The notes under the pieces were generated by a model that saw only the letters and a program-made list of their open reading frames with translations, was not told where the DNA came from and made no database searches. From Emticicia sp. BO119 (lineage in GTDB: Bacteria > Bacteroidota > Bacteroidia > Cytophagales > Spirosomataceae), in NCBI RefSeq assembly GCF_013912375.1, contig NZ_JACETV010000015.1, forward strand, positions 1 through 64,000: DNA of 64,000 nucleotides, read 5' to 3'. Made by a program: the position numbers and the translations under genes. The first letter of the stretch is position 1. Each line of letters starts with the position of its first letter. Shown here piece by piece: positions 1 to 64,000 of this stretch.

Positions 1-114
1 TCAAGATTAGTTAGAAAAGCATTGAGCTTCTCTAAATCCTTGGAAAATCATATCGGAGCAATAAAGTACTTTATTTGCAATTATAACCTTGAAAGGAAAG
101 CATTACATTTTTAG
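1..114 (+). mobile_element. 3' end of an IS1-like transposase (truncated by window edge)
   Basis: An open frame of 37 codons runs from base 1 to a TAG at 112-114 and has no start inside the window. The residues (for example LSFSKSLENHIGAIKYF) resemble the C-terminus of IS1-type transposases found in many Bacteroidota, where a basic segment followed by FSKS...H closes the DDE domain. The family call is from memory of such proteins and only the tail is visible, so it is tentative. A hairpin terminator follows 15 bases after the stop. I could not place the right terminal inverted repeat. Confidence 0.5.
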
Positions 115-129
115 GACTACCTAATTTTT

Positions 130-160
130 AAAGCCACGCCTAAAGAACGTGGCTTTTTTA
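130..160 (+). terminator. rho-independent terminator after the transposase
   Basis: A perfect 9-bp stem (AAAGCCACG at 130-138 with CGTGGCTTT at 148-156) with a 9-base loop is followed by a T run. It sits just after the transposase stop. Confidence 0.75.
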
Positions 161-641
161 TGGCCTTTATTTTTTTGAAATCTATTGTTAATCAAATGAT
201 TAAGTAAATTTTCATTTTATGAAATCCAAATTTTTCAAATATGTGTAAGTATGCATCGAAATGAGATTCAAAAAAGATTTTATTTTTTTCTGTTTTTGAA
301 ATCCAGATTTTCAATCCAAGTGTATGTATGCCGAAACTAATCAATCAAACCTTATTCTTGAAATTTTATGAAAACTTATTTACAATCTTTGCCTTAATTC
401 TCCCACGCTTTAATTAACAGATTATTGAGTATCTGATAGGCATATTTGCCAATAATCATCAATCAGAACCAACAGCAGGCGGCTAAATTAACTTTTGGCC
501 GGGAGGCATCTTTTTGCTTAAAACTATGAAAACTAATCTTTTGCTAATGCTTTAATATGAATAAGCTCAAAAAACAATGAGGTGTTAAAAGCCCAAGTCA
601 ACTAAACCGAATTCTCCATCTGGGCAGGAGTGATTAAAACA
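161..641. other. non-coding region with a diverged direct repeat
   Basis: No convincing gene is seen here. Two related segments, about 221-261 and 298-336, both begin GAAATCC and contain GTGTA(A/T)GTATGC followed by CGAAA, so they look like a diverged direct repeat about 77 bases apart. The sequence is very A+T-rich between them. The region may carry the end of the IS and the promoter of the following gene, but no clear TAnnTTTG element was found. Confidence 0.4.
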
Positions 642-1037
642 ATGAAAACTAACAAAGAAACCGTTGAGGCCATGTATCAGGCCTTCGGACAAGGAAACAT
701 TCCATTTATTTTAGGAACAGTAAGCGAGGAATTTACCTGGACTGATCCTTCAAACCCAGCCATTGTTCCACAAGGGGGTACGTTTGTAGGAAAATCAGGA
801 TTTTTAGATTTTTTTGAAAAATTAAGTGAAAAAGTGGAAACTACACTTTTTGCAGTAGACAACTATTTAGCTGAAGGCAATACAGTAGTGGCCTCAGGCA
901 GGCATGGGGTTCGTATAAAGACTTCCGGTCAGGATTATACTACAAACTGGATTATGATCTGGGACTTTGAAAATGGAAAACCTATCAAAGGTCGTTCAGT
1001 GTTCGATACCAATCAATACGAAGCTCTTTTTGTATAG
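642..1037 (+). CDS. SnoaL/NTF2-like protein
   Basis: A 131-residue cytoplasmic protein with the pattern of the NTF2-like superfamily: an N-terminal helix (VEAMYQAFGQGN), a tryptophan-containing strand (FTWTDP), a G-F-x-x-FF helix, then strands ending in a WIMIWDFENGKP segment and a terminal Asn-Gln-Tyr. Such folds bind or isomerise small hydrophobic molecules, but the substrate cannot be read from sequence. A GTG at 630 would extend the frame by four residues. I prefer the ATG at 642, since an AGGAG stands about 10 bases upstream of it and the extension adds nothing to the fold. It lies 50 bases before a second protein of the same fold, so the two probably arose by duplication and may be co-transcribed. 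Confidence 0.75.
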   Translation: MKTNKETVEAMYQAFGQGNIPFILGTVSEEFTWTDPSNPAIVPQGGTFVGKSGFLDFFEKLSEKVETTLFAVDNYLAEGNTVVASGRHGVRIKTSGQDYTTNWIMIWDFENGKPIKGRSVFDTNQYEALFV

Positions 1038-1087
1038 TATATTTTATTAATCATCATTTTTATCAATTTTTTAAATTCAATCAAACA

Positions 1088-1966
1088 ATGAAAACTATCA
1101 AATTACTTTCAATTTTTACTCTTTTTGCGATAATGACATCTGCTGCACAATCGCCTGAATTAATAAAAAAAAATGTAATGGCTGCTTATGAAAGCTTGAA
1201 CAAAAGAGATTTTGCGATGTTCAAAACCGTTTGTACACCAGATTTTATTGAATATTCTGCCGGCCCAACCCCCATCAAAGGCATTGATGATGCTATAGAG
1301 GCTTATAAAGTTTTTATGTCTATTGCTCCTGATATTATGTTTAAAATAACTAACATAACTGTTGACGGAAAACGAGCCATAGTTGAGGTTGAAGTAGCAG
1401 GCACAAACACTGCTCCGGTAATGGGTATGTTACCACCTACAGGAAAACAATTCTGGTATAAAGATGTAGATTTTGTGACATTCAACGAAAAAGGATTGGC
1501 TACTGGTCATTCTGCTACTAATCCTAATGAAGTATTTCGCCAGATTGGCTATGGATTTTTAGAAAATCCTCACACGCAATCAGTAATGAATCTTTATCAA
1601 GCCTTTTCAAAAGCTGATGTTAATGGAATTGTTGCCAATATCAACGAAAAAGTTAGCTGGGATATAACAGATAATCCGATTGTGAAGAATGCAAAAGTAT
1701 ATACTTCTAAAAGTGAGATTCCGATGTTTTTTAAAGAATTGGCAGACGCTTGTGAGCCGACAAAATTTGAGCCTTATCGTTTTGCAGCAGATGGAGATGA
1801 TGTTTTTGCAGTCATTCATGTGGAGTGGAAATCAAAAGCGAACGGTAAAACATGGGCATCAAACTTTAGCCATCATTTCAAATTTGCAAATGGCAAAATC
1901 AGTGAATTTCGTGAACTGACATCAAAACCCTGGGAAGTAAAAGGGAATATGACTGGGATGAAATAA
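1088..1966 (+). CDS. exported protein with two SnoaL/NTF2-like domains
   Basis: A 292-residue protein. Residues 1-20 form a Sec signal peptide (MKTIKLLSIF to SAAQ), so it is likely periplasmic. Residues about 22-150 resemble the SnoaL polyketide-cyclase-like branch (NAAYESLNKRD-type helix, TPDFIEYSAG, a hydrophobic strand with MLPPTGK, then FNEKGLATGH). Residues about 155-285 repeat the fold more like the cytoplasmic neighbour upstream (VMNLYQAFSKADVNGI, SWDITDNP, FFKELAD, HVEWKS...HHFKFANGKI). It is therefore an internal fusion of two NTF2-like units. No catalytic residues can be assigned. A hairpin terminator follows at 1984. Confidence 0.7.
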   Translation: MKTIKLLSIFTLFAIMTSAAQSPELIKKNVMAAYESLNKRDFAMFKTVCTPDFIEYSAGPTPIKGIDDAIEAYKVFMSIAPDIMFKITNITVDGKRAIVEVEVAGTNTAPVMGMLPPTGKQFWYKDVDFVTFNEKGLATGHSATNPNEVFRQIGYGFLENPHTQSVMNLYQAFSKADVNGIVANINEKVSWDITDNPIVKNAKVYTSKSEIPMFFKELADACEPTKFEPYRFAADGDDVFAVIHVEWKSKANGKTWASNFSHHFKFANGKISEFRELTSKPWEVKGNMTGMK

Positions 1967-1983
1967 CATACTTTTCTGCTTTC

Positions 1984-2026
1984 GATTGGCAACTTCTCAC
2001 TTATTGGAGGTTGCCAATCTGGTTTT
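1984..2026 (+). terminator. hairpin terminator
   Basis: A 10-bp perfect stem, GATTGGCAAC (1984-1993) with GTTGCCAATC (2010-2019), is followed by TGGTTTT. It lies 18 bases after the stop of the preceding gene. Confidence 0.6.
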
Positions 2027-2214
2027 AGCAATAATCACAATTATCAACTTCAATCTACCACTCCTCTCATTTTTTACTTATCTTTTATTTTCTTAGCCAG
2101 AAATAGCCTGCAATAATTTACCGCTTGTAATTCTTATTTACCACTCTTCACGAAAATTACATAAAAATACTCCCAGAGCGTCTTCAAAATCAAATAGCTA
2201 TGTTTAGATAATTG

Positions 2215-2769
2215 ATGACAACCACCGAACAAAATAAAGAGATTCAGCAAACCATTAGCGGCGAAAGACAGCGACTGTTAGGATTTATCCGACAGCGGGT
2301 ACCCTCTTTGTCAGATGCCGAAGATGTATTGCAGGAAGTCTTTTACGAGCTGGTGGAAATGTATAGATTAACTAAGCCTATCGACCAGACCGTCGGGTGG
2401 TTGTTTACTGTAGCCCGAAATAAAATTAATGATTTTTATCGCAGACGAAAAACTGATGCTTTGGAAGAGGTAATCCAGGGGTCTGGTGAAGATGAAGAAA
2501 GGCTATCTTTATTTGATATGCTACCTGACTCCTCTACTCAAGACATTATGATGCAGGAAACTATTCTGGAGGCATTATCTGAAGCCCTGGAAGAATTACC
2601 GGGCCATCAACGATTTGTTTTTGAAATGCACGAGTTAGAAGATAAATCTTTCAAAGAAATTTCGACTATGACAGGTGTAAAAGTCAGCGAACTGATTTCG
2701 GAGAAAAGGCAGGCTGTTTTATTTTTAAGGGAACGATTGAGATATTTATACAACGATTTGTTTCTATAA
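2215..2769 (+). CDS. ECF-type RNA polymerase sigma factor
   Basis: A 184-residue sigma-70 family protein of the extracytoplasmic-function type. Sigma region 2 spans about residues 17-80 (LLGFIRQRVPSLSDAEDVLQ, then VGWLFTVARNKINDFYRRRK) and region 4 about 118-175 (ELPGHQRFVFEMHELEDKSF, EISTMTGVKVSEL). No region 3 or extra domain is present. The ATG at 2215 is preferred over the TTG immediately before it. A TATGTTTA sequence 15 bases upstream is one mismatch from the Bacteroidota -7 element. The next gene, 57 bases downstream, encodes a small membrane protein that could be its partner or target. Its signal is unknown. Confidence 0.9.
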   Translation: MTTTEQNKEIQQTISGERQRLLGFIRQRVPSLSDAEDVLQEVFYELVEMYRLTKPIDQTVGWLFTVARNKINDFYRRRKTDALEEVIQGSGEDEERLSLFDMLPDSSTQDIMMQETILEALSEALEELPGHQRFVFEMHELEDKSFKEISTMTGVKVSELISEKRQAVLFLRERLRYLYNDLFL

Positions 2770-2826
2770 TAATTTAAAATATTAAACAAAAAAGGGTAGC
2801 AAATTACCCATTAAATAGATAAAGAA

Positions 2827-3180
2827 ATGAGAAAATTCTGGTTTTTTAAAGGTTTTGTTTTCATCGTGGCTTTTGTCCTCTTGGGCGGTTTTGTAGTAAT
2901 GAGTCTGTGGAACTGGCTTATACCCAGTATATTTGGTTTAGGGGTGATTACTTTTGCGCAAGCCTTAGGGCTGCTGGTCTTGTCCAAAATCCTCTTCGGT
3001 GGTTTTCGGGGTGGACACTGGGGCGGCGGTTGTGGTGGTGGCCTACAATTCTGGAAACATAGAATGGCGGAGCGTTGGGATAAAATGACACCAGAAGAGC
3101 GTCATGATTATAAACAAAAAATGAGAAATGTCTGGGGCAGATGGAATGCAAGAAGAGAAGATAAGGACTTTGAAGATTAA
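2827..3180 (+). CDS. small membrane protein downstream of sigma factor
   Basis: A 117-residue protein with two predicted membrane helices (about 7-27 and 33-56), then a Gly/His-rich stretch (FRGGHWGGGCGGG, about 59-71) and a very charged C-terminal tail with MTPEERHDYKQKM. I do not recognise a named family. The MTPEER...W tail resembles short helices in Spy/CpxP-like or metal-sensing proteins, but the similarity is too weak to use. It sits right behind the ECF sigma gene, so co-expression is likely. It could be a membrane-bound regulator of that sigma factor, but no anti-sigma zinc motif is present. Confidence 0.7.
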   Translation: MRKFWFFKGFVFIVAFVLLGGFVVMSLWNWLIPSIFGLGVITFAQALGLLVLSKILFGGFRGGHWGGGCGGGLQFWKHRMAERWDKMTPEERHDYKQKMRNVWGRWNARREDKDFED

Positions 3181-3209
3181 GCAAAACAATTAACAATACG
3201 CCCGATGAA

Positions 3210-3251
3210 CAAACAGGGGTGGCAGGTCTGCGTACTTGTCACCCTTGTTTG
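3210..3251 (+). terminator. possible terminator hairpin
   Basis: CAAACAGGGGTG (from 3210) can pair with CACCCTTGTTTG (3240-3251) with one mismatch around an 18-base loop. There is no T tail beyond TTTGCATTT, so its terminator role is uncertain. Confidence 0.35.
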
Positions 3252-3365
3252 CATTTAAATAGGTGCAAGTTAATTCATATAACAAAAGCAGTATGTTTTT
3301 GCATTTACACAATATTTCTATAACTTGCTCCCCCACTCATAGATACTATCAGACCTTAAAAACCT

Positions 3366-4712
3366 ATGAACAAAAGAACATTTCTGAAAACTTCTTCGGC
3401 TTTGGTAACAGGAAGCATCATCTCACAATTAATGGCTTGTAAAGAAAGAGACGCCCGCACCAACTGGGCAGGAAACCTGACTTATAGTACTGATAATGTA
3501 TATACTCCCAAAACGGTAGAGGAAGTACAGGCAATGGTAAAGAAATATGATAAACTCAGGGCGTTAGGCTCTAAGCATTCTTTCAATACCATAGCCGATA
3601 GTATGGATAATCAAATATCTTCAGCAGGATTAAATAAAATTGTAGCTTTAGATAAAGCCAATAGCACAGTTACGGTGGAGGGTGGAATAAAGTATGGCGA
3701 ATTATGTAAATATCTGGATGATAATGGCTTTGCACTACACAATTTAGCTTCTTTACCACATATCTCTGTTGCTGGTGCTTGCGCTACTGCCACACATGGC
3801 TCAGGCGTGAAGAATGGTAATTTAGCAACAGCAGTATCTGCCATAGAGTTTGTTGATGCAAATGGAAATATAGTAAATCTTTCAGCAGCAAAAGATGGAG
3901 ATTCGTTTCATGGGGCAGTAGTTGGTTTAGGCACATTAGGCATAGTAACTAAACTGACGCTTAATCTGATACCTACCTTTAGCATGAAACAGGTGGTGTA
4001 TAGGAACTTGCCAATGGGAGAACTGGAAAAGAACTTTGAAACCATTATGTCGAGCGGTTATAGTGTGAGTTTATTTACTGATTGGAGTAATAAGAATGTG
4101 AATGAGGTATGGATAAAAAGCCGTTTTGAAGAAACTGATGCTACTACTATTGCTCCCGAATTTTATGGAGCAATGGCCTATACCAAGAATGTTCATCCGA
4201 TTGAAGCACTTTCAGCTGAGAATTGTACCGAACAAATGGGTGTGAAAGGCCCCTGGTATGAGCGTATGCCACACTTCCGAATGGGCTTTACGCCAAGTAG
4301 TGGTAAAGAATTACAGGCAGAATACTTTGTACCATTAGAGCATGGATATAAAGCTATGATGGCCATCGAACAATTGCACGAGCAGATAACCCCTCATTTG
4401 TTCATCACAGAAGTACGTACCATGGCGGCAGATGAATTGTGGATGAGTCCTGGTTATCATCAGGCTTGTGCCATTATTCATTTTACCTGGAAACAAGAAA
4501 AGGACGCAGTGATGAAATTATTGCCCCTAATTGAACAACAATTAGCGCCTTTTAATGCCCGGCCGCATTGGGGTAAATTATTCACTATGTCTCCGCAGGT
4601 GTTACAATCGCGTATTGAGAAATTAGATGATTTCAAAAAACTGATAGCCCAGTATGATCCAAAAGACAAATTCAGAAATGCATTTATCGGGAGGAATCTT
4701 TTTGGAAGTTAA
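3366..4712 (+). CDS. exported FAD-binding alditol oxidase-like protein
   Basis: A 448-residue flavoprotein of the VAO/PCMH family, closest by motif to alditol/xylitol oxidases and L-gulonolactone-type oxidases. The FAD-binding domain (about 40-215) carries YTPKTVEEVQAMV, ALGSKHSFN (His71 matches the position that holds FAD covalently in alditol oxidases), and SLPHISVAGACATATHGSG. The C-terminal half (about 220-445) is the ALO-type domain ending in HWGKLF. The N-terminus has twin-residue and hydrophobic features plus a lipobox-like LMAC at 22-25, so it is probably a lipoprotein or Tat substrate. The likely reaction is oxidation of a sugar alcohol or aldonolactone with O2 or another acceptor; the exact substrate is unknown. 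The gene stands alone. Confidence 0.8.
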   Translation: MNKRTFLKTSSALVTGSIISQLMACKERDARTNWAGNLTYSTDNVYTPKTVEEVQAMVKKYDKLRALGSKHSFNTIADSMDNQISSAGLNKIVALDKANSTVTVEGGIKYGELCKYLDDNGFALHNLASLPHISVAGACATATHGSGVKNGNLATAVSAIEFVDANGNIVNLSAAKDGDSFHGAVVGLGTLGIVTKLTLNLIPTFSMKQVVYRNLPMGELEKNFETIMSSGYSVSLFTDWSNKNVNEVWIKSRFEETDATTIAPEFYGAMAYTKNVHPIEALSAENCTEQMGVKGPWYERMPHFRMGFTPSSGKELQAEYFVPLEHGYKAMMAIEQLHEQITPHLFITEVRTMAADELWMSPGYHQACAIIHFTWKQEKDAVMKLLPLIEQQLAPFNARPHWGKLFTMSPQVLQSRIEKLDDFKKLIAQYDPKDKFRNAFIGRNLFGS

Positions 4713-4774
4713 AATCAGAATTTGCTTACAAATAGCAGCAACTAAGGTCGCTGTTATTCTTAAAAAACAGTTTT

Positions 4775-7700
4775 TTAAAAAGAAACACTAATCACATCTG
4801 TAGATGCTAAATAAACTATCATAAGTTTCAACTTTTCAAAACCCATTTGTTGATAGAGCTTACCGAAATCTCTTATTTCTTTTATATCTCTTTCTTTCTG
4901 GTAGAAATCATTGCTACGCCCGGGTTTATAGTTAATAATATACACCATATCATCTTTGATTACTACACGGTCCGGGCGTGCAATCTCACCATTGGGTAAT
5001 AAGATTTCCCTTTCATTTTCAATAATCAAGTCTTCTTCGAAAAGAGGCCTTAGAGAAGATAAATTGATTACTGTTTCAACTGCTATTCTCATCTCATTTC
5101 CCTCTTTGGTACTAATGATTCCTTCAAATTCCAACTCTCTTAAAGCATTAGGTATATCGTCATGCGTACGGATTTTGGCAAATGCCGCCCGCACTTTATT
5201 ATATTTATCTTTGCTTTTTTCAAGAGTTTCGGTATCAAAGATTTTCTCAGAGAGCCTTCTTAATCGTAACCTGTCACTACGGTCTTCACTGATAATTCGG
5301 TTCAAATAAATCTTTTCCTCAATAATGGGTTGACTGATAGTTTTTTTTATAAAACTACCTTTATTAATTTCATATATATTTAATTCAGGACTGAAGAGGC
5401 CTTCTATGGTCAGGAAATCTTTGATTAATTCTCCAACTCCGTGCACATTCTTAAAGTGATTTTTCTGTGAAATAACAAACAATTTATCTGCAGCTCTTGT
5501 AAATGCCACATATAACATATTCAGGTTTTCTAAGAATGTTGCCTGTATCTCATCATTATATTGCCCTACCAAATCAGTTAATTTTAATCTTTCACTGAAC
5601 TTAATAGGAGAGGAGAGCAATCTTGAAAACCTATTGTTTGATTTAGAAGATAGCTCCTCATAATCCAGAACCTCCAGATCACTCCACATTTCTGAATAAG
5701 CCAATGGCTTAAGCGACCAGTTTGCATGAGGGATAATAACTACAGGATATTCAAGACCTTTGGAACGATGAATCGTAGTAATGGTAATGGCATTCTGGTC
5801 GGCAGGAGATTTTACTGATAGATTTGAACTATCTTTTTTGTCTTCCCAATAAGCTAAGAAATCCTGTAAATGATTACTTTCTTTCAGACTATAGTTCAGT
5901 ACCACATCTAAAAAACGGAACAGATAGTTTTTCTGGTTAGTACGGTTAAATAAATCAAAGGCATCTATAATTTTTTCAGCTAATTCATAAATGCCTGATT
6001 TTATCATGGTAATCGGGTCAAGGTGATAACCATATTTAGCAAAAATCTGATAAAATACTATGGGATTGTTCGCCTCTACTGCTTCCGCAATTTCAGTATT
6101 AGCCAGGCTATCGGGTATTCGGTGAAGAATGGTTTGGTAGAATAAATACGCCGCCTCTGATTTCACCAGCCGGTTATCAGGCTGGTTGATAATCTGCATG
6201 AATGCCACTAATAAGCGTACCGTTGAGGCGTTTTTGAGGAGTAACGAATCACGTGAAATGATTTGATAGCCTGCGTCAGTCAGGGAGTTCGCCATCATGG
6301 CAGATTCTTTATTCCGACGACAGAGAATAGCTATATCTCCCTGACTGTAGCCCTCCTGTAACACTTGCTGAATAATTGCCAGTGTACGGTTAATCATAGC
6401 TGTATTCTCTTTTTCATATTCTAAAAACTCTAACTGAATATGTCCACCAGCAAGTGCTTTTACCGGTTTTTCCTGTCTGAAATCCTTATATACATCAGGG
6501 AGAAAATGAAAAGCATCGGAGTGTATCTGTAAAATGGCATAAAAAAAACGATTATTAAAATCAATTATTTCCTGAGCACTCCGGTAATTAGTCGTAAGTG
6601 ATTTAGGAGCGAGGTAATGACCAATGGAAATAAATTGATCTACCTGATGCGTTTGAATCATTGGATTTTCTACAAGTGCTCTTATATTACCTTTAAACAG
6701 ATGTACAATCAGTTCCATCTTACCTCCTCGCCATCGGTAAATAGCTTGTTTGGCATCGCCTACTATCAGGTTAAAATTATTACCTGCCAGAGAGTTCTCA
6801 ATAAGTGGTAGCAGATTATAAAACTGCATATCAGAAGTATCCTGAAACTCATCAATCAGCATATGCTTATATTTTTCGCCGATTCGCTCATATATAAAGG
6901 GCACTGGTTCTGAAAGAATAATATTCAGAATCTTCCGGTTAAATTCAGCAATAAAAACCTGATTTTTTTCTCCCAATACCTTGTCAAATTCAGTCTTTAT
7001 CTTTTTTAGTAAAGAGAGCTTACGGAGGTTGGGTCTAAGCAGATTAAAAAGGGTATATTTTTTAAGGTTATTATCTTTAAAATCCTGCATTTCATAAAAA
7101 ATACTACGCAATTCTTCTTTGATACTATCAATGCTTGCCCGAATAGGCGGAGGTGTCCCCCTTTCACTATACCACTTATCATCTCTGATAGCTGCCCAAT
7201 GGTAGGTGTTAGGCGAGTCTTTTTTATAATAGTACTCATTCTCAAAGTCTTCACGCATATTATAAAAATAGGCACCTATTCCTTTTCCTTTTTGCGTAAA
7301 ATCATCTATAATCAACTCCTCGCTTTCAATCAGTTCGGTAGCTCTGGTAGCCAAGCTAATAATAGTATTTTCAAACCATTTCAGATAGGCTTGAATATTA
7401 TGGGCTATCTCATCAAAATCTTTGTCATCAAGCCCATCAAGTTTTATTAACAAAGAATAATACTGGTCATTAATGAGGTGATTGCCGAACCTCGCTAATT
7501 CTTCTGTTACGAAATTCCAGCTTTGCCCATCACCTACTTTTTCTTCTATAAAACTCTCTAAAATGCGCGTAATCTCTTCATGTTCTTCATCACCAGCTTT
7601 CTCAATCAACCGCTCTGCGGCTTCGGTCATTACTCTGTCGGTATCCAATACAATTTCATAATTGAAAGGTAAATGCAGTTCTTCAGTAAAAGCAGTAACT

Positions 7701-8071
7701 AACTGATTCACGAAACTATCAATGGTTTTAACGGCAAAATCAGAATACTCAAAAATGATGTTTCTGAAGATAACTCCGGCTTTTTCCTGAATCAATTCTC
7801 TGGAGAGATTAGTTTCCTCTGCAACTTTCTGAAACATATCCCATGATTTCGACTTTTCATTGAAATTAGCTATATCTGAGATTTCTTTCAATGCCTGCAG
7901 GATACGATCTTTCATTTCGGTTGCAGCATCATTGGTAAATGTGATCGCTAAAATCTGTTTAAAATAAAAGGGTTTATCACTATTGAGGAATAGTAATTTC
8001 AGATATTCTGTAGTTAAGGTAAAGGTCTTGCCAGATCCCGCAGAAGAGCTATATATATTAAATTTAGACAT
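4775..8071 (-). CDS. RecB/AddA-like UvrD-family helicase-nuclease
   Basis: A 1098-residue superfamily-1 helicase of the exodeoxyribonuclease V beta/AddA type. Walker A is AGSGKT (11-16), motif Ia ITFTNDAATEM (about 43-53), motif II LIDEFQDTSD (about 404-413), motif III AKQAIYRWRGG, motif V TTIHRSKGLEYPVVIIP, and motif VI MLYVAFTRAADKL. The C-terminal region has the RecB-type nuclease signature, but it reads RPDRVV (Asp1034) ... YIINYKPG. The Asp of the usual DYK is Asn1047, 13 residues after Asp1034, the same spacing as the E. coli RecB pair. The protein would unwind and process double-strand breaks with a partner (AddB-like) that is not in this window. The next gene on this strand starts upstream with a 20-base gap (its stop is at 8092). 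Confidence 0.88.
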   Translation of the reverse strand: MSKFNIYSSSAGSGKTFTLTTEYLKLLFLNSDKPFYFKQILAITFTNDAATEMKDRILQALKEISDIANFNEKSKSWDMFQKVAEETNLSRELIQEKAGVIFRNIIFEYSDFAVKTIDSFVNQLVTAFTEELHLPFNYEIVLDTDRVMTEAAERLIEKAGDEEHEEITRILESFIEEKVGDGQSWNFVTEELARFGNHLINDQYYSLLIKLDGLDDKDFDEIAHNIQAYLKWFENTIISLATRATELIESEELIIDDFTQKGKGIGAYFYNMREDFENEYYYKKDSPNTYHWAAIRDDKWYSERGTPPPIRASIDSIKEELRSIFYEMQDFKDNNLKKYTLFNLLRPNLRKLSLLKKIKTEFDKVLGEKNQVFIAEFNRKILNIILSEPVPFIYERIGEKYKHMLIDEFQDTSDMQFYNLLPLIENSLAGNNFNLIVGDAKQAIYRWRGGKMELIVHLFKGNIRALVENPMIQTHQVDQFISIGHYLAPKSLTTNYRSAQEIIDFNNRFFYAILQIHSDAFHFLPDVYKDFRQEKPVKALAGGHIQLEFLEYEKENTAMINRTLAIIQQVLQEGYSQGDIAILCRRNKESAMMANSLTDAGYQIISRDSLLLKNASTVRLLVAFMQIINQPDNRLVKSEAAYLFYQTILHRIPDSLANTEIAEAVEANNPIVFYQIFAKYGYHLDPITMIKSGIYELAEKIIDAFDLFNRTNQKNYLFRFLDVVLNYSLKESNHLQDFLAYWEDKKDSSNLSVKSPADQNAITITTIHRSKGLEYPVVIIPHANWSLKPLAYSEMWSDLEVLDYEELSSKSNNRFSRLLSSPIKFSERLKLTDLVGQYNDEIQATFLENLNMLYVAFTRAADKLFVISQKNHFKNVHGVGELIKDFLTIEGLFSPELNIYEINKGSFIKKTISQPIIEEKIYLNRIISEDRSDRLRLRRLSEKIFDTETLEKSKDKYNKVRAAFAKIRTHDDIPNALRELEFEGIISTKEGNEMRIAVETVINLSSLRPLFEEDLIIENEREILLPNGEIARPDRVVIKDDMVYIINYKPGRSNDFYQKERDIKEIRDFGKLYQQMGFEKLKLMIVYLASTDVISVSF

Positions 8072-8091
8072 TCAACAATTGTTTAGGAAAG

Positions 8092-8880
8092 TCATTGTTC
8101 TGAAGCTGGTTCTACCGCTACAAACATGGTCTGTAACTCCATGCTTCCGAATTGAGTAGCCAAAGCCACATCGGCGGCATCACGTCCGTATGCCAATACT
8201 ACTCTATTGCCTTTAGGCTCGGTTTGGGTAGCATCAAAAGTGAACCAACGTTCACCCAGATAGGCCTCAAACCAGGCGTGTAAATCCATTGGTTTTAACT
8301 CGTGCAGATAACCAACTACAAAACGGGCAGGAATATTCAGGCTACGACACAAAGCAACGCCTAAGTGAGAGAAATCACGGCATACACCAATACGGCTTTG
8401 GGCAGTATCCTGTGCAGAGGTAGAGGCATTGCTATTGCCGTATTCATAAATGATATGCTCATTAATCCATTTTCTGATGGCCTCTACCTGTTCATACCCG
8501 GTCTCGGCATTCGCCACAATAGAAGCGGCTAAATTCCCTAATTTATCCGACTCACAATAACGACTTGGCAGTAAATAAATCAGTGAATCGTCAGGTAATT
8601 CCTGCACAGGTACAAAATTAGCACTAAAATCTACATCTATCTGGTCAGCAACATCTACTATTGCAGAAGTTTTGATAGTAAAGTTTCCGTCTGGTGTAAA
8701 AAGCCTTTGGCAGAGATTACCATATAAATCTGTATATTCAGTTACAGGTACAGTCGGTTCTAATAAATATTCTTCTTTCATAACCCATTGTCCTGCTCCA
8801 CTTCGTGGACGAAGCATTAATATAAGCGGCGTTTGGTATTCGATTTTATAATCAAGCTGGCAACTGATAGCAAGTTTCAT
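8092..8880 (-). CDS. transglutaminase-like cysteine protease
   Basis: A 262-residue cytoplasmic protein. The N-terminal half (about 1-110) is a beta-rich domain typical of bacterial transglutaminase-like proteins. The catalytic core (about 125-225) shows the Cys-His-Asp triad: SRIGVCRDFSHLGV (Cys), MDLHAWFEAYLG (His) and WFTFDATQTEP (Asp). The family includes peptidases and amidases, often co-inherited with ATP-grasp and circularly permuted partners; none are next to it here. Its stop is 20 bases from the start of the RecB-like gene, so the two are probably in one transcript with this gene first. The substrate is unknown. Confidence 0.85.
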   Translation of the reverse strand: MKLAISCQLDYKIEYQTPLILMLRPRSGAGQWVMKEEYLLEPTVPVTEYTDLYGNLCQRLFTPDGNFTIKTSAIVDVADQIDVDFSANFVPVQELPDDSLIYLLPSRYCESDKLGNLAASIVANAETGYEQVEAIRKWINEHIIYEYGNSNASTSAQDTAQSRIGVCRDFSHLGVALCRSLNIPARFVVGYLHELKPMDLHAWFEAYLGERWFTFDATQTEPKGNRVVLAYGRDAADVALATQFGSMELQTMFVAVEPASEQ

Positions 8881-8994
8881 TAATTAATGATGAGTTAGGC
8901 ATTTTCTTTGATTCGTGTTTAAAGATAATAAAAAATACTGTGCCATATATCTGCCAGGTCATATAGTGTTTTTAAAAGTACGAATAAGGAAAAT

Positions 8995-9825
8995 CTATAG
9001 ATGCTTTTGTATCCACATCATCATATCGTTCAGAACACTTTGCTTCTCAAATTCATTATGGAGTTCATGAAAGAGCCCTTCATAACTTTTAAAAGTTATA
9101 GTGCCTGATAATTGAGAAGCTAATAATTTACTGGCTTCGTAGCTTGTTAACTTGTCTTCTGTTCCGTGCATGAGTAGAACCGGAACAGTTGTATATCTGG
9201 CATTTTGCAATAGCCATTCTCCCCATTCTATCAGACTGATACCTACCATACCAGACACCTGATTGTGTACCAGAGGGTCGGCCTTATATTTCTCAATCAC
9301 TTCATGGTCGTGTGATAGATTCTCTAAATCGAGCGAATTGGCTTGTGTAAAAGACGGGGCAATTATACGGGCTATTTTACCAATAATGAGTAATGGCTTA
9401 GGTAACTCAAAGCCCGGACGAACCGCAGGTGAAGTAACAATTACACCACTAATCGTAGGTGTATGCCTGAATAAATAATTGAGTACCAAGGCACCTCCCA
9501 TACTATGACCGTATAGAAAAACAGGTTTGTCGGGTACAGTTTGTTTAGCTAATTCAAGCAATCGGCTGATTTGTTCCATATAAGCCTCCATCGAATCCGC
9601 ATGGCCTCTTTTGCCTGTGGTTTGCCCATGTCCATAAGTATCAACAGCTATCACGACGATGCCTTGTGAGGTGAAAAATTCGGCTACATGAGAATATCTG
9701 CCACTATGCTCGCCTAAGCCATGCACTAAAGCAATAATTCCTGTGGTTTCCTGCTCAGGTAGCCATTGTTGAAAGAAAATTTTGCGTTGTTTTTTATCGG
9801 TTTCAAAGAAAGATTCGTGGGTCAT
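8995..9825 (-). CDS. alpha/beta hydrolase, lysophospholipase/monoacylglycerol lipase-like
   Basis: A 276-residue alpha/beta hydrolase of the Hydrolase_4 (serine aminopeptidase S33-like, monoglyceride lipase) group. The oxyanion segment VHGLGEHSGRY is near residue 34, the nucleophile elbow GHSMGG near 106, the acid in LLMHGTEDKLTS near 225 and the His in LFHELHNE near 253. No signal peptide, so it is likely cytoplasmic and acts on monoacylglycerols or lysophospholipids. It is followed by 114 bases before the transglutaminase-like gene; whether they share a transcript is unclear. Confidence 0.85.
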   Translation of the reverse strand: MTHESFFETDKKQRKIFFQQWLPEQETTGIIALVHGLGEHSGRYSHVAEFFTSQGIVVIAVDTYGHGQTTGKRGHADSMEAYMEQISRLLELAKQTVPDKPVFLYGHSMGGALVLNYLFRHTPTISGVIVTSPAVRPGFELPKPLLIIGKIARIIAPSFTQANSLDLENLSHDHEVIEKYKADPLVHNQVSGMVGISLIEWGEWLLQNARYTTVPVLLMHGTEDKLTSYEASKLLASQLSGTITFKSYEGLFHELHNEFEKQSVLNDMMMWIQKHL

Positions 9826-9951
9826 AGATAGGGTTGTTTATTATTTCAAATGTATTCAATTTCTGTGAATAATAGAAGATTTCGCTATAAGCAGGATATT
9901 AAATTATTGATTTTTGGAACAAATAATCCTATGAAAATCCATAAGAAACAA

Positions 9952-9959
9952 TATATTTG
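9952..9959 (+). promoter_or_regulatory. candidate -7 element (TATATTTG)
   Basis: A perfect match to the Bacteroidota -7 consensus TAnnTTTG, 49 bases before the first serine hydrolase start. No good TTG -33 element was found at the normal distance. Confidence 0.4.
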
Positions 9960-10007
9960 TTTTCTAAAGTTTATTGATAAACTATTACCTATTCAAACCT
10001 ATAAAAC

Positions 10008-11267
10008 ATGAAATATCTTTATTCTTTTGTTTTCATTATTCTATTTCGCTATTCTTCATTCTCTCAGGCCTTGGGCACAGCTACTCCGGAAAGCCAAGGC
10101 ATGAATACACAACGATTGCAGCGCATTGATAAAATCGTGAACGAGCATATTGACAAATCGTACCTGTCAGGTGTAGTTGTTCTGGTAGCACGTAATGGCA
10201 AAATAGTGTATCATAAAGGTTATGGATATGATGATATAACTGCCAGGACAACCATGGACAAAAATGCGATTTTTCGTATTGCTTCTCAGACAAAAGCCAT
10301 TACAAGTGTGGCTGTGATGATGCTGTATGAAGAAGGTAAGTTTTTGTTGGATGATCCTATCTCCAAGTATATCCCCTCATTTAAGAATCCAACGGTATTA
10401 GATAAATTTAATCCTAAAGATAGTTCTTATACCACTATTCCGGCTAAAAGAGAAATTACCATCAGAGATTTACTGACACATACTTCGGGTATTAGCTATG
10501 CAGGCATAGGTACAAGAGAAGCCATAGCTATTTATGCCAAAAATAATATTCCGGGTGGTGTTGATACGCCATTTTATACCCTTGAAGATGCTATCAACAG
10601 ATTGGCAAAACTCCCTTTAATGCATCATCCGGGTGAGAAATGGACTTATGGATTGAGTACGGATGTATTAGGCTATTTTGTTGAGGTTATGTCCGGAATG
10701 AGTTTCGATGCGTTTCTGCGTGAGCGTATTTTTAAGCCCATTGGTATGAGTGATACCTATTTTTATCTGCCTGAGTCTAAATTTAATAGATTAGCTTCTT
10801 TATATACAGAAGATAAAGATAAAAAAGTAATGAAAGTTACCTTAGATTATGGAAACTACTCCAAGAAAAAGGGTACTTATTTTTCTGGTGGTGGTGGGCT
10901 GGTTTCCACAGTTACCGACTATGCCATGTTTCTGCAAATGTTGCTCAACGGAGGTAAATACAACGGTCAACAATTATTGAGCCCTGTTACCGTAAATATG
11001 ATGATTCATAACCAGATTGGCGACCTTAGTCTGGGTAATAAAAAATTTGGTTTAGGCTTTGCTTTGACTACTGAGACAGAGGCAGCAAGATTGACACCTT
11101 CTATTGGTACTTTTGATTGGGGAGGAGCTTACAGCACAGCCTATTGGGCCGACCCTAAGGAGGGAATCATCGGTATGATTATGACCCAGAAAATACCCAA
11201 CAGCTACGCAAGCATAGGAGATAAATTCAAAGTTTTAGTTTATCAGGCTATTACGAAATCCAATTAA
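10008..11267 (+). CDS. exported serine hydrolase, beta-lactamase/class C-like (copy 1)
   Basis: A 419-residue member of the beta-lactamase-related serine hydrolase family (PBP4*/EstB type). Residues 1-20 are a Sec signal ending FSQ. The SxxK motif is SQTK (Ser93, Lys96), followed by MMLYEEGKFLLDDPI. The second motif position reads WTYGLSTDVLG, so the usual YxN Asn is displaced or missing. The third motif is FDWGGAYST. Such enzymes hydrolyse esters, peptides or beta-lactam-like amides in the periplasm; true beta-lactam resistance is not implied. It is followed by a close paralogue in the same direction. Confidence 0.85.
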   Translation: MKYLYSFVFIILFRYSSFSQALGTATPESQGMNTQRLQRIDKIVNEHIDKSYLSGVVVLVARNGKIVYHKGYGYDDITARTTMDKNAIFRIASQTKAITSVAVMMLYEEGKFLLDDPISKYIPSFKNPTVLDKFNPKDSSYTTIPAKREITIRDLLTHTSGISYAGIGTREAIAIYAKNNIPGGVDTPFYTLEDAINRLAKLPLMHHPGEKWTYGLSTDVLGYFVEVMSGMSFDAFLRERIFKPIGMSDTYFYLPESKFNRLASLYTEDKDKKVMKVTLDYGNYSKKKGTYFSGGGGLVSTVTDYAMFLQMLLNGGKYNGQQLLSPVTVNMMIHNQIGDLSLGNKKFGLGFALTTETEAARLTPSIGTFDWGGAYSTAYWADPKEGIIGMIMTQKIPNSYASIGDKFKVLVYQAITKSN

Positions 11268-11330
11268 AATTAATTGAGAGTGTTTTCTAAAGTGCATTCA
11301 TAAAAAAGTATCTATTCAAACCATATAATC

Positions 11331-12590
11331 ATGAAATATCTCTGTTCCATTATTTTCATTCTCTTTACCCATCATTTTTCTTTTTCACAAACCCTGGTGG
11401 CCGCCACTCCTGAAAGCCAGGGTATGAGTACCCAAAGATTGCAACGGATCGATAAAGTTGTGAATGAATATGTTGAGAAATCATATACTGCCGGAGCAGT
11501 TGTTTTGGTAGTAAGAAATGGCAAAATAGTGTATAACAAAGGTTTGGGGTATGACGATTTATCAACCAGAAAACTGATGCAAAAAGATGCAATCTTTCGT
11601 ATCGCTTCTCAAAGCAAAGCCATTGCCAGTGTAGCGGTCATGATGCTATATGAAGAAGGAAAATTTCTATTAGATGATCCTATTTCTAAATATATTCCCT
11701 CATTCAAAAATCCGACTGTCTTGGATAAATACAATGAGAAGGATACTACTTATACTACTGTTCCGGCCAGAAGAGAAATCACCATCAGAGATTTACTGAC
11801 GCATACTTCGGGTATCAGTTATGCTGGCATTGGCACTAAAGAAGCCGTTGCCATTTATGCCAAAAACAAGATTCCAAGTGGGATTGGTACACCTGATTAC
11901 ACATTAGAAGATGCCATTAACCGTTTAGCAAAAATGCCTCTGGTGCATCATCCGGGTGAAAAATGGACCTATGGCTTAAATACTGATGTATTGGGCTATT
12001 TTGTCGAAATAATGTCAGGCATGAGTTTCGATTCTTTTTTACATGAGCGTGTTTTTAAGCCTATCGGCATGAATGATACTTATTTTTATCTGCCCGAATC
12101 TAAATTCAGCCGATTGGCAGCCCTAAATACAGAAGATAAAGATAAGATGGTGATGAAAGTAACTGGCAACCAAGGTAACTATCCAACACAGAAAGGTACC
12201 TACTTTTCGGGTGGAGCAGGGTTGGTTTCTACTGCCACTGATTATGCCATGTTTTTGCAGATGTTGCTGAATGGAGGTAAATATAACGGGCAACGATTAT
12301 TAAGTCCCATTACCGTAAACATGATGATTCATAACCAGATAGGCAACCTTAGCGTAGGCAATAATAAGTTTGGTTTGGGTTTTGGACTGACTACAACTGC
12401 CGAGGCAGCCAGGATTCCCCCATCAGAAGGAACGTTTGATTGGGGCGGATACTATGGCACTACTTATTGGGCTGACCCAAAAGAGGGAATTATCGGTTTG
12501 ATAATGACTCAGAAAGTGCCAAACAGCTATGGAGATCTGGGAGAAAAATTCAAAGTGCTGGTTTATCAGGCCATTACAAAACTAAACTAA
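11331..12590 (+). CDS. exported serine hydrolase, beta-lactamase/class C-like (copy 2)
   Basis: A 419-residue protein of exactly the same length as the gene before it, aligned without gaps over nearly all residues. It has a signal peptide ending FSQ, SQSK (Ser93, Lys96), WTYGLNTDVLG and FDWGGYYGT. Even the leader just before the ATG is shared (TATTCAAACC, then an A/T-rich stretch before ATGAAATATCT), so the duplication included upstream DNA. The 63-base gap contains no clear terminator, so one transcript may carry both. Differences are scattered, which suggests both copies are kept functional. Confidence 0.85.
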   Translation: MKYLCSIIFILFTHHFSFSQTLVAATPESQGMSTQRLQRIDKVVNEYVEKSYTAGAVVLVVRNGKIVYNKGLGYDDLSTRKLMQKDAIFRIASQSKAIASVAVMMLYEEGKFLLDDPISKYIPSFKNPTVLDKYNEKDTTYTTVPARREITIRDLLTHTSGISYAGIGTKEAVAIYAKNKIPSGIGTPDYTLEDAINRLAKMPLVHHPGEKWTYGLNTDVLGYFVEIMSGMSFDSFLHERVFKPIGMNDTYFYLPESKFSRLAALNTEDKDKMVMKVTGNQGNYPTQKGTYFSGGAGLVSTATDYAMFLQMLLNGGKYNGQRLLSPITVNMMIHNQIGNLSVGNNKFGLGFGLTTTAEAARIPPSEGTFDWGGYYGTTYWADPKEGIIGLIMTQKVPNSYGDLGEKFKVLVYQAITKLN

Positions 12591-12611
12591 TTGGATAAAT
12601 AATATTTGATA

Positions 12612-12653
12612 TTAGAATAGTGATTTTTTGTGTGTCAAAAATCACTATTCTAA
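12612..12653 (+). terminator. 17-bp hairpin after the serine hydrolases
   Basis: A perfect 17-bp stem (12612-12628 with 12637-12653, starting TTAGAATAGTG) with an 8-base loop, 21 bases after the stop. It is followed by A rather than T residues, so its stop function on this strand depends on the T's inside the stem. Confidence 0.55.
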
Positions 12654-12681
12654 AAAAAATACAATTATTTTTGCAAAATCC

Positions 12682-12712
12682 TTGGCAAATTGTAAGATTT
12701 GTATTACTTTTG
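12682..12712 (+). promoter_or_regulatory. promoter of the DEAD-box helicase
   Basis: TACTTTTG at 12705-12712 matches TAnnTTTG exactly, and a TTGG at 12682-12685 lies about 20 bases upstream as a -33 element. Transcription would begin near 12718-12722, giving a leader of about 200 bases. Confidence 0.55.
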
Positions 12713-12719
12713 CAAAAGT

Positions 12720-12920
12720 TTTAAAAAGGCACATCCGTATGGGACTCTGCAGTAATAAAATTTCGACACAAAGAGTTTCTCTTTCTTTCAAATTCCTTTC
12801 AGAGCAGGCAACGGGTGGTTCTCATCGTTCGCTTTATTATTTTTTTCGGCATTCGGGGCAGTCACGGTTATGCGTGAGAACGGCAGTGTAGGTTCCGACT
12901 TAACAAATATCTTATCCTTG
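12720..12920 (+). promoter_or_regulatory. long 5' leader of the DEAD-box helicase gene
   Basis: About 200 bases between the predicted start of transcription and the preferred ATG at 12921. It is less A+T-rich than nearby intergenic DNA and contains GC-rich blocks (GGCACATCCGTATGGG, CGGCATTCGGGGCAGTCACG). Long structured leaders are common for cold-shock-responsive DEAD-box helicase genes, so post-transcriptional control is plausible. An unrelated open frame (12628-12891) crosses it, but its residues look random and I do not call it. Confidence 0.4.
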
Positions 12921-14666
12921 ATGGAAGTAGTAAAATTTTCCGAGCTCCCGCTTTCGGAGTATGTTCTTCGTGCGGTCGAAGAGCTGGGTTTTGAGTATGC
13001 AACCCCTATACAGTCAGCCGCAATCCCGGTAGTTATGCGTGGTGGCGATGTAATCGGTCAGGCGCAAACAGGAACAGGCAAAACTGCAGCCTTTGGTATT
13101 CCGGCCATAGAAGCAGTTGATGAAACAGATAAAAGTACACAAGTGTTAATTATGTGCCCGACTCGCGAGTTGGCACTTCAGGTAAAAGAACAAATCCAGA
13201 AATTAGCCAAGTACAAAAAAGGATTGAATGTAGCAGCCATCTATGGTGGTGAGTCTTACGAGCGTCAATTCCTGGCATTAAAGAAAGGTTCGCAGATTGT
13301 TGTAGGTACGCCAGGCCGTATCATGGATCACATGGAGCGTAAAACTTTGGTTTTAAGCGATATTAAATTGGCTATCCTTGATGAAGCTGATGAAATGTTG
13401 AACATGGGTTTCCGTGAAGATATTGAAAAAATATTATCTTTTGCACCTACTGAAAGACAAACCTTGTTGTTTTCGGCAACAATGTCTCCAGAGATTCTTT
13501 CGATTACCAAACGTTTTCAGAAAAATCCTGAAATCGTTAGAACATTGAAAAAAGAAGTGTCAAACACCAACATCGAGCAGTTTTTCTTTGCTGTACGTAA
13601 AGAAGCGAAAATGGAAGTGATGACTCGTTTGATAGATGTACATGATTTGAAATTGATGCTGGTATTTGCCAATACCAAATCAAAAGTAGATGAAATTGTA
13701 AGTGATTTACAAGTACGCGGCTATGCAGCAGAAGGTCTTCATGGCGATATGCGTCAGCAGGTACGTACACAAGTAATGAGTAAATTCCGTGCAGGGGTAA
13801 CCACTATTCTCGTTGCAACTGACGTAGCTGCCCGTGGTATTGACGTATCGGGTGTAGATGCAGTATTTAACTTTGATGTACCACAGGATTTAGAATATTA
13901 CGTGCACCGTATCGGTCGTACTGGCCGTGCAGGTAAAACCGGAAAAGCATTTATGCTTATCTCTGGTCGTGACAAATACCGTTTGCGTGATATTGAGAAC
14001 TATACTAAAGTAAAAATCGAACAAGGAAAAATCCCTACGTTCAACGAATTAGTAAAAACCCGTCACCGTAAATTCCTGGAGCAAATAAAAGAAACATTGC
14101 TTTCGGGTGTTGATAATTTCTATGAGGATATTGTTGGTGAATTGAGCGAAGAAGGGTATTCTGATGCACAAATCATGGCAGCTTTAATTAAAATGCAGGT
14201 AGGTGCAGTGAAGAGCGAATTCTCCGATGCACAACTATCTGACAGCTACCGTGAGCCAAGAACTCAACAGGATTCAAGATTTGAAAGAAGAGATTCAAGA
14301 AGCCCTTATGGTAGCAGAGATGGCGGTCGCCGCGAGTATGGAAGTGGCAACAGAGACCCACGTGGTGGCGAACGTCGTTTTGAACCAAGAGAAAGACGTC
14401 AGGAAACTGGTGCTCGCGGTTCAGGCAGAACAGACATGGTACGTTTGTTTATCAGCTTAGGCCGTAAAGATAACGTCGCTCCGAACCATATTGTAGGAGC
14501 TATTACTTCAGAAGCCCGTATTGCTGGTCGCGCTATCGGACAAATTGATATTTATGACAAATTCAGTTTTGTAGAGGTACCTCAGCAAGATGTAAAACGC
14601 GTATTGGATGGTATGCAAGGCAAAACTATCAATGCACGTGAAGTAAATATGGAAATTGCGAAGTAA
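12921..14666 (+). CDS. DEAD-box ATP-dependent RNA helicase (DeaD/CsdA-like)
   Basis: A 581-residue RNA helicase. The Q motif (GFEYATPIQ) is at about 23-31, Walker A AQTGTGKT at 48-55, PTRELALQ near 86, DEADEMLNMGF near 155, SATMSPE near 188, and HRIGRTGRAGKTG near 324. A basic Arg/Gly/Ser-rich linker (about 455-510) precedes a C-terminal DbpA-type RNA-binding domain (about 508-580, RLFISLGRKDNVAP to NAREVNMEIAK). This matches the DeaD/CsdA architecture involved in ribosome assembly and mRNA turnover in the cold. The frame is open further up to an ATG at 12870, but ATG 12921 puts the start where relatives begin (M-x-V-x-FSEL). Confidence 0.92.
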   Translation: MEVVKFSELPLSEYVLRAVEELGFEYATPIQSAAIPVVMRGGDVIGQAQTGTGKTAAFGIPAIEAVDETDKSTQVLIMCPTRELALQVKEQIQKLAKYKKGLNVAAIYGGESYERQFLALKKGSQIVVGTPGRIMDHMERKTLVLSDIKLAILDEADEMLNMGFREDIEKILSFAPTERQTLLFSATMSPEILSITKRFQKNPEIVRTLKKEVSNTNIEQFFFAVRKEAKMEVMTRLIDVHDLKLMLVFANTKSKVDEIVSDLQVRGYAAEGLHGDMRQQVRTQVMSKFRAGVTTILVATDVAARGIDVSGVDAVFNFDVPQDLEYYVHRIGRTGRAGKTGKAFMLISGRDKYRLRDIENYTKVKIEQGKIPTFNELVKTRHRKFLEQIKETLLSGVDNFYEDIVGELSEEGYSDAQIMAALIKMQVGAVKSEFSDAQLSDSYREPRTQQDSRFERRDSRSPYGSRDGGRREYGSGNRDPRGGERRFEPRERRQETGARGSGRTDMVRLFISLGRKDNVAPNHIVGAITSEARIAGRAIGQIDIYDKFSFVEVPQQDVKRVLDGMQGKTINAREVNMEIAK

Positions 14667-14683
14667 TTTTCGTAGAATGATAA

Positions 14684-14725
14684 AAGAAAAGCACGAGGCC
14701 GTAAGGATTCGTGCTTTTCTTGTTT
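14684..14725 (+). terminator. rho-independent terminator of the DEAD-box gene
   Basis: A 13-bp perfect stem (AAGAAAAGCACGA at 14684-14696 with its complement at 14709-14721) is followed by TGTTTTAT. Confidence 0.8.
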
Positions 14726-14901
14726 TATATATCTATAATGCTACTTTTAGGGTATTAATTAACCAGAGATTAATTGGTTTTTGAAAGCGCATAAACTATT
14801 ATCGATAGGTACTTGAATCTAAACAATAAAAATTTTCGGTAATTTATCTGCTGGCGCATAATCTGGTATTAAGATTGATAGAGTAAATACTTATTGTTCA
14901 T

Positions 14902-14936
14902 AAAAACTACTTTTTTTATTAAAGAAAGTAGTTTTT
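14902..14936 (+). terminator. second hairpin with T tail
   Basis: AAAAACTACTTT (14902-14913) pairs with AAAGTAGTTTTT (14925-14936), followed by more T. No open gene lies between it and the previous terminator at 14684-14725, so it may end a short RNA from the 14726-14901 interval or act as an attenuator. It also stops readthrough into the small gene at 14990. Confidence 0.45.
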
Positions 14937-14950
14937 TACGAATAATAAGT

Positions 14951-14958
14951 TATATTTG
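14951..14958 (+). promoter_or_regulatory. candidate -7 element (TATATTTG)
   Basis: An exact TAnnTTTG match 31 bases before the small membrane protein start. No clear -33 TTG is visible because the T tail of a hairpin occupies that position. Confidence 0.4.
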
Positions 14959-14989
14959 GTTAATCTTACCCTTTAAATACTAACCCCTT

Positions 14990-15280
14990 ATGAAAACATG
15001 TAGTTTAATTGCTAATATCATTATGCTCGTCATCCTGATCCCTTCTGCTTTAGGTGCAATTATGTCTCCTTTTGTATTTGATTCAGGTGCCAGTAATAGA
15101 ACATGGTGGATTTTCGGAACTCTTGTTGCTTTACCTATCTTAATTATCCTATCACAAATTGTTTCTTGGATTGCATACGTGCGTCACAATTATGACTTTG
15201 CTTTTAAAGTAAGTTTACTGCCAGTGTTAGATATTTTAATGATAATCGTTCTTTTTGCGGTAAGTAGTGATTTGAAGTAG
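14990..15280 (+). CDS. small multi-pass membrane protein, unknown function
   Basis: A 96-residue protein with three hydrophobic segments (about 5-27, 41-64 and 73-92) separated by short polar loops (FDSGASNRTWW, YVRHNYDFAFK). I recognise no family. Its own promoter-like element and a strong terminator (15296-15333) suggest a single-gene unit. Confidence 0.7.
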   Translation: MKTCSLIANIIMLVILIPSALGAIMSPFVFDSGASNRTWWIFGTLVALPILIILSQIVSWIAYVRHNYDFAFKVSLLPVLDILMIIVLFAVSSDLK

Positions 15281-15295
15281 AAATGTAAAAACATT

Positions 15296-15333
15296 AAAAA
15301 GCCTGAAAACAATCGTCGTTTTCAGGCTTTTTT
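15296..15333 (+). terminator. rho-independent terminator
   Basis: A 15-bp stem (15296-15310 with 15318-15332, core GCCTGAAAAC/GTTTTCAGGC) with a 7-base loop and a T run. It lies 15 bases after the preceding stop. Confidence 0.85.
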
Positions 15334-15509
15334 GTTGATCTTGTCTGAAATTTGCTTTAACTGAATATTATGGTTTTTATGAAGTCGATAATAAATTTAT
15401 TAATATATAGTGATTTAAATAATTTGTCAGACTTAAGAATTGAATTTTAATCATCATAGATCTGTAAAATCAGGTCAATCAAAGTTTAGACAGAATCACT
15501 CAATAAATT

Positions 15510-16856
15510 CTACTCCTCAAAATAATACCCGAATATTATCCCCATTTCATCTTCGGTAGTTAGCCCGAATCTGACGGTTTTATCCGTTGTATTATTGTAG
15601 GTGATTCTTGAAGTTAGTCCTTCACCTTTTTTCAGAGAAATATAGGGCGTATAATTTATTTTCTCAGGGTGTTCCCAGTTAGTTGAGGTATAAACTACTT
15701 CACCGTCCCGGCTACCGCCTTTAATTACTATTTCAAATTTTTCTCCTAATTTATGGGTGTGAGAAAACAACATGGCTACTTTAATATTTTTATCAAAAGT
15801 AAAAGTTTTTGAAATAACTGTTCTTTGTTTGGGTGGAATCGTCAGATTATTATTAGCAAGGTCTAATACTTTGAGCGTATTTTTTACATTAGCCTTATTG
15901 GTTGTATAAAGATTAATATATACTTCTCCCGGAATCGCAGTTGTCCCCTTGTTAAAATAATGAGAGTTCATATCAAAAGTGGCATTTGGGGCTATTTCTA
16001 CTGCCGTTCCTTGCGGAAAAGTATAGTCCATATTAGCTTCACTTCCACCAAAATTAAAGACATGATTACCCATTTGCTGAAAGGTAACAATATTCAGTGA
16101 ACCATCTGGATTTCGCAAATCACGTACCTGATTTAAAGGAGCCAAATTATTGGGGTCTCTGAAACCATATAAAATAAAATGATGACTACCCGGACGCATT
16201 TTTATCTGAATTCTGTTTATATAAGCTGTTTCGGTATTACCTAAAGGTTTTCTTACAAATAGTTCTCTTTCAAAATTAGGAGCTACGTCAAATTTATCCA
16301 ATCTCATCTGGTAGCCCTCTACAGGAGGTGGCAATGCTTCAAATGGTATTGTATTACTTGGTGTGGTGTCATCTAATAGTTTGGCATCTGCCACATTCCC
16401 TTTTTCAGGAGCTCCGGCCTCAATCCATCTTCTGATAAATTCTATTTGTCCTGCATACAATGGTTCGTTACCCAAAGGCATTGTGCTACCATAATTTTTA
16501 CCGCCATGATGGCTATTATCGGCATTGAGTTTATGGAAAAATAAACTTTGTAATGAATTAAAGGCCTTCACTAATTTTAAACCGTCTTTTCTCGCTTCAT
16601 CGTTTTTCGGATCAATCTCATAGAGATTATTATAAGCTTTCCCCTTAGCTAATACCAGGTTATGCTGAGCAAAAGCACCATCTTTTTCTGAGAAATGGCA
16701 TCCCTGTACAGCACATGACTTTGTAAGTATTTTATCCTGTATTAAATCAAAGCTGGATATTTCTGAATCAACAGATTCTTGTTTGCTACAGGAGTTCATG
16801 AGTGAAAGACATAAAATCGTGGCAATAGCAAGGGTAGTAAAAATTGTATATCTCAT
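15510..16856 (-). CDS. lipoprotein with haem-type motif and copper type II monooxygenase-like domain
   Basis: A 448-residue lipoprotein: signal peptide with lipobox LMNSC (Cys23). Residues about 45-130 hold CAVQGCH (Cys-x4-Cys-His, an expanded form of the CxxCH haem c motif) and a later STMPLGNEPL methionine, then the QIEFIRRWIEAGAP segment typical of planctomycete-type cytochrome c regions. Residues about 190-448 resemble the peptidylglycine/dopamine beta-monooxygenase core: GSHHFILYGF, SHTHKLGEKFE, and DEMGIIFGYYF near the end, matching the His-His, His-x-His and Met copper ligands. It may be an outer-membrane-attached redox enzyme; its substrate is unknown. It stands 87 bases from the next gene on this strand. 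Confidence 0.75.
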   Translation of the reverse strand: MRYTIFTTLAIATILCLSLMNSCSKQESVDSEISSFDLIQDKILTKSCAVQGCHFSEKDGAFAQHNLVLAKGKAYNNLYEIDPKNDEARKDGLKLVKAFNSLQSLFFHKLNADNSHHGGKNYGSTMPLGNEPLYAGQIEFIRRWIEAGAPEKGNVADAKLLDDTTPSNTIPFEALPPPVEGYQMRLDKFDVAPNFERELFVRKPLGNTETAYINRIQIKMRPGSHHFILYGFRDPNNLAPLNQVRDLRNPDGSLNIVTFQQMGNHVFNFGGSEANMDYTFPQGTAVEIAPNATFDMNSHYFNKGTTAIPGEVYINLYTTNKANVKNTLKVLDLANNNLTIPPKQRTVISKTFTFDKNIKVAMLFSHTHKLGEKFEIVIKGGSRDGEVVYTSTNWEHPEKINYTPYISLKKGEGLTSRITYNNTTDKTVRFGLTTEDEMGIIFGYYFEE

Positions 16857-16943
16857 ATAATAAGTCGGGTAAATACTTTTAACGTAAATATCTGCTTTAA
16901 ATATGTGTTTCGGCTGAAAAACTGATAAATAGTTAACTACAAA

Positions 16944-17822
16944 CTACTTGCCACTTTTTTTAGAGATTTTTTCAAGTTGTCCTAAATATAACCCTGCAAT
17001 TACCAGAGCAGTACCTGAAAAAGTATAGCTGGAAATTGGCTCATCAAGCAATATATAAGCATAAATAAACCCGAAAATAGGACATAGGAATAAGAAAAAA
17101 GAAGCTTTAACAGGGTCAATTTCTAAAAGATATAGCCATAATTGTACTGCCAGTATAGAAACAGGGAAGATCAGCCAAAGGACTGATAAGGTAAAATTAA
17201 GGTCGTAATTATTGGGTTCTTTATGTAATAGAAAGGTAAGAGGCAACATCAGAAGTCCTCCTAAAAATACCTGCCAGCCATTAATAGCTGTTCTTGATAA
17301 TTTCCAGTCAATTTTGGAATAATAAATAGTACCTACAGAATACGAAACCATACTCAGAAACATATAAAAAATCCCTAAAGGAGTAGCAAAGCTTTTTTGC
17401 AGAAGCGGGTAAGTGGCAAGAGCTACACCCAATAACCCTAATAAAACAGCCAGCCATTCAGCACCTTTTACCTGACGACCCATCCAGAAGGCCGAAATAA
17501 TACTGATAAATAATGGATTGGTAGCCGTAGACAGACTTCCGATACCCGCCGCCACTTCTTTAATACCTAATACAAAGAAACTCAGATAAAGAGTAACATT
17601 TAATAAGCCAAACAGGGTCAATTCCCACCATTCCTTACCTTTAGGCCAACGGTCTTTCTGAACAATAAAAGCATAAGCAAGCATAATAAGCCCTGCCACC
17701 AGAAAGCGCACCTGAAAAAGTACCAATGGCTCAACAGAGCGAAGACCAAATTTTGCGGCAGCCGAAGCTGAAGCCCATGAAGCGGCAAAGAGAATGCCTA
17801 ATAAAAGGAGTTTCAGGTTCAA
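16944..17822 (-). CDS. EamA/DMT-family transporter
   Basis: A 292-residue inner membrane protein with about ten hydrophobic segments arranged as two EamA repeats (about 5-138 and 150-285). Features include ASAAAKFGLRSVEPLVLFQ in the first helix region and DPVKASFFLFLCPIF in the second repeat. The family exports amino acids, nucleobases or other metabolites; the substrate cannot be told. The start must be the TTG at 17822-17820, because a TGA lies in frame two codons before it and the next Met is deep within a helix. It begins 10 bases after the TatD stop, so the genes are probably cotranscribed with TatD first. Confidence 0.85.
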   Translation of the reverse strand: MNLKLLLLGILFAASWASASAAAKFGLRSVEPLVLFQVRFLVAGLIMLAYAFIVQKDRWPKGKEWWELTLFGLLNVTLYLSFFVLGIKEVAAGIGSLSTATNPLFISIISAFWMGRQVKGAEWLAVLLGLLGVALATYPLLQKSFATPLGIFYMFLSMVSYSVGTIYYSKIDWKLSRTAINGWQVFLGGLLMLPLTFLLHKEPNNYDLNFTLSVLWLIFPVSILAVQLWLYLLEIDPVKASFFLFLCPIFGFIYAYILLDEPISSYTFSGTALVIAGLYLGQLEKISKKSGK

Positions 17823-17832
17823 TGTTCAGGTA

Positions 17833-18624
17833 TTATTTGCGTATCAAATGTAAGGCATTTTCAGTAGTTTGTTGTACTACTTCCTGAAAAGAAACCTGCT
17901 TTAATTCGGCTATTCTCCGGGCTACGAGCTCAATATAGGCTACTTCATTTCTTTTTCCTCTGTGTGGTACAGGTGCTAAGTATGGAGCATCGGTCTCCAA
18001 TACAATGTATTTTAAATCAACAGATGGCAGTACTTTATCCATGCCTCCATTTTTAAAGGTAACTACACCGCCGATTCCCAATAAAAAGTTCAGCCCGATC
18101 ACCCTTTGTGCTTCTTCTAAATTGCCCGAGAAACAATGGAAAATACCTCTTAAATCACTCCAGCCAAATTGCTCAATCAGTTCAATACATCTCACTATGG
18201 CATTTAGTTCGCCATTTTTTGAATTACGTGAATGAATACAGATAGGAAGATTATACTTCTTTGCCAGACGCAACTGAGCGATAAAGGCTTCCTCCTGCTG
18301 TGGTACAAAGTTTAAATCCCAGTAGAAATCTATTCCAATTTCTCCAATCATCGGGAATGGCCTCAAATGACTTCTGCTGAGTAAGTTTTCAACAATATAC
18401 AGCTCCTGCTCATAGTTTTCTTTAATATAACATGGGTGAACCCCTATCATAGGAAGACAAACATCCGGATATTGATTTTCCAATGCCAGCATGCCATTAA
18501 TAGTTTCATGGTCGCAGTTGGGCATCCAGATTTGTTTTACCCCTGCGTCAAATGCTCTTTTGAGCATGTCATCTCTGTCTTCATCAAACTGGTCGTCGTA
18601 AATATGTGCGTGGGTTTCTATCAT
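17833..18624 (-). CDS. TatD-family metal-dependent hydrolase (DNase)
   Basis: A 263-residue TIM-barrel hydrolase. Metal ligands are visible as ETHAHIYD (residues 3-10), IGEIGIDFYWD (Glu near 94), PICIHSRNS (His near 131), IFHCFSGN (His near 163) and ETDAPYLAP (Asp near 212). The PHRGKRNEVAYI segment closes the active site. TatD enzymes are 3'-5' exonucleases acting on single-stranded or damaged DNA. It is the first gene of a likely two-gene unit with the EamA transporter. Confidence 0.92.
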   Translation of the reverse strand: MIETHAHIYDDQFDEDRDDMLKRAFDAGVKQIWMPNCDHETINGMLALENQYPDVCLPMIGVHPCYIKENYEQELYIVENLLSRSHLRPFPMIGEIGIDFYWDLNFVPQQEEAFIAQLRLAKKYNLPICIHSRNSKNGELNAIVRCIELIEQFGWSDLRGIFHCFSGNLEEAQRVIGLNFLLGIGGVVTFKNGGMDKVLPSVDLKYIVLETDAPYLAPVPHRGKRNEVAYIELVARRIAELKQVSFQEVVQQTTENALHLIRK

Positions 18625-18674
18625 TTAATAATCATTTTTTTACAAAATTACACCGTTAAAATTGCAAACAATAG

Positions 18675-18682
18675 TACTTTTG
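18675..18682 (+). promoter_or_regulatory. candidate -7 element (TACTTTTG)
   Basis: An exact TAnnTTTG match 41 bases before the glycosyltransferase start, in the divergent gap with TatD. No strong -33 element is seen. Confidence 0.4.
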
Positions 18683-18723
18683 AAAAATCAAAAAATTGAA
18701 CAAATAGTTTCAAACCATATTCG

Positions 18724-19473
18724 ATGAATCTTTCAGTAGCAATTACAACCTTTAATAATACCCGAACAATAAGACAAGTCTTAGAAGCAGTAGCAGGCTG
18801 GGCCAACGAGATAGTAGTATTAGACAGCGGCAGTACTGACGGTACATTAGAGATTGCTAAAGAATTTGGGTGTCAGATTTATTATCGTAAGTTCGAAGGT
18901 TATGGTGCACAAAAACATCATGCGGCTACACATGCCAGAAACGATTGGGTTTTAGTGGTAGATTCAGATGAAGTAGTAACTAAAGAATTGAGAGATGAAA
19001 TTGATGCTTCATTAGCAACAAATACTGAGTACCGTGGTTATATGGTGCCAAGCACAATTGTATTTTTAGGAAAAATACTGCATTATGGGAGAGAGTATAA
19101 AATGCCTCGCTTACGTCTATTCAATAAGAAATACGGCAATTTTAATCTGAAAGATATTCACGAAGAGGTAGAATTAGATGGGAAAGTAAAAACTCTGGAA
19201 AATCATGTTTTGCATTATAGCTATGCTGATGTAACCGATTGCTTTCAGAAGGTAAACAGTTATTCTTCCAGAATGGCTTTACAATTGCATGAAAAGGGCA
19301 AACGCGCATCTGTTCTGAAAATTGTTACCAAATTTCCGATTACTTTCTTTGTTGAATACTTTATAAGGTTGAATTTTCTTAATGGTTACAGAGGCTTTGT
19401 GTGGGCATTTGCGCAGACAGTATATGCTACTTTGAAGTATATTAAAATGAGAGAATTGCAACAGAAAAACTAA
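18724..19473 (+). CDS. family 2 glycosyltransferase (WaaE/LgtF-like)
   Basis: A 249-residue GT-A fold enzyme. The N-terminus has LSVAITTFNNTRTIRQVL, then VVLDSGSTDGTLEIAKEFG, an AQKHHAATHARNDWVL segment and the DxD-type VVDSDE (about 80-85). The layout matches the beta-1,4-glucosyltransferases that extend the inner core of lipopolysaccharide (KdtX/WaaE). The C-terminal third has a hydrophobic segment (FPITFFVEYFIRL) that could associate with the membrane. It is probably involved in lipid A-core or another surface glycan, but the exact linkage is not known. Confidence 0.88.
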   Translation: MNLSVAITTFNNTRTIRQVLEAVAGWANEIVVLDSGSTDGTLEIAKEFGCQIYYRKFEGYGAQKHHAATHARNDWVLVVDSDEVVTKELRDEIDASLATNTEYRGYMVPSTIVFLGKILHYGREYKMPRLRLFNKKYGNFNLKDIHEEVELDGKVKTLENHVLHYSYADVTDCFQKVNSYSSRMALQLHEKGKRASVLKIVTKFPITFFVEYFIRLNFLNGYRGFVWAFAQTVYATLKYIKMRELQQKN

Positions 19474-19560
19474 ATATTAGAGTACCTAAATTGTAAAAAA
19501 CCTTGGAATAAGGATTTTCAGCGTTGAAGAGAAAAGATGTTAATAAAATAGAGTAAGTTA

Positions 19561-20052
19561 ATGGAATCATTTTATAACTATCCTATAGTTGAGGGTGTTG
19601 GCATTGGTGGAATAAAAATTGGAGAGAAAATGGATGCTTCAAATGAAATATTCCCGTTTCTTAAAAAAGTGCACAAAGAAAGTGATAAAATCAGTTTAAT
19701 ATATACTTATAATGATATCATTACAATATACTGCAAAAAAGACACTAAACTGATTTATAAGATTAATGTACAAAAAGGCTATTTAGGCAAGTTCAAAAAC
19801 TTAATAGGTATTGGTGATATATTTTATGATTTAATCAGTTTAAAGACAGAATTACTTTTTGATGACTTTGATTATGTATTTTACTTAGAGAATTATAGAG
19901 GAATTTGTTTTGAATCGAATAGTATTGATGTGTCTTCTATTGATTTGAAAATCTTAAAAATTGATTTTATTACGGTTTACGATAGGACTTTAGATACTGA
20001 TGAGTCTATAGATAATTTAGTTACTGTATCTACAAGTAATCTATTTAATTAG
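19561..20052 (+). CDS. hypothetical protein
   Basis: A 163-residue acidic protein without signal peptide or membrane helix. It starts MESFYNYPIVEGVGIGGIKI, then alternates short beta-like strands rich in Ile and Tyr with acidic turns. I recognise no family. The GIGGIKIGE segment followed by a strand-rich body resembles small immunity-type proteins, but I would not rely on that. Its codons are more A+T-rich than those of neighbours, which could mean recent acquisition. It stands between a glycosyltransferase and a phosphoesterase gene with 87 and 42 base gaps. Confidence 0.6.
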   Translation: MESFYNYPIVEGVGIGGIKIGEKMDASNEIFPFLKKVHKESDKISLIYTYNDIITIYCKKDTKLIYKINVQKGYLGKFKNLIGIGDIFYDLISLKTELLFDDFDYVFYLENYRGICFESNSIDVSSIDLKILKIDFITVYDRTLDTDESIDNLVTVSTSNLFN

Positions 20053-20094
20053 CTCCGAACACTTCTATAATTACTCTGAAAATCTTCTTATTAT

Positions 20095-20607
20095 ATGACT
20101 ACCATCGGGCTTATATCAGACACTCATGGCTATTTAGACGAACAGGTTTTTGAGCATTTCAAAGATTGTGATGAGCTTTGGCATGCAGGTGATGTGGGTT
20201 CGGTAAAAATCATTGAGCAATTGCAGGCTTTTAAACCCACCCGATTTGTATTTGGGAATATTGATTCAAAAGAAATCCAATGGCAATTGCCCGAGCACCA
20301 GTTTTTTACACTCGAAAACTTTAACATCTGGATGACTCATATCGGTGGCGCACCTCCCAAGTATAATCCGGCAGTAAAGAAAAAATTCAAGGAGCAGATA
20401 CCTGATATTTTCGTTTGTGGGCATTCACATATCCTGCGTGTATTGAGAGATGAGAAAATGAATAATATGATGTATATGAACCCGGGAGCTGCCGGTAATG
20501 AGGGCTTTCACAAAGTAAAAACTTTATTAAAATTTACTTTAGATAATCGAAAAATGTCTAACTTAGGGGTGATAGAGTTAGGGAAGAGAGGTGCAATAAC
20601 TCGTTGA
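20095..20607 (+). CDS. YfcE/MJ0936-type metallophosphoesterase
   Basis: A 170-residue calcineurin-like phosphoesterase. Metal-binding motifs are GLISDTHGYLD (residues 4-14), ELWHAGDVGS, VFGNIDSKE, WMTHIGG and VCGHSHILR, with NPGAAGNEG near the end. Members of this small group hydrolyse phosphodiesters in vitro; the cellular substrate is unclear. The next gene starts 16 bases after the stop, so the two are probably cotranscribed. Confidence 0.9.
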   Translation: MTTIGLISDTHGYLDEQVFEHFKDCDELWHAGDVGSVKIIEQLQAFKPTRFVFGNIDSKEIQWQLPEHQFFTLENFNIWMTHIGGAPPKYNPAVKKKFKEQIPDIFVCGHSHILRVLRDEKMNNMMYMNPGAAGNEGFHKVKTLLKFTLDNRKMSNLGVIELGKRGAITR

Positions 20608-20623
20608 TTTAAGATTAGCTATT

Positions 20624-22120
20624 ATGAAAAGCACAGATAAACGTTATTTACTGATTTTTACTTTTTTTTTACTACTACCTTTTTCAGTTTCTGCACAATT
20701 GGTACAAGGAAAAAGAATAGAGTTTGACCTGAATAGTAGTATGGACGAAGACCATCAATTGTTCTCTTTACAAGAAAATGGTGTATTACTATTTCATTCA
20801 ATAGAAGATGTGTACCGTCGGAAAATGACGATAGATTTCCATAAATATGATAGCACATTGACAGAACTATGGAAAGCCAGCTTTGTTCCTGAAGATGAAT
20901 TTTTATTGAACAAGACCTTTCAGAATGAGCGGTTTTTGTTTGTTCTATTCAAAAAGAGAGAAAGAACTGACATTCGGGTGTTAAGATTAGATTTAGAAAC
21001 AGGCGACAAAACCTACGTAGAAGGCAATTTGCTGACCAATATGGACATTGAGCATTTTACCGTTTTGCAAAGTAAGGCTTTTATTGGAGGCAAATATAAT
21101 GATCGCCCCGTGGTAGTGATGTTCAGTTTCTTCGATAAAACTTCTAAGGTTTTGCCAGAGATTCATGCCAATCATTTGATGATCAGTGAAATGGATGTAA
21201 GTGCCAGAAATGAAGTAGTATATGTAATGCTGAAAAACGAACGGAATTGCCAGTATATCATAAAAACGTATTCTTATGAAGGCAAACCACTCAATTCGGT
21301 AGGCTTAGGAGATAAACAAAGAACACCTATTTCGGGCAAAATACTGAATATGGATAATGGAACGCCTTTGTTGCTGGGCAATTATGCCGAGGGGTGTTCT
21401 CCACTTTCTATTGGTATCTATATGCAGAATCTATCTAATGATTCAAAAATACAATATATAGATTTTTCTGATTTACAGAATTTCTTCAGTTTTATGACCC
21501 CGAAGAAAGAAGAAAAAATAAAAGAGAAAATAAGGCTTAAAAAAGAAAGGGGAAAGGAAGTGAAGCTAAGAAACAGATTATTGTTGCACGATATAGTAAG
21601 CACCCCGGAAGGCTGGATATTAATTGCAGAAGTGTTTTACCCTGAATATAAGGCACCTGCCAATAATGGTTTTAGTAATTGGCGGAGCTACCGTATTGGC
21701 AACGATACCTACAATAATTTTCGCTATACTCATGCTATTCTTTGTGGTTTTGATCATAATGGAAAATTATTGTGGGATAATAGTATTTCACTTAAAGATG
21801 TTCAGGGTAGTGAATTAAGTCCTAAAGTACAGATTACCCGACAGGAAGATTTTCATATTCTGGCTTATCCTGATGAAGATCTGATTAAAGCAGTAGTTGT
21901 AAATAAAGATGAGAAGATAAAAGATCTGGAAAGTTTTGATTTAAAAACCAATTCAGATAAAGAAAAAATTACAGATACTGACCGCACAAATCTGATTGCG
22001 TGGTATGGACAGAGTTTTTTAGCTTATGGCTATCAGAGCATCAGAAAAGATAATTTAACAAGCCGCGAGGTCTTTTCTATCAGTAAGCTTACTTATACCC
22101 TTAAAAACGGAAAACAATAA
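20624..22120 (+). CDS. exported protein of unknown function
   Basis: A 498-residue protein with a Sec signal peptide (residues 1-25, ending VSAQ). The remainder is rich in beta strands with several repeated patterns of the type hydrophobic strand-Gly-Asn-hydrophobic strand (IGGKYNDRPVVVMF, LLGNYAEGCSPLSI), consistent with a beta-propeller or beta-sandwich, but I cannot name a family. A very basic Lys/Glu segment (about 290-315, KKEEKIKEKIRLKKERGKE) interrupts it. It follows the YfcE-like gene by 16 bases. It converges with the ApbE gene; only four bases separate their stops. Confidence 0.7.
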   Translation: MKSTDKRYLLIFTFFLLLPFSVSAQLVQGKRIEFDLNSSMDEDHQLFSLQENGVLLFHSIEDVYRRKMTIDFHKYDSTLTELWKASFVPEDEFLLNKTFQNERFLFVLFKKRERTDIRVLRLDLETGDKTYVEGNLLTNMDIEHFTVLQSKAFIGGKYNDRPVVVMFSFFDKTSKVLPEIHANHLMISEMDVSARNEVVYVMLKNERNCQYIIKTYSYEGKPLNSVGLGDKQRTPISGKILNMDNGTPLLLGNYAEGCSPLSIGIYMQNLSNDSKIQYIDFSDLQNFFSFMTPKKEEKIKEKIRLKKERGKEVKLRNRLLLHDIVSTPEGWILIAEVFYPEYKAPANNGFSNWRSYRIGNDTYNNFRYTHAILCGFDHNGKLLWDNSISLKDVQGSELSPKVQITRQEDFHILAYPDEDLIKAVVVNKDEKIKDLESFDLKTNSDKEKITDTDRTNLIAWYGQSFLAYGYQSIRKDNLTSREVFSISKLTYTLKNGKQ

Positions 22121-22124
22121 CCTG

Positions 22125-23045
22125 TCAGAGTGCTATAGCTTTCATTTTCTTAAGCAATACCATACCTTTTTTCTTATCCATTAGATATATCGCTTTTGAT
22201 AACCATTCTGAACTCGTACCATCTTTACTGATAATAGTTACCTGTTTCATTTCAGTAGTGCCTATACCTGTCTTTGGGTCTATGATGTGTGAGTATTTTT
22301 TCTCGTTTATTTCCACAAACTGATACATATCTCCAGAGGTCGACACGCCGCAATTTTTCAGGTAATAGTCTTTTGCATTGATAATAACTTTCCATCCTTT
22401 TTCTTGATGAGGCGGATTTGAAATAACAATATTTCCACCGGCCTCAATCATGGCCGAGGTTATACCATTTTCTTGAAGTGTTTTCATCATTTCATCTTCC
22501 GCATAGCCTTTGCCAATTCCTCCGAAATCAATTCGCATTCCTTTCTTCTTTAGCATAACAGATTGTGTGTTAGTAGCAAGAGCAATATTATCTATACCAA
22601 CTTTTGCCCTTGCTTCAGCAATCTGGGTCTCAGAAGGCAATTGTTTCTGGCGTTTCATGCGTCGCCACAGCTGTGTCATAGGGCCAATCGTAATATCAAA
22701 GTTATTGTCAGACATACGAGCTCCTTTAATAGATTCCTTAATAATTTTCCATAAATCATTGCTCACTTTTATATAAGTTTCTGTACCTGATGTTCGGCAC
22801 AAACGATTAATCTCACTATCCTCCCGATAATCGCTCAATATCATATTTAAAGTATCTAAACGAACAAATGCTTTCTGTGAGGCAGCTGATGCAGTGGCAG
22901 AATCAGGCGCATATAGCATAATTCTGAATTGTGTACCCATTTGTAGATGTGTAAATTCATAGTAAGTCTGTGAATAGGTATAATGGCAAAAAAAGAGGAA
23001 TAAGCCTAAAAAGCTATTCCTCCTGTTCAAGATTTTTTTTAACAT
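22125..23045 (-). CDS. apbE: FAD:protein FMN transferase
   Basis: A 306-residue ApbE family enzyme, which attaches FMN to Thr residues of exported redox proteins (for example NqrB, NqrC or RnfG). An N-terminal signal sequence (about 1-26, ending TYSQ) points to the periplasm. Typical motifs are HLQMGTQFRI, LSDYREDSEINRLC, FDITIGPMTQLWRRM, DFGGIGKGYAEDEM, MIEAGGNI and CGVSTSGDMYQ ... YSHIIDPKTG. It ends slightly short of the family C-terminus. It lies six bases after a small exported protein on the same strand, so the two are cotranscribed. Confidence 0.9.
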   Translation of the reverse strand: MLKKILNRRNSFLGLFLFFCHYTYSQTYYEFTHLQMGTQFRIMLYAPDSATASAASQKAFVRLDTLNMILSDYREDSEINRLCRTSGTETYIKVSNDLWKIIKESIKGARMSDNNFDITIGPMTQLWRRMKRQKQLPSETQIAEARAKVGIDNIALATNTQSVMLKKKGMRIDFGGIGKGYAEDEMMKTLQENGITSAMIEAGGNIVISNPPHQEKGWKVIINAKDYYLKNCGVSTSGDMYQFVEINEKKYSHIIDPKTGIGTTEMKQVTIISKDGTSSEWLSKAIYLMDKKKGMVLLKKMKAIAL

Positions 23046-23051
23046 ATATGC

Positions 23052-23750
23052 TTACTTAATTTCAAATAAAGCATCCGCTAAATTAGTATTTGCTTCAATT
23101 TTAGAGGCAGATAGAGCCAGTTGCATCATGCCCATATCCTGATTTAGTTTGTGCGCAAATTTTACACCGTTTACCTCTTTGTAATCAGTGAAATCAGAAG
23201 TAATCGTTTGTGAACCCATCGGAGTTTCAGCCGTGATGACCTGACGAATTTTCAATCCTGTTGCAGCATCATAATATTCAGTCATTTTTACACTTCCAAT
23301 AGCCACATCAATTTTATGAGCATCAGTAGCATTTACTTTTTCTTTTCCGGCATAGGTTAATTTTGCACCCATTGCTGCATATTCTGACTCTGGTACAATA
23401 ACAGCTTGCATCGCAACAGCTTTTACTTTTTCAGGGTCTGTAATATCTTCTGAGCCTTGCATACCACTTGCACGGACTTTCGTGCCGTCGCATACCTGTT
23501 TTTGTACTTCTCCCATACCGGTTACATTTACAGCCTGTATGAACTTATTAGGAGATTTTTTCTGTATTACAACCTCTAAGTTTGCTCCTTGTACTTCTCC
23601 TGTAAAGGTCATGGTTAAATCTTTTATTTTTGATATAGCATCTTTACCACCAATAGCCGTAACATAGTTATTGATTACTTCTTCAGCCGTTTGTGCAAAA
23701 GATATTGTGCTTAGAAGAAATGCCGATACAAAAAGACTAATTTTTTTCAT
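23052..23750 (-). CDS. exported LolA-like/outer membrane lipoprotein-sorting-like protein
   Basis: A 232-residue protein with a Sec signal (1-20, ending SFAQ). The start of the mature part, TAEEVINNYVTAIGG, is typical of a family of Bacteroidota exported proteins with a LolA/LolB-like half-barrel, also seen as the last domain of some M16 peptidases. Later features are GKEKVNATDAHKIDVAIGS and YYDAATGLKIRQV, then FTDYKEVNGVKFAHKL. It probably binds a hydrophobic ligand; function unknown. It precedes apbE by six bases. Confidence 0.75.
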   Translation of the reverse strand: MKKISLFVSAFLLSTISFAQTAEEVINNYVTAIGGKDAISKIKDLTMTFTGEVQGANLEVVIQKKSPNKFIQAVNVTGMGEVQKQVCDGTKVRASGMQGSEDITDPEKVKAVAMQAVIVPESEYAAMGAKLTYAGKEKVNATDAHKIDVAIGSVKMTEYYDAATGLKIRQVITAETPMGSQTITSDFTDYKEVNGVKFAHKLNQDMGMMQLALSASKIEANTNLADALFEIK

Positions 23751-23904
23751 CGATTGATTAAGTTAATGTTTAAAACTGTCGTAAAGGTGTAAAAGGATTT
23801 GAAAGTTTCCTAATATTTTTAGGATAATTGGACTTTTGCAATGAATTGTGGTATATTAAACGAGGTTTACTCATTTAATATTTCAAATACCTCAGAATCA
23901 TTAT

Positions 23905-23912
23905 TATTTTTG
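23905..23912 (+). promoter_or_regulatory. candidate -7 element next to the start codon
   Basis: TATTTTTG matches TAnnTTTG exactly and ends only five bases before the ATG at 23918. If used, the transcript would be leaderless or nearly so. Confidence 0.35.
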
Positions 23913-23917
23913 GTAAT

Positions 23918-24232
23918 ATGATTATAATAAAAGGCATTCCTTTCAGAAAAATAAATGGTATTACGCTCTTTCCATTTATCATTGTGAGACCTAAAAAACC
24001 CAATGATGTATTGTTAAATCATGAGCGGATTCATATCTGGCAGCAATTAGAACTTTTGATAATACCATTTTATATCTGGTATGTAGCCGAGTGGTTGTAT
24101 CACTATGCACAATGCAGGCAATGGTGGGTTGCCTACAGAAGAATAAGTTTTGAGAAAGAAGCCTATCTGAATGAAGCAGATCTGAACTATCTGAAAAAAA
24201 GGAAACTGTGGGCTTTCCTGAAATATAGATAG
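23918..24232 (+). CDS. small HExxH-motif protein, membrane-associated
   Basis: A 104-residue protein with a central NHERIHIWQQ (His38-Glu39-x-x-His42), which has the HExxH form of zinc metallopeptidases. It is followed by a hydrophobic stretch (LLIIPFYIWYVAEWLYHY) and a FEKEAY segment that could supply a third Glu ligand. This pattern is seen in short uncharacterised Bacteroidota proteins; activity is not established. It is basic at the C-terminus. It is convergent with the mpl gene (34 bases between stops). Confidence 0.7.
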   Translation: MIIIKGIPFRKINGITLFPFIIVRPKKPNDVLLNHERIHIWQQLELLIIPFYIWYVAEWLYHYAQCRQWWVAYRRISFEKEAYLNEADLNYLKKRKLWAFLKYR

Positions 24233-24265
24233 GGGAAGCCAAAAGCTACCCCTATCATAGAGCTG

Positions 24266-25738
24266 TTATTCGTTATTAAATACTTTCTTGAATTGAGTAA
24301 GCAAACCAGACCACGAATTATCTTCTTTCTGTTCTGAGATTACTTTTACCTTCGGAAACTCCTCTTTTACCTCTTTTTCTAAAATTCTTTTGGCCAATTC
24401 AGGTAAAACCAAACCGCCAAATGTGCCTGATGACATCATCAGAAGATTTGTCTGAAACCAGTTTTGTTCCAACAGAAAATCAACAATTTGCTCTCTTTCT
24501 GTAAATACCAACAATTTATCATCTCCAAAAGCTTTTTTGATTTCATCTGGCGAAATAGGAGGCATACGTCTCATTTCGAGCGTGTGAGGAGAGTAAAAAA
24601 CCACAGCCGTGTCGGCATCATCCATCGTACCTTCATACTGTGGTAGAAAATCTTTATTCAAACTGCTGAATGTATGCAATTCATAACACGCAATTAACCG
24701 ACGGCTATTATAAAGCGATTTGGTAGCATTGGTTGTTGCTTTTAATTTTGATGGAGCATGTGCAAAATCTCTGAATATCAATGTATTAGCATTTTCGCCT
24801 AATTTTTCAAGGCGTTTTGAGGCTCCTTTGAAGTGTTTAATGGCTTCATAAAACTCTTCGTCAGTTATTCCCAAACGATCAAGGATAATCTTGGCACCGT
24901 TCAGATTTTTCATATTATGTTCACCAAAAATCTCAAGAGGTACCTCTGTTTTGCCTACCAGCAATATGCACTTGCCATTTTCTACTTTATAAGGGTGTGC
25001 TTTATAAGGGAATCTGCCTACATCAGGACGGTCTTTAGCACCAATTACTTTTACAATATCATCGGTTTCGTCATAGATGATGGCACCCGCTTTAGGCAGC
25101 CCGTCAGCCAACTCTTCAAAGGTCTGTACGTAGCTATCAAAAGTCTTGAATATGTTGAAGTGATCCCAGGCAATACCACTAATCAAGCACACATGTGGGT
25201 GATAAAACAAGAACTTCGATTTCAAATGAACTTTTGATTCCGGGTATTCATCACCCTCGATAATAATGACAGGCGATTCATCATCAAGATTTACCATTAC
25301 ATCAAAACCTTCAATCTGAGCACCTACAAGGTAGTCAAATTTACGGTTATAGTATTTCAGCACAAACAAAATTATACTGGTAATACTTGTTTTACCGTGG
25401 CTTCCGGCAATTACCACACGCAATTTGTTAAGGCTTTGCTCATAAATATATTCCGGGAAGGAATAGACTTTTAATCCTAATTCCTGAGCTTTGGATAATT
25501 CAAGGTTATCAGCAAAAGCATGCATACCTAAAATAACAGCGTCTAAATCTTTGGTGATTTTTTCAGGAAACCACCCCAATTCCTCAGGTAAGATACCAGC
25601 CTCTGCCAATCGGCTTTTTGAGGGGTCATTTATTTCATCGTCTGAACCAGTTACGATATATCCTTTTTTATGAAGTGCAAGCGCCAGGTTGTGCATCACA
25701 GCGCCCCCTATAGCAATAAAGTGAATTTTTTGGCTCAT
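24266..25738 (-). CDS. mpl: Mpl-type UDP-N-acetylmuramate:tripeptide ligase
   Basis: A 490-residue Mur ligase, most like UDP-N-acetylmuramate:L-alanyl-gamma-D-glutamyl-meso-diaminopimelate ligase, which recycles murein tripeptide. The Rossmann-like N-terminal domain begins IHFIAIGGAVMHNLALAL (Mpl/MurC type). The ATP site is VIAGSHGKTSITSIIL (about 110-125). IIIEGDEYPESK and GIAWDHFNIF follow, and the C-terminal domain has FRDFAHAPSKLKATTNA. Mpl differs from MurC in the EGDEYP and DFAHAP forms seen here, so recycling rather than synthesis is preferred. Confidence 0.9.
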   Translation of the reverse strand: MSQKIHFIAIGGAVMHNLALALHKKGYIVTGSDDEINDPSKSRLAEAGILPEELGWFPEKITKDLDAVILGMHAFADNLELSKAQELGLKVYSFPEYIYEQSLNKLRVVIAGSHGKTSITSIILFVLKYYNRKFDYLVGAQIEGFDVMVNLDDESPVIIIEGDEYPESKVHLKSKFLFYHPHVCLISGIAWDHFNIFKTFDSYVQTFEELADGLPKAGAIIYDETDDIVKVIGAKDRPDVGRFPYKAHPYKVENGKCILLVGKTEVPLEIFGEHNMKNLNGAKIILDRLGITDEEFYEAIKHFKGASKRLEKLGENANTLIFRDFAHAPSKLKATTNATKSLYNSRRLIACYELHTFSSLNKDFLPQYEGTMDDADTAVVFYSPHTLEMRRMPPISPDEIKKAFGDDKLLVFTEREQIVDFLLEQNWFQTNLLMMSSGTFGGLVLPELAKRILEKEVKEEFPKVKVISEQKEDNSWSGLLTQFKKVFNNE

Positions 25739-26012
25739 TTATAACAAGAATTTCACAAACCCAAACGTTTCGTAAGTGGTTTATCTTTTGGGTTTTGTAT
25801 GATGATAGCAAATATTAATTAATAAAAATATCTGAACCACAGCCATAAAAACGGTGTTACAAATATCAGTTGCAAAGTTGTTAAAATTATATCACATTTG
25901 CACACAATTTTAAATAGAGATGGTCTTTCTTAGGTAAGAAACTATCCGGATTAAACTTGGTGGATTCAAAATAATTCCAAAACATTAAAAGTTTTATGCA
26001 TTTTACTTAGAG

Positions 26013-27497
26013 ATGAAACGTTACATAGACCTTATAGAACAAACCTTTGAGTTTCCGACCCGGGAATTCGGTGTTGACGAAGCACACACACTTATGTTTA
26101 ATAATGTTCCTTTAATGGATATTATTAAACAATACGGGACTCCACTAAAAATCAGCTATCTGCCGAAAATTTCAGAGCATGTCGAAAACGCAAAATTGCT
26201 TTTCAGAAATGCCATGAAAAAATACAATTATAAAGGAAGCTACACCTACTGTTATTGTACAAAGTCTTCACATTTCAGGTTTGTTATTGAAACAGCATTG
26301 AATAGTAATGTTCACCTCGAAACCTCATCCGCTTTTGATATTGATATTATCAGAGCTTTATATGAGGAAAGTAAAATTAACCAGAATACTTATATTATCT
26401 GCAATGGGTATAAACGTCCGAAATACCTGGAAGGAATTGCGGCTTTGCATAATGAAGGGTTTGTAAACTGTATTCCTATTTTAGACAATCTGAAAGAGAT
26501 TGATTATTACTTGCAAACCTCTACAGCCGAAACAGTAAACCTTGGCATTAGAATTGCAACAGATGAAGAACCAAACTTTGCCTTTTACACTTCTCGTTTA
26601 GGCGTAAGATATAACGATATAAACGAGTTATACAGAGAAAAAATAAAACCGAATCCAAGGTTTAAGCTGAAAATGCTCCATTTTTTCATTAATGCGGGTA
26701 TCAAAGACAATGCTTATTACTGGTCTGAGCTAACTCGTTTCATGTTTAAATACTGCGAAATGAAGAAGATGTGTCCCGATCTTGATTCAATTGATATTGG
26801 AGGAGGGCTTCCGATTCAGACCTCACTTGTATTTAATTATGATTACCAGGCAATGATTGACGAAATCATTGAGAACATCCAGTGGATTTGTAATAAAAAC
26901 AATGTACCTGTGCCACATATTTTTACAGAATTTGGTAGCTATACAGTAGGAGAGAGCGGTGCAGTAATTTATAAGGTAATTGACAAAAAACAGCAGAACG
27001 ATCGTGAGCTGTGGTATATGATAGATGGGTCCTTTATTACACAATTACCAGATTCGTGGGGTATTGGTCAGAAATATATCATGATGCCTGTTAATAACTG
27101 GGATAGCCCCTATGAGAAAGTAAATTTAGGCGGCCTGACATGTGATTCACAGGATTTTTATAATACTGAAGCTCATTCAGAAGACTTATATCTGCCTGTA
27201 TTTGATATTGAAAATGAAGACCAGTATATCGGATTTTTCCATACTGGGGCTTATCAGGAATCTTTGGGTGGATACGGAGGTATTCAACACTGCCTGATTC
27301 CGGCGCCACAGCATGTGCTGGTTAATTTAGATGCCGAGGGTAATATCACAACCGAGCTTTTTGCTGAAGAGCAGGATAGTAATTCGATGATGGAGATTTT
27401 AGGATATAAGTCTCAGAAAAAGAAAGAAACCCATACAATCCCTGGTAATGGTTCGGCAAAAAAGAATAAGAAAACGACAGAGGAAGCCTTAGCATAA
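26013..27497 (+). CDS. speA: PLP-dependent group III decarboxylase, probable biosynthetic arginine decarboxylase
   Basis: A 494-residue alanine-racemase-fold decarboxylase. The PLP lysine is in YCTKSSHFRFV (about residue 88). NVHLETSSAFDIDIIRALYE, GVRYNDI, HFFINAGI, SIDIGGGLPIQ and TEFGSYTVGESGA line the active site. The C-terminal barrel has LGGLTCDSQDF, the acidic substrate pocket, and FHTGAYQESLGG. The layout fits the shorter SpeA-like arginine decarboxylases of Cytophagales that feed agmatine to polyamine synthesis. A related diamino-acid decarboxylase cannot be ruled out from sequence alone. The upstream gap of 273 bases contains a TTG/TTTG pair (GTTGTT ... CACATTTG) that is close to a promoter. 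Confidence 0.72.
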   Translation: MKRYIDLIEQTFEFPTREFGVDEAHTLMFNNVPLMDIIKQYGTPLKISYLPKISEHVENAKLLFRNAMKKYNYKGSYTYCYCTKSSHFRFVIETALNSNVHLETSSAFDIDIIRALYEESKINQNTYIICNGYKRPKYLEGIAALHNEGFVNCIPILDNLKEIDYYLQTSTAETVNLGIRIATDEEPNFAFYTSRLGVRYNDINELYREKIKPNPRFKLKMLHFFINAGIKDNAYYWSELTRFMFKYCEMKKMCPDLDSIDIGGGLPIQTSLVFNYDYQAMIDEIIENIQWICNKNNVPVPHIFTEFGSYTVGESGAVIYKVIDKKQQNDRELWYMIDGSFITQLPDSWGIGQKYIMMPVNNWDSPYEKVNLGGLTCDSQDFYNTEAHSEDLYLPVFDIENEDQYIGFFHTGAYQESLGGYGGIQHCLIPAPQHVLVNLDAEGNITTELFAEEQDSNSMMEILGYKSQKKKETHTIPGNGSAKKNKKTTEEALA

Positions 27498-27547
27498 AAT
27501 AATCCAGGCAATAAAACGTTGTATAAAGAACCGAAAATTATATTTTA

Positions 27548-27679
27548 ATGAAATCTAAATTACTGATCCTTTTTCTTTTGGTTGGTATAGGAGCCTCTAC
27601 GACGGCTTGCCGCAAGCAGCAATGTCCGGCCTATGGTAAAACTTCGCCAAAAACTATGGCAGAGAAGAAACATTGTTAA
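27548..27679 (+). CDS. very small lipoprotein (43 residues)
   Basis: ATG at 27548 to TAA at 27677-27679. Residues 1-20 are a lipoprotein signal with lipobox TTAC (Cys21). The mature part is only about 22 residues and begins CRKQQCPAYGKTSP, with a second Cys in a CPAYG motif and a third near the end (HC). Short lipoproteins with CPAY after the lipobox are common in this phylum, and I have no function for them. It is 50 bases after the decarboxylase, so readthrough is likely. Confidence 0.6.
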   Translation: MKSKLLILFLLVGIGASTTACRKQQCPAYGKTSPKTMAEKKHC

Positions 27680-27728
27680 TATATAGGTGGTTCATGGTGC
27701 GATTTATCCACTATGAACCATCGTTTTA

Positions 27729-28253
27729 TCATTGGACAGGATTATCTATAATAAATTTTGAAGCTTCTAATAAGCTGCCAAACCGATAGTCGGCCAGTTC
27801 AGTATGCTCTTTTCCAGTGGCAATATGGATGGTTTTTACTCCTGCTTTCATACCTGCCTTTACGTCTCTTTCAGCATCACCAATCATATAAGAATGTGTA
27901 GTGTCAATGTCATATTTGGCGATGGCTTTTTCGAGCATAAGCGAGTCTGGCTTGCGCAATAGTGATTCTGAACTATATTGAGGATGATGCTTGCAGAGAT
28001 AGATGTCGTCTATGACGCCCCCGCATTGGCTTTGTAGAAAATCGTAACAGTTTAGTACATCTTCCCGGGTATAAATACCTTTGGCAATACCTGCCTGATT
28101 AGTAACAACAATCAATAAATAGCCTGCTTTTTTTAATAAATTCAGGCCGTCTACCACTCCTTCCGGAATGACATAATCTTCTATTTTATAAACATAATCA
28201 ACCCGATCTTCATTGAGTACTCCATCGCGATCAAGGAAAATGCATTTTTGCAT
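27729..28253 (-). CDS. HAD hydrolase, GmhB/HisB-N-like phosphatase
   Basis: A 174-residue HAD-IIIA phosphatase. Motif I is FLDRDGVLNEDRVDYV (Asp8 and Asp10), motif II VVTNQAGIAKG, motif III with Lys in RKPDSLML and motif IV YMIGDAERDVKAG. It most resembles D-glycero-D-manno-heptose-1,7-bisphosphate 7-phosphatase, which makes ADP-heptose for LPS core. The zinc loop reads CKHHPQYSSESLLRKP: the first Cys and His are present but the two later Cys of the usual C-x-H...C-x-C set are replaced by Ser and Leu. It may therefore bind no zinc or have another sugar-bisphosphate substrate. Confidence 0.78.
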   Translation of the reverse strand: MQKCIFLDRDGVLNEDRVDYVYKIEDYVIPEGVVDGLNLLKKAGYLLIVVTNQAGIAKGIYTREDVLNCYDFLQSQCGGVIDDIYLCKHHPQYSSESLLRKPDSLMLEKAIAKYDIDTTHSYMIGDAERDVKAGMKAGVKTIHIATGKEHTELADYRFGSLLEASKFIIDNPVQ

Positions 28254-28431
28254 ATATAAAATTAGGTTAGCAATGTGTGAATATTTAATATTACAAATTA
28301 AAGAAAAAATATAATAAATTGTAGCTAAAATTTTATAAATTTTATTTCTGATACTATATCTGTTTAAAACATAGAACCTTATCCCTACTGATTGAAGATT
28401 AAGTGATCCGGACTATAATAAACCATATAAG

Positions 28432-30087
28432 CTAAACAGACTTAGAAACTGCACGACCAGCAGTACGCCCGGAAAAAATACACCCACCCAAAAAAGTTCC
28501 TTCTAAAGCCCTATAACCATGCATGCCACCACCACCAAACCCTGCCACTTCACCAGCAGCATATAGTCCCTCTACAGCCTCTCCATCAGTTCCCAATACA
28601 CAACCTGCCAGGTCAGTTTGAAGCCCGCCAAGTGTCTTACGGGTAAGAATATGTAGTCTGACAGCGATTAGTGGACCAAATTTCGGGTCAAGTATCCGAT
28701 GAAGTTTAGCAGTCCGAATCAACTTGTCTCCTATATATTGACGAGCTCCTCGAATGGCTGTAATTTGCATATCTTTATTGAATTTATTAGTGACCTGCCC
28801 GTCACGGGCATCAAGCTCTGCTTGTAACTTTGTTAAATCAATCAGATTGTCCCCTGTGAGTGCATTCATTGCATCTACGAGGTCTTTCAGACTATCTTTT
28901 ACAATGAAATCCGCTCCATGGGTTTTGAAGGCTTCTACAGGAGCTGGAGCTGATTTCCCTCCGGCTCGTCCTAATACCTGTAACCAGCTTTTGTTTGTCA
29001 GGTCAGGATTTTGTTCAGAACCCGATAAAGCAAATTCTTTCTTAATAATAGCTTGATTTAAAACAAACCAGGTGTATTCATAACCTGTCTGGCGGATATG
29101 CTGTAGTGTACCGAGGGTGTCAAAGCCGGGAAACAAAGGTACGGGTAACCGATTCCCTTTTGCATCAAACCATAATGAAGAGGGGCCAGGTAAAATACGG
29201 ATACCATGTTGATGCCAGATAGGATTCCAGTTCTGGATTCCTTCTGTATAATGCCACATCCGGTCTCGGTTTATCAGGTTTGCTCCGGCCTTTTCAGAAA
29301 TAGCCAACATACGCCCGTCAACGTGTTCAGGAACACCAGAGAGCATATGTTTAGGAGGTTCACCTAATCTCTTTGGCCAGTTCTGCCTGACAAGTTCATG
29401 GTTAGCACCTATGCCTCCCGAGGTAACAATAACTGCTTGTGCGTAAAAGGTAAAAGTATCAATAGCTACACGAGAACTTTTCTCTCCTCGATTTACATTA
29501 CTTGGTTCTAAAATTTCGCCTTCTATACCAACAACTGCTTTATTTTTTATAATTAATTCATTAACCCTATGGCGGAATTTCAAGGTGATTAACCCTTTTT
29601 TTACAGCTTCCCGGACACGGTGTTCAAAGGGAGCCAGAACGCCCGGCCCGGTGCCCCACGTGACGTGAAATCTGGGTACAGAATTGCCATGCCCGATAGC
29701 ACCATAACCACCACGTTCTGCCCAACCTACAATTGGAAAGAAACGGATTCCTTGTTGCCTTAGCCAGGATCTTTTTTCTCCTGCAGCAAAGTCTATATAG
29801 GCTTCCGCCCATTTGCGTGGCCATTCATCTTCTGGTCTGTCAAATTGAGCAGTTCCCATCCAATCTGCCAAAGCTAATTCGTAAGAATCTTTAATTTTCA
29901 GTCGACGCTGTTCGGGTGAATTGACCAAAAATAATCCCCCGAAAGACCAGAAGGCTTGCCCTCCCATACTCTGTTCTGGCTCCTGGTCTACAATAATTAC
30001 TTTCTTTCCTGCATCAGCCAGTTCTGCCGCTGCAACTAAGCCTGCCAATCCGGCACCAACAATGATAACATCTGTTGTTGTTTGCAT
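28432..30087 (-). CDS. FAD-binding dehydrogenase, 3-ketosteroid dehydrogenase/fumarate reductase-like
   Basis: A 551-residue flavoprotein. The N-terminal dinucleotide motif is IVGAGLAGLVAAAELADAG (about 9-27), followed by EPEQSMGGQAFWSFGG. The FAD-binding C-terminal region carries YAAGEVAGFGGGGMHGYRAL and LEGTFLGGCIFSGRTAG, typical of the FAD-binding dehydrogenase group related to KstD and fumarate reductase flavoprotein. It lacks a signal peptide. It follows the alpha-hydroxy-acid oxidase gene by 81 bases on the same strand, so these two flavoenzymes are probably cotranscribed. The substrate is unknown; a role in small-molecule oxidation is inferred. Confidence 0.82.
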   Translation of the reverse strand: MQTTTDVIIVGAGLAGLVAAAELADAGKKVIIVDQEPEQSMGGQAFWSFGGLFLVNSPEQRRLKIKDSYELALADWMGTAQFDRPEDEWPRKWAEAYIDFAAGEKRSWLRQQGIRFFPIVGWAERGGYGAIGHGNSVPRFHVTWGTGPGVLAPFEHRVREAVKKGLITLKFRHRVNELIIKNKAVVGIEGEILEPSNVNRGEKSSRVAIDTFTFYAQAVIVTSGGIGANHELVRQNWPKRLGEPPKHMLSGVPEHVDGRMLAISEKAGANLINRDRMWHYTEGIQNWNPIWHQHGIRILPGPSSLWFDAKGNRLPVPLFPGFDTLGTLQHIRQTGYEYTWFVLNQAIIKKEFALSGSEQNPDLTNKSWLQVLGRAGGKSAPAPVEAFKTHGADFIVKDSLKDLVDAMNALTGDNLIDLTKLQAELDARDGQVTNKFNKDMQITAIRGARQYIGDKLIRTAKLHRILDPKFGPLIAVRLHILTRKTLGGLQTDLAGCVLGTDGEAVEGLYAAGEVAGFGGGGMHGYRALEGTFLGGCIFSGRTAGRAVSKSV

Positions 30088-30168
30088 ATATTATATAATT
30101 TTACGAAAGTCCTGAAGAATGAAATTCAGATTAAAGTATAGGTTTTGAGTATTGAAACTCATTAATTT

Positions 30169-31443
30169 CTAAGCGTACGTAACACAATCTGAGGTTATCT
30201 CTGCAACAGTTGCACATCCCGATAAACCCATTGTCAATTCAAAATCAGACATGAAATTCCTTAGAACTTCATAAACGCCTCTTTCACCACCCAAAGCTAA
30301 TCCATAGACATAAGGTCGGCCAATAGAAACGGCTGTAGCACCCATTGCCAATGCTTTAAAAACATCAGCTCCCGAGCGAATACCACTATCAATAATAATG
30401 GGTATTTTACCCTTTACTATTTTGGCAATGGTAGGTAAAACTTCAAATGAGCTGACAGAACCATCTACCTGCCTTCCACCGTGGTTCGAAATGAATATGC
30501 CATCCATGCCGTAATCCAGAGTTTTTCTGGCATCATCTGCTGCCAGAATCCCTTTAAGAATAATTGGCAAGCTTGTCTGTTGCCTGAGCCAGGCTAAATC
30601 TTCCCACGTTGTAGCAGCATTTGAATACAATCCTGTAAAATGTCTGATAGCTGACATAGGTTTCCCTGATTTAAGTTTTTTCAGAAACCCAGAACCAGGG
30701 TAGTTATTTACCATCTTGATTAATCCCTGAATGGTTTTTAACGAAATACGCTGCTTGGTAGAAGGGATAATATTTTGCGCCATTAACTGCTGAAAAACAG
30801 GGTCTGAGGTATATTGTGCAATGCCTTTACCCTCTAAAAATGGTAGAGAAGCTAAGTCAAGGTCACGTATCCGCCAGCCAAGCATAGTTGTATCAAGTGT
30901 TACTATGATCCCTAAGCAGCCACACTTTTCAGCTCTTTTTATAAGGCTTGTTACCAATTCTCTGGATTTTGACCAGTATAATTGAAAAAATCGTGGACTA
31001 TCTCCCATGACTTCTGCGGTTTCCTCCATCGGATAAGACGCCTGATTAGAAAATATATAAGGAATATTAAGTGTGCTGGCCGCTCTTGCCACAGCTAAAT
31101 CTGCGTCGGCATGAGCCATTTCAAGTACACCGATAGGTGATATAAATAGAGGAGTATTAAAAGTATGCCCCAGCAAATGAATACGCGTATCCCGGTTCTC
31201 TACATTACGCAACATTCTTGGCACAATCTTGCAAGCCTCAAGAGCGATTCTATTATTACGCATCGTACTTTCCATTCCTGCTCCACCTGCAATATAGGCA
31301 TATGATTTACGAGATAATTTCTCTCTGGCTGCTGACTCGAGAGCTTCATAATTTATTTTGACTGTTTGATTAATGCCTGCAAAACCATTCAGATAAATCT
31401 GCCTTTGCCAATCAAGGGCCGATAATGATTGTGAACTATTCAT
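30169..31443 (-). CDS. FMN-dependent alpha-hydroxy-acid oxidase/lactate dehydrogenase
   Basis: A 424-residue TIM-barrel flavoprotein of the L-lactate dehydrogenase/glycolate oxidase family. FMN and substrate residues include YIAGGAGMESTMRNN, GVLEMAHADADLAVARAA (both near the N-terminus), FQLYWSKSRE and VTLDTTMLGWRIRDLD. The catalytic His is in ISNHGGRQVDGSVSSFE, and DSGIRSGADVFKALAMGA binds FMN phosphate. The length and the N-terminal segment resemble lactate 2-monooxygenase-type members. No signal peptide or transmembrane helix. Upstream of the KstD-like gene in the same unit. Confidence 0.88.
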   Translation of the reverse strand: MNSSQSLSALDWQRQIYLNGFAGINQTVKINYEALESAAREKLSRKSYAYIAGGAGMESTMRNNRIALEACKIVPRMLRNVENRDTRIHLLGHTFNTPLFISPIGVLEMAHADADLAVARAASTLNIPYIFSNQASYPMEETAEVMGDSPRFFQLYWSKSRELVTSLIKRAEKCGCLGIIVTLDTTMLGWRIRDLDLASLPFLEGKGIAQYTSDPVFQQLMAQNIIPSTKQRISLKTIQGLIKMVNNYPGSGFLKKLKSGKPMSAIRHFTGLYSNAATTWEDLAWLRQQTSLPIILKGILAADDARKTLDYGMDGIFISNHGGRQVDGSVSSFEVLPTIAKIVKGKIPIIIDSGIRSGADVFKALAMGATAVSIGRPYVYGLALGGERGVYEVLRNFMSDFELTMGLSGCATVAEITSDCVTYA

Positions 31444-31630
31444 AGATACGAGTCATAGGGTTGAATCAAAAAGGCTGGTGGCTTAGGATATGAGTGCCAT
31501 CAGATTGGAGAAAGCAATATTAAAAAAAATCAGATACTTTACCATCATTTTTATTAGAATCATTGCAAAAGCCTCAATTAATCCTAACCATATTACTGCG
31601 GTACTACAGCGATTTGAAAAATCATTTTAT

Positions 31631-31668
31631 AAAAAAAATCCTGCCTCGTTAGAAGCAGGATTTTTTTT
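31631..31668 (-). terminator. bidirectional rho-independent terminator of the first TonB receptor
   Basis: A 14-bp perfect stem (AAAAAAAATCCTGC at 31631-31644 with its complement at 31655-31668), 10-base loop, T run on either strand. It ends the receptor gene whose stop is at 31688 and resembles the terminator at 35231-35278. Confidence 0.85.
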
Positions 31669-31687
31669 ATAATAAACTTGCTGAATC

Positions 31688-34600
31688 TTAGTTGAAGATA
31701 TAACGGATACCTAACTGCATTTGCCATACGTCATCAATTGTTTTTGATTTAACAAATGAATCGCGTAACAAAATGGTTTCGGTAGTTGTTTTACCATCAG
31801 AACCAACATTTGAAATAACCTGTGTATTCATACGGTAAACAGGAGTTCCTGTAGCATCAACACTTGCCAATACTAACGGTGCAAATGAAGTAGCAGAGTT
31901 ACCTACACCCCACGAGTTGTTAACGAGGTTACCGAAGTTATAAATATCTGCTCTTACACGGATTACGTTTCTTTTGTTGCCTTTACCTACTTTTACAAAG
32001 AAATCCTGCTCAATTGATAAATCAAAGCGAGTCAACCAGGGGTAAAAGCCTGCGTTGCGTTCTGCGTATTGACCACGACGAGTGGATAAATATGGATTTT
32101 TGTCGATATACTTATCAAAAGCCGCTGCCTGATCCGCTGCTGTAAAAGTTTTTCCACCTGTTGTAAGTGTACTGAATGTAAGGTCAGAAGCTTTTACCGG
32201 CACAAAAATAAGGTCGTTGATCTGACCATCACCGTTCATATCATTTGAGTAGTTATAAGATATTTTACCACCACTTTGTGAAGTACCACCCAAGGTAATC
32301 ATAGTTGAACCACCAAATTTTCCGCCGTATTCAAGACGATAACTTGCGTAACCTACAAAACGATGACGAAGGTCGTTATCAGCATAAGCTAATTTATTAA
32401 AGTTAACACCGCCAACTGCAGGAATATTTGCATTTACGGTACTATTAGCTTCTGAAAGATTTCTTGCTATACCGTAGGTATATCCTAACATAGCACCAAA
32501 ACCTCTTGTAATTGGTTTCTCTAATTTAAAAGTAAGCGAAGAGGCATTACCCAAACTGGTATTACTTAAAATATAGGCACTGTTGATGGCATCATTGTAG
32601 AAGCGTGCTGCAGTGGCAGCAGCACCTGATAAGCCAGAAGCAGGATAACGGTCACGATTGTCAGGTCCTGCAAATTTGCTACTTGGGGTTTTCAGGTTCG
32701 CATCAAAATAATAGGTTTGGTTGCGACTCTTGTTATAAATAAACTCTGCTGTGAAAATTAAACCTGCAAATGGTAATTTTTGGTCAATGGCGATATTAGT
32801 TTTCCATATCTGTGGGAATTTCAGATTCTCATCAGAGGCATTAACATTATAACCTTTAATTTTAGATAAGTCAGTTGTAGCCGGAGTATATTTACTTGGG
32901 TCAAGTGTAAACGGATAATTAGCAGCGGCACTGCCGGTTACGTTTATCAAGCCAATATTTACACCATTGTTGCCCAATTGGTTAGATATTAATACATATG
33001 GAATTCTTGATAAGAAGAGACCTGTACCACCACGGATTTGAGTACTCTTATTACCTGTTACATCCCAGTTGAAACCAATACGTGGAGATGCATATAGTCT
33101 TGATTTTGGCATATTAGCCGTATTAACTTTATAGTTGCCTCCGGTTGGAGTTTTGAAAGTCAAAGCTGCAACAATATCGTTTGCATAATCTTCAGCAGTT
33201 GGAGCAACAGCTACGTAATCGCCTCTTAAACCATAAGTTACCTTAAAATTATTGGTAATCTGGTAGTCGTCTTGCAAGTACAAACTTGTAGTACCTACTT
33301 TTAATGTCTGCCAGGGTTTCTGGCCATCATCTAATAAAGTGTACCGATAGTTGAATCTGTTAAGTTCTACCGGAGAGGTAGTAAGGTTCGGATTAGCTTT
33401 ATAGGCTAAAGCGGCTGTTTTGAAATCATCAATTGAGTTGAATGTCCAAACACCATTTGATGCATAAAAGAATAGGTTATTTGATTTGAAGTGCTCGTAA
33501 GCCGCACCTGCAGTTATAGTATGTTTACCTGCAAAAATAGTGAAGTTGTCTGTGATATTCAGTGTTGAATAATCCAGACGGTTATCAGGTGTAAATGGGT
33601 CAAAACCAACTGTAGTATAGGTTGAACCGTCTTTCAGGATGTCAATTGTCGGGAAGAATTGAGTACGATAACGGCGATCTTCAATTTGTTTATTATAAGT
33701 AGCAATAAAGGTATTAGCGTACTTACTTTTGAAAGTTGAGTTTAGCTCTGCTACAATCGAGCGTGTGTTATCCTGAATTTTATAACCTGTGTTCTGCGCC
33801 GAAATAGCAGTAGAAAGGTTATTACGGTTACCGTTACCTGCAGTATTCGAACTGTTACTGTTACTGATTAAAGCGTCTGACTCTGAATTGTGGTGAGAAT
33901 AACGGATAGTTAGTTTGTTATTATCGTTGATGTTGTAATCAAAACGGGTCAAAAATTTCTTGCTGTTTACTTCATTGTTATATCCATCAATTGCACCAAT
34001 GTCGAAGTTGAAATTAGTTTTCATAAAAGACGCCAGATCTTCAAGATCGGCAGCAGTGGTGCGAGAAATATTACCTGTAGCTCCATTACGGTTTGCTACC
34101 CAATCCAAAGCAGGACGAGTACCATTTACCATTTCAGCGTTTATAAAGAAAAACAATTTATTTTTAAGAATCGGACCACCTAAACGGAATCCATAAGTGT
34201 TTTCTTTGAAAGTCGGAACCGGAACTTTGTTTCCGGCAGCAGTTGTACCAACTAAGTCCTGATTTTTCCAGAATGTATAGGCGGAACCAGAAAAATCGTT
34301 TGTTCCGGAACGAGTAACAGCATTTATACCTGCTCCTGCAAAACCTGACTGACGGACATCAAACGGTGCAATGTTAATTTGCACTTCATCAATCGCATCT
34401 AATGAGATGGCTGTTGTACCTGTACGACCACCCGCCTGTGCCTGAGTACCTAAACCGAAACCATTGTTAAACACAGAACCATCAATGGTGAAATTATTAA
34501 AACGGCTATCCTGACCACCAAACGAACGGCCATTGCTATAAGCATTGTATTTGGCGATGTCATTAATGTTACGTCCAAGGGTTGGAAGACGGATAATGTT

Positions 34601-35041
34601 TTCTCGGTTAAGTGTAGTAGCAGCACCAGTACGCTCTGAACTAAAGATGTCGCTTCGTGCAGCGGTTACACTTACCTCCTGAAGAATCGCCCCTTCTTCA
34701 TCTAATTTGATGTCAACATTAGAGGTTGTTCCCAAACTGGTAACAATACCCTCTTTAGCAGCATCCTTAAAACCAACAAAAGTTGCCGTAACTTTAAATG
34801 GGCCACCGATACGTACGGCAGGAAGCACATAACGGCCGGCAGCATTTGTAATAGTACCATACTTAGTACCAGAAGGCTCATGGATAGCAACAACTGTTGC
34901 ACCCGGAAGCCCTTCGCCTTTGGCATCAGTTACTATACCTGCAATAGAGGAGGTAGTAACCTGACCAAAGCCTTGAAAAGCAAAGAAAATCCCTACGAGA
35001 AGTGTAAATGCTCCTCGCAAAAAAGTAAATTTTTGCATCAT
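31688..35041 (-). CDS. Oar-like TonB-dependent outer membrane receptor (copy 1)
   Basis: A 1117-residue outer membrane protein. Residues 1-26 are a Sec signal (ending GFGQ). Residues about 29-115 form a carboxypeptidase-regulatory-like domain ([39 protein letters not shown]). The plug is about 125-255 ([61 protein letters not shown]). The rest is a 22-strand-type barrel ending [12 protein letters not shown] with the aromatic C-terminus needed for BAM insertion. The Oar group lacks a clear TonB box and its substrate is unknown. It is paired with a paralogue at 35295-38528 that has the same leader and terminator. Confidence 0.9.
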
Positions 35042-35220
35042 GTTTTTTTGGAGTTAGAAATGTTTGAAGTAAAATCATCAAGCAGATTATTGCCGATATA
35101 AAGGTCTGAAAAAAAAACCTAAAAAAATCAAACCCTTATGTGTTTTTTTTCATAAGTGCCTGGTTTATAGTAATTTATAAAATATTTAATGAAAAATATT
35201 GGTTAAGTACTACAATTAAA
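35042..35220 (-). repeat. duplicated upstream leader of TonB receptor copy 1
   Basis: This region is closely similar to 38529-38710 in front of copy 2, with matching blocks such as GTTAGAAATGTTTGAAGTAAAAT, CAAGCAGATTAT and AATTTATAAAATATTTAAT. Bases near 35095 (revcomp GACCTTTA) resemble a -7 element. It probably holds the promoter and leader, copied with the gene. Confidence 0.65.
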
Positions 35221-35230
35221 AAAAAACGGT

Positions 35231-35278
35231 TCACACAAAAAAATCCTGCTCCAAAAGAAGCAGGACTTTTTTGTGTGA
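35231..35278 (-). terminator. rho-independent terminator of the second TonB receptor
   Basis: A long stem (35231-35250 with 35259-35278; TCACACAAAAAAATCCTGCT with its near-complement, one mismatch) and 8-base loop. It lies 16 bases beyond the stop at 35295 and works for the minus strand. Confidence 0.85.
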
Positions 35279-35294
35279 CTATAGGTATTTAATA

Positions 35295-38200
35295 TTAATT
35301 AAAGATATAACGAAGCCCAATTTGCGCCCCCCATGTACTTGTAGAAGTTGGGTTAAGTTCAAAAGTTTCAGTTGGTAGTTTTCCGCTTACTTCAACCATC
35401 TGGAACATTGGCTGGCCACTTGCGTTTAGTTTTGTGTATCTTAAAATGGCACCGTTATTAACCACCTGACGGTAACGATTACCCCAGTTAGAATTTAATA
35501 AATTACCCACATTAAGAACATCAAAGCTTAATTGAAGTGTGTTTCTCTGCCCTTTTACATTAATGTAGAAGTCTTGTAATAATCTGAAATCAAAACGATT
35601 AACCCAAGGCATAAGACCTTTATTTCTTTCTACGTACTGTCCTTTGATGCTGCTCAGGTATTTATCATTATTTACTAAGTTAAAGAAGGCAGTTGCTTGT
35701 TGTTGTGCCGTGTATTTAACAGAACCCCCACTAACTACATCTTCAAAGATAATTTCTGATTCATTGGCAGGAACATACAATAAGTCTGCGCCATTGATAC
35801 CATCGGCGTTAAGGTCGCCATTATATACATAAGAAACACGACCCTGATTTGAACCTTGATAAAACAATGATACAGTTGTAGCAAGATGGCTCAGGTAATC
35901 AAATTTGTATGACACTGACCCAACTATACGATGCGGAACAGCATACTCACTGAATGCCAATGGTAAATCGTTCAGACTTCCGACTGCTCTGTTGTTAGAC
36001 CATGCCGAAGCCGCCTGAGAGCCAGGGTTACCTGTCAGGTCTTTTACATTATTGAAAGCATACGCGATACTACCGAAGAAGTTTTTATAACGTTTTTTGG
36101 CTTCTGCTGTGATTGTCCAGCCACCACCGTTTTTAGTATTATCTAATACCATTGCTTCAGAGACAGAGGCGTTTACTCTTCTGGTTGAAGAACTGTAAAG
36201 AGGTCTTTTATCAGGCCCGGCAAGTGTTCCTACAGGATTGTTTAAGTTAACGTTTCTTTGATAAACCGTTACTAAATCTTTAGAGTAGATTGCTTCTACC
36301 GTTAAGTCAATATCTCCGATGATTCTCTTATCTACTGCAAGGTTTGTTCTCCATATTTGTGGCATTTTAAAGTCAGGAGAAACTGCTGCGATACTACTTG
36401 GGGCTGTTTGGCCTGCTACTTTTGGTAATTGATCCACATAAGCATCCGGTTTAGGATTGAAAGGGAAATTTACCAGAGTTGATGCATTGACATTTTCATA
36501 AGTAAACTGAACCATACCACTATTTGTAGGTTGGTTGGTAAACCATACAAATGGAAGACGACCATTGAAAATACCTGTTCCTCCACGCACCTGCCAGCCT
36601 TTATCAGACCAGTTGAAACCAACGCGAGGTGAGAATGCAGGCTTAGATTTTGGCCAGAGACCTGTGTTTATTTTCTCTCCATCTTTAAAAGTAAGGGTAG
36701 AAATAGCCGGGTTTTCTACCGGAGCAACAGGGTAGAAAGGCATATCAACACGTAAACCAGCAGTTAATTTTAATTTATTATTTACCGAATAATCATCTTG
36801 AATATAGGCCGAACCCTGGCCGAACGTTAAGTCAGCAATTGGCGTTTTACCACCAGGCAGCAAGCTATAAGTATAAGCATAAGCAGCCGGTGTAGCACCA
36901 TTAATGAAATCATCAACAGAGTTGAAACGATAATAGCTTGTACCATAACGCAGGAAACTATTACCAAAATACATATTCTCATAGGCAATACCACCTAAGA
37001 TGGTATGTTTGCCAGCATAATAAGTCAAGTTATCAATGATATTAAGCGTTGGGTTTTTTACATCGTTATGGTATGAGAAAAGTTCATAACCAAAGCTGAT
37101 GTAAGAATCTCCGTCTTTTTTAATATCAACAAACGGGAACTCTGAACTCTTTGAAGTACGGGTATCTTGTACTAACGTATAAGTCGCTAATAATTGATTG
37201 GATAATTTACTGCTAAAAGTTGAGTTCAATTCAGCCGCTAAAGAATTTACCTTGTTTAAGAAACCGTAGTTTGAGTTGGCATAAGTCAAAGAATTTTGGC
37301 TGACACGATTTGAAGTAGAACGTGGGTTTGGCGCACTTGTACCATTAATTAGCTGGTCATCTGTATTATTAACAGTCGAATAACGGATATTAAATTTATG
37401 ATTGTTATTGATGTTCCAGTCTAAACGGGCCATTATTTTGTAGTTTTGAAGGGTGAAGTTGTCACCATAACCTTCATAAGGACCAGTTTCATAACCATAA
37501 GTATTTTTCAGGAAAGTAGAAACTCTCTCTAAATCTTCAGCTGTGGTTCTTGATACATTTGAACCAGTAACACCCGGGCGAGAGGCAATCCAGTTAAAAC
37601 CAGGTCTTACATTTTTCTCATATTCACCACTTACAAAGAAAAACAATTTGTTTTTGATGATCGCTCCGCCAACCGTTCCACCATAAATAGTGTTGGTAGT
37701 TTTTGCCGCAGCTGGTAGTTCAGTATCACCTACTTTTGTTCCGTTAAATGATTGGTCTCTGTAATAAGTATATAGACTTCCCTTGTATTGGTTTGTACCA
37801 CTCTTGGTTACTACATTGATACCTGCACCTGTAAAATTTGCTTGGCGCACATCATAAGGGGCAATATTTACCTGAACCTCCTCAATAGCATCCAAAGAAA
37901 TGGGTTGTGCCGATCCCCCCGGAAGGTTGGCATCGCTTAGACCAAAGTTATTGTTAAAGTTGGCACCATCTATAGTAATATTATTAAAACGGCCGTCACG
38001 TCCGGCAAAGCTTGAACCATTTGATTGAGGAGTAAGACGGGTAAAGTCATTAATACTTCTGCTGATTGTTGGTAAGCTACGCAATTGCGTGCCGTTAATA
38101 TTAGTAGCAGCCCCAGTTCTGTTCGAACTGAAAACATCACTTCTTGCAGACGAAACAGTAACTTCCTGTAGTGCTGTGCCCTCTTCAGAAAGTATAGCAT

Positions 38201-38528
38201 CAACATTAGCTGCCGTTCCTAAACTTGTAATAATTCCTTCTTTCACTACATCTTTATAACCTACAAACGAGAAAGTAACTTTGTAAGGGCCTCCAATACG
38301 CACTGAAGGAAGAGTATAAAGGCCAGAAATATTTGTAACCGTACCGTATTTTGTACCAGAAGGTTCATGAACGGCCACCACCGTAGCACCAGGCAAAGCT
38401 TCGCCTTTATTGTCAGTTACAGTACCCGAAATTGAAGAGGCTGTAACCTGGCCAAAGCCTTGAAAAGCAAAGAAAATCCCTACGAGAAGCGTAAACGCTG
38501 CTCGCAAAAAAGTAAATTTTTGCATCAT
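35295..38528 (-). CDS. Oar-like TonB-dependent outer membrane receptor (copy 2)
   Basis: About 1077 residues from the Met at 38528. The frame is open further to 38570, but the Met-Met at 38528-38523 lines up with the start of the paralogue. The Sec signal (ending GFGQ), regulatory domain (SSISGTVTDNKGEALPGATV), plug (SISRSIND, ISLDAIEEVQVNIAPYDVRQ) and long barrel ending WGAQIGLRYIFN match copy 1. The first 110 residues are almost the same in both copies, while the barrels have diverged strongly, suggesting different ligands or gene conversion at the N-terminal end. Expected in the outer membrane with an unknown nutrient or peptide as cargo. Confidence 0.9.
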   Translation of the reverse strand: MMQKFTFLRAAFTLLVGIFFAFQGFGQVTASSISGTVTDNKGEALPGATVVAVHEPSGTKYGTVTNISGLYTLPSVRIGGPYKVTFSFVGYKDVVKEGIITSLGTAANVDAILSEEGTALQEVTVSSARSDVFSSNRTGAATNINGTQLRSLPTISRSINDFTRLTPQSNGSSFAGRDGRFNNITIDGANFNNNFGLSDANLPGGSAQPISLDAIEEVQVNIAPYDVRQANFTGAGINVVTKSGTNQYKGSLYTYYRDQSFNGTKVGDTELPAAAKTTNTIYGGTVGGAIIKNKLFFFVSGEYEKNVRPGFNWIASRPGVTGSNVSRTTAEDLERVSTFLKNTYGYETGPYEGYGDNFTLQNYKIMARLDWNINNNHKFNIRYSTVNNTDDQLINGTSAPNPRSTSNRVSQNSLTYANSNYGFLNKVNSLAAELNSTFSSKLSNQLLATYTLVQDTRTSKSSEFPFVDIKKDGDSYISFGYELFSYHNDVKNPTLNIIDNLTYYAGKHTILGGIAYENMYFGNSFLRYGTSYYRFNSVDDFINGATPAAYAYTYSLLPGGKTPIADLTFGQGSAYIQDDYSVNNKLKLTAGLRVDMPFYPVAPVENPAISTLTFKDGEKINTGLWPKSKPAFSPRVGFNWSDKGWQVRGGTGIFNGRLPFVWFTNQPTNSGMVQFTYENVNASTLVNFPFNPKPDAYVDQLPKVAGQTAPSSIAAVSPDFKMPQIWRTNLAVDKRIIGDIDLTVEAIYSKDLVTVYQRNVNLNNPVGTLAGPDKRPLYSSSTRRVNASVSEAMVLDNTKNGGGWTITAEAKKRYKNFFGSIAYAFNNVKDLTGNPGSQAASAWSNNRAVGSLNDLPLAFSEYAVPHRIVGSVSYKFDYLSHLATTVSLFYQGSNQGRVSYVYNGDLNADGINGADLLYVPANESEIIFEDVVSGGSVKYTAQQQATAFFNLVNNDKYLSSIKGQYVERNKGLMPWVNRFDFRLLQDFYINVKGQRNTLQLSFDVLNVGNLLNSNWGNRYRQVVNNGAILRYTKLNASGQPMFQMVEVSGKLPTETFELNPTSTSTWGAQIGLRYIFN

Positions 38529-38710
38529 GTTTTTTTTGGAGTTAGAAATGTTTGAAGTAAAATTCATCAAGCAGATTATATATTGCCGCTACAAAGGTCT
38601 TAAAAAATTCCCCTAAAAAAAACAAGCACCCATGTGTTTTGTTAACATAAGTGCCTGATTTCTAATAATTTATAAAATATTTAATAAAAAATATTGGTTA
38701 AGTTCTATTT
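38529..38710 (-). repeat. duplicated upstream leader of TonB receptor copy 2
   Basis: Closely similar to 35042-35220; the match begins at the start codon and continues for roughly 180 bases with small indels. CAAAGGTC near 38595 (revcomp GACCTTTG) is one mismatch from TAnnTTTG and is a candidate -7 element. Confidence 0.65.
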
Positions 38711-38746
38711 TTTTGTGTTAAGAAATTGTTATGCGTGCCTAATATT

Positions 38747-39949
38747 TTAGATGCCCATAATTTTATGACCCATCTTGTCTCGCTTGGTTTGAAGGTATTT
38801 TTCATTAAATGGGTTAGAAGAAATTTCAATAGGAATCGTTTCAACAATCTCTAAACCATAACCGATTAAACCTGCTCTTTTCTTGGGATTGTTAGAAATA
38901 AGCTTTATCTTTTTTACGCCTAAATCTCTCAATATTTGTGCCCCTACACCATAATCTCTTTCGTCCATTTTAAAACCTAACTCCAGATTGGCCTCTACGG
39001 TATCTCTGCCCATTTCCTGCAACTTGTAAGACTTCAATTTGTTCAGCAATCCAATACCCCGGCCTTCCTGATTCATGTATAATACAACACCCTTGCCGTT
39101 TTTCTGCACCATTTCCATTGAAGCATGTAGCTGAGGGCCGCAATCACAACGGCATGAGCCAAAAATATCTCCGGTAACACAAGACGAATGCACACGAACC
39201 ATCACAGGCTCGTTTGGTTCCCATGTGCCTTTGATTAATGCCAGGTGTAATTGGTCATTATCTAACTGTCGATAGGCAATCATATCAAAATACCCAAACT
39301 CGGTGGGCATTTCTACGCCTATCTCTCTTTTAATCAAAGACTCTTTTTTTAAACGATATTCAATCAGGTCTTTAATGCTGACCAGTTTCATATTAAATTT
39401 GTCGGCAATTTCACGCAGTTGTGGCAAGCGTGCCATTGTACCGTCTTCATTCAATATCTCAATCAATACTCCTGCCGGTTGTAAACCTGCCAGAACAGCC
39501 AGGTCAATAGTCGCTTCTGTATGCCCTGTTCTCCGTAAAACTCCTCCATCAACGGCCTTTAAAGGAAATATATGTCCGGGGCGACCAAAATCCTCTGGTT
39601 TTGTGTCAGGATTCACCAATGCCTGAATCGTTTTGGCACGGTCGCTGGCAGAGATACCGGTCGTACAACCATTGCCAAGCAAATCAATCGATACAGTAAA
39701 GGCGGTTTCGTGCTGGGCAGTATTTTTACCCACCATCATGTTTAATTCCAACTCTTCACAACGTTTGGCGGTGATAGGGGTACACATCAGTCCACGACCC
39801 TCTTTTACCATGAAATTGACCATTTCGGGGGTAGTCTTTTCGGCAGCGCACACAAAATCACCTTCGTTCTCACGGTCTTCGTCATCGACAACAATTACTA
39901 TTTTTCCATTGCGAATATCCTCAATCGCATCTTCTATACGGTCTAACAT
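38747..39949 (-). CDS. ribBA: bifunctional RibBA: DHBP synthase and GTP cyclohydrolase II
   Basis: A 400-residue fusion enzyme supplying both first substrates of riboflavin synthesis. Residues 1-200 are 3,4-dihydroxy-2-butanone-4-phosphate synthase ([58 protein letters not shown]). Residues about 205-400 are GTP cyclohydrolase II ([19 protein letters not shown] with the three zinc Cys, [44 protein letters not shown]). Length is normal for the family. The divergent gap contains TACCTTTA, near a -7 element. Confidence 0.96.
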
Positions 39950-40069
39950 TATAATAAATAATTATGCTGGTTTTGTTGATAAAACAGATTGTGTAGCGAA
40001 ATCGTTTGTAAAGGTACAAGTTTTCGATAGAACTTTGTAAAATTGCAAAGATTGCTTAATTAAACTTAA

Positions 40070-40609
40070 ATGAAAAAGATAATGAAAGATGTAAACCTGA
40101 AGATCGGCAAGTTAAAAGAGCAAGATTTTGAAAAACTATATAAGTATCTCAACAAATTAAGCGCAACCACAAGCAGCAAATTTGCCGCACATGATTTTAG
40201 TTTAGTAAATATTCAACAATTCTATTTACCTGAAAATAAAAATACAGGATTTACTATTGAAAATATCGCTGCAAATGAGATAGTCGCTTATGCCATCATT
40301 AAAAAAGGACATATACCAAAAGATAAATTGCGTTTAGAAAATTATGGAGTACTCTTGTATCCTGAAACCGATTGCACTTTTGCTCCTTCAGTAGCTGACG
40401 ATTGGCAGAGTAAAGGGTTAGGAAACTTACTATTTACTTATATAAAAGAAGAATTGCAGAACGAAGATACGAAAAGAATGATTCTTTGGGGTGGAGTGCA
40501 GGCGTTAAACGAAAAAGCAATTAACTTTTATCTGAAGCATGGATTTAAGAAATCAGGTGAGTTTGAAAACAAGGGAGTTTACAATTTTGATATGTTATTA
40601 GATTTATAA
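40070..40609 (+). CDS. GNAT-family N-acetyltransferase
   Basis: A 179-residue acetyltransferase. The central acetyl-CoA loop is about residues 113-123 in DDWQSKGLGNLLFTYIKEEL (Q/R-x-x-G-x-G/L form is KGLGN), and the C-terminal strands have NEKAINFYLKHGFKKSG. The substrate is not known. An internal Met at residue 5 (MKDVNLKIG) is an alternative start. It lies 12 bases upstream of the palindrome that precedes the regulator gene and is probably a separate unit. Confidence 0.85.
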   Translation: MKKIMKDVNLKIGKLKEQDFEKLYKYLNKLSATTSSKFAAHDFSLVNIQQFYLPENKNTGFTIENIAANEIVAYAIIKKGHIPKDKLRLENYGVLLYPETDCTFAPSVADDWQSKGLGNLLFTYIKEELQNEDTKRMILWGGVQALNEKAINFYLKHGFKKSGEFENKGVYNFDMLLDL

Positions 40610-40621
40610 TTCCAGAAGACG

Positions 40622-40657
40622 AAAATAAACTTTCAAAAATTCTTGGAAGTTTATTTT
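40622..40657 (+). promoter_or_regulatory. 36-bp palindromic operator in front of the GbsR-type regulator
   Basis: The two 18-base halves (40622-40639 and 40640-40657) are complementary at 16 of 18 positions without a spacer, with core CTTTCAAAAA/TTCTTGGAAG. It overlaps the -33 region of the promoter ending at 40674, so binding would block RNA polymerase, which suggests autoregulation by the next gene product. Confidence 0.65.
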
Positions 40658-40674
40658 CTTTTACCTTACATTTG
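40643..40674 (+). promoter_or_regulatory. promoter of the GbsR-type regulator
   Basis: TACATTTG at 40667-40674 is an exact TAnnTTTG -7 element, with TTGG at 40643-40646 about 21 bases upstream. The ATG (40679) begins four bases after the element, so the transcript would be leaderless or nearly so. Confidence 0.6.
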
Positions 40675-40678
40675 TACT

Positions 40679-41185
40679 ATGAAAACGGAAGAGATCAGAC
40701 AGCAGTTTGTACAGGCCTGGGGTGTACTCGGAACCTCATGGGGCATTAGTCGCTCTATGGCGCAGGTGCATGCTTTGCTTTTGCTGAATAAAGGTGAAAT
40801 GAGCACGGAGGAGGTAATGGAAGAGCTGAAACTGTCAAGAGGGAACGTAAATATGGTGCTGAGAGACCTGGTAGGATGGAATCTGATTTATAAACAAACC
40901 AAGCCAGGAGATAGAAAAGAGTATTTTATAGCAGAGCATGATATATGGCAGATCGCCGTCAGGATTATTACAGAGCGTAAAAAGCGTGAGATAATGCCTG
41001 CAAAGCAGACGGTGAAGACGTTAATAGCTAATACGGCTGATGCCAAAGATGTCGAGCAATTGCATATAAAGACAATGCTAAGTGAGCTGAATAGTTTTAT
41101 TGAACAAATGGATACTTTGAGCGATTTATTGCTGAAAGCCGAGAAAAATGCGCTTTTGAAAAATGTATTGAAACTAATGAGTTAA
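40679..41185 (+). CDS. GbsR/MarR-family transcriptional regulator
   Basis: A 168-residue winged-helix protein of the GbsR/MarR type. Residues about 5-90 hold the HTH region (VQAWGVLGTSWGISRSMAQV, EVMEELKLSRGNVNMVLRDL, LIYKQTKPGDRKEYFIA), typical of GbsR-like regulators. The C-terminal part is a long helix with a likely dimerisation interface (about 95-165). The frame is open to a TTG at 40643, but that would place the palindrome inside the gene; ATG 40679 is preferred. The palindrome and a second copy before the next gene indicate that it controls itself and the DCC-family gene. Confidence 0.88.
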   Translation: MKTEEIRQQFVQAWGVLGTSWGISRSMAQVHALLLLNKGEMSTEEVMEELKLSRGNVNMVLRDLVGWNLIYKQTKPGDRKEYFIAEHDIWQIAVRIITERKKREIMPAKQTVKTLIANTADAKDVEQLHIKTMLSELNSFIEQMDTLSDLLLKAEKNALLKNVLKLMS

Positions 41186-41197
41186 ATTTTTTTACAC

Positions 41198-41222
41198 TAA
41201 ACTTCCGAAAATTCTTGAAAAT
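41198..41222 (+). promoter_or_regulatory. second copy of the regulator-site motif
   Basis: TAAACTTCCGAAAATTCTTG at 41198-41217 matches the left and centre of the upstream palindrome (TAAACTTTCAAAAATTCTTG) at 18 of 20 positions. It ends next to the ATG at 41223. No second promoter is seen, so it might block transcription or translation of the DCC-family gene. Confidence 0.5.
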
Positions 41223-42041
41223 ATGAGAACTTTAAATAGTCATAAGTTACTATTAGATGCCGATTGCCCTATGTGCCGCATGTATGGCAAAGGCTTTGAA
41301 AAAGCAGGCTGGGTTGATAAGGAAACTTATAGCCCTTATCAAAACTTTAATGTTTCAGCCGAAATGCCCGTTGATATGAATAAGGCTCGCAACGAAATAG
41401 CTTTAGTAGACACCCAACAAAATATAGTAAGATATGGCATCGATGCACTTGAGCATATTGTTACGAATAGATTTCCTGGCCTAATTCCTGTGCTGGAATG
41501 GAAGCCAGTTGATTTTTTCTTACGTAAGCTCTATAAGTTCATTTCTTTCAATCGTAAAGTGATAGCGCCAAGTGAGGCAAAAGAAGGGGTAAAAGCCTGT
41601 GTACCTGATTTGAATCTGAAGTATCGCCTATTATATATCGCCTTTGTGGTTATTCTTTCATCAATCGTGCTTTATTATTATACACAACCTGTCAATGCTG
41701 TGATGGGTTGGCAAAATCAACTTGGTAGAGAGTTTACAATCTGCATTGGACAAATTCTTTGGCAAGCGATGGTTTTAAATAGACTGCTTAAGAAAAAATT
41801 GCTTGACTATATAGGAAATATGATGACTGTTTCGATGATTGGTACTTTGCTCTTATTACCCATGCTGTTGATTAAAGATTTATGGCCTGTTTATTATCTG
41901 TTTTATTTTATCGGGGTAGTAAGTTTTATGCTTTGGGAACATATCAGACGTAGTAAGATCCTGAAAATAGGGTATTGGCCTACTATCTCCTGGATGATAT
42001 ATCGTATAGTTGCTTTAGGAATAATTGTGTTGTTGAATTGA
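41223..42041 (+). CDS. DCC-family (DUF393) protein with membrane domain
   Basis: A 272-residue protein. Residues 9-30 have LLLDADCPMCRMYG, the DxxCPxC motif of the DCC/DUF393 thiol-disulfide oxidoreductase family. Residues about 140-270 have four or more hydrophobic segments (YRLLYIAFVVILSSIVLYY, MMTVSMIGTLLLLPMLL, PVYYLFYFIGVVSFML, ISWMIYRIVALGIIVLL). The Cys pair probably faces the cytoplasm or membrane, but the redox partner is unknown. The following epimerase begins 17 bases after the stop, so they form a unit under the GbsR-type regulator. Confidence 0.8.
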   Translation: MRTLNSHKLLLDADCPMCRMYGKGFEKAGWVDKETYSPYQNFNVSAEMPVDMNKARNEIALVDTQQNIVRYGIDALEHIVTNRFPGLIPVLEWKPVDFFLRKLYKFISFNRKVIAPSEAKEGVKACVPDLNLKYRLLYIAFVVILSSIVLYYYTQPVNAVMGWQNQLGREFTICIGQILWQAMVLNRLLKKKLLDYIGNMMTVSMIGTLLLLPMLLIKDLWPVYYLFYFIGVVSFMLWEHIRRSKILKIGYWPTISWMIYRIVALGIIVLLN

Positions 42042-42058
42042 TTCTAAAAATTACTAAA

Positions 42059-42952
42059 ATGAAAATTGTCATTGCAGGCGGAACGGGCTTTTTAGGAAAA
42101 GCACTCCAGAAATATTTTTTAGAAAAAAGTAATGAGATATTCATTCTGACCCGAAACCCAAAAGAACCTAAAGAGATTTATTGGGATGCTGTCAATATTG
42201 GTGATTGGATTGAGACATTGGAACGGGCAGACGTGCTTATTAACCTGACAGGGAAATGTGTGGATTGCAGATATACTGAAGAAAACAAAAGAGCAATTCT
42301 TGAATCCAGAGTGAAAAGTACTGAAGTTTTACAAAAGGCTATTAATCTATGTAAGAATCCACCGGAAATATGGCTGAACTCAAGTAGTGCGACCATTTAT
42401 GTGCATGCAGAAACACAAGCGATGGATGAATATGAGGGAATTATTGGTGATGATTTCTCGATGAATATCTGTAAAAGCTGGGAAAAAGCATTTTTTGAGG
42501 ATACTACTGTACCTATTAGAAAAGTGGCATTAAGAACATCTATCGTCTTGGGTAATGGTGGTGGAGCGTTCCCTAAAATGAAAATGATTAGTAAGTTAGG
42601 TTTAGGTGGAAAACAAGGGAGTGGTGAGCACATGATGAGCTGGATTCATGAAAGAGATTTTTGCAGAGCAGTGGAGTTTATTATTGAGCATAATGAGTTG
42701 ACTAAAAAAGTAAATATTGCCACACCGAATCCTCTGAAAAATGAGGATTTTATGAAAAGTCTGCGGAAATCAATGAAAATTCCTTTTGGCCTTAATAGCC
42801 CTGTCTTTCTTCTGGAATTGGCTTCGCTTTTTATCCGAACCGAAACCGAACTGGTTTTAAAGAGCAGAAATGTATATCCCAAAAGGCTATTAGAAAGTGG
42901 TTTTCAATTTGAATTTCCAACGATTAATCAGGCTTTCGCAGATTTGAATTAA
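42059..42952 (+). CDS. TIGR01777-family NAD(P)-binding epimerase-like protein
   Basis: A 297-residue SDR protein. The nucleotide motif is GGTGFLGKALQKYF (about 7-20), with NLTGKCVDCRYTEENKRAI, YKSR-like KST and LRTSIVLGNGGGAFPKM in the body. This fits the SulA/YfcH-like group of unknown function. The frame extends upstream to 41975, overlapping the DCC gene in another frame, but ATG 42059 is the natural start because the nucleotide motif follows it at once. It ends the GbsR-DCC-epimerase unit. Confidence 0.88.
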   Translation: MKIVIAGGTGFLGKALQKYFLEKSNEIFILTRNPKEPKEIYWDAVNIGDWIETLERADVLINLTGKCVDCRYTEENKRAILESRVKSTEVLQKAINLCKNPPEIWLNSSSATIYVHAETQAMDEYEGIIGDDFSMNICKSWEKAFFEDTTVPIRKVALRTSIVLGNGGGAFPKMKMISKLGLGGKQGSGEHMMSWIHERDFCRAVEFIIEHNELTKKVNIATPNPLKNEDFMKSLRKSMKIPFGLNSPVFLLELASLFIRTETELVLKSRNVYPKRLLESGFQFEFPTINQAFADLN

Positions 42953-42954
42953 CA

Positions 42955-42983
42955 AAAAATGGAGGCTTTCGACCTCCATTTTT
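42955..42983 (+). terminator. bidirectional rho-independent terminator
   Basis: An 11-bp perfect stem (AAAAATGGAGG at 42955-42965 with CCTCCATTTTT at 42973-42983) and 7-base loop, with A and T tails. It lies between two convergent genes. Confidence 0.85.
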
Positions 42984-42997
42984 CTATAAACAAACTA

Positions 42998-43978
42998 TTA
43001 TCTTTTCTCAAAATCTCTATGATTCGCTTCATCATACAATCTTTCTTTCGGTAGACTTCTGAAGTAATCATAAGTAATGGCCAGACCTTCTGCGCGGCTT
43101 ACTTTTGGCTCCCAACCTAATATTTCTTTGGCTTTAGTGATATCCGGCTGGCGTTGCTTAGGGTCATCTTTTGGCAACGGCTTATAAACAATCTTCTGGT
43201 CTGTACCTGTCAGTTTAATGATTTCTTCGGCAAATTGCTTGATCGTGATTTCTGCCGGGTTACCAATATTAACCGGATAAGCGTAGTCAGATAGCAACAA
43301 GCGATAGATACCTTCTACTAAATCGGCTACATAGCAGAAAGAGCGCGTTTGCGAACCATCCCCGAAAATCGTTATGTCTTCGCCACGCAAAGCCTGACCA
43401 ATGAAAGCAGGTAATACACGACCATCATTCAGGCGCATACGAGGACCATACGTATTAAAAATACGTACGATTCTGGTTTCAAGACCATGATAAGTATGAT
43501 AAGCCATTGTCATGGCTTCCTGAAAACGCTTGGCTTCGTCATATACGCCACGAGGACCAACGGGATTTACGTGTCCCCAGTATTCCTCTGTTTGTGGATG
43601 CACTAATGGGTCGCCATATACTTCAGAAGTTGATGCAATGATTACACGGGCTTTTTTCACACGGGCAAGCCCCAGGCAATTATGAATACCTAACGAACCC
43701 ACTTTCAGAGTCTGAATCGGAATTTTCAGATAGTCAATAGGGCTGGCAGGTGAAGCAAAATGCAGGATATAGTCTAATTCACCCGGCACATGGATAAACT
43801 TACTGACATCGTGATGATAAAACTCAAAATTAGGATGTTTGAACAAATGTTCGATATTGCGTAAATCTCCGGTAATGAGATTATCCATCGCAATTACAAA
43901 ATATCCTTCTTTGATAAACCTATCGCAAAGGTGTGAACCTAAAAAACCCGCACCACCTGTAATGAGAACTCTTTTCAT
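42998..43978 (-). CDS. UDP-glucuronate decarboxylase (UDP-xylose synthase-like)
   Basis: A 326-residue extended-SDR enzyme. The NAD motif is [13 protein letters not shown] (about 5-17); the active site shows [14 protein letters not shown] and [12 protein letters not shown] (Tyr and Lys), followed by [21 protein letters not shown] and the [16 protein letters not shown] segment. These match UXS, which converts UDP-glucuronate to UDP-xylose. The UDP-glucose dehydrogenase gene lies 92 bases upstream on the same strand and makes its substrate. Confidence 0.9.
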
Positions 43979-44070
43979 AGAAATATGTTAATTTCCCCTG
44001 TATGCTGAATAATAGGAGGAAAGCTCAGCAGGATAGGGGAGGTTTATACCCGATTGCTTCCCGGAATATA

Positions 44071-45384
44071 TTAAGCTTTTACTGTTTCTCTACCAATGCT
44101 ATAATAAGTATAGCCTAACTCTTTCATATCTTTCAATTCATAAAGGTTACGGCCATCAAAAATCACCTTGTTTTTCAACGTGCCTTCCATTTTTTCAAAG
44201 TCCGGCGTGCGGAACTCAGGCCATTCGGTCATAATCATCAAAGCATCGGCATCTTGTATTGCTTCATACGGGTTTTTGGCATATTTTACTTTTTTACCTA
44301 CTACACCGCGTACATTTTCCATAGCTTCAGGGTCATATACCACCACTTTAGCACCTGCTTTTCTCAGTTCTTTGATATTATATAAGGCTGGAGCTTCACG
44401 AATATCGTCGGTATGAGGCTTGAATGCCAATCCCCACAAAGCAATAGTTTTTCCTTTTAAGTCACCACCAAAATACTTTTTCAAATGTGGCATTAATTTG
44501 GTTTTTTGCTTTTCATTTACTTTCATAACCGATTTCAGAATTTTGAAATCGTAATCAAAGTCATTAGAGGTTTTTTCTAAAGCTTGTACATCTTTAGGGA
44601 AACAACTTCCACCATAACCAATTCCGGCAAATAAGAAACGTTTTCCTATACGGCTGTCAGTACCGATACCTCTTCTGATATCATCCACATTGGCATTGGC
44701 TTTTTCGCAAAGATTAGCAATTTCATTCATAAAAGTGATTTTCATGGCTAAAAATGCATTAGCAGCATACTTAGTCATTTCAGCCGAACGCTCATCCATG
44801 AAAATAATCGGATTACCCTGACGAACCAATGGCGCATACAGTTTTTCCATTACTTTCTTCGCTTTGTCAGATTTTGTACCGATTACCACGCGATCAGGCT
44901 TCATAAAATCTTCTACCGCTACACCTTCTCTTAAAAACTCCGGGTTTGAAACCACATCAAATTCAACCTTGGCATTTTTTGCAATGCGTTCATATACTTT
45001 TTCGGCAGTGCCTACAGGTACAGTACTTTTATCAATAATTACCGCATAGTTTTCTAATAAAGGACCTAAGTCGTTGGCAACACCCAAAATATATTTCAAA
45101 TCAGCAGAACCATCTTCACCTGGAGGGGTTGGCAGAGCCAGGAAAATTACCTGTGCTTCTTTAATTCCTTCGGCAAGATCAGTGGTAAACTTTAAACGCC
45201 CTTCTTTAGTATTGCGTTCAAATATAACATCAAGACCTGGTTCGTAGATAGTTAATTTACCTTTATTTAATTTTTCAACTTTACGGCTATCAATATCTAC
45301 ACAAGTTACCTGATTTCCGGTTTCTGCAAAACAAGTACCTGTAACTAAGCCAACATAGCCTGTTCCAACAACTGCGATTTTCAT
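44071..45384 (-). CDS. ugd: UDP-glucose 6-dehydrogenase
   Basis: A 437-residue enzyme. The N-terminal NAD motif is VVGTGYVGLVTGTCFAE (about 4-20), the linker includes ADLKYILGVANDLG, the middle domain TKYAANAFLAMKITFMNEI and the catalytic Cys is in GYGGSCFPKD (about 260). The C-terminal domain has WGLAFKPHTDDIREAPAL. It converts UDP-glucose to UDP-glucuronate for surface polysaccharides. The decarboxylase gene follows it, so the two likely provide UDP-glucuronate and UDP-xylose. Confidence 0.95.
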   Translation of the reverse strand: MKIAVVGTGYVGLVTGTCFAETGNQVTCVDIDSRKVEKLNKGKLTIYEPGLDVIFERNTKEGRLKFTTDLAEGIKEAQVIFLALPTPPGEDGSADLKYILGVANDLGPLLENYAVIIDKSTVPVGTAEKVYERIAKNAKVEFDVVSNPEFLREGVAVEDFMKPDRVVIGTKSDKAKKVMEKLYAPLVRQGNPIIFMDERSAEMTKYAANAFLAMKITFMNEIANLCEKANANVDDIRRGIGTDSRIGKRFLFAGIGYGGSCFPKDVQALEKTSNDFDYDFKILKSVMKVNEKQKTKLMPHLKKYFGGDLKGKTIALWGLAFKPHTDDIREAPALYNIKELRKAGAKVVVYDPEAMENVRGVVGKKVKYAKNPYEAIQDADALMIMTEWPEFRTPDFEKMEGTLKNKVIFDGRNLYELKDMKELGYTYYSIGRETVKA

Positions 45385-45819
45385 ATGATATGTGTTTCAG
45401 AATTTAAAAATTTGTTTACTGCTTTTTCAAAGCAAAAAATGTGCCGCAAAATTAGATTTTTTTTTGATAATAGATACAAGCACTGAAATTAAAAAATGAA
45501 AATATTTTTTCAAAAATATAGACTTAATGAACAAGAGCCTTGATTAAGTCTATATTCTGAATAGTTAATGTTGATTTTTTTATTAAGCGGATTCATTTGA
45601 CGAATGAGAAAAAATCAAGATTTTATTTCCATCTTTCAATGCCATTTTTGTCAGTATTAGTTAGTTGAAATTTACCTGAATATTTATATAGGTCATACTT
45701 AAACCTCGGGTTTTGTCGTTTTTAATGGAATTTTCATGAGAGCAAATTTGCATTGACAAGTTTTTCTTGCGTAATTACACTGTCCAATTTATTGACAACC
45801 CTTAAAAAATACTACGACA
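45385..45819. other. 435-bp divergent intergenic region
   Basis: No gene is seen. It separates ugd from the oxidoreductase unit and should hold both promoters. The most visible object is a 14-bp inverted repeat at 45515-45556, listed separately. A GCAAATTTGC palindrome near 45745 is a possible site. Confidence 0.5.
45515..45556. repeat. 14-bp perfect inverted repeat
   Basis: AATATAGACTTAAT (45515-45528) and its exact complement (45543-45556) are separated by 14 bases. It has no T tail. It could be a regulator site or a hairpin in a transcript; no gene ends next to it. Confidence 0.5.
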
Positions 45820-46491
45820 TTGAATAGAAGAGATGCCATGCAAAGAGTGGCCTTCCTGATGGGAGGTGCTTTGTCTGCCCCTACAATGATTGCTATGTTG
45901 GAAGGTTGTAAATCCAATACAGCTACTGAAGCAGCTACCTCAGCTTTTTCTTTTTCTCCCGATTACAAAAATTTAGTTTCTGAAATTGCTGAGATAATTA
46001 TTCCTAAAACCTCCACACCTGGTGCGAAAGATGCAGGAGTAGGCCCCTTTATAGAAGTGATGTTAAAGGATTGCTATTCAAGTGCCCAGCAAGAACACTT
46101 CAAAAAAGGATTAGATGCTTTAGAAGAAAGTTCTAAGGAACAGTTTGGAAAGAAATTTCTTGAAGTTACTCCTGAACAGCAAACCGCTCTTTTGAAGAAA
46201 TTCGAACAGCTGGCGATGGCTGAAGTTAAGGAAAATGAGCAGCCTAAAAAAATAGTAGATAATGAAACAGGACTGGTAAAAGACCCTAAGAGCCCTGACC
46301 CTAAAAAGGGTGAAGAAACAAAGCAGGTAGTGCCGCCTGTGCCTTTCTTTAAATTGATGAAAGAGCTTACTTTGTTAGGATATTTTACCTCTGAAGCTGG
46401 TGCAAAAAATGCTTTGGCGTATGTAGCCATACCGGGTAGATATGAAGGATGTGTGAAGATGACTCCAGGTCAAAAAGTTTGGGCTTTGTAA
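45820..46491 (+). CDS. gluconate 2-dehydrogenase subunit 3-like protein, Tat signal
   Basis: A 223-residue protein resembling the small (gamma) subunit of gluconate/2-keto-sugar dehydrogenases. With the TTG start at 45820 the N-terminus is MNRRDAMQRVAFLMGG, a Tat-type twin-Arg signal followed by a hydrophobic run and a Cys (LEGC). A later ATG at 45838 would remove the twin Arg. The body contains EIAEIIIPKTSTPGAKDAGV, typical of the family, and ends KMTPGQKVWAL. The small subunit usually carries the Tat signal for the catalytic subunit, encoded by the next gene 27 bases downstream. Confidence 0.82.
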   Translation: MNRRDAMQRVAFLMGGALSAPTMIAMLEGCKSNTATEAATSAFSFSPDYKNLVSEIAEIIIPKTSTPGAKDAGVGPFIEVMLKDCYSSAQQEHFKKGLDALEESSKEQFGKKFLEVTPEQQTALLKKFEQLAMAEVKENEQPKKIVDNETGLVKDPKSPDPKKGEETKQVVPPVPFFKLMKELTLLGYFTSEAGAKNALAYVAIPGRYEGCVKMTPGQKVWAL

Positions 46492-46518
46492 AAATTAAAA
46501 GAAATTCAACCTAAGACA

Positions 46519-48237
46519 ATGAATATTCAAGGAAAATCAAAAGAACAAATGACTTACGACGCCATCGTTGTAGGTTCAGGTATATCAGGTGGTTGGGCTG
46601 CTAAAGAATTGTGCGAAAAAGGGCTCAAAGTTTTAATGCTTGAGCGTGGACGTGATATTAAACATATAACAGGGTACATAACAGCCGGCAAAAATCCATG
46701 GGATTTCCCTCACAGAGGAAAAGTAGATAATATGGCACGTGAGGAGTACTGGGCCAATGTCCGTACCGGCTATACAGCCAATGAAGAGCACCGCCATCAT
46801 TTTGAAAACGATAAACAAAACCCCTATCTTGAAAAACGCGGTTTTGACTGGATCAGAGGGTATCATGTAGGTGGCCGTTCACTGATGTGGGGCCGTCAGA
46901 GTTACCGTTGGAATGAAAGAGACTTTACTGCTAACTTGGAAGACGGACATGGTATCGATTGGCCTATCCGTTATAAAGATATTGCTCCCTGGTATAGCTA
47001 TGTAGAGACTTTCATCGGTGTAAGTGGTTATAAAGAGGGCTTAGATGTATTACCTGATGGCAATTTCCAACCGGGTATGGAAATGAACTGTGTCGAGAAG
47101 GAAGTACGTAACTCAATCCAGAAAAAATTCAACGGTCGTCATGTAACGATTGGCCGTGCGGCACATATCACTAAACCTACGCAGATACAAACTGAGTTAG
47201 GCCGCGTTTCGTGCCAGTATCAGAATGCCTGTATGCGTGGTTGTCAGTTTGGTGCTTATTTTAGTACGCAGTCAGCTACTTTACCTGCGGCCAATAAAAC
47301 AGGCAACCTTACTTTAATGGCAGATAAAATAGTCTATCAGGTAATCTTTGATGATGAGAAAGGCAAGGCAGTTGGTGTAAAAACCATCGACCAGAATACC
47401 AATGAGCAAATGGATTTCTTCTCAAAAATTATCTTCCTGAATGCCTCGGCAATTAATTCAGCATGGATTATGATGCAATCGAAATCTAAGACTCATCCGA
47501 ATGGCTTGGGGAATGAATCTGACCAATTGGGTAGAAATATCATGGATCACCACTTAGCAGTAGGTGCTTCCGGTACTTTCGAAGGCATGGAAGATATGTA
47601 CTACTATGGTCGCCGTGCCAATGGTGTGTACATTCCACGTTTTACTAACTGGGGTAGCGATAAGAGGAAAGATTTTGTGAGAGGCTTTGGCTATCAGGGG
47701 GGGGCCAGTCGCGAAGGATGGGGAAGAGGAAATTACAAGGAAGGGTTCGGTGCCGACTTCAAAGAATCAATAACCACTCCAGGTCAATGGACATTTGGTA
47801 TAGGTGGTTTCGGTGAAACTCTTCCTGACGAAAACAATCGCTTCACTCTTTCAAATGATAAAGATAAATGGGGATTACCCGTAGTACAATTTGATGCAGC
47901 ATGGGGCGATAATGCCATAAAAATGCGTGAAGCTATGAAGAATGAAGCAGCAGAAATGCTGGAAGCAGCAGGGCTGAAAAACATCAATGCCTATAACGAC
48001 ATGAGCAAAAATCCGGGTATTGGTATTCACGAAATGGGTACGGCTCGCATGGGTAGAGACAAAAAAACATCTGTATTGAATGCAAATAATCAGGTTTGGG
48101 GAGCTCCGAATGTATTTGTAACTGATGGTGCGTTTATGGTTTCTGCTTCTTGTGTAAACCCATCATTGACTTACATGGCAATGACTGCCCGCGCAGCAGA
48201 TTTTGCAGTGAAAGAACTGAAAAAGATGAATATTTAG
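46519..48237 (+). CDS. GMC-type oxidoreductase, gluconate dehydrogenase catalytic subunit-like
   Basis: A 572-residue FAD-dependent GMC oxidoreductase. The FAD motif is IVVGSGISGGWAAKELCEKG (about 15-34), followed by VGGRSLMWGRQSYRW and a Cys-rich GCQFGAYFST segment. The C-terminal domain has GIHEMGTARMG (His active site) and CVNPSLTYMAMTARAAD. It lacks a signal peptide and is probably exported with the upstream Tat-carrying subunit. The usual cytochrome c subunit is not seen downstream, so another electron acceptor or an unlinked gene may serve. It oxidises a sugar or sugar acid; the exact one is not known. Confidence 0.87.
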   Translation: MNIQGKSKEQMTYDAIVVGSGISGGWAAKELCEKGLKVLMLERGRDIKHITGYITAGKNPWDFPHRGKVDNMAREEYWANVRTGYTANEEHRHHFENDKQNPYLEKRGFDWIRGYHVGGRSLMWGRQSYRWNERDFTANLEDGHGIDWPIRYKDIAPWYSYVETFIGVSGYKEGLDVLPDGNFQPGMEMNCVEKEVRNSIQKKFNGRHVTIGRAAHITKPTQIQTELGRVSCQYQNACMRGCQFGAYFSTQSATLPAANKTGNLTLMADKIVYQVIFDDEKGKAVGVKTIDQNTNEQMDFFSKIIFLNASAINSAWIMMQSKSKTHPNGLGNESDQLGRNIMDHHLAVGASGTFEGMEDMYYYGRRANGVYIPRFTNWGSDKRKDFVRGFGYQGGASREGWGRGNYKEGFGADFKESITTPGQWTFGIGGFGETLPDENNRFTLSNDKDKWGLPVVQFDAAWGDNAIKMREAMKNEAAEMLEAAGLKNINAYNDMSKNPGIGIHEMGTARMGRDKKTSVLNANNQVWGAPNVFVTDGAFMVSASCVNPSLTYMAMTARAADFAVKELKKMNI

Positions 48238-48284
48238 TCTTTAAAACAACGATTTTCGTAACAACAGACCAGAAAAATCGTAAT

Positions 48285-48327
48285 AAATCAAAAAGGCTTC
48301 GAATCAATTTCGAAGCCTTTTTGATTT
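48285..48327 (+). terminator. 19-bp stem terminator
   Basis: A 19-bp perfect stem (48285-48303 with 48309-48327) and 5-base loop, core AAAAAGGCTTCGAA. It lies between convergent genes and serves both directions. Confidence 0.85.
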
Positions 48328-49048
48328 ATATCTTATTCAATTTTAATAATACATCTTTCAATTCCTGTTCACTGATTTCTCCGGTTGCACTCCAGGTTCG
48401 CCTGCCTTTTTTTATAATGATATAAGTTGGATTTTCTTCTACTTTAAAAACCGAAGCAATAATATCATTTTTCTCCGAATCAACTTTCAGCAATTTTATC
48501 TGTTTGTTTTCATCAGCAATTTTGTTGATCATGGGGGTCATCTTTTTGCAGACATCACACCATTCTGTATAAAAAAGAATCAAAACCACTTCATTCGCCT
48601 TCACAATATCATCAAGATTCTGCAAAGTTAGTGCTGCAATAGGCTTAGTATTAGTGGTGCTTGATACATAAGGTTTGCTTGAGGCTGTCCACTGTGCAAA
48701 ACCTCCGTTAAGGTCATATACCTCTTTAAAACCTAAGGTTCTTAGAAAAGCTGCGGCATCAGCACTACGTTTTCCTGAAAAACAATACAAAAAAACAGGT
48801 TTGGTTTTATCTAATCTCTTTTTAGCTACCTCTTCAAAATCATCATCAGTAAAGTTGATATTTACTGCGCGCTTGATATGGCCAATCACAAATTCAGACG
48901 GTGTACGCACATCTACCAATTGAGAAGTTGGCCCAATTACTTTGATTTTATTATCAAAATCATCGACATTTAAAGAATTGAGGTCTTTATTTTGTGCTTT
49001 AATAGATAAACCAGTCAAAATAAAAACTATAGAAAATAGAAACTTCAT
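48326..49048 (-). CDS. exported rhodanese-thioredoxin fusion protein
   Basis: About 240 residues from the Met at 49048; ten extra residues are possible to 49078, but the Sec signal (MKFLFSIVFILTGLSIKAQ) begins at 49048. Residues about 22-115 are a rhodanese domain with PVFLYCFSGKRSADAA (active Cys). Residues about 130-240 are thioredoxin-like with LFYTEWCDVCKKMTPMI (CxxC). Fusion of sulfurtransferase and thioredoxin folds suggests redox control of sulfane sulfur or persulfide in the periplasm; this is inference. Confidence 0.82.
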   Translation of the reverse strand: MKFLFSIVFILTGLSIKAQNKDLNSLNVDDFDNKIKVIGPTSQLVDVRTPSEFVIGHIKRAVNINFTDDDFEEVAKKRLDKTKPVFLYCFSGKRSADAAAFLRTLGFKEVYDLNGGFAQWTASSKPYVSSTTNTKPIAALTLQNLDDIVKANEVVLILFYTEWCDVCKKMTPMINKIADENKQIKLLKVDSEKNDIIASVFKVEENPTYIIIKKGRRTWSATGEISEQELKDVLLKLNKI

Positions 49049-49150
49049 TGGTATGATAAGGTAGTAATAAAGGGACAAAAAACTCTGTTCCGATTTTGTA
49101 ACGAATCTAAGTTATAATTATTGAATACTGACAATATCAATTAATAATAA

Positions 49151-49939
49151 CTATCGGTTACCTGAATGCAAAAAACTCTGAACCGACAAACTGCTTGGCA
49201 TAGACAATATTCCCTCGTAATCGATTTCATCAAATGTTAAGTCATCAGGAATTTTCTCTTCTGCACTATGATTCACAATCATATTATAATAAGAAAAGCT
49301 ATCAAAAGGAACCGACAAGCGATAAAGAATAGTATGGTCAGGGCTTTTGTTCTCCATTTTCCAGATAGCTAATTTCGTTTGTTCATTAAGAATCTTTATC
49401 GTAAATTTTACACCCTGAAAACAATCAATTACAATGCCATTGGCAGAGTTTTGAATTGATTTAATGAAATAGGTATCTGGCCCTAAGCCTTTGCTGACTA
49501 AAACAGTAGAGTCGGTCAGGGAAAATGAATAATGATTCTTGATAACCTTCGGGCAGAAAATATAAGTAGTTCCATTAAGTTCCTGGGCTTCAAACCATTT
49601 TTTGGGAAGCTGACTTAACAGAGGGTCATTCCTGAACGACCATAATTCGTTTATTTTCTTGGATGCTTTAAAATCCCGACATGCTCGCTGAATAAGCGAT
49701 TCATGATAGTCATCAAACATCAGTTTTTCAATCAGATTCTTAGCGAAAACAGAGTTTTGAGTAGTATCAATAAAAACACCATACCTTTTTTTAATCATCT
49801 TATCAGGATTATCAGGATAAATGGTGATAGTCTGATTATAAAAGCTTCGGTAAACGGTTTCAGATAATTTTTTAGAGCTTTGCGCGCTAAGATTAAAAAT
49901 AAAAAGGCATAGTAACCCACCAATAGTAATTGTCTTCAT
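49151..49939 (-). CDS. exported protein of unknown function
   Basis: A 262-residue protein with a Sec signal (1-20, ending LSAQ). The body has mixed helices and beta strands without a motif I recognise (VYRSFYNQTITIYPDNP, IYFCPKV). It may be lipid- or cofactor-binding, but there is no direct support. It is 72 bases upstream of the rhodanese-thioredoxin gene on the same strand. Confidence 0.65.
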   Translation of the reverse strand: MKTITIGGLLCLFIFNLSAQSSKKLSETVYRSFYNQTITIYPDNPDKMIKKRYGVFIDTTQNSVFAKNLIEKLMFDDYHESLIQRACRDFKASKKINELWSFRNDPLLSQLPKKWFEAQELNGTTYIFCPKVIKNHYSFSLTDSTVLVSKGLGPDTYFIKSIQNSANGIVIDCFQGVKFTIKILNEQTKLAIWKMENKSPDHTILYRLSVPFDSFSYYNMIVNHSAEEKIPDDLTFDEIDYEGILSMPSSLSVQSFLHSGNR

Positions 49940-50344
49940 AGGGGCACGAGTATAGATTCATCAACTTTGTTATTAAGCGGTTGCAAAAATCGTGCTAAAA
50001 AAAATTCCCCGATAAACATAAATTATTCAATATAAGTAATTGATAATGAGTGATTTATGCGTATTTTTTTTGTTGGTGTTCTATTGCAATACATTTGGAA
50101 TAGTTATTGTAGTGCCATTCAATCACTTTTTGGTCGACCTGAATCGGGTGCGTACCAGAGATTCAGTTTTACCATTTATCTAATAAAGAATTACCGTGTC
50201 AAAATCTGATAACGCACGCAGTATAGCACTGATAGTAAAAAAAACGCAGAATAACTCAATAGTTTGATTTTATCGGAAACCTTCCTGAACACTTTGAAAA
50301 CACAATCCTAAGTCGGAAATTTAGGGAACGCCCGGTTAAAGAAA
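49940..50344. other. 405 bp without a gene
   Basis: I see no gene. The sequence is partly repetitive in composition and contains several short palindromes. The divergent promoters for the flanking genes should be here. Confidence 0.4.
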
Positions 50345-50353
50345 ATGAAACCG

Positions 50354-50509
50354 GAAAAGGTTACCAATATGGTGGGAACCTTTTTGAAGGAAGAGAGTGA
50401 TGGTTTCCAGGTACAAGCCACTCAAATGGCGTTAGAAAAGGTTGCCAATATGGTGGGAACCTTTTTGAATGAGGATAGAAATGGTTTCAGGGTATGAGCC
50501 AGTACAAAT
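50354..50509. repeat. tandem 81-bp repeat with a hairpin in each unit
   Basis: Two units (50354-50427 and 50435-50509) share GAAAAGGTT(A/G)CCAATATGG and more. Each has inverted AAAAGGTT ... AACCTTTTT arms. Period 81 equals 27 codons: a 50-codon frame from ATG 50345 to TGA 50497 carries two 27-residue repeats (EKV-x-NMVGTFL, then GF-x-V). This could be a small repeat protein or a non-coding repeat; see findings. Confidence 0.6.
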
Positions 50510-50579
50510 AAATAAAAAACTGTATTTTCAACTGTCACCTTTTCAGTTTTATGCATCATAGTGTAAAGCAAAATCTAAA

Positions 50580-52016
50580 ATGACCGAACCGACGCAGAAT
50601 TTCTGGGAAACTACCTATAAGCAAAACATTGGTAAAATGCTGGGCATTTGCTATCGCTATGTGCGCGATAAACAGATTGCTGAGGATTTGGCTCATGATG
50701 CCTTTCTGCAAGCCATTGATAGATCGTCGACTTATAAAGGTGAAGGGCATTTTGATGCCTGGCTCAGAAAGATAGCAGTAAATGAAGCCTTACAATATTT
50801 AAGAGACCAGAAGAAAAAAGAATATCATAATGAATGGATACAATATGAAAATGAAAACATGAATGCAAACGAAGAAGTATTGGCAATGGATTTCAGTGAG
50901 GAAGAATTATTAAGTGCCGTTAATCAATTGCCAGAGCATCATAAAATGGTATTTAATCTTTATGTAATTGATAAATTCAGTCATGCAGAAATAGCGCAGG
51001 AGTTAGGTATCAACGAAAATACTTCAAAATCGCATCTGGCAAGGGCGAGAAAGAAAATCAGAAAGATATTATCAGAGAAAAGAGATAAGAAACAGACAGT
51101 ATGGGCTTTGTTCTTGCCATTCAAACTCTGGAATATAGACAAGACTTATCAAAAAGCATTTCTGGATTTTGAAATAGAACCAACACATTTGTTGACGATT
51201 GATGCAAGCGATTCTGCGACTATCACCCTTCCCAAATTTAACCCTTATCCACTTATTTCAAAAAGTTTTATTAAGTCTGGTATTGCTTTGGGAAGTGTGG
51301 CAGTAGGTTTATTTACAGTACTTATTCTATTAGAACAAGAACCGAAGACTGAAGTACATAAAGATATAGCAAACCATGTAAAACCTACTGAACTCATAGC
51401 AGAGACAGTGGCCAATGCCGATAATCAGGATAGTTCGGGCATTTTTATAGATAATAATGTAGATAAACTCAATACGTCAAAAAATAATGATTCTTCAAGT
51501 GCAACTATTGCGGATAATTCCATCATAACTGATGAAAACAATTTAAACAACACAGATATGAAAAGGTTAAACACGGTAGGAGCATTACTATTGGCAGGAG
51601 CTGCCAGTATGGGATTTGATTCATCAAAAAATCAGGAACTTAAATTCGGGTCTGGCCTGAAACTTCCTGATATTCAATATCAGGAAAAACAGAAAGGAAT
51701 GATAATAGACAGAAAAGAGGGAGAGGGAACTTTTAATGCATCAAAAATAACATGGTCGTCTAAAAATCATAATGTTTTTATGAAGGGTATTGGTATGCGA
51801 GCAAAGTTTGGAAAAGATAATTTTAATGCCACAGGTACTATTTCTTTTTTAGGGGAAGTCTATTATTTATTGATTGACGGAGAAGAAGCTCCGTTTGATA
51901 AAGATATAAAGCTTTCAGAGGGGAATTATTCTGTAAAGTCATTAAGTATTCAACAGGCCACGCAAAAATATGGGGAGAAAGGGAGAAATGGAGCTGTTGA
52001 AATAGTGAAGCTTTGA
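50580..52016 (+). CDS. ECF sigma factor fused to transmembrane and C-terminal periplasmic-type domain
   Basis: A 478-residue protein with one continuous frame. Residues about 10-80 are sigma region 2 (MLGICYRYVRDKQIAEDLAH, FDAWLRKIAVNEALQYLRD) and about 108-165 region 4 (LPEHHKMVFNLYVIDKFSHA, ELGINENTSKSHLARARKKI). A predicted membrane helix follows at about 231-251 (SGIALGSVAVGLFTVLILL), then an Asn/Asp/Ser-rich linker (about 255-325). A second hydrophobic patch (about 331-345, NTVGALLLAGAAS) precedes a beta-rich tail. The last 20 residues (YGEKGRNGAVEIVKL) match the end of TonB-plug-like and M56/BlaR-like proteins. A sigma factor tethered to the membrane is unusual. The two parts could also be two old genes joined. 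Confidence 0.82.
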   Translation: MTEPTQNFWETTYKQNIGKMLGICYRYVRDKQIAEDLAHDAFLQAIDRSSTYKGEGHFDAWLRKIAVNEALQYLRDQKKKEYHNEWIQYENENMNANEEVLAMDFSEEELLSAVNQLPEHHKMVFNLYVIDKFSHAEIAQELGINENTSKSHLARARKKIRKILSEKRDKKQTVWALFLPFKLWNIDKTYQKAFLDFEIEPTHLLTIDASDSATITLPKFNPYPLISKSFIKSGIALGSVAVGLFTVLILLEQEPKTEVHKDIANHVKPTELIAETVANADNQDSSGIFIDNNVDKLNTSKNNDSSSATIADNSIITDENNLNNTDMKRLNTVGALLLAGAASMGFDSSKNQELKFGSGLKLPDIQYQEKQKGMIIDRKEGEGTFNASKITWSSKNHNVFMKGIGMRAKFGKDNFNATGTISFLGEVYYLLIDGEEAPFDKDIKLSEGNYSVKSLSIQQATQKYGEKGRNGAVEIVKL

Positions 52017-52020
52017 TAAA

Positions 52021-52271
52021 TTAAATACTAACTCGTTGGGTGAAATTGTATACAAAGATTTTTAATATACCGTCCCTACGGGACTTAAGAGTTAATTTAG
52101 CTGTTTTTTCTAAAGATATAACATCCCTACGGGGACGCCCAGTCGGGATGTTTTTAGTCCCGTTAGGGACAGTATATCGGTAGTAAAATCTAAATTTCCG
52201 AATCTCTGTATCCCGACTGGGCGTCCCCGTAGGGATAATATATTTTTAATTTCACTCAATGAGTTAAATAC
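52021..52271. mobile_element. MITE-like palindromic element with apparent 8-bp target duplication
   Basis: The ends (AACTCGTTGGGTGAAATT at 52030-52047 and the near-complement at 52248-52265) form an 18-bp inverted repeat with 16 matches. TTAAATAC occurs at 52021-52028 and again at 52264-52271, consistent with an 8-bp target-site duplication. Inside is a perfect 27-bp inverted pair (52123-52149 and 52210-52236, core CCCTACGGGGACGCCC) and two smaller palindromes, GTCCCTACGGGAC and GTCCCGTTAGGGAC (near 52072 and 52157). It has no gene, so it would need a transposase elsewhere. Its REP-like palindromes could also act on transcription. Confidence 0.7.
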
Positions 52272-52418
52272 CATTTTTTAAAATATAAACTCAATAATAA
52301 CGATACGCATTTTAGAGTTCATCACTCAATTACAGGTCTTTTAGGGCAATGTGCTATCTTATTTTTTCTGGTTCAACCCAAGGGTTTCTCTCAGGGCAGC
52401 CATTTAGATAGCACAATC

Positions 52419-53510
52419 GTGAGTTTTATGACTGAAAAAAAGATTCCGGGCTTTGCTGCTTGCAAGGTAGGAAATGATAGAATTATCTGGTCAAAAGCCT
52501 ACGGTCAAGCTAATATTGAAAAGAAAACGCCGATGAGTATTGATGGGATTATGAATATAGGCTCCATATCAAAGACATTCACCACTACGGCAATCATGCA
52601 ACTATGGGAGAAAGGGAAAATAAAATTAGAAGCAGAGGTAAATGATTATGTAGGTTTTACCGTCAGAAATCCGAAATTTCCAGATAAGCCTATTACTATT
52701 TTTCAATTGTTAACCCATACTTCATCTATCCGTGATGGAGAATCCTACAATCATAGTTATTCCTGCGGAGACCCGACCATTAGTCTTCATGACTGGATAT
52801 ATGATAATCTTAACGAAAAAGGTAAACTCTTTGGTAACGGAGATAATTTCCATGATTTCGCACCGGGAGAGAAAGAAAAATATTCAAATGTTGGTTTCGG
52901 ACTTTTAGGCCTTGTTGTAGAAAAGGTCTCTAAGCAACCTTTGAATATTTATTGCAGAAATTTTATCTTCAACCCTCTGGGAATGAATAAAACAGGGTGG
53001 ATGTTGAGCGAGGTAGATACAAATAATTATATTACTCCGTATGCTTTTGTTACCAAAGAGAACCTAAATGAACTATTGGAAAATAAAACATTATTCCCAA
53101 AAAATCCTGAGTTGAAAGAAGGTAGTTTTGTGGCTCATTGTCTATATAGTTTCCCTAATTATCCAGATGGGCTTGTCAGAACAAGTATAAGAGAATTGTC
53201 TTATTTTCTTAGGGCAATGATGAATGGGGGGCAACTAAATGGTGCAAGAATCCTGAACGAAAGTACTGTTTCAAAAATGCTTACCTTGCAGATTGAGGGC
53301 AATAATCATAGAGGATTATGTTGGGCGAAGACTGAATATAAGCTACCTGACAAAACTATTACATTATGGGGCCATGGTGGTGGTGACCCAGGTATTGCTA
53401 CTTCTCTTTTATTCAATCCAATTGATAAAACCGGAGTAATCACATTTCAGAATAGTGAAACTGGTGGAACAGGAGACATTGTTAGGAGAATATACCTTGA
53501 AGTAAAATAA
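52419..53510 (+). CDS. serine hydrolase, beta-lactamase class C-like, with missing or altered start
   Basis: Serine hydrolase core of about 360 residues. SxxK is SISK, then the YxN motif is YSNVGFGLLG and the third motif WGHGGGDPG, all intact. From the GTG at 52419 (or ATG at 52428) the protein lacks a signal peptide. The frame is open upstream to 52263 and codes a hydrophobic signal-like segment (LLGQCAILFFLVQ ... GFSQ at about 52338-52394) in phase, but it contains no ATG, GTG or TTG. The natural start has probably been lost or replaced, and a palindromic element is inserted just upstream. It may be a pseudogene, a cytoplasmic remnant, or start at an unusual codon. Confidence 0.7.
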   Translation: MSFMTEKKIPGFAACKVGNDRIIWSKAYGQANIEKKTPMSIDGIMNIGSISKTFTTTAIMQLWEKGKIKLEAEVNDYVGFTVRNPKFPDKPITIFQLLTHTSSIRDGESYNHSYSCGDPTISLHDWIYDNLNEKGKLFGNGDNFHDFAPGEKEKYSNVGFGLLGLVVEKVSKQPLNIYCRNFIFNPLGMNKTGWMLSEVDTNNYITPYAFVTKENLNELLENKTLFPKNPELKEGSFVAHCLYSFPNYPDGLVRTSIRELSYFLRAMMNGGQLNGARILNESTVSKMLTLQIEGNNHRGLCWAKTEYKLPDKTITLWGHGGGDPGIATSLLFNPIDKTGVITFQNSETGGTGDIVRRIYLEVK

Positions 53511-53514
53511 AGAC

Positions 53515-53560
53515 TTAGCGTCTGTTTAAATAGTATCGATACTATTTAAACAGACGCTAA
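53515..53560. terminator. 46-bp perfect palindrome between convergent genes
   Basis: The halves 53515-53537 and 53538-53560 are exact complements with no spacer (starts TTAGCGTCTG). It could end transcription in both directions. It is 5 bases from one stop and 20 from the other. Confidence 0.75.
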
Positions 53561-53580
53561 AATATGATTGATTTTTGGCT

Positions 53581-54786
53581 TTAATAAACAAATTCGCCAA
53601 ACTCACTTTTAATCGTCACCTGTTTGGTTTCAAACGATTCAACGCGACCAATGATTTGGGCATCTATATTAAAGGACTGCGAGATTTCGATAATGCGCTG
53701 GGCATATTGTTGTGGCAGATATACTTCTAAACGATGCCCCATATTAAATACCTTATACATCTCTTGCCAGCTGGTACCACTTTGCTCATGTATCATTTTA
53801 AACAATGGCGGAATCGGGAATAGGTTATCTTTAATGACATGGAGTTTGTTAATAAAATGCAAGACCTTGGTTTGAGCACCACCACTGCAATGCACCATAC
53901 CATGAATATGAGGGCGGAGCTCATCTAAAAATACCTTGGCTACCGGAGCATAGGTTCGGGTAGGGGATAAGATGAGTTTACCTACATTGGGTAGTTTATC
54001 TAAGGTTTCTTTGTCAAGTGTAGCATTATAAGGCTCGGTAGCTGTTTCGTCCGTTAAAGATTTTTTGCCACTATAAATCAATGAGAAATCAATGTCTCCA
54101 TCAAAACTTTCAGGGTATTTTTCGGCGTAGATTTTATCTAATACATCGTGTCGGGCAGAGGTTAAGCCATTGCTACCCATACCGCCATTGTATTGTTTTT
54201 CGTAAGTAGCTTGTCCATAAGAAGCCAGACCTACAATCACATCACCTGCTTCTATGCGATCGTTAGAAATTACATCGGCTCTTTTCATGCGGGCAATCAA
54301 CGTACTGTTTACAGCAATCGTTCTTACCAAATCACCCACATCAGCCGTTTCTCCTCCTGTGCTATAAATCTCAATGCCATGACTGCGAAGCATTTCCAGG
54401 CACTCTTCTGTGCCATTGATAATCTCAGCAATCACCTCTCCCGGAATCTTGTTTTTGTTTCTATCAATGCTGGATGAAATCAACATTGGCCCTACCGAAC
54501 CTACGCATAGCAAATCATCTGTATTCATAACTATAGAATCCTGCGCGATGCCTCTCCAGACTGATAGGTCTCCGGTTTCTTTCCAATACAGATAAGCCAG
54601 AGAGGTTTTCGTACCAGCACCATCTGCGTGCATGATGTTACAGTACTCAGCATCCCCACCTAAAGTATCAGGTGAAATCTTACAAAAAGCTTTCGGGAAT
54701 AAACCTTTATCAAGCTTTTCAATAGCTTTGTGAACATCTTCTTTGGCGGCAGAAACGCCGCGCTGCATATAACGGTCGGTACTCAT
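53581..54786 (-). CDS. PurM-like phosphoribosylformylglycinamidine cyclo-ligase
   Basis: A 401-residue protein of the AIR-synthase (PurM) superfamily. Residues include GGDAEYCNIMHADGAGTKTS (ATP/substrate loop), MNTDDLLCVGSVG, GGETADVGDLVR and GLASYGQATYEKQYNGGMGS (phosphate loop), with GMVHCSGGAQTK in the C-terminal half. It converts FGAM to AIR in purine synthesis if it is PurM itself. Bacteroidota often carry this longer form, annotated as AIR-synthase-related, and the exact role in vivo could differ. Confidence 0.82.
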   Translation of the reverse strand: MSTDRYMQRGVSAAKEDVHKAIEKLDKGLFPKAFCKISPDTLGGDAEYCNIMHADGAGTKTSLAYLYWKETGDLSVWRGIAQDSIVMNTDDLLCVGSVGPMLISSSIDRNKNKIPGEVIAEIINGTEECLEMLRSHGIEIYSTGGETADVGDLVRTIAVNSTLIARMKRADVISNDRIEAGDVIVGLASYGQATYEKQYNGGMGSNGLTSARHDVLDKIYAEKYPESFDGDIDFSLIYSGKKSLTDETATEPYNATLDKETLDKLPNVGKLILSPTRTYAPVAKVFLDELRPHIHGMVHCSGGAQTKVLHFINKLHVIKDNLFPIPPLFKMIHEQSGTSWQEMYKVFNMGHRLEVYLPQQYAQRIIEISQSFNIDAQIIGRVESFETKQVTIKSEFGEFVY

Positions 54787-54855
54787 CTATAATTGATTTT
54801 TGGTGCAAAGGTAAGAAAATGTCCTTTGCCTGCCGAAATAAATCTTTGGTTTCAA

Positions 54856-55644
54856 CTATTTTACTCGCTTCCGCCTCTCCAAATCAAATTTCTCTCCTTT
54901 TTCCAACATCAGAAACTTCATTTCATTCCGAGACTTTTGCGCTTCAAAAATCATGACCTGACTTTCGCCCATTACCTCTGCTATTTTATTACCTTCTATA
55001 TATACAGCCGTATTCTCATCAATACCCACACCTAACAATTCAGGATTCTGAAAGATTAAGCCAATCAAACGATTCTGTCTCTGGCGCTTAATAAAATGCT
55101 GGTCGACAATGATATTGGTTAATAATCCTAATCCTTTCTTTATTTCTACTTTCGAGCCGTCAATCACTTTAAAATCCCCTTCTCCTGTTATCATCTTTTG
55201 GCTCATAATAGCAGTCCCGGCGCTTGTCCCGGCAAATACTACTTTGTTTTGGTATTTCGTGTGCAGCGCACTGAATAATTCCTCGTCTTGTAAAACTGTC
55301 ATAATTCGTGTCTGGTCTCCCCCACAAAAAAACACACCTGTAGCAGATTTCAACTGATTCAGAAAGATAGCTTTTGTCTCTGGAGTCAGAGGAGATAAAG
55401 AAGCCTTTTCAACCTTAATTTTTGAAAGCGCTACAATATCTTTATTAAAGGCTTCAAAACTTTCATCCTGCACACCACTTGCCCATGGAATCACCAGAAT
55501 TTTGCCATTTTCTTTCCCGCTTAGTTCGATAAATTTCGTGAGCACATCGGGTGTGCGTTTTCCACCGCCTATCATTATTAAACGTTCTTGCGCTATTAGA
55601 GAAGTACTTAAGAGTATGAAAAGGAGAAAGATTAATCGTTGCAT
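54856..55644 (-). CDS. exported cyanophycinase-like serine peptidase (S51)
   Basis: About 262 residues from the Met at 55644, where a Sec signal (MQRLIFLLFILLSTSLIAQ) begins; 16 further residues are possible upstream. The mature part starts MIGGGKRTP, a motif near the active site of cyanophycinases. The catalytic Ser is in VFAGTSAGTAIMSQKM, and FCGGDQTRIM and VDQHFIKRQRQNRL supply other conserved residues. Members cleave cyanophycin or related beta-aspartyl dipeptide polymers. Export implies extracellular polymer use. It is divergent from a GH130 lipoprotein gene; start codons are about 80 bases apart. Confidence 0.85.
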   Translation of the reverse strand: MQRLIFLLFILLSTSLIAQERLIMIGGGKRTPDVLTKFIELSGKENGKILVIPWASGVQDESFEAFNKDIVALSKIKVEKASLSPLTPETKAIFLNQLKSATGVFFCGGDQTRIMTVLQDEELFSALHTKYQNKVVFAGTSAGTAIMSQKMITGEGDFKVIDGSKVEIKKGLGLLTNIIVDQHFIKRQRQNRLIGLIFQNPELLGVGIDENTAVYIEGNKIAEVMGESQVMIFEAQKSRNEMKFLMLEKGEKFDLERRKRVK

Positions 55645-55667
55645 TTTAGATTTATTAAGATTGTCTA

Positions 55668-55675
55668 TATATTTG
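55668..55675 (+). promoter_or_regulatory. candidate -7 element of the GH130 gene
   Basis: TATATTTG matches TAnnTTTG exactly and lies 48 bases before the ATG at 55724, between divergent genes. A -33 TTG is not convincing. Confidence 0.35.
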
Positions 55676-55723
55676 AATGAAGGATACAACACTTTAATTT
55701 CTATTCACCGAAAATACAAATCT

Positions 55724-56803
55724 ATGAAAAAATACCTTTTCATTCTTTCTATCTCATTAGCAGCCTGCGAAAATAAAGCCGAACAACAAGATTGGCAACT
55801 TACCCCTTTCGTAAAACAAGACACCTACAACCCCATTTTAACCGCTAATGATACCACCACTTTTAATGATCCTATTTTGAAAAGAACCATTAACTGGGAA
55901 GCAAAAGATGTCTACAACCCATCAGCAGTAGTAAAAGACGGAAAAGTGTATTTATTATACAGAGCAGAAGACACGCTGAAAGTAGTTGATGGTACTTCCC
56001 GCTTAGGTCTGGCTGTGAGCAACGATGGCATTCATTTTACACGTCAGCCAAAGCCTGTGTTTTATCCGACAGAAGATTTCATGAAAAAATATGAGTATCC
56101 CGGAGGTTGCGAAGACCCTCGCCTTGTGGAAACAGCCGATGGTAAATATATATTGACCTATACCGCCTATGATGGAAAAACTGCCCGCCTATGCGTAGCC
56201 TCATCGCCTGATTTACAAAACTGGAAAAAAGAAGGCTTGGCCTTTAAAGATGCTAAATATGAAAGCCTATGGTCAAAATCAGGTGCGATTATCTGCGAAA
56301 AAGTAAACGAGAAATTCATTGCCAAAAAAATTAATGGTAAATACTGGATGTATTTTGGTGATACGAATCTTTTTCTGGCAAGTTCAGACAACCTGACCGA
56401 CTGGACACCTCTGGAAGGGGGAGATGGAAAACCAAAACCAATTGTAAAACCAAGAGACGATAATTTTGATAGCTGGTTGGTAGAATCTGGTCCAGCGGCC
56501 TTCATCACCGATAAGGGTATCCTATTAATATATAATAGCGCCAACAAAGGTTTCCAGAATAAAGCTACTGATACAAAAAATGCTTATAGAGCAGGACAGG
56601 TATTGTTTGATAAAAACGACCCGACTAAAATTCTTGACCGCTCAAAAACTTTCTTCTTTGAGCCGGATAAACCTTATGAATTAACCGGACAGGTAAATAA
56701 TGTAGTTTTTGTAGAAGGTCTGGTAAACTTCAAAGATCGCTGGTTTTTATACTATGGCACAGCCGATTCAAAAATTGCAGTGGCGGTTAGCGATAAAAAG
56801 TAA
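55724..56803 (+). CDS. GH130-like glycoside phosphorylase/hydrolase lipoprotein
   Basis: A 359-residue protein. Residues 1-14 are a lipoprotein signal with lipobox LAAC. The body is a five-bladed propeller with NPSAVVKDGKVYLLYRAEDT, YPGGCEDPRLVETADGKYIL and WLVESGPAAFITDKGILLIYN, a pattern of GH130 (beta-mannoside phosphorylases and related hydrolases). A lipoprotein form suggests action on oligosaccharides outside the cytoplasm, where a hydrolase rather than phosphorylase is more likely. An upstream extension (to 55502) exists but is antisense to the cyanophycinase gene. Confidence 0.82.
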   Translation: MKKYLFILSISLAACENKAEQQDWQLTPFVKQDTYNPILTANDTTTFNDPILKRTINWEAKDVYNPSAVVKDGKVYLLYRAEDTLKVVDGTSRLGLAVSNDGIHFTRQPKPVFYPTEDFMKKYEYPGGCEDPRLVETADGKYILTYTAYDGKTARLCVASSPDLQNWKKEGLAFKDAKYESLWSKSGAIICEKVNEKFIAKKINGKYWMYFGDTNLFLASSDNLTDWTPLEGGDGKPKPIVKPRDDNFDSWLVESGPAAFITDKGILLIYNSANKGFQNKATDTKNAYRAGQVLFDKNDPTKILDRSKTFFFEPDKPYELTGQVNNVVFVEGLVNFKDRWFLYYGTADSKIAVAVSDKK

Positions 56804-56812
56804 TGGAATTAT

Positions 56813-56881
56813 ACAGTATAAATATAATATATAAGGGGAATTCTGACTCAGAATTCCCCTTATATATTATATTTATACTGT
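56813..56881. terminator. 69-bp perfect palindrome between convergent genes
   Basis: Two 34-bp arms (56813-56846 and 56848-56881) are exact complements with one central base (56847). It begins ten bases after the GH130 stop and ends eight bases before the ArgH stop. It can form a very stable hairpin on either strand (core GGGGAATTCTGA). Confidence 0.8.
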
Positions 56882-56888
56882 CGCTAAT

Positions 56889-58247
56889 TTATTCTTCCGT
56901 TCCCCAATTCAACAATTTCTCAAACGCTGTATCTATTTTTTCAAACTCAAAGCTTTTAATAACATCATTCATCATTTGCACAATCTCTCCATTACACAAA
57001 TTCCCAATGCTGCCCTCTAATGTATGATTCAGTTCTCGGGATGCTTCATAAGTACCTCCGAAAATCTCATCTTTCACTTGTAGATAAGCGTCTCTGAATG
57101 GCAAACCTTGAATCACCAACTCATTCACTCTTTCAACCGAGAAGATTGGGTCATATTTTTTATCAGCCAGCAAATCTTGTTTTACTTGGATATTAGGTAG
57201 CATCATAGCCGTAATGTCCAGACACTCTATTATCTGGTCGAAGGCAGGCATCAGGATTTCTTTCAGAATCTGCATATCTCTGTGATAACCACTTGGCAGG
57301 TTACTTGTAACAAAAGCTAATTCTGTAGGTAAGCCTTTTAGTCGGTTGGTTTTGGCTCTCAGTAACTCAGCCACATCAGGATTTTTCTTATGAGGCATAA
57401 TACTACTGCCTGTAGTAAAGTCATCAGGCAATGTGAGGAATCCGAAATTCTGTGAATTGTACAGGCATATATCCATAGCCAGCCTTGATAGGGTAGTGGC
57501 CAATGAGGTCAAGGCTGATAAAGTTATGTATTCGGTTTTGCCGCGTGTCATTTGAGCATAAACTACATTATAATTAAGGCCATCAAAACCTAATAATTCA
57601 GTTGTCAACTTTCTGTTTAATGGAAACGAACTCCCATAGCCTGCCCCAGACCCTAAAGGATTTTTATTGACAACTTTGTAAGCGCCCAGCAAGATATTCA
57701 CATCGTCTACCAGACTTTCGGCATAGGCACCAAACCAAAGCCCGAAAGAAGATGGCATAGCAATTTGTAGGTGCGTATAACCGGGTAGCAAATCATTTCT
57801 ATGTATTTCACTCTTTTCAATCAGGTGTCTGAAAACCAGTTCAATCTTCTGAACAATAGTTCGCACCTGATGGCGCATGAATAGTTTTAAGTCTACCAAT
57901 ACTTGATCATTACGAGAGCGTCCGCTGTGGATTTTTTTACCTGCATCGCCTAATGCCTGAGTCAATAGCCATTCTACCTGAGAATGTACATCCTCGATAT
58001 TTTTCTCAATCAAAAATTTGTCATTTCCAATATCATTGTATATCTTTCGACACTCTTTCAAGAGACTCCCTAATTCATCGGTTTCGAGCAAGCCAATTGT
58101 TTCTAACATGATGGCATGTGCCATTGAGCCAAGTACATCAAACTCGGCGAGATACAAGTCCATCTCACGGTCGTGCCCAACCGTAAAGTTTTCAATAACG
58201 TTATTTTCTGTAGTATTTTTACTGCTTTCCTTTTGCCAGAGTTTCAC
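56889..58247 (-). CDS. argH: argininosuccinate lyase
   Basis: A 452-residue member of the fumarase/aspartase superfamily. The signature GSSIMPHKKNPDVAELLRAK (about 285-304) holds the catalytic loop Ser. HSQVEWLLTQALGDAGKKIH and SGRSRNDQVLVDLKLFMR line the active site, with GYTHLQIAMPSSFGLWF. It cleaves argininosuccinate to arginine and fumarate. It is alone on the minus strand, so the arginine operon is not clustered here. Confidence 0.95.
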   Translation of the reverse strand: MKLWQKESSKNTTENNVIENFTVGHDREMDLYLAEFDVLGSMAHAIMLETIGLLETDELGSLLKECRKIYNDIGNDKFLIEKNIEDVHSQVEWLLTQALGDAGKKIHSGRSRNDQVLVDLKLFMRHQVRTIVQKIELVFRHLIEKSEIHRNDLLPGYTHLQIAMPSSFGLWFGAYAESLVDDVNILLGAYKVVNKNPLGSGAGYGSSFPLNRKLTTELLGFDGLNYNVVYAQMTRGKTEYITLSALTSLATTLSRLAMDICLYNSQNFGFLTLPDDFTTGSSIMPHKKNPDVAELLRAKTNRLKGLPTELAFVTSNLPSGYHRDMQILKEILMPAFDQIIECLDITAMMLPNIQVKQDLLADKKYDPIFSVERVNELVIQGLPFRDAYLQVKDEIFGGTYEASRELNHTLEGSIGNLCNGEIVQMMNDVIKSFEFEKIDTAFEKLLNWGTEE

Positions 58248-59049
58248 AATATGTGTATTTGATTAGAACACAAATATAAAGATGAAATATGCTGGGAATA
58301 AAATTTTATAATGTTTTTAATAAATGCTGATACGTGCTGCATCTTTAGCACGATTTTTGCACTCTTTATAAGACATTAATTGTATGAATCTGAGTGTAGC
58401 ATAAATATATTGAGTGAAAAGAAGCTGCTTCTATAGATTTTTGTACAATAAAGAAATAAAACCAGTAAAGAAATGGTTTGGCACGGATTTAGTTAAACCC
58501 GATTTTTGGTGTTACAAATACTATGCCATTATGTGTGTTAACTATGGGTTTTTTACAGGTTTTTTTCAATGCATCAAAAAGTAAAAAATAATAATTGTCT
58601 GAGTGAGCTTGCCCTGTGACGTTTCCCAATTATTATCGTCTTATCATAACGTTGAGTAAAGAATGCCTAATTTATATTAGTTGAATTCCATATACATTTT
58701 TACTATTGAGTGAACCTTTACTATTTTACACGATGAAGAAAAGTTTTACCTTTAATGGTAGATGCTATGCGTCTGTTTCTTCTGTTTTCAATCTTCAATC
58801 AACTTCAAAAATTGAAATCCTCAGGGTGTCAATTAAGATGATTTTGTCTGATATTCGTGTTTACTCTGCTAAAGTTTCGTCACAAATTGCCTTTCAACGC
58901 CTTTGTACTCATAGTAATATCCCAATGGTATTCCAATCCGGAAAAATCAATTGATTTTCCATAACCAGGGCAACAGGTTATTGCTCTGCCCAATTTGGTA
59001 GCCTTTAATGGCCTAAGCCGAAGTGAATTTTTGAGATATACTATTTAAA
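58248..59049. other. 802-bp intergenic region
   Basis: I see no reliable gene. A possible frame at 58733-58954 (73 codons, MKKSFTFNGRCYASV at its start) lacks family features, and I do not call it. The sequence TATTGAGTG occurs at 58408, 58704 and again at 60477 before the SprB-type gene; this could be chance. Confidence 0.4.
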
Positions 59050-60423
59050 ATGAAGTCAAAATCTTTATCACTACTCATGGTGCAACTATTTATTACCGTT
59101 GTAATGGTAATAGGTAACGTTTTGGCCTATGCCAATGATAGAAATCAGTCTACTAAAGAAAAATCAGAAAAAGGTACATTAAGTGCAGACATTCCGGTAA
59201 AATGGAGTAAAATGACTCTGAAAATTCTGAAAGGTACTCCAGGAGGTTCTCCCACTTATGGTTCTCGTTCATTGGGATATATGGGCATCACTATGTATGA
59301 AAGTGTAGTTCATGGTAATACATCATATAAATCTCTGGCAGGTCAGTTAAATGGCTTGGCATCATTGCCACAACCTGAAAAAAATCTGAAATATAATTGG
59401 GCAATCTCGTTGAATGCGAGTCAGGCGTATCTTCTAAAGCAATTGTATGAACAAACTTCTGCATCTAATAAGGCAAGCATTGATTCATTAGAAAATGCTA
59501 TCTACCAATCGGAAGCAAATAAAGAAGTAGCTCAACGTTCTGCAACATATGGCCAGGAAATTGCAAAGGCTATTTTTGAGTGGTCAAAAACAGATGGGGG
59601 GTATCAGGGTTACAAACGCAACTTTGATAGTACCTATGCATTACCATCTGATGGTGGTTCATGGCAGGCACCGCCTAAAGGGCAATCTCCGGTAGCTCTA
59701 CCATTACATCCTTTCTGGGGAAAGAACCGCACCTTTGTTTCGGCTAATGGTGAGTTAGAGGTTCCTAAAAAGATACCTTATAGTTACAAGAAAGATTCAG
59801 ACTATTATAGTCAAATGTATGAAGTGTATAAAATGAGAAGTACACTGACACAAGAGCAAAAAGAAATTGCCAACTGGTGGGGCGATGATCCATCTGAAAC
59901 TTTCTCGCCTCCGGGGCATTCGTATAATTTAGCTACTATTACTATTGTTACAGCCAGAGCAGATTTTTTCAAAGCTACGCAAACTTACGCAAAAGTAGGA
60001 ATGGCCGTAGCTGATGCTTTTATAAATTGTTGGAAATGTAAATACTATTACCATGCACAACGCCCCTGGTATTTTATTTTTTATAATATCGCCACACTTT
60101 GGGACTTGTACTGGCCTGAACCACCTTTTCCTGCATTTTATTCAGGGCATGCCGCACAAGCTGCCGCCGCCGCAACGGTATTAGCTAACATATATGGTAC
60201 CCGTTTTCAGCTTACTGATGATTCGCATGTTGGCAGACCAATGGACACTGAGCGTGTGGTAGAATATAAAGCCCGGAAGTTCAACTCATTCTGGCAGGTA
60301 GCCATAGAAACAGCCGACTCCCGTATGTACGGCGGAATTCATACCTGCCATGATAATGAAGTAGGCTTGAAAGAAGGAACTAAAATTGGTAATAATGTCA
60401 ATGCTTTGTCTTGGCAGATCTGA
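59050..60423 (+). CDS. exported vanadium-dependent haloperoxidase/PAP2-like protein
   Basis: A 457-residue protein with a Sec signal (about 1-28, VLAYAND boundary). The vanadate pocket is formed by AQRPWYFIFYN (Arg), FPAFYSGHAAQAAAAA (Ser-Gly-His) and DSRMYGGIHTCHDNEVG (Arg, His), matching vanadium haloperoxidases and acid phosphatases. The N-terminal part has GYMGITMYESVVHG, typical of vanadium haloperoxidase-related proteins. It could be a peroxidase or phosphatase; sequence cannot decide. It lies 79 bases before the SprB-repeat gene in the same direction. Confidence 0.85.
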   Translation: MKSKSLSLLMVQLFITVVMVIGNVLAYANDRNQSTKEKSEKGTLSADIPVKWSKMTLKILKGTPGGSPTYGSRSLGYMGITMYESVVHGNTSYKSLAGQLNGLASLPQPEKNLKYNWAISLNASQAYLLKQLYEQTSASNKASIDSLENAIYQSEANKEVAQRSATYGQEIAKAIFEWSKTDGGYQGYKRNFDSTYALPSDGGSWQAPPKGQSPVALPLHPFWGKNRTFVSANGELEVPKKIPYSYKKDSDYYSQMYEVYKMRSTLTQEQKEIANWWGDDPSETFSPPGHSYNLATITIVTARADFFKATQTYAKVGMAVADAFINCWKCKYYYHAQRPWYFIFYNIATLWDLYWPEPPFPAFYSGHAAQAAAAATVLANIYGTRFQLTDDSHVGRPMDTERVVEYKARKFNSFWQVAIETADSRMYGGIHTCHDNEVGLKEGTKIGNNVNALSWQI

Positions 60424-60502
60424 ATTTATTGAGAGTGAATAAATCCGACCGATAAGGTCTTTTTATATTATATAACTATTGAGTGTAACAATTACAATTA
60501 CC

Positions 60503-63500
60503 ATGAGAAATTTTACATCTTGGTTCACAGGTGTTAGCAGAACTTTCGTTTTCAGAAAGGCAACTACTTTGCTAATCACTCTACTTCACCTATTATTACC
60601 AGAAAAGCTGACAGGCTTGCTTCATGAGCCTATGTTGGCTTCTGTACCGGATATTACTCCCTTGCCAAACAAAGCTCGGGGATTTCGCCAGGTGGCAGGG
60701 AGATATATTGCAGCATTTATGGCTGTATTATTCTCATGGTTCAGTACCTCAATAGCTAACGCACAAAATGCTCCGCTTAACTGTGATAAGTATTATATGC
60801 TGGTTGGAGAACTTGTATATAACAATGGTGCTAATACTGCCCGTACTGATGTGTATCAGTTCGGATCCAGTAGTGCCCTTACCAGTTGTAAGTTTGAAAG
60901 TGGCGGTGGTGGAGAAGGCATGTGTGTTGACCCTGATAAAAACATAGCCTATATTGCGACTTGTTGTGACCAGGGGGAGATTCGTATTTATAATTATAAT
61001 ACAGCAAGTTTCGAAACTCCTATTAAACTTGCCGGAGAAGATTTGTTAGATGTTACACTCTCAGCAAATTATGCCTACTTATATGTAACCACATATAATA
61101 AAGTATATAGAATCAGTACTTCTTCGAGAACGGTCGTTTCTTCTTTTTCTAAAGCTAATGCAGATAACTCTTCTGCTAAGGAATTCTGGGGTGTTGCAGT
61201 TCGCCCAAACTCTGGTAAAGTATTCTTTACTACGAACTGGCAGTTTGGTAATGGCACAAGTACCATAGAAATGCTTAATGCTGACTTGTCAGGAACAAGC
61301 ACAAGAATAGCCACAGCTCCCTCAGGTTTTTATTACAGAGGTATTACATTTGATACTAATAGCAATGTTTGGGCTGTATTGGCCAATAATAATAATCAGG
61401 CAGACCGCTTAGTAAAATATACATTAAACACAAATGGAACTGTAGCAAGCACAACTACTTACTATTTTAAAGCACCAACTGTGCATGATGGTAACGCAAG
61501 CCAGGGAGATGTCAATCCATTCGATATTGCTTTTGGCCCGGGAGGAGATATATATGTAACCACCTTCTCTGGTGACTGTGTTACGAAGATTACCTATAAC
61601 TCTCTAAGTGCAAATACTTCAAATGGTTTCTCGACGTACATTCAGTATCAGGCTGGTGTATCAGGTAAGTCTATTACTTTTGTCTGTGGTAACTTTAAAT
61701 GTGTTTGTAACGCACCTGTAATTAATCTGGATGATTTGGTTTTGAGCGGTGGTACTTGTAATGGAGGAACAGCCAAAAATAATGGTAGTGTTACCGTAAC
61801 AGGTTTGACGTACAGTTCTTCATCACCTGTTAAAGCAGATATTAACGAAGGAACAAGCTACGGAACAACTCCAATTTATGGTGCTGGCTCAAATGAAGTA
61901 TTAGGGTCAGGTCAAACTACTCTTACGTTTACAGGTCTAAAGCCAAATACTAAATATACTATACGTGTGTGGAATGGTAAAGATGCATGTTATACAGACA
62001 TTACTTTTACAACACCGTCGGCCAATTGCTGTACCAACTGTATATCGAACAATTTCGTAAACAATGGTGATTTTGCCTCAGGTAATACCAATGGCTGGAC
62101 AAAAAGTCCTTCTACTATTGATTTTAATACTTCTAATGGTTATGTTATTTTAAATAATAATGACTATACCGGAGACTATAAAGTTTATCAGGATATTACA
62201 GATGGTATTGTAGGTAGTAAAGATTACACTTTGACTGGCGAAGCAGCTTCGCATAATAAACCAGGTAAAATTGCTCAGATTTATTTAGAGGCTTATAATG
62301 GCTCTTCTCTTGTAGGTACTTCAGCTAAGTTTGATGTAGTAACTGATATTAGTGTTACAGGTCTGCTGCCTTTCAATATTAAATATACATTACCATCAAG
62401 TACAACTAAGATAAGAGTAGTAGGTTATTGTAACGGAAGAGCATTGAAATTTGATAATATTATATTAAGCAGATGTTATGACCCTACATCGCTTAGTCTC
62501 TCAAGCAAAGCAGATCCTAACTGTAATCAGGCAGATGGAGCTATAACTGTAACTGCAAGTGGTGGAAGTGGAGAGTATGAGTATAGTTTAAATAATTCTA
62601 CCTGGCAATCGTCAAATGTATTTACAGGATTGACTCAGGGAACATATACTATATATGTAAAAGATGTAAATACTTCCTCAAGTGTTTGTAAGAAAAATAT
62701 CTCGGTTACCTTAAGCTGTACACCATGTGTATGTATCTCAAATAACCTGGTACAAAACAGCGGCTTTGATAGCAATGTAAATGGCTGGACCGCCCCTAAT
62801 GGTGGTTTAGAGCAATCCTCAGGTTCATCGACAGGAGGTTTTGCTATTTTAAATAATGCGGATGCTACTGGAGATAAATATGTATATCAGGTAATTACAG
62901 ATGGTGTAGTTATTGGTAAAACATATACGTTAAATGCGTTGGCAGCTACTCACAGTAAATCTGCTCCTGCGATAGCACAAATTTATATGGAGTTCTTAAA
63001 CGCAAGCGATGCTGTAATCGGAACATCCTCTAAAGCTACTATTACCAATACCTATAACGGAACCTTGGTTGCTATTTCACCTATTTCAATGGTCGCTCCT
63101 TCAAATACTGCAAAAATAAGATTTGTAGGCTATTGTAATGGCAGAGCATTGAAATTTGATAATGTTAAAATTACGACTTGCTATGATGCTGTAGATGGGA
63201 CGTTAGTTAAAACTGATCCGATGTGTAATCAAAGCAACGGTAGTATTACTGTAACTGCAAGTGGTGGAAGTGGAGAATATGAGTATAGTTTAAATAATTC
63301 TACCTGGCAATCTTCAAATGTATTTACAGGATTAGCTGCTGGTACTTATACTATATATATAAAAGATGCCAATACAAGTGGTACTGACTGTAAAAAGAGT
63401 TTACCAGCCACACTTACGTGTATCCCTTGTGTATGTGAGTCAGATAACTTGGTAAAAAATAGTGGCTTTGATACGAATCTTGATAACTGGAGTCCGCAAA

Positions 63501-64000
63501 ATGGAGGTTTTGAGAGAGCCACCGGATCATCGACCGGAGCTTTCGCTATTCTGAATAACTCAGACCAGACTACAACCAATGGTTTTAAGGTTTATCAGGT
63601 AATTACTAACGGAGTAATTGTTGGTAAAACCTATATGCTTAATGCTTTAGCTGCGACCCATAGTGTATCAGGCACATCAGCAAAAGCAGAAATTTATTTT
63701 GAGTTCCTGAACTCAAGCGATGGAGTAATAGGAACTTCTGCTAAAGCGACTATAACCAATCCTTATAATGGAACATTGGTGGCTATCCCATCTATTTCAA
63801 TGGTAGCACCTGCCAATACGGCTAAAATAAGAATAGTAGGTTATTGTAATGGCAGAGCATTGAAGTTTGATAACGTCGTAATCAAAACCTGTTATGAAGC
63901 AGTTGGGGGTTCTTTAATAGTTACAGATATAGCTTGCGGTCAAACAAATGGAACTGTTACTGTAACTGCGACAGGAGGAAGTGGAAGCTATGAATATAGT
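60503..64000 (+). CDS. very long SprB-repeat surface protein (runs off window)
   Basis: 1166 codons are open from ATG 60503 to the window end, with no stop. The N-terminus is unusual: a hydrophobic part (about 19-32, KATTLLITLLHLLL) and a second signal-like part (about 68-88) ending SIANAQ, so a presequence of about 88 residues, unless the start is Met44 (60632). A beta-propeller-like region (about 95-400), an Fn3-like domain (about 405-505), then alternating modules: carbohydrate-binding-like jelly-roll units (from about 515, 746 and 980) and SprB repeats (from about 672, 905 and 1143; SITVTASGGSGEYEYSL, GTYTIYVKD). SprB is the gliding adhesin, secreted by the type IX system. Cys pairs in each linker (CVCxSxNLV) may stabilise it. 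Confidence 0.9.
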   Translation, partial: MRNFTSWFTGVSRTFVFRKATTLLITLLHLLLPEKLTGLLHEPMLASVPDITPLPNKARGFRQVAGRYIAAFMAVLFSWFSTSIANAQNAPLNCDKYYMLVGELVYNNGANTARTDVYQFGSSSALTSCKFESGGGGEGMCVDPDKNIAYIATCCDQGEIRIYNYNTASFETPIKLAGEDLLDVTLSANYAYLYVTTYNKVYRISTSSRTVVSSFSKANADNSSAKEFWGVAVRPNSGKVFFTTNWQFGNGTSTIEMLNADLSGTSTRIATAPSGFYYRGITFDTNSNVWAVLANNNNQADRLVKYTLNTNGTVASTTTYYFKAPTVHDGNASQGDVNPFDIAFGPGGDIYVTTFSGDCVTKITYNSLSANTSNGFSTYIQYQAGVSGKSITFVCGNFKCVCNAPVINLDDLVLSGGTCNGGTAKNNGSVTVTGLTYSSSSPVKADINEGTSYGTTPIYGAGSNEVLGSGQTTLTFTGLKPNTKYTIRVWNGKDACYTDITFTTPSANCCTNCISNNFVNNGDFASGNTNGWTKSPSTIDFNTSNGYVILNNNDYTGDYKVYQDITDGIVGSKDYTLTGEAASHNKPGKIAQIYLEAYNGSSLVGTSAKFDVVTDISVTGLLPFNIKYTLPSSTTKIRVVGYCNGRALKFDNIILSRCYDPTSLSLSSKADPNCNQADGAITVTASGGSGEYEYSLNNSTWQSSNVFTGLTQGTYTIYVKDVNTSSSVCKKNISVTLSCTPCVCISNNLVQNSGFDSNVNGWTAPNGGLEQSSGSSTGGFAILNNADATGDKYVYQVITDGVVIGKTYTLNALAATHSKSAPAIAQIYMEFLNASDAVIGTSSKATITNTYNGTLVAISPISMVAPSNTAKIRFVGYCNGRALKFDNVKITTCYDAVDGTLVKTDPMCNQSNGSITVTASGGSGEYEYSLNNSTWQSSNVFTGLAAGTYTIYIKDANTSGTDCKKSLPATLTCIPCVCESDNLVKNSGFDTNLDNWSPQNGGFERATGSSTGAFAILNNSDQTTTNGFKVYQVITNGVIVGKTYMLNALAATHSVSGTSAKAEIYFEFLNSSDGVIGTSAKATITNPYNGTLVAIPSISMVAPANTAKIRIVGYCNGRALKFDNVVIKTCYEAVGGSLIVTDIACGQTNGTVTVTATGGSGSYEYS
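62546..64000 (+). repeat. long in-gene DNA repeat of the SprB-type gene
   Basis: ACTGTAACTGC begins SprB repeats at 62546, 63248 and 63959 (periods 702 and 711). The first two are nearly identical in DNA for about 130 bases, including AATAATTCTACCTGGCAATC. The jelly-roll modules between them are also alike (for example GCATTGAAATTTGATAAT near each end). The third repeat is more diverged. Confidence 0.85.

Follow-up and report, generated by a model that had tools for sequence, protein, structure and literature searches.

We describe here a single gene of Emticicia sp. BO119 that encodes, in one uninterrupted chain, an ECF sigma factor, a short anti-sigma-like segment, one transmembrane (TM) helix, a linker and a C-terminal domain, with one promoter-like element (P1) in front of its start codon and a second one (P2) within its own coding sequence, 5' of an invariant inner methionine. 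This arrangement is probably that of a self-read sigma/anti-sigma fusion, in which proteolysis would release the sigma part, transcription would proceed from both P1 and P2, and a free C-terminal product would be made. With slightly less assurance, we favour the view that the regulon is nested in the gene itself, a promoter being written in the codons of the periplasmic linker, where one stretch of DNA would serve as promoter and as protein, so that activation would yield more regulator together with a free secreted domain. Sigma/anti-sigma fusions are already known; the in-frame promoter and its reading as a nested regulon would be the new elements. If true, a regulator and the principal target of that regulator would share one gene, in whose codons a promoter would have been retained in many species, and this gene would constitute a compact envelope sensor on its own. 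The window analysed is the stretch of 64,000 nucleotides at positions 1-64,000 (forward strand) of contig NZ_JACETV010000015.1 (assembly GCF_013912375.1), and its relevant features are the following.

50533..50559, + strand: P1, ECF-type promoter-like element (TGTCACCTTT-N11-CATCAT), with the end of CATC 22 nt 5' of the start codon
50580..52016, + strand: full-length gene (478 aa), ECF sigma factor, anti-sigma-like segment, TM helix, linker and C-terminal domain
50616..50816, + strand: sigma-70 region 2, residues 13-79 (Pfam PF04542, Sigma70_r2, E 8.1e-15)
50901..51059, + strand: sigma-70 region 4, residues 108-160 (Pfam PF08281, Sigma70_r4_2, E 1.7e-16)
51129..51191, + strand: anti-sigma-like motif WNIDKTYQKAFLDFEIEPTHL, residues 184-204, with a profile-profile match to separate anti-sigma-type proteins
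51276..51332, + strand: predicted TM helix, residues about 233-251, from hydropathy only
51500..51526, + strand: P2, ECF-type promoter-like element within the coding sequence (TGCAACTATT-N11-CATCAT)
51558..52016, + strand: nested in-frame ORF, M327 to the end (152 aa), with a signal-peptide-like start MKRLNTVGALLLAGAASMGF; proposed separate P2 product
51726..52013, + strand: beta-rich C-terminal domain with a plug-like tail, residues 383-478

Architecture and conservation of the fused protein

The ORF at 50580-52016 (+) runs from ATG to TGA without internal stop. Its product is an ECF sigma factor by its domains, PF04542 and PF08281 both being above cut-off. Against the NCBIfam model of the sigma70-ECF superfamily (TIGR02937), it obtains 94.8 bits for a cut-off of 42.9; its best NCBIfam score, 101.3 bits with the Bacteroidota subfamily TIGR02985, lies below the cut-off of 126.4. 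In the part separating sigma region 4 from the linker, hydropathy over 19 residues is highest at residues 233-251 (Kyte-Doolittle mean of 2.29), and a TM-like stretch is present in all 22 long-form proteins described below (1.59-2.48). The original prediction of a 478-codon frame with sigma regions 2 and 4 and of a helix at residues 231-251 is thus borne out by ORF reading, Pfam and hydropathy, and the Asn/Ser-rich linker and the C-terminal ending YGEKGRNGAVEIVKL that it had described are both present in the sequence. An AlphaFold model of the full-length protein was too poor to use (mean pLDDT of 35).

The same domain order is found in 22 distinct long-form proteins of 452-507 aa from 22 genomes, window included, which answers the proposal to look for homologues with the same fused architecture. 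Sigma regions 2 and 4 come first and are followed by the short anti-sigma-like segment, a single TM helix, a linker that varies and, last, the beta-rich domain and its plug-like tail. These proteins, aligned together (window, L001-L004 and L031-L047), form 10 clusters at 50% identity and are related sequences, not independent ones; L027-L029, at the same places as L001-L003, and L030, identical in protein to L004, had been dropped before counting. The idea of a sigma factor with an extracytoplasmic part, conserved and probably membrane-held, thereby gains support. In the 3264 codons that separate residue 166 from the inner Met over the 22 rows, the coding frame contains no stop, whereas the two alternative frames have 217 and 287, with stops in every one of the 22 rows. 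The linker varies from 41 to 79 residues in length and the reading frame is kept in every long-form gene.

A product of decay, frameshift or misassembly might have been suspected, as the other ECF genes listed in this genome encode only 168-227 aa. The recurrence of the architecture in 22 genomes already refutes this explanation and leaves it practically no chance. The original prediction had named two signs of an artefact, a stop or frameshift near codons 200-330 and the two halves encoded separately in related genomes. Neither stop nor frameshift was found there in the 22 long-form genes, and halves as separate genes were seen only in more distant ECFs and in short-form relatives with a separate secreted-protein gene. 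Neither gene decay nor misassembly accounts for the fusion.

Regarding its distribution, 39 places of the 6.57-Mb Emticicia sp. BO119 genome (G000) match the query, with a full-length match at the window locus only. The four nearest named relatives belong to Emticicia, and the long form occurs in 4 of 11 genomes of the genus (E 1e-35 or better) and in 18 of 150 genomes and 8 of 36 genera of the family (E 1e-50). At the order level, matches were obtained in 11 of 291 genomes, nine fused and two (L048, L049) being separate ECF genes. More distant relatives, such as L005 and L006, are shorter (345 to about 380 aa) and bear a beta-type tail such as VIRRDTIFIEK. Besides the genome itself, the class search (10 of 395 genomes matched) returned three of these shorter fused forms (G487, G553 and G414) and the phylum search (45 of 395) four (G414, G989, G1000 and G1031), most remaining rows of both searches having an open frame no longer than is usual for ECFs.

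Between sigma region 4 and the TM helix, the fused proteins display WNIDKTYQKAFLDFEIEP, in which D187 is invariant (22/22). Related ECF genes are closely followed on their 3' side by a separate gene, both in the same genome (L008, L014, L015, L017) and elsewhere (L048, L049, L054-L058, L066, L069, L084), whose product has a short start like DRLFQERFKNFEATP, looser in several cases, and then a membrane helix by eye. Sixteen fused segments and 13 separate proteins, compared by profile-profile alignment (hhalign), gave 70.5% (E 3.9e-5) over 21 columns only, and 68.8% over 19 columns with an earlier set of 11 separate proteins; L014 was included in the first anti-sigma profile (A5) and omitted from the second (A9). 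The pattern D..(F/Y)...(F/L)..(F/Y)...P fits the window protein, L066, L069, L084 and L049, and does not fit L008, L015 and L017; in the window protein, this short segment is placed before the TM helix as in the separate Bacteroidota anti-sigma type. Homology to these separate proteins is likely, for a short match, and the profile alignment leads us to read the fused segment as an anti-sigma segment presumably joined to the sigma factor. That the separate proteins are anti-sigma factors we infer from gene position and layout, Pfam having named no anti-sigma domain in the five that were tested. A separate anti-sigma-like gene was not found among the near neighbours of the window gene, in line with the earlier suggestion that no separate anti-sigma factor would be needed; what changes is that the protein appears, from the hhalign match, to carry its own.

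Several anti-sigma-type proteins deserve a side remark. The C-terminal half of an anti-sigma-type protein with a TM helix in L054 (1993-3543) matches the outer-membrane beta-barrel PF13568 above cut-off (E 1.9e-9), and that of its counterpart in L015 (1960-3165; same genome as the window, near G000:C1:563341) does so below cut-off (E 7.7e-4). Proteins of this type may span both membranes in one chain. In L006, L048, L052 and L061-L064, the anti-sigma tails (RDTIFIEK-like) and the start of the neighbouring secreted protein (DTVYVYEKVVVYDTVYL-like) have, by eye, a strand-like repeat in common, and the two might pair in the periplasm.

Promoter-like elements in front of and inside the gene

TGNNAC followed after 15 bases by CATC or CGTC has a shape and spacing that fit ECF promoters. 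Both elements of the window conform to the consensus TG(C/T)(A/C)AC(C/T)NTT-N11-CATC(A/T)T; neither they nor the inner start codon had been part of the original prediction. In its strict form, P1 lies upstream of 16 of the 22 long-form genes and in a relaxed form upstream of 21, the remaining one (L043) being recognised by eye; the relaxed form is met 0.0011 times per region in shuffled upstream sequences. Its variants are TATC (L034, L040), CATCC (L043) and an additional base (L044). At eight of the 22 loci (L031-L033, L036, L038-L041), the CATC of P1 ends only 9 nt 5' of the start codon, and a transcript would be leaderless or nearly so.

The P2 pattern was first noticed as constant DNA in the codons that precede the invariant inner Met; in the window, its CATC ends 33 nt 5' of the inner ATG. 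The residue before the conserved Ile/Val varies, being A (6), R (5), S (4), P (4) or G (3), and its codon ends in C in all 22 genes (0.22 expected). The next codon is ATC in 21 genes (0.31 expected) and GTC in one. Besides, a T ends the codon before the invariant Ala in 22/22, this Ala is encoded by GCC (17) or GCA (5), and the Thr by ACC (18) or ACT (4). When synonymous codons were resampled by each gene's own usage, 0.13 P2 matches were expected and 21 of 22 were observed, L047 being the single miss; (A/T)T does not follow CATC in L036, L038, L039 and L041. By these sequence data, P1 and P2 are constrained as DNA.

If the full-length protein of a plain membrane-tethered fusion were all that matters, residues 308-316 would form a protein motif, e.g. 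a protease site. This would be in keeping with the preserved reading frame and with the invariance of A308 and T309, I315 being nearly so. However, the synonymous positions are much more constant than codon usage would give, even though the encoded residues vary, and the same element stands in non-coding DNA 5' of the gene and after the sigma gene of G487, which makes a motif of the protein alone decidedly unlikely.

Among short-form relatives, the element is found 5' of the sigma gene in L005, L006, L051 and L052, and 5' of the first gene of an apparent operon in L053/L061 (the same place), L062, L063 and L064. G487 (L051/L152) has another copy in non-coding DNA, beginning 10 nt after the sigma-gene stop codon and 57 nt 5' of the ATG of the next gene, which has the signal-peptide start MKKIIFLAILSAIANIVFAQ. 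In the distant genome G553, the element is located within two ORFs (L052, L153), just 5' of an inner signal-peptide-like stretch (MKKEI...). These two arrangements could mean that P2 serves an independent downstream gene and that its joining to the sigma gene is incidental, with read-through of little function: in G487, the sigma gene ends in a stop before P2 and the signal-peptide gene are reached, and in G553, P2 lies within another ORF and not within the sigma gene. Yet all 22 long-form genes stay in frame between sigma region 4 and the inner Met, over linkers of 41-79 residues, with no stop in this frame against 504 in the other two, and we hold an incidental joining to be rather improbable. 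We prefer the reading of P2 as an in-frame promoter, and the same in-frame arrangement in the two G553 ORFs suggests a general device that would combine a long basal regulatory form with an induced short form. As a side observation, the element of these ORFs (L052 123-1142 and L153 1810-2826) comes in frame after N-terminal repeated VYDTxKVYDT-like strands. Their products look by eye like outer-membrane proteins, for which Pfam gave no supporting match, and long and short forms like those proposed for the window gene are possible.

Exact matches to the motif are confined to the locus in the genome itself, where P1 and P2 are the only ones. Among the other carriers of the genus, G007 has P1 and P2 only, G005 both and one elsewhere, and G001 both and two elsewhere; the non-carriers have none (G002, G003, G008, G009) or one (G004, G006, G010). 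With one mismatch allowed, no carrier-specific excess appears in the genus (51 matches versus 36 for the reversed pattern in four carriers; 84 versus 55 in seven non-carriers). In 24 further carriers, searched with one more free base than in the genus pattern, 30 of 41 exact matches are at the locus and two genomes (G099, G054) have none. The six off-locus matches in the genus (L092, L095, L097, L102, L103, L118) are all within ORFs and none is just 5' of a start, another ORF beginning about 110 nt downstream of L097. Five off-locus matches of the further carriers were examined, three in G187 and one each in G172, G122 and G1000 being left out. The one in G553 (L122/L153) looks real. The others look like chance: L123 and L126 are within ORFs, L137 is within an opposite-strand ORF near its start, and L142 is outside ORFs of at least 80 aa, with none starting within 150 nt. 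A wider regulon was considered and is not seen at exact-match stringency, the 11 off-locus matches of the further carriers not exceeding the 13 of the reversed control. In the same vein, the strict motif was upstream of none of 36 further ORFs, chosen at 52 ECF loci with a rough selection rule that in a few cases (e.g. L059) probably took an ORF other than that of the sigma factor or a misplaced start; a looser motif was upstream of one of these 36, another ECF gene of the same genome (L016).

The simplest reading would be that the window sigma factor recognises P1/P2-type elements and hardly any others. With P1 and P2 as its targets, the target set would consist mainly of its own locus, i.e. 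itself and its own tail. We infer that P1 and P2 are promoters read by this sigma factor from co-occurrence and geometry only, which leaves room for another regulator or another sigma factor controlling the locus through these sites. Against the latter stand the ECF-promoter spacing of the element and the near-absence of exact sites away from the locus, which would require co-inheritance of that factor in each carrier; in addition, the seven non-carriers of the genus hold three exact matches in all, each within ORFs. Control by such an outside factor is therefore unlikely.

Upstream of P1, a partly palindromic repeat, GGTT(A/G)CCAATATGGTGGGAACC, occurs at 50359-50380 and 50440-50461 of the window. 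It was rejected as a local operator since the surrounding 161 bp have 44 matches in the genome, itself included, as expected from a dispersed repeat.

The nested reading frame and the C-terminal domain

Met327 is invariant in the 22 long-form proteins and is followed by Lys or Arg in all of them; it lies 30-42 nt 3' of the P2 CATC box across these genes. A-richness is among the features of translation initiation in this group that do not involve Shine-Dalgarno pairing. The 20 nt 5' of the inner Met contain 56% A versus 34% for 140 other in-gene Met codons, nine of which reach 56%. Since the 20 nt 5' of the gene's own start also contain only 34% A, the A-rich leader is a weak support for an inner start. 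In this group, initiation is described as relying on features other than Shine-Dalgarno (PMC9723704). The signal-peptide-like stretch has a hydropathy of 0.54-1.49, versus 1.59-2.48 for the TM helix; its likeness to a signal peptide is clear by eye in L036, L040 and L043, weak in others, and many show no cleavage motif by eye. These features are consistent with a nested C-terminal product that would be made from P2. In the full-length chain, the same stretch could be a second membrane helix, a signal-peptidase site or a part of the periplasmic linker. The first option would place the C-terminal domain inside; for the second, the cutting of an anti-sigma factor at site 1 by signal peptidase, reported in Bacillus thuringiensis (PMC8844934), offers a precedent.

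The C-terminal domain has a G-(T/S)-F...W...G...G motif and a Y-G...EI tail in 15 aligned members. Its isolated model (mean pLDDT of 72) consists of long strands and then a strand-helix-strand unit, and fold searches with it gave no clear match. Pfam has no match to this part at E 1. A profile of the C-terminal domain, searched in 38 relatives, found five weak matches beyond the family (E 2.1e-5 to 6.7e-4); two of them (L161, L162) gave no ORF under the rule used, and the three that could be read as ORFs (L160, L163, L164) all contain Peptidase_M56 and two of them Plug. For the earlier comparison of the tail with plug domains of M56/BlaR-type proteins, there are weak and indirect profile matches to the tails of the two Plug-bearing proteins, and PF07715 (Plug) itself has no Pfam match. 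The likeness to M56/BlaR-type proteins, a YGEK...G(V/A)..I tail, is weak and limited to the last 50-70 residues, and their metallopeptidase domain (PF05569), present in L160, L163 and L164, is absent from the window protein. The domain may be a sensor, an effector or a feedback partner.

A probably self-read regulator and its relatives

The self-read fusion that we favour would function as follows. In the resting state, the sigma part would be held inactive by the membrane together with the anti-sigma segment. Cleavage would follow an envelope signal, for which the periplasmic part is probably the sensor, and the freed sigma part would recognise the consensus given above. Transcription from P1 would then yield more regulator from the gene itself, and transcription from P2 a short mRNA whose first start codon would be the in-frame ATG of M327. 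The P2 product would be the C-terminal domain alone which, with its signal-peptide-like start, would be exported to the envelope; this released copy of the tail could act as an effector, a signal sink or a feedback partner. Proteolytic release and the nature of the signal are conjectural parts of this scheme. The site-2 protease family M50 has two matches in the genome and is also found in all 14 control genomes.

The closest tested parallel is IutY (ECF243) of Pseudomonas putida, which combines a cytosolic ECF domain, one TM segment and a periplasmic part in one chain, as the window protein does with a helix predicted by hydropathy. The sigma domain of IutY is released by Prc and RseP and is activated, too, by premature stops at various points of the periplasmic part (PMC5411451). 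The partner of IutY in the response to aerobactin is the receptor IutA, whose gene adjoins iutY (PMC5411451 and PMC8999054). By contrast, the window gene has no adjacent receptor-sized gene (no ORF over 572 aa in 46000-57000; in other long-form rows, only the first residues of near genes were read, by eye), its anti-sigma-like segment precedes the TM helix, and its sequence contains a second promoter-like element as well as a nested ORF. Given the lack of an adjacent receptor gene and the different anti-sigma segment, we do not file it under the IutY type. ECF48, ECF52 and ECF53 of Actinobacteria are similarly fused at their C-terminus to a TM part with a further extension, but they contain a zinc-finger domain (PMC8999054), none being found here among the 12 Pfam families listed to E 1. 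In Bacteroidota, the ECF/anti-sigma-type pairs of L066, L069, L084 and L049, and more loosely of L008, L015 and L017, are two genes where the window has one chain.

As for promoters, a CGT box at -10 (motif SM6) has been read as ECF-type in Flavobacterium psychrophilum (PMC9723704). P1 and P2 have an ECF-type -10 box in common with it, here CATC and once CGTC, the comparison being one of -10 boxes only; a difference is that SM6 genes include type IX secretion components (same paper).

Among the papers listed by our literature search, none described a sigma/anti-sigma fusion in Bacteroidota or a promoter held within the coding part of one. An existing ECF group may already include this family, as at least 26 groups carry extensions, 15 of them unstudied (PMC8999054). 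ECF control in Bacteroidota is largely open: a class I anti-sigma partner is reported nearby for 6% of their ECFs versus 32% over all phyla (PMC7406223). Here, a regulator, its likely brake, an anchor, a sensor or effector and both candidate promoters are found within 1.5 kb.

Finally, the neighbours of the window gene are a 262-aa secreted-looking protein, encoded on the opposite strand, and, downstream, a serine hydrolase (52419-53510) whose homologue in L002 contains PF00144. The gap to this gene is 44-45 nt in L002 and L003 and about 400 nt in the window, where a signal-peptide-like part of the hydrolase reads upstream in frame without ATG, GTG or TTG. In L004, another PF00144 gene is located upstream.
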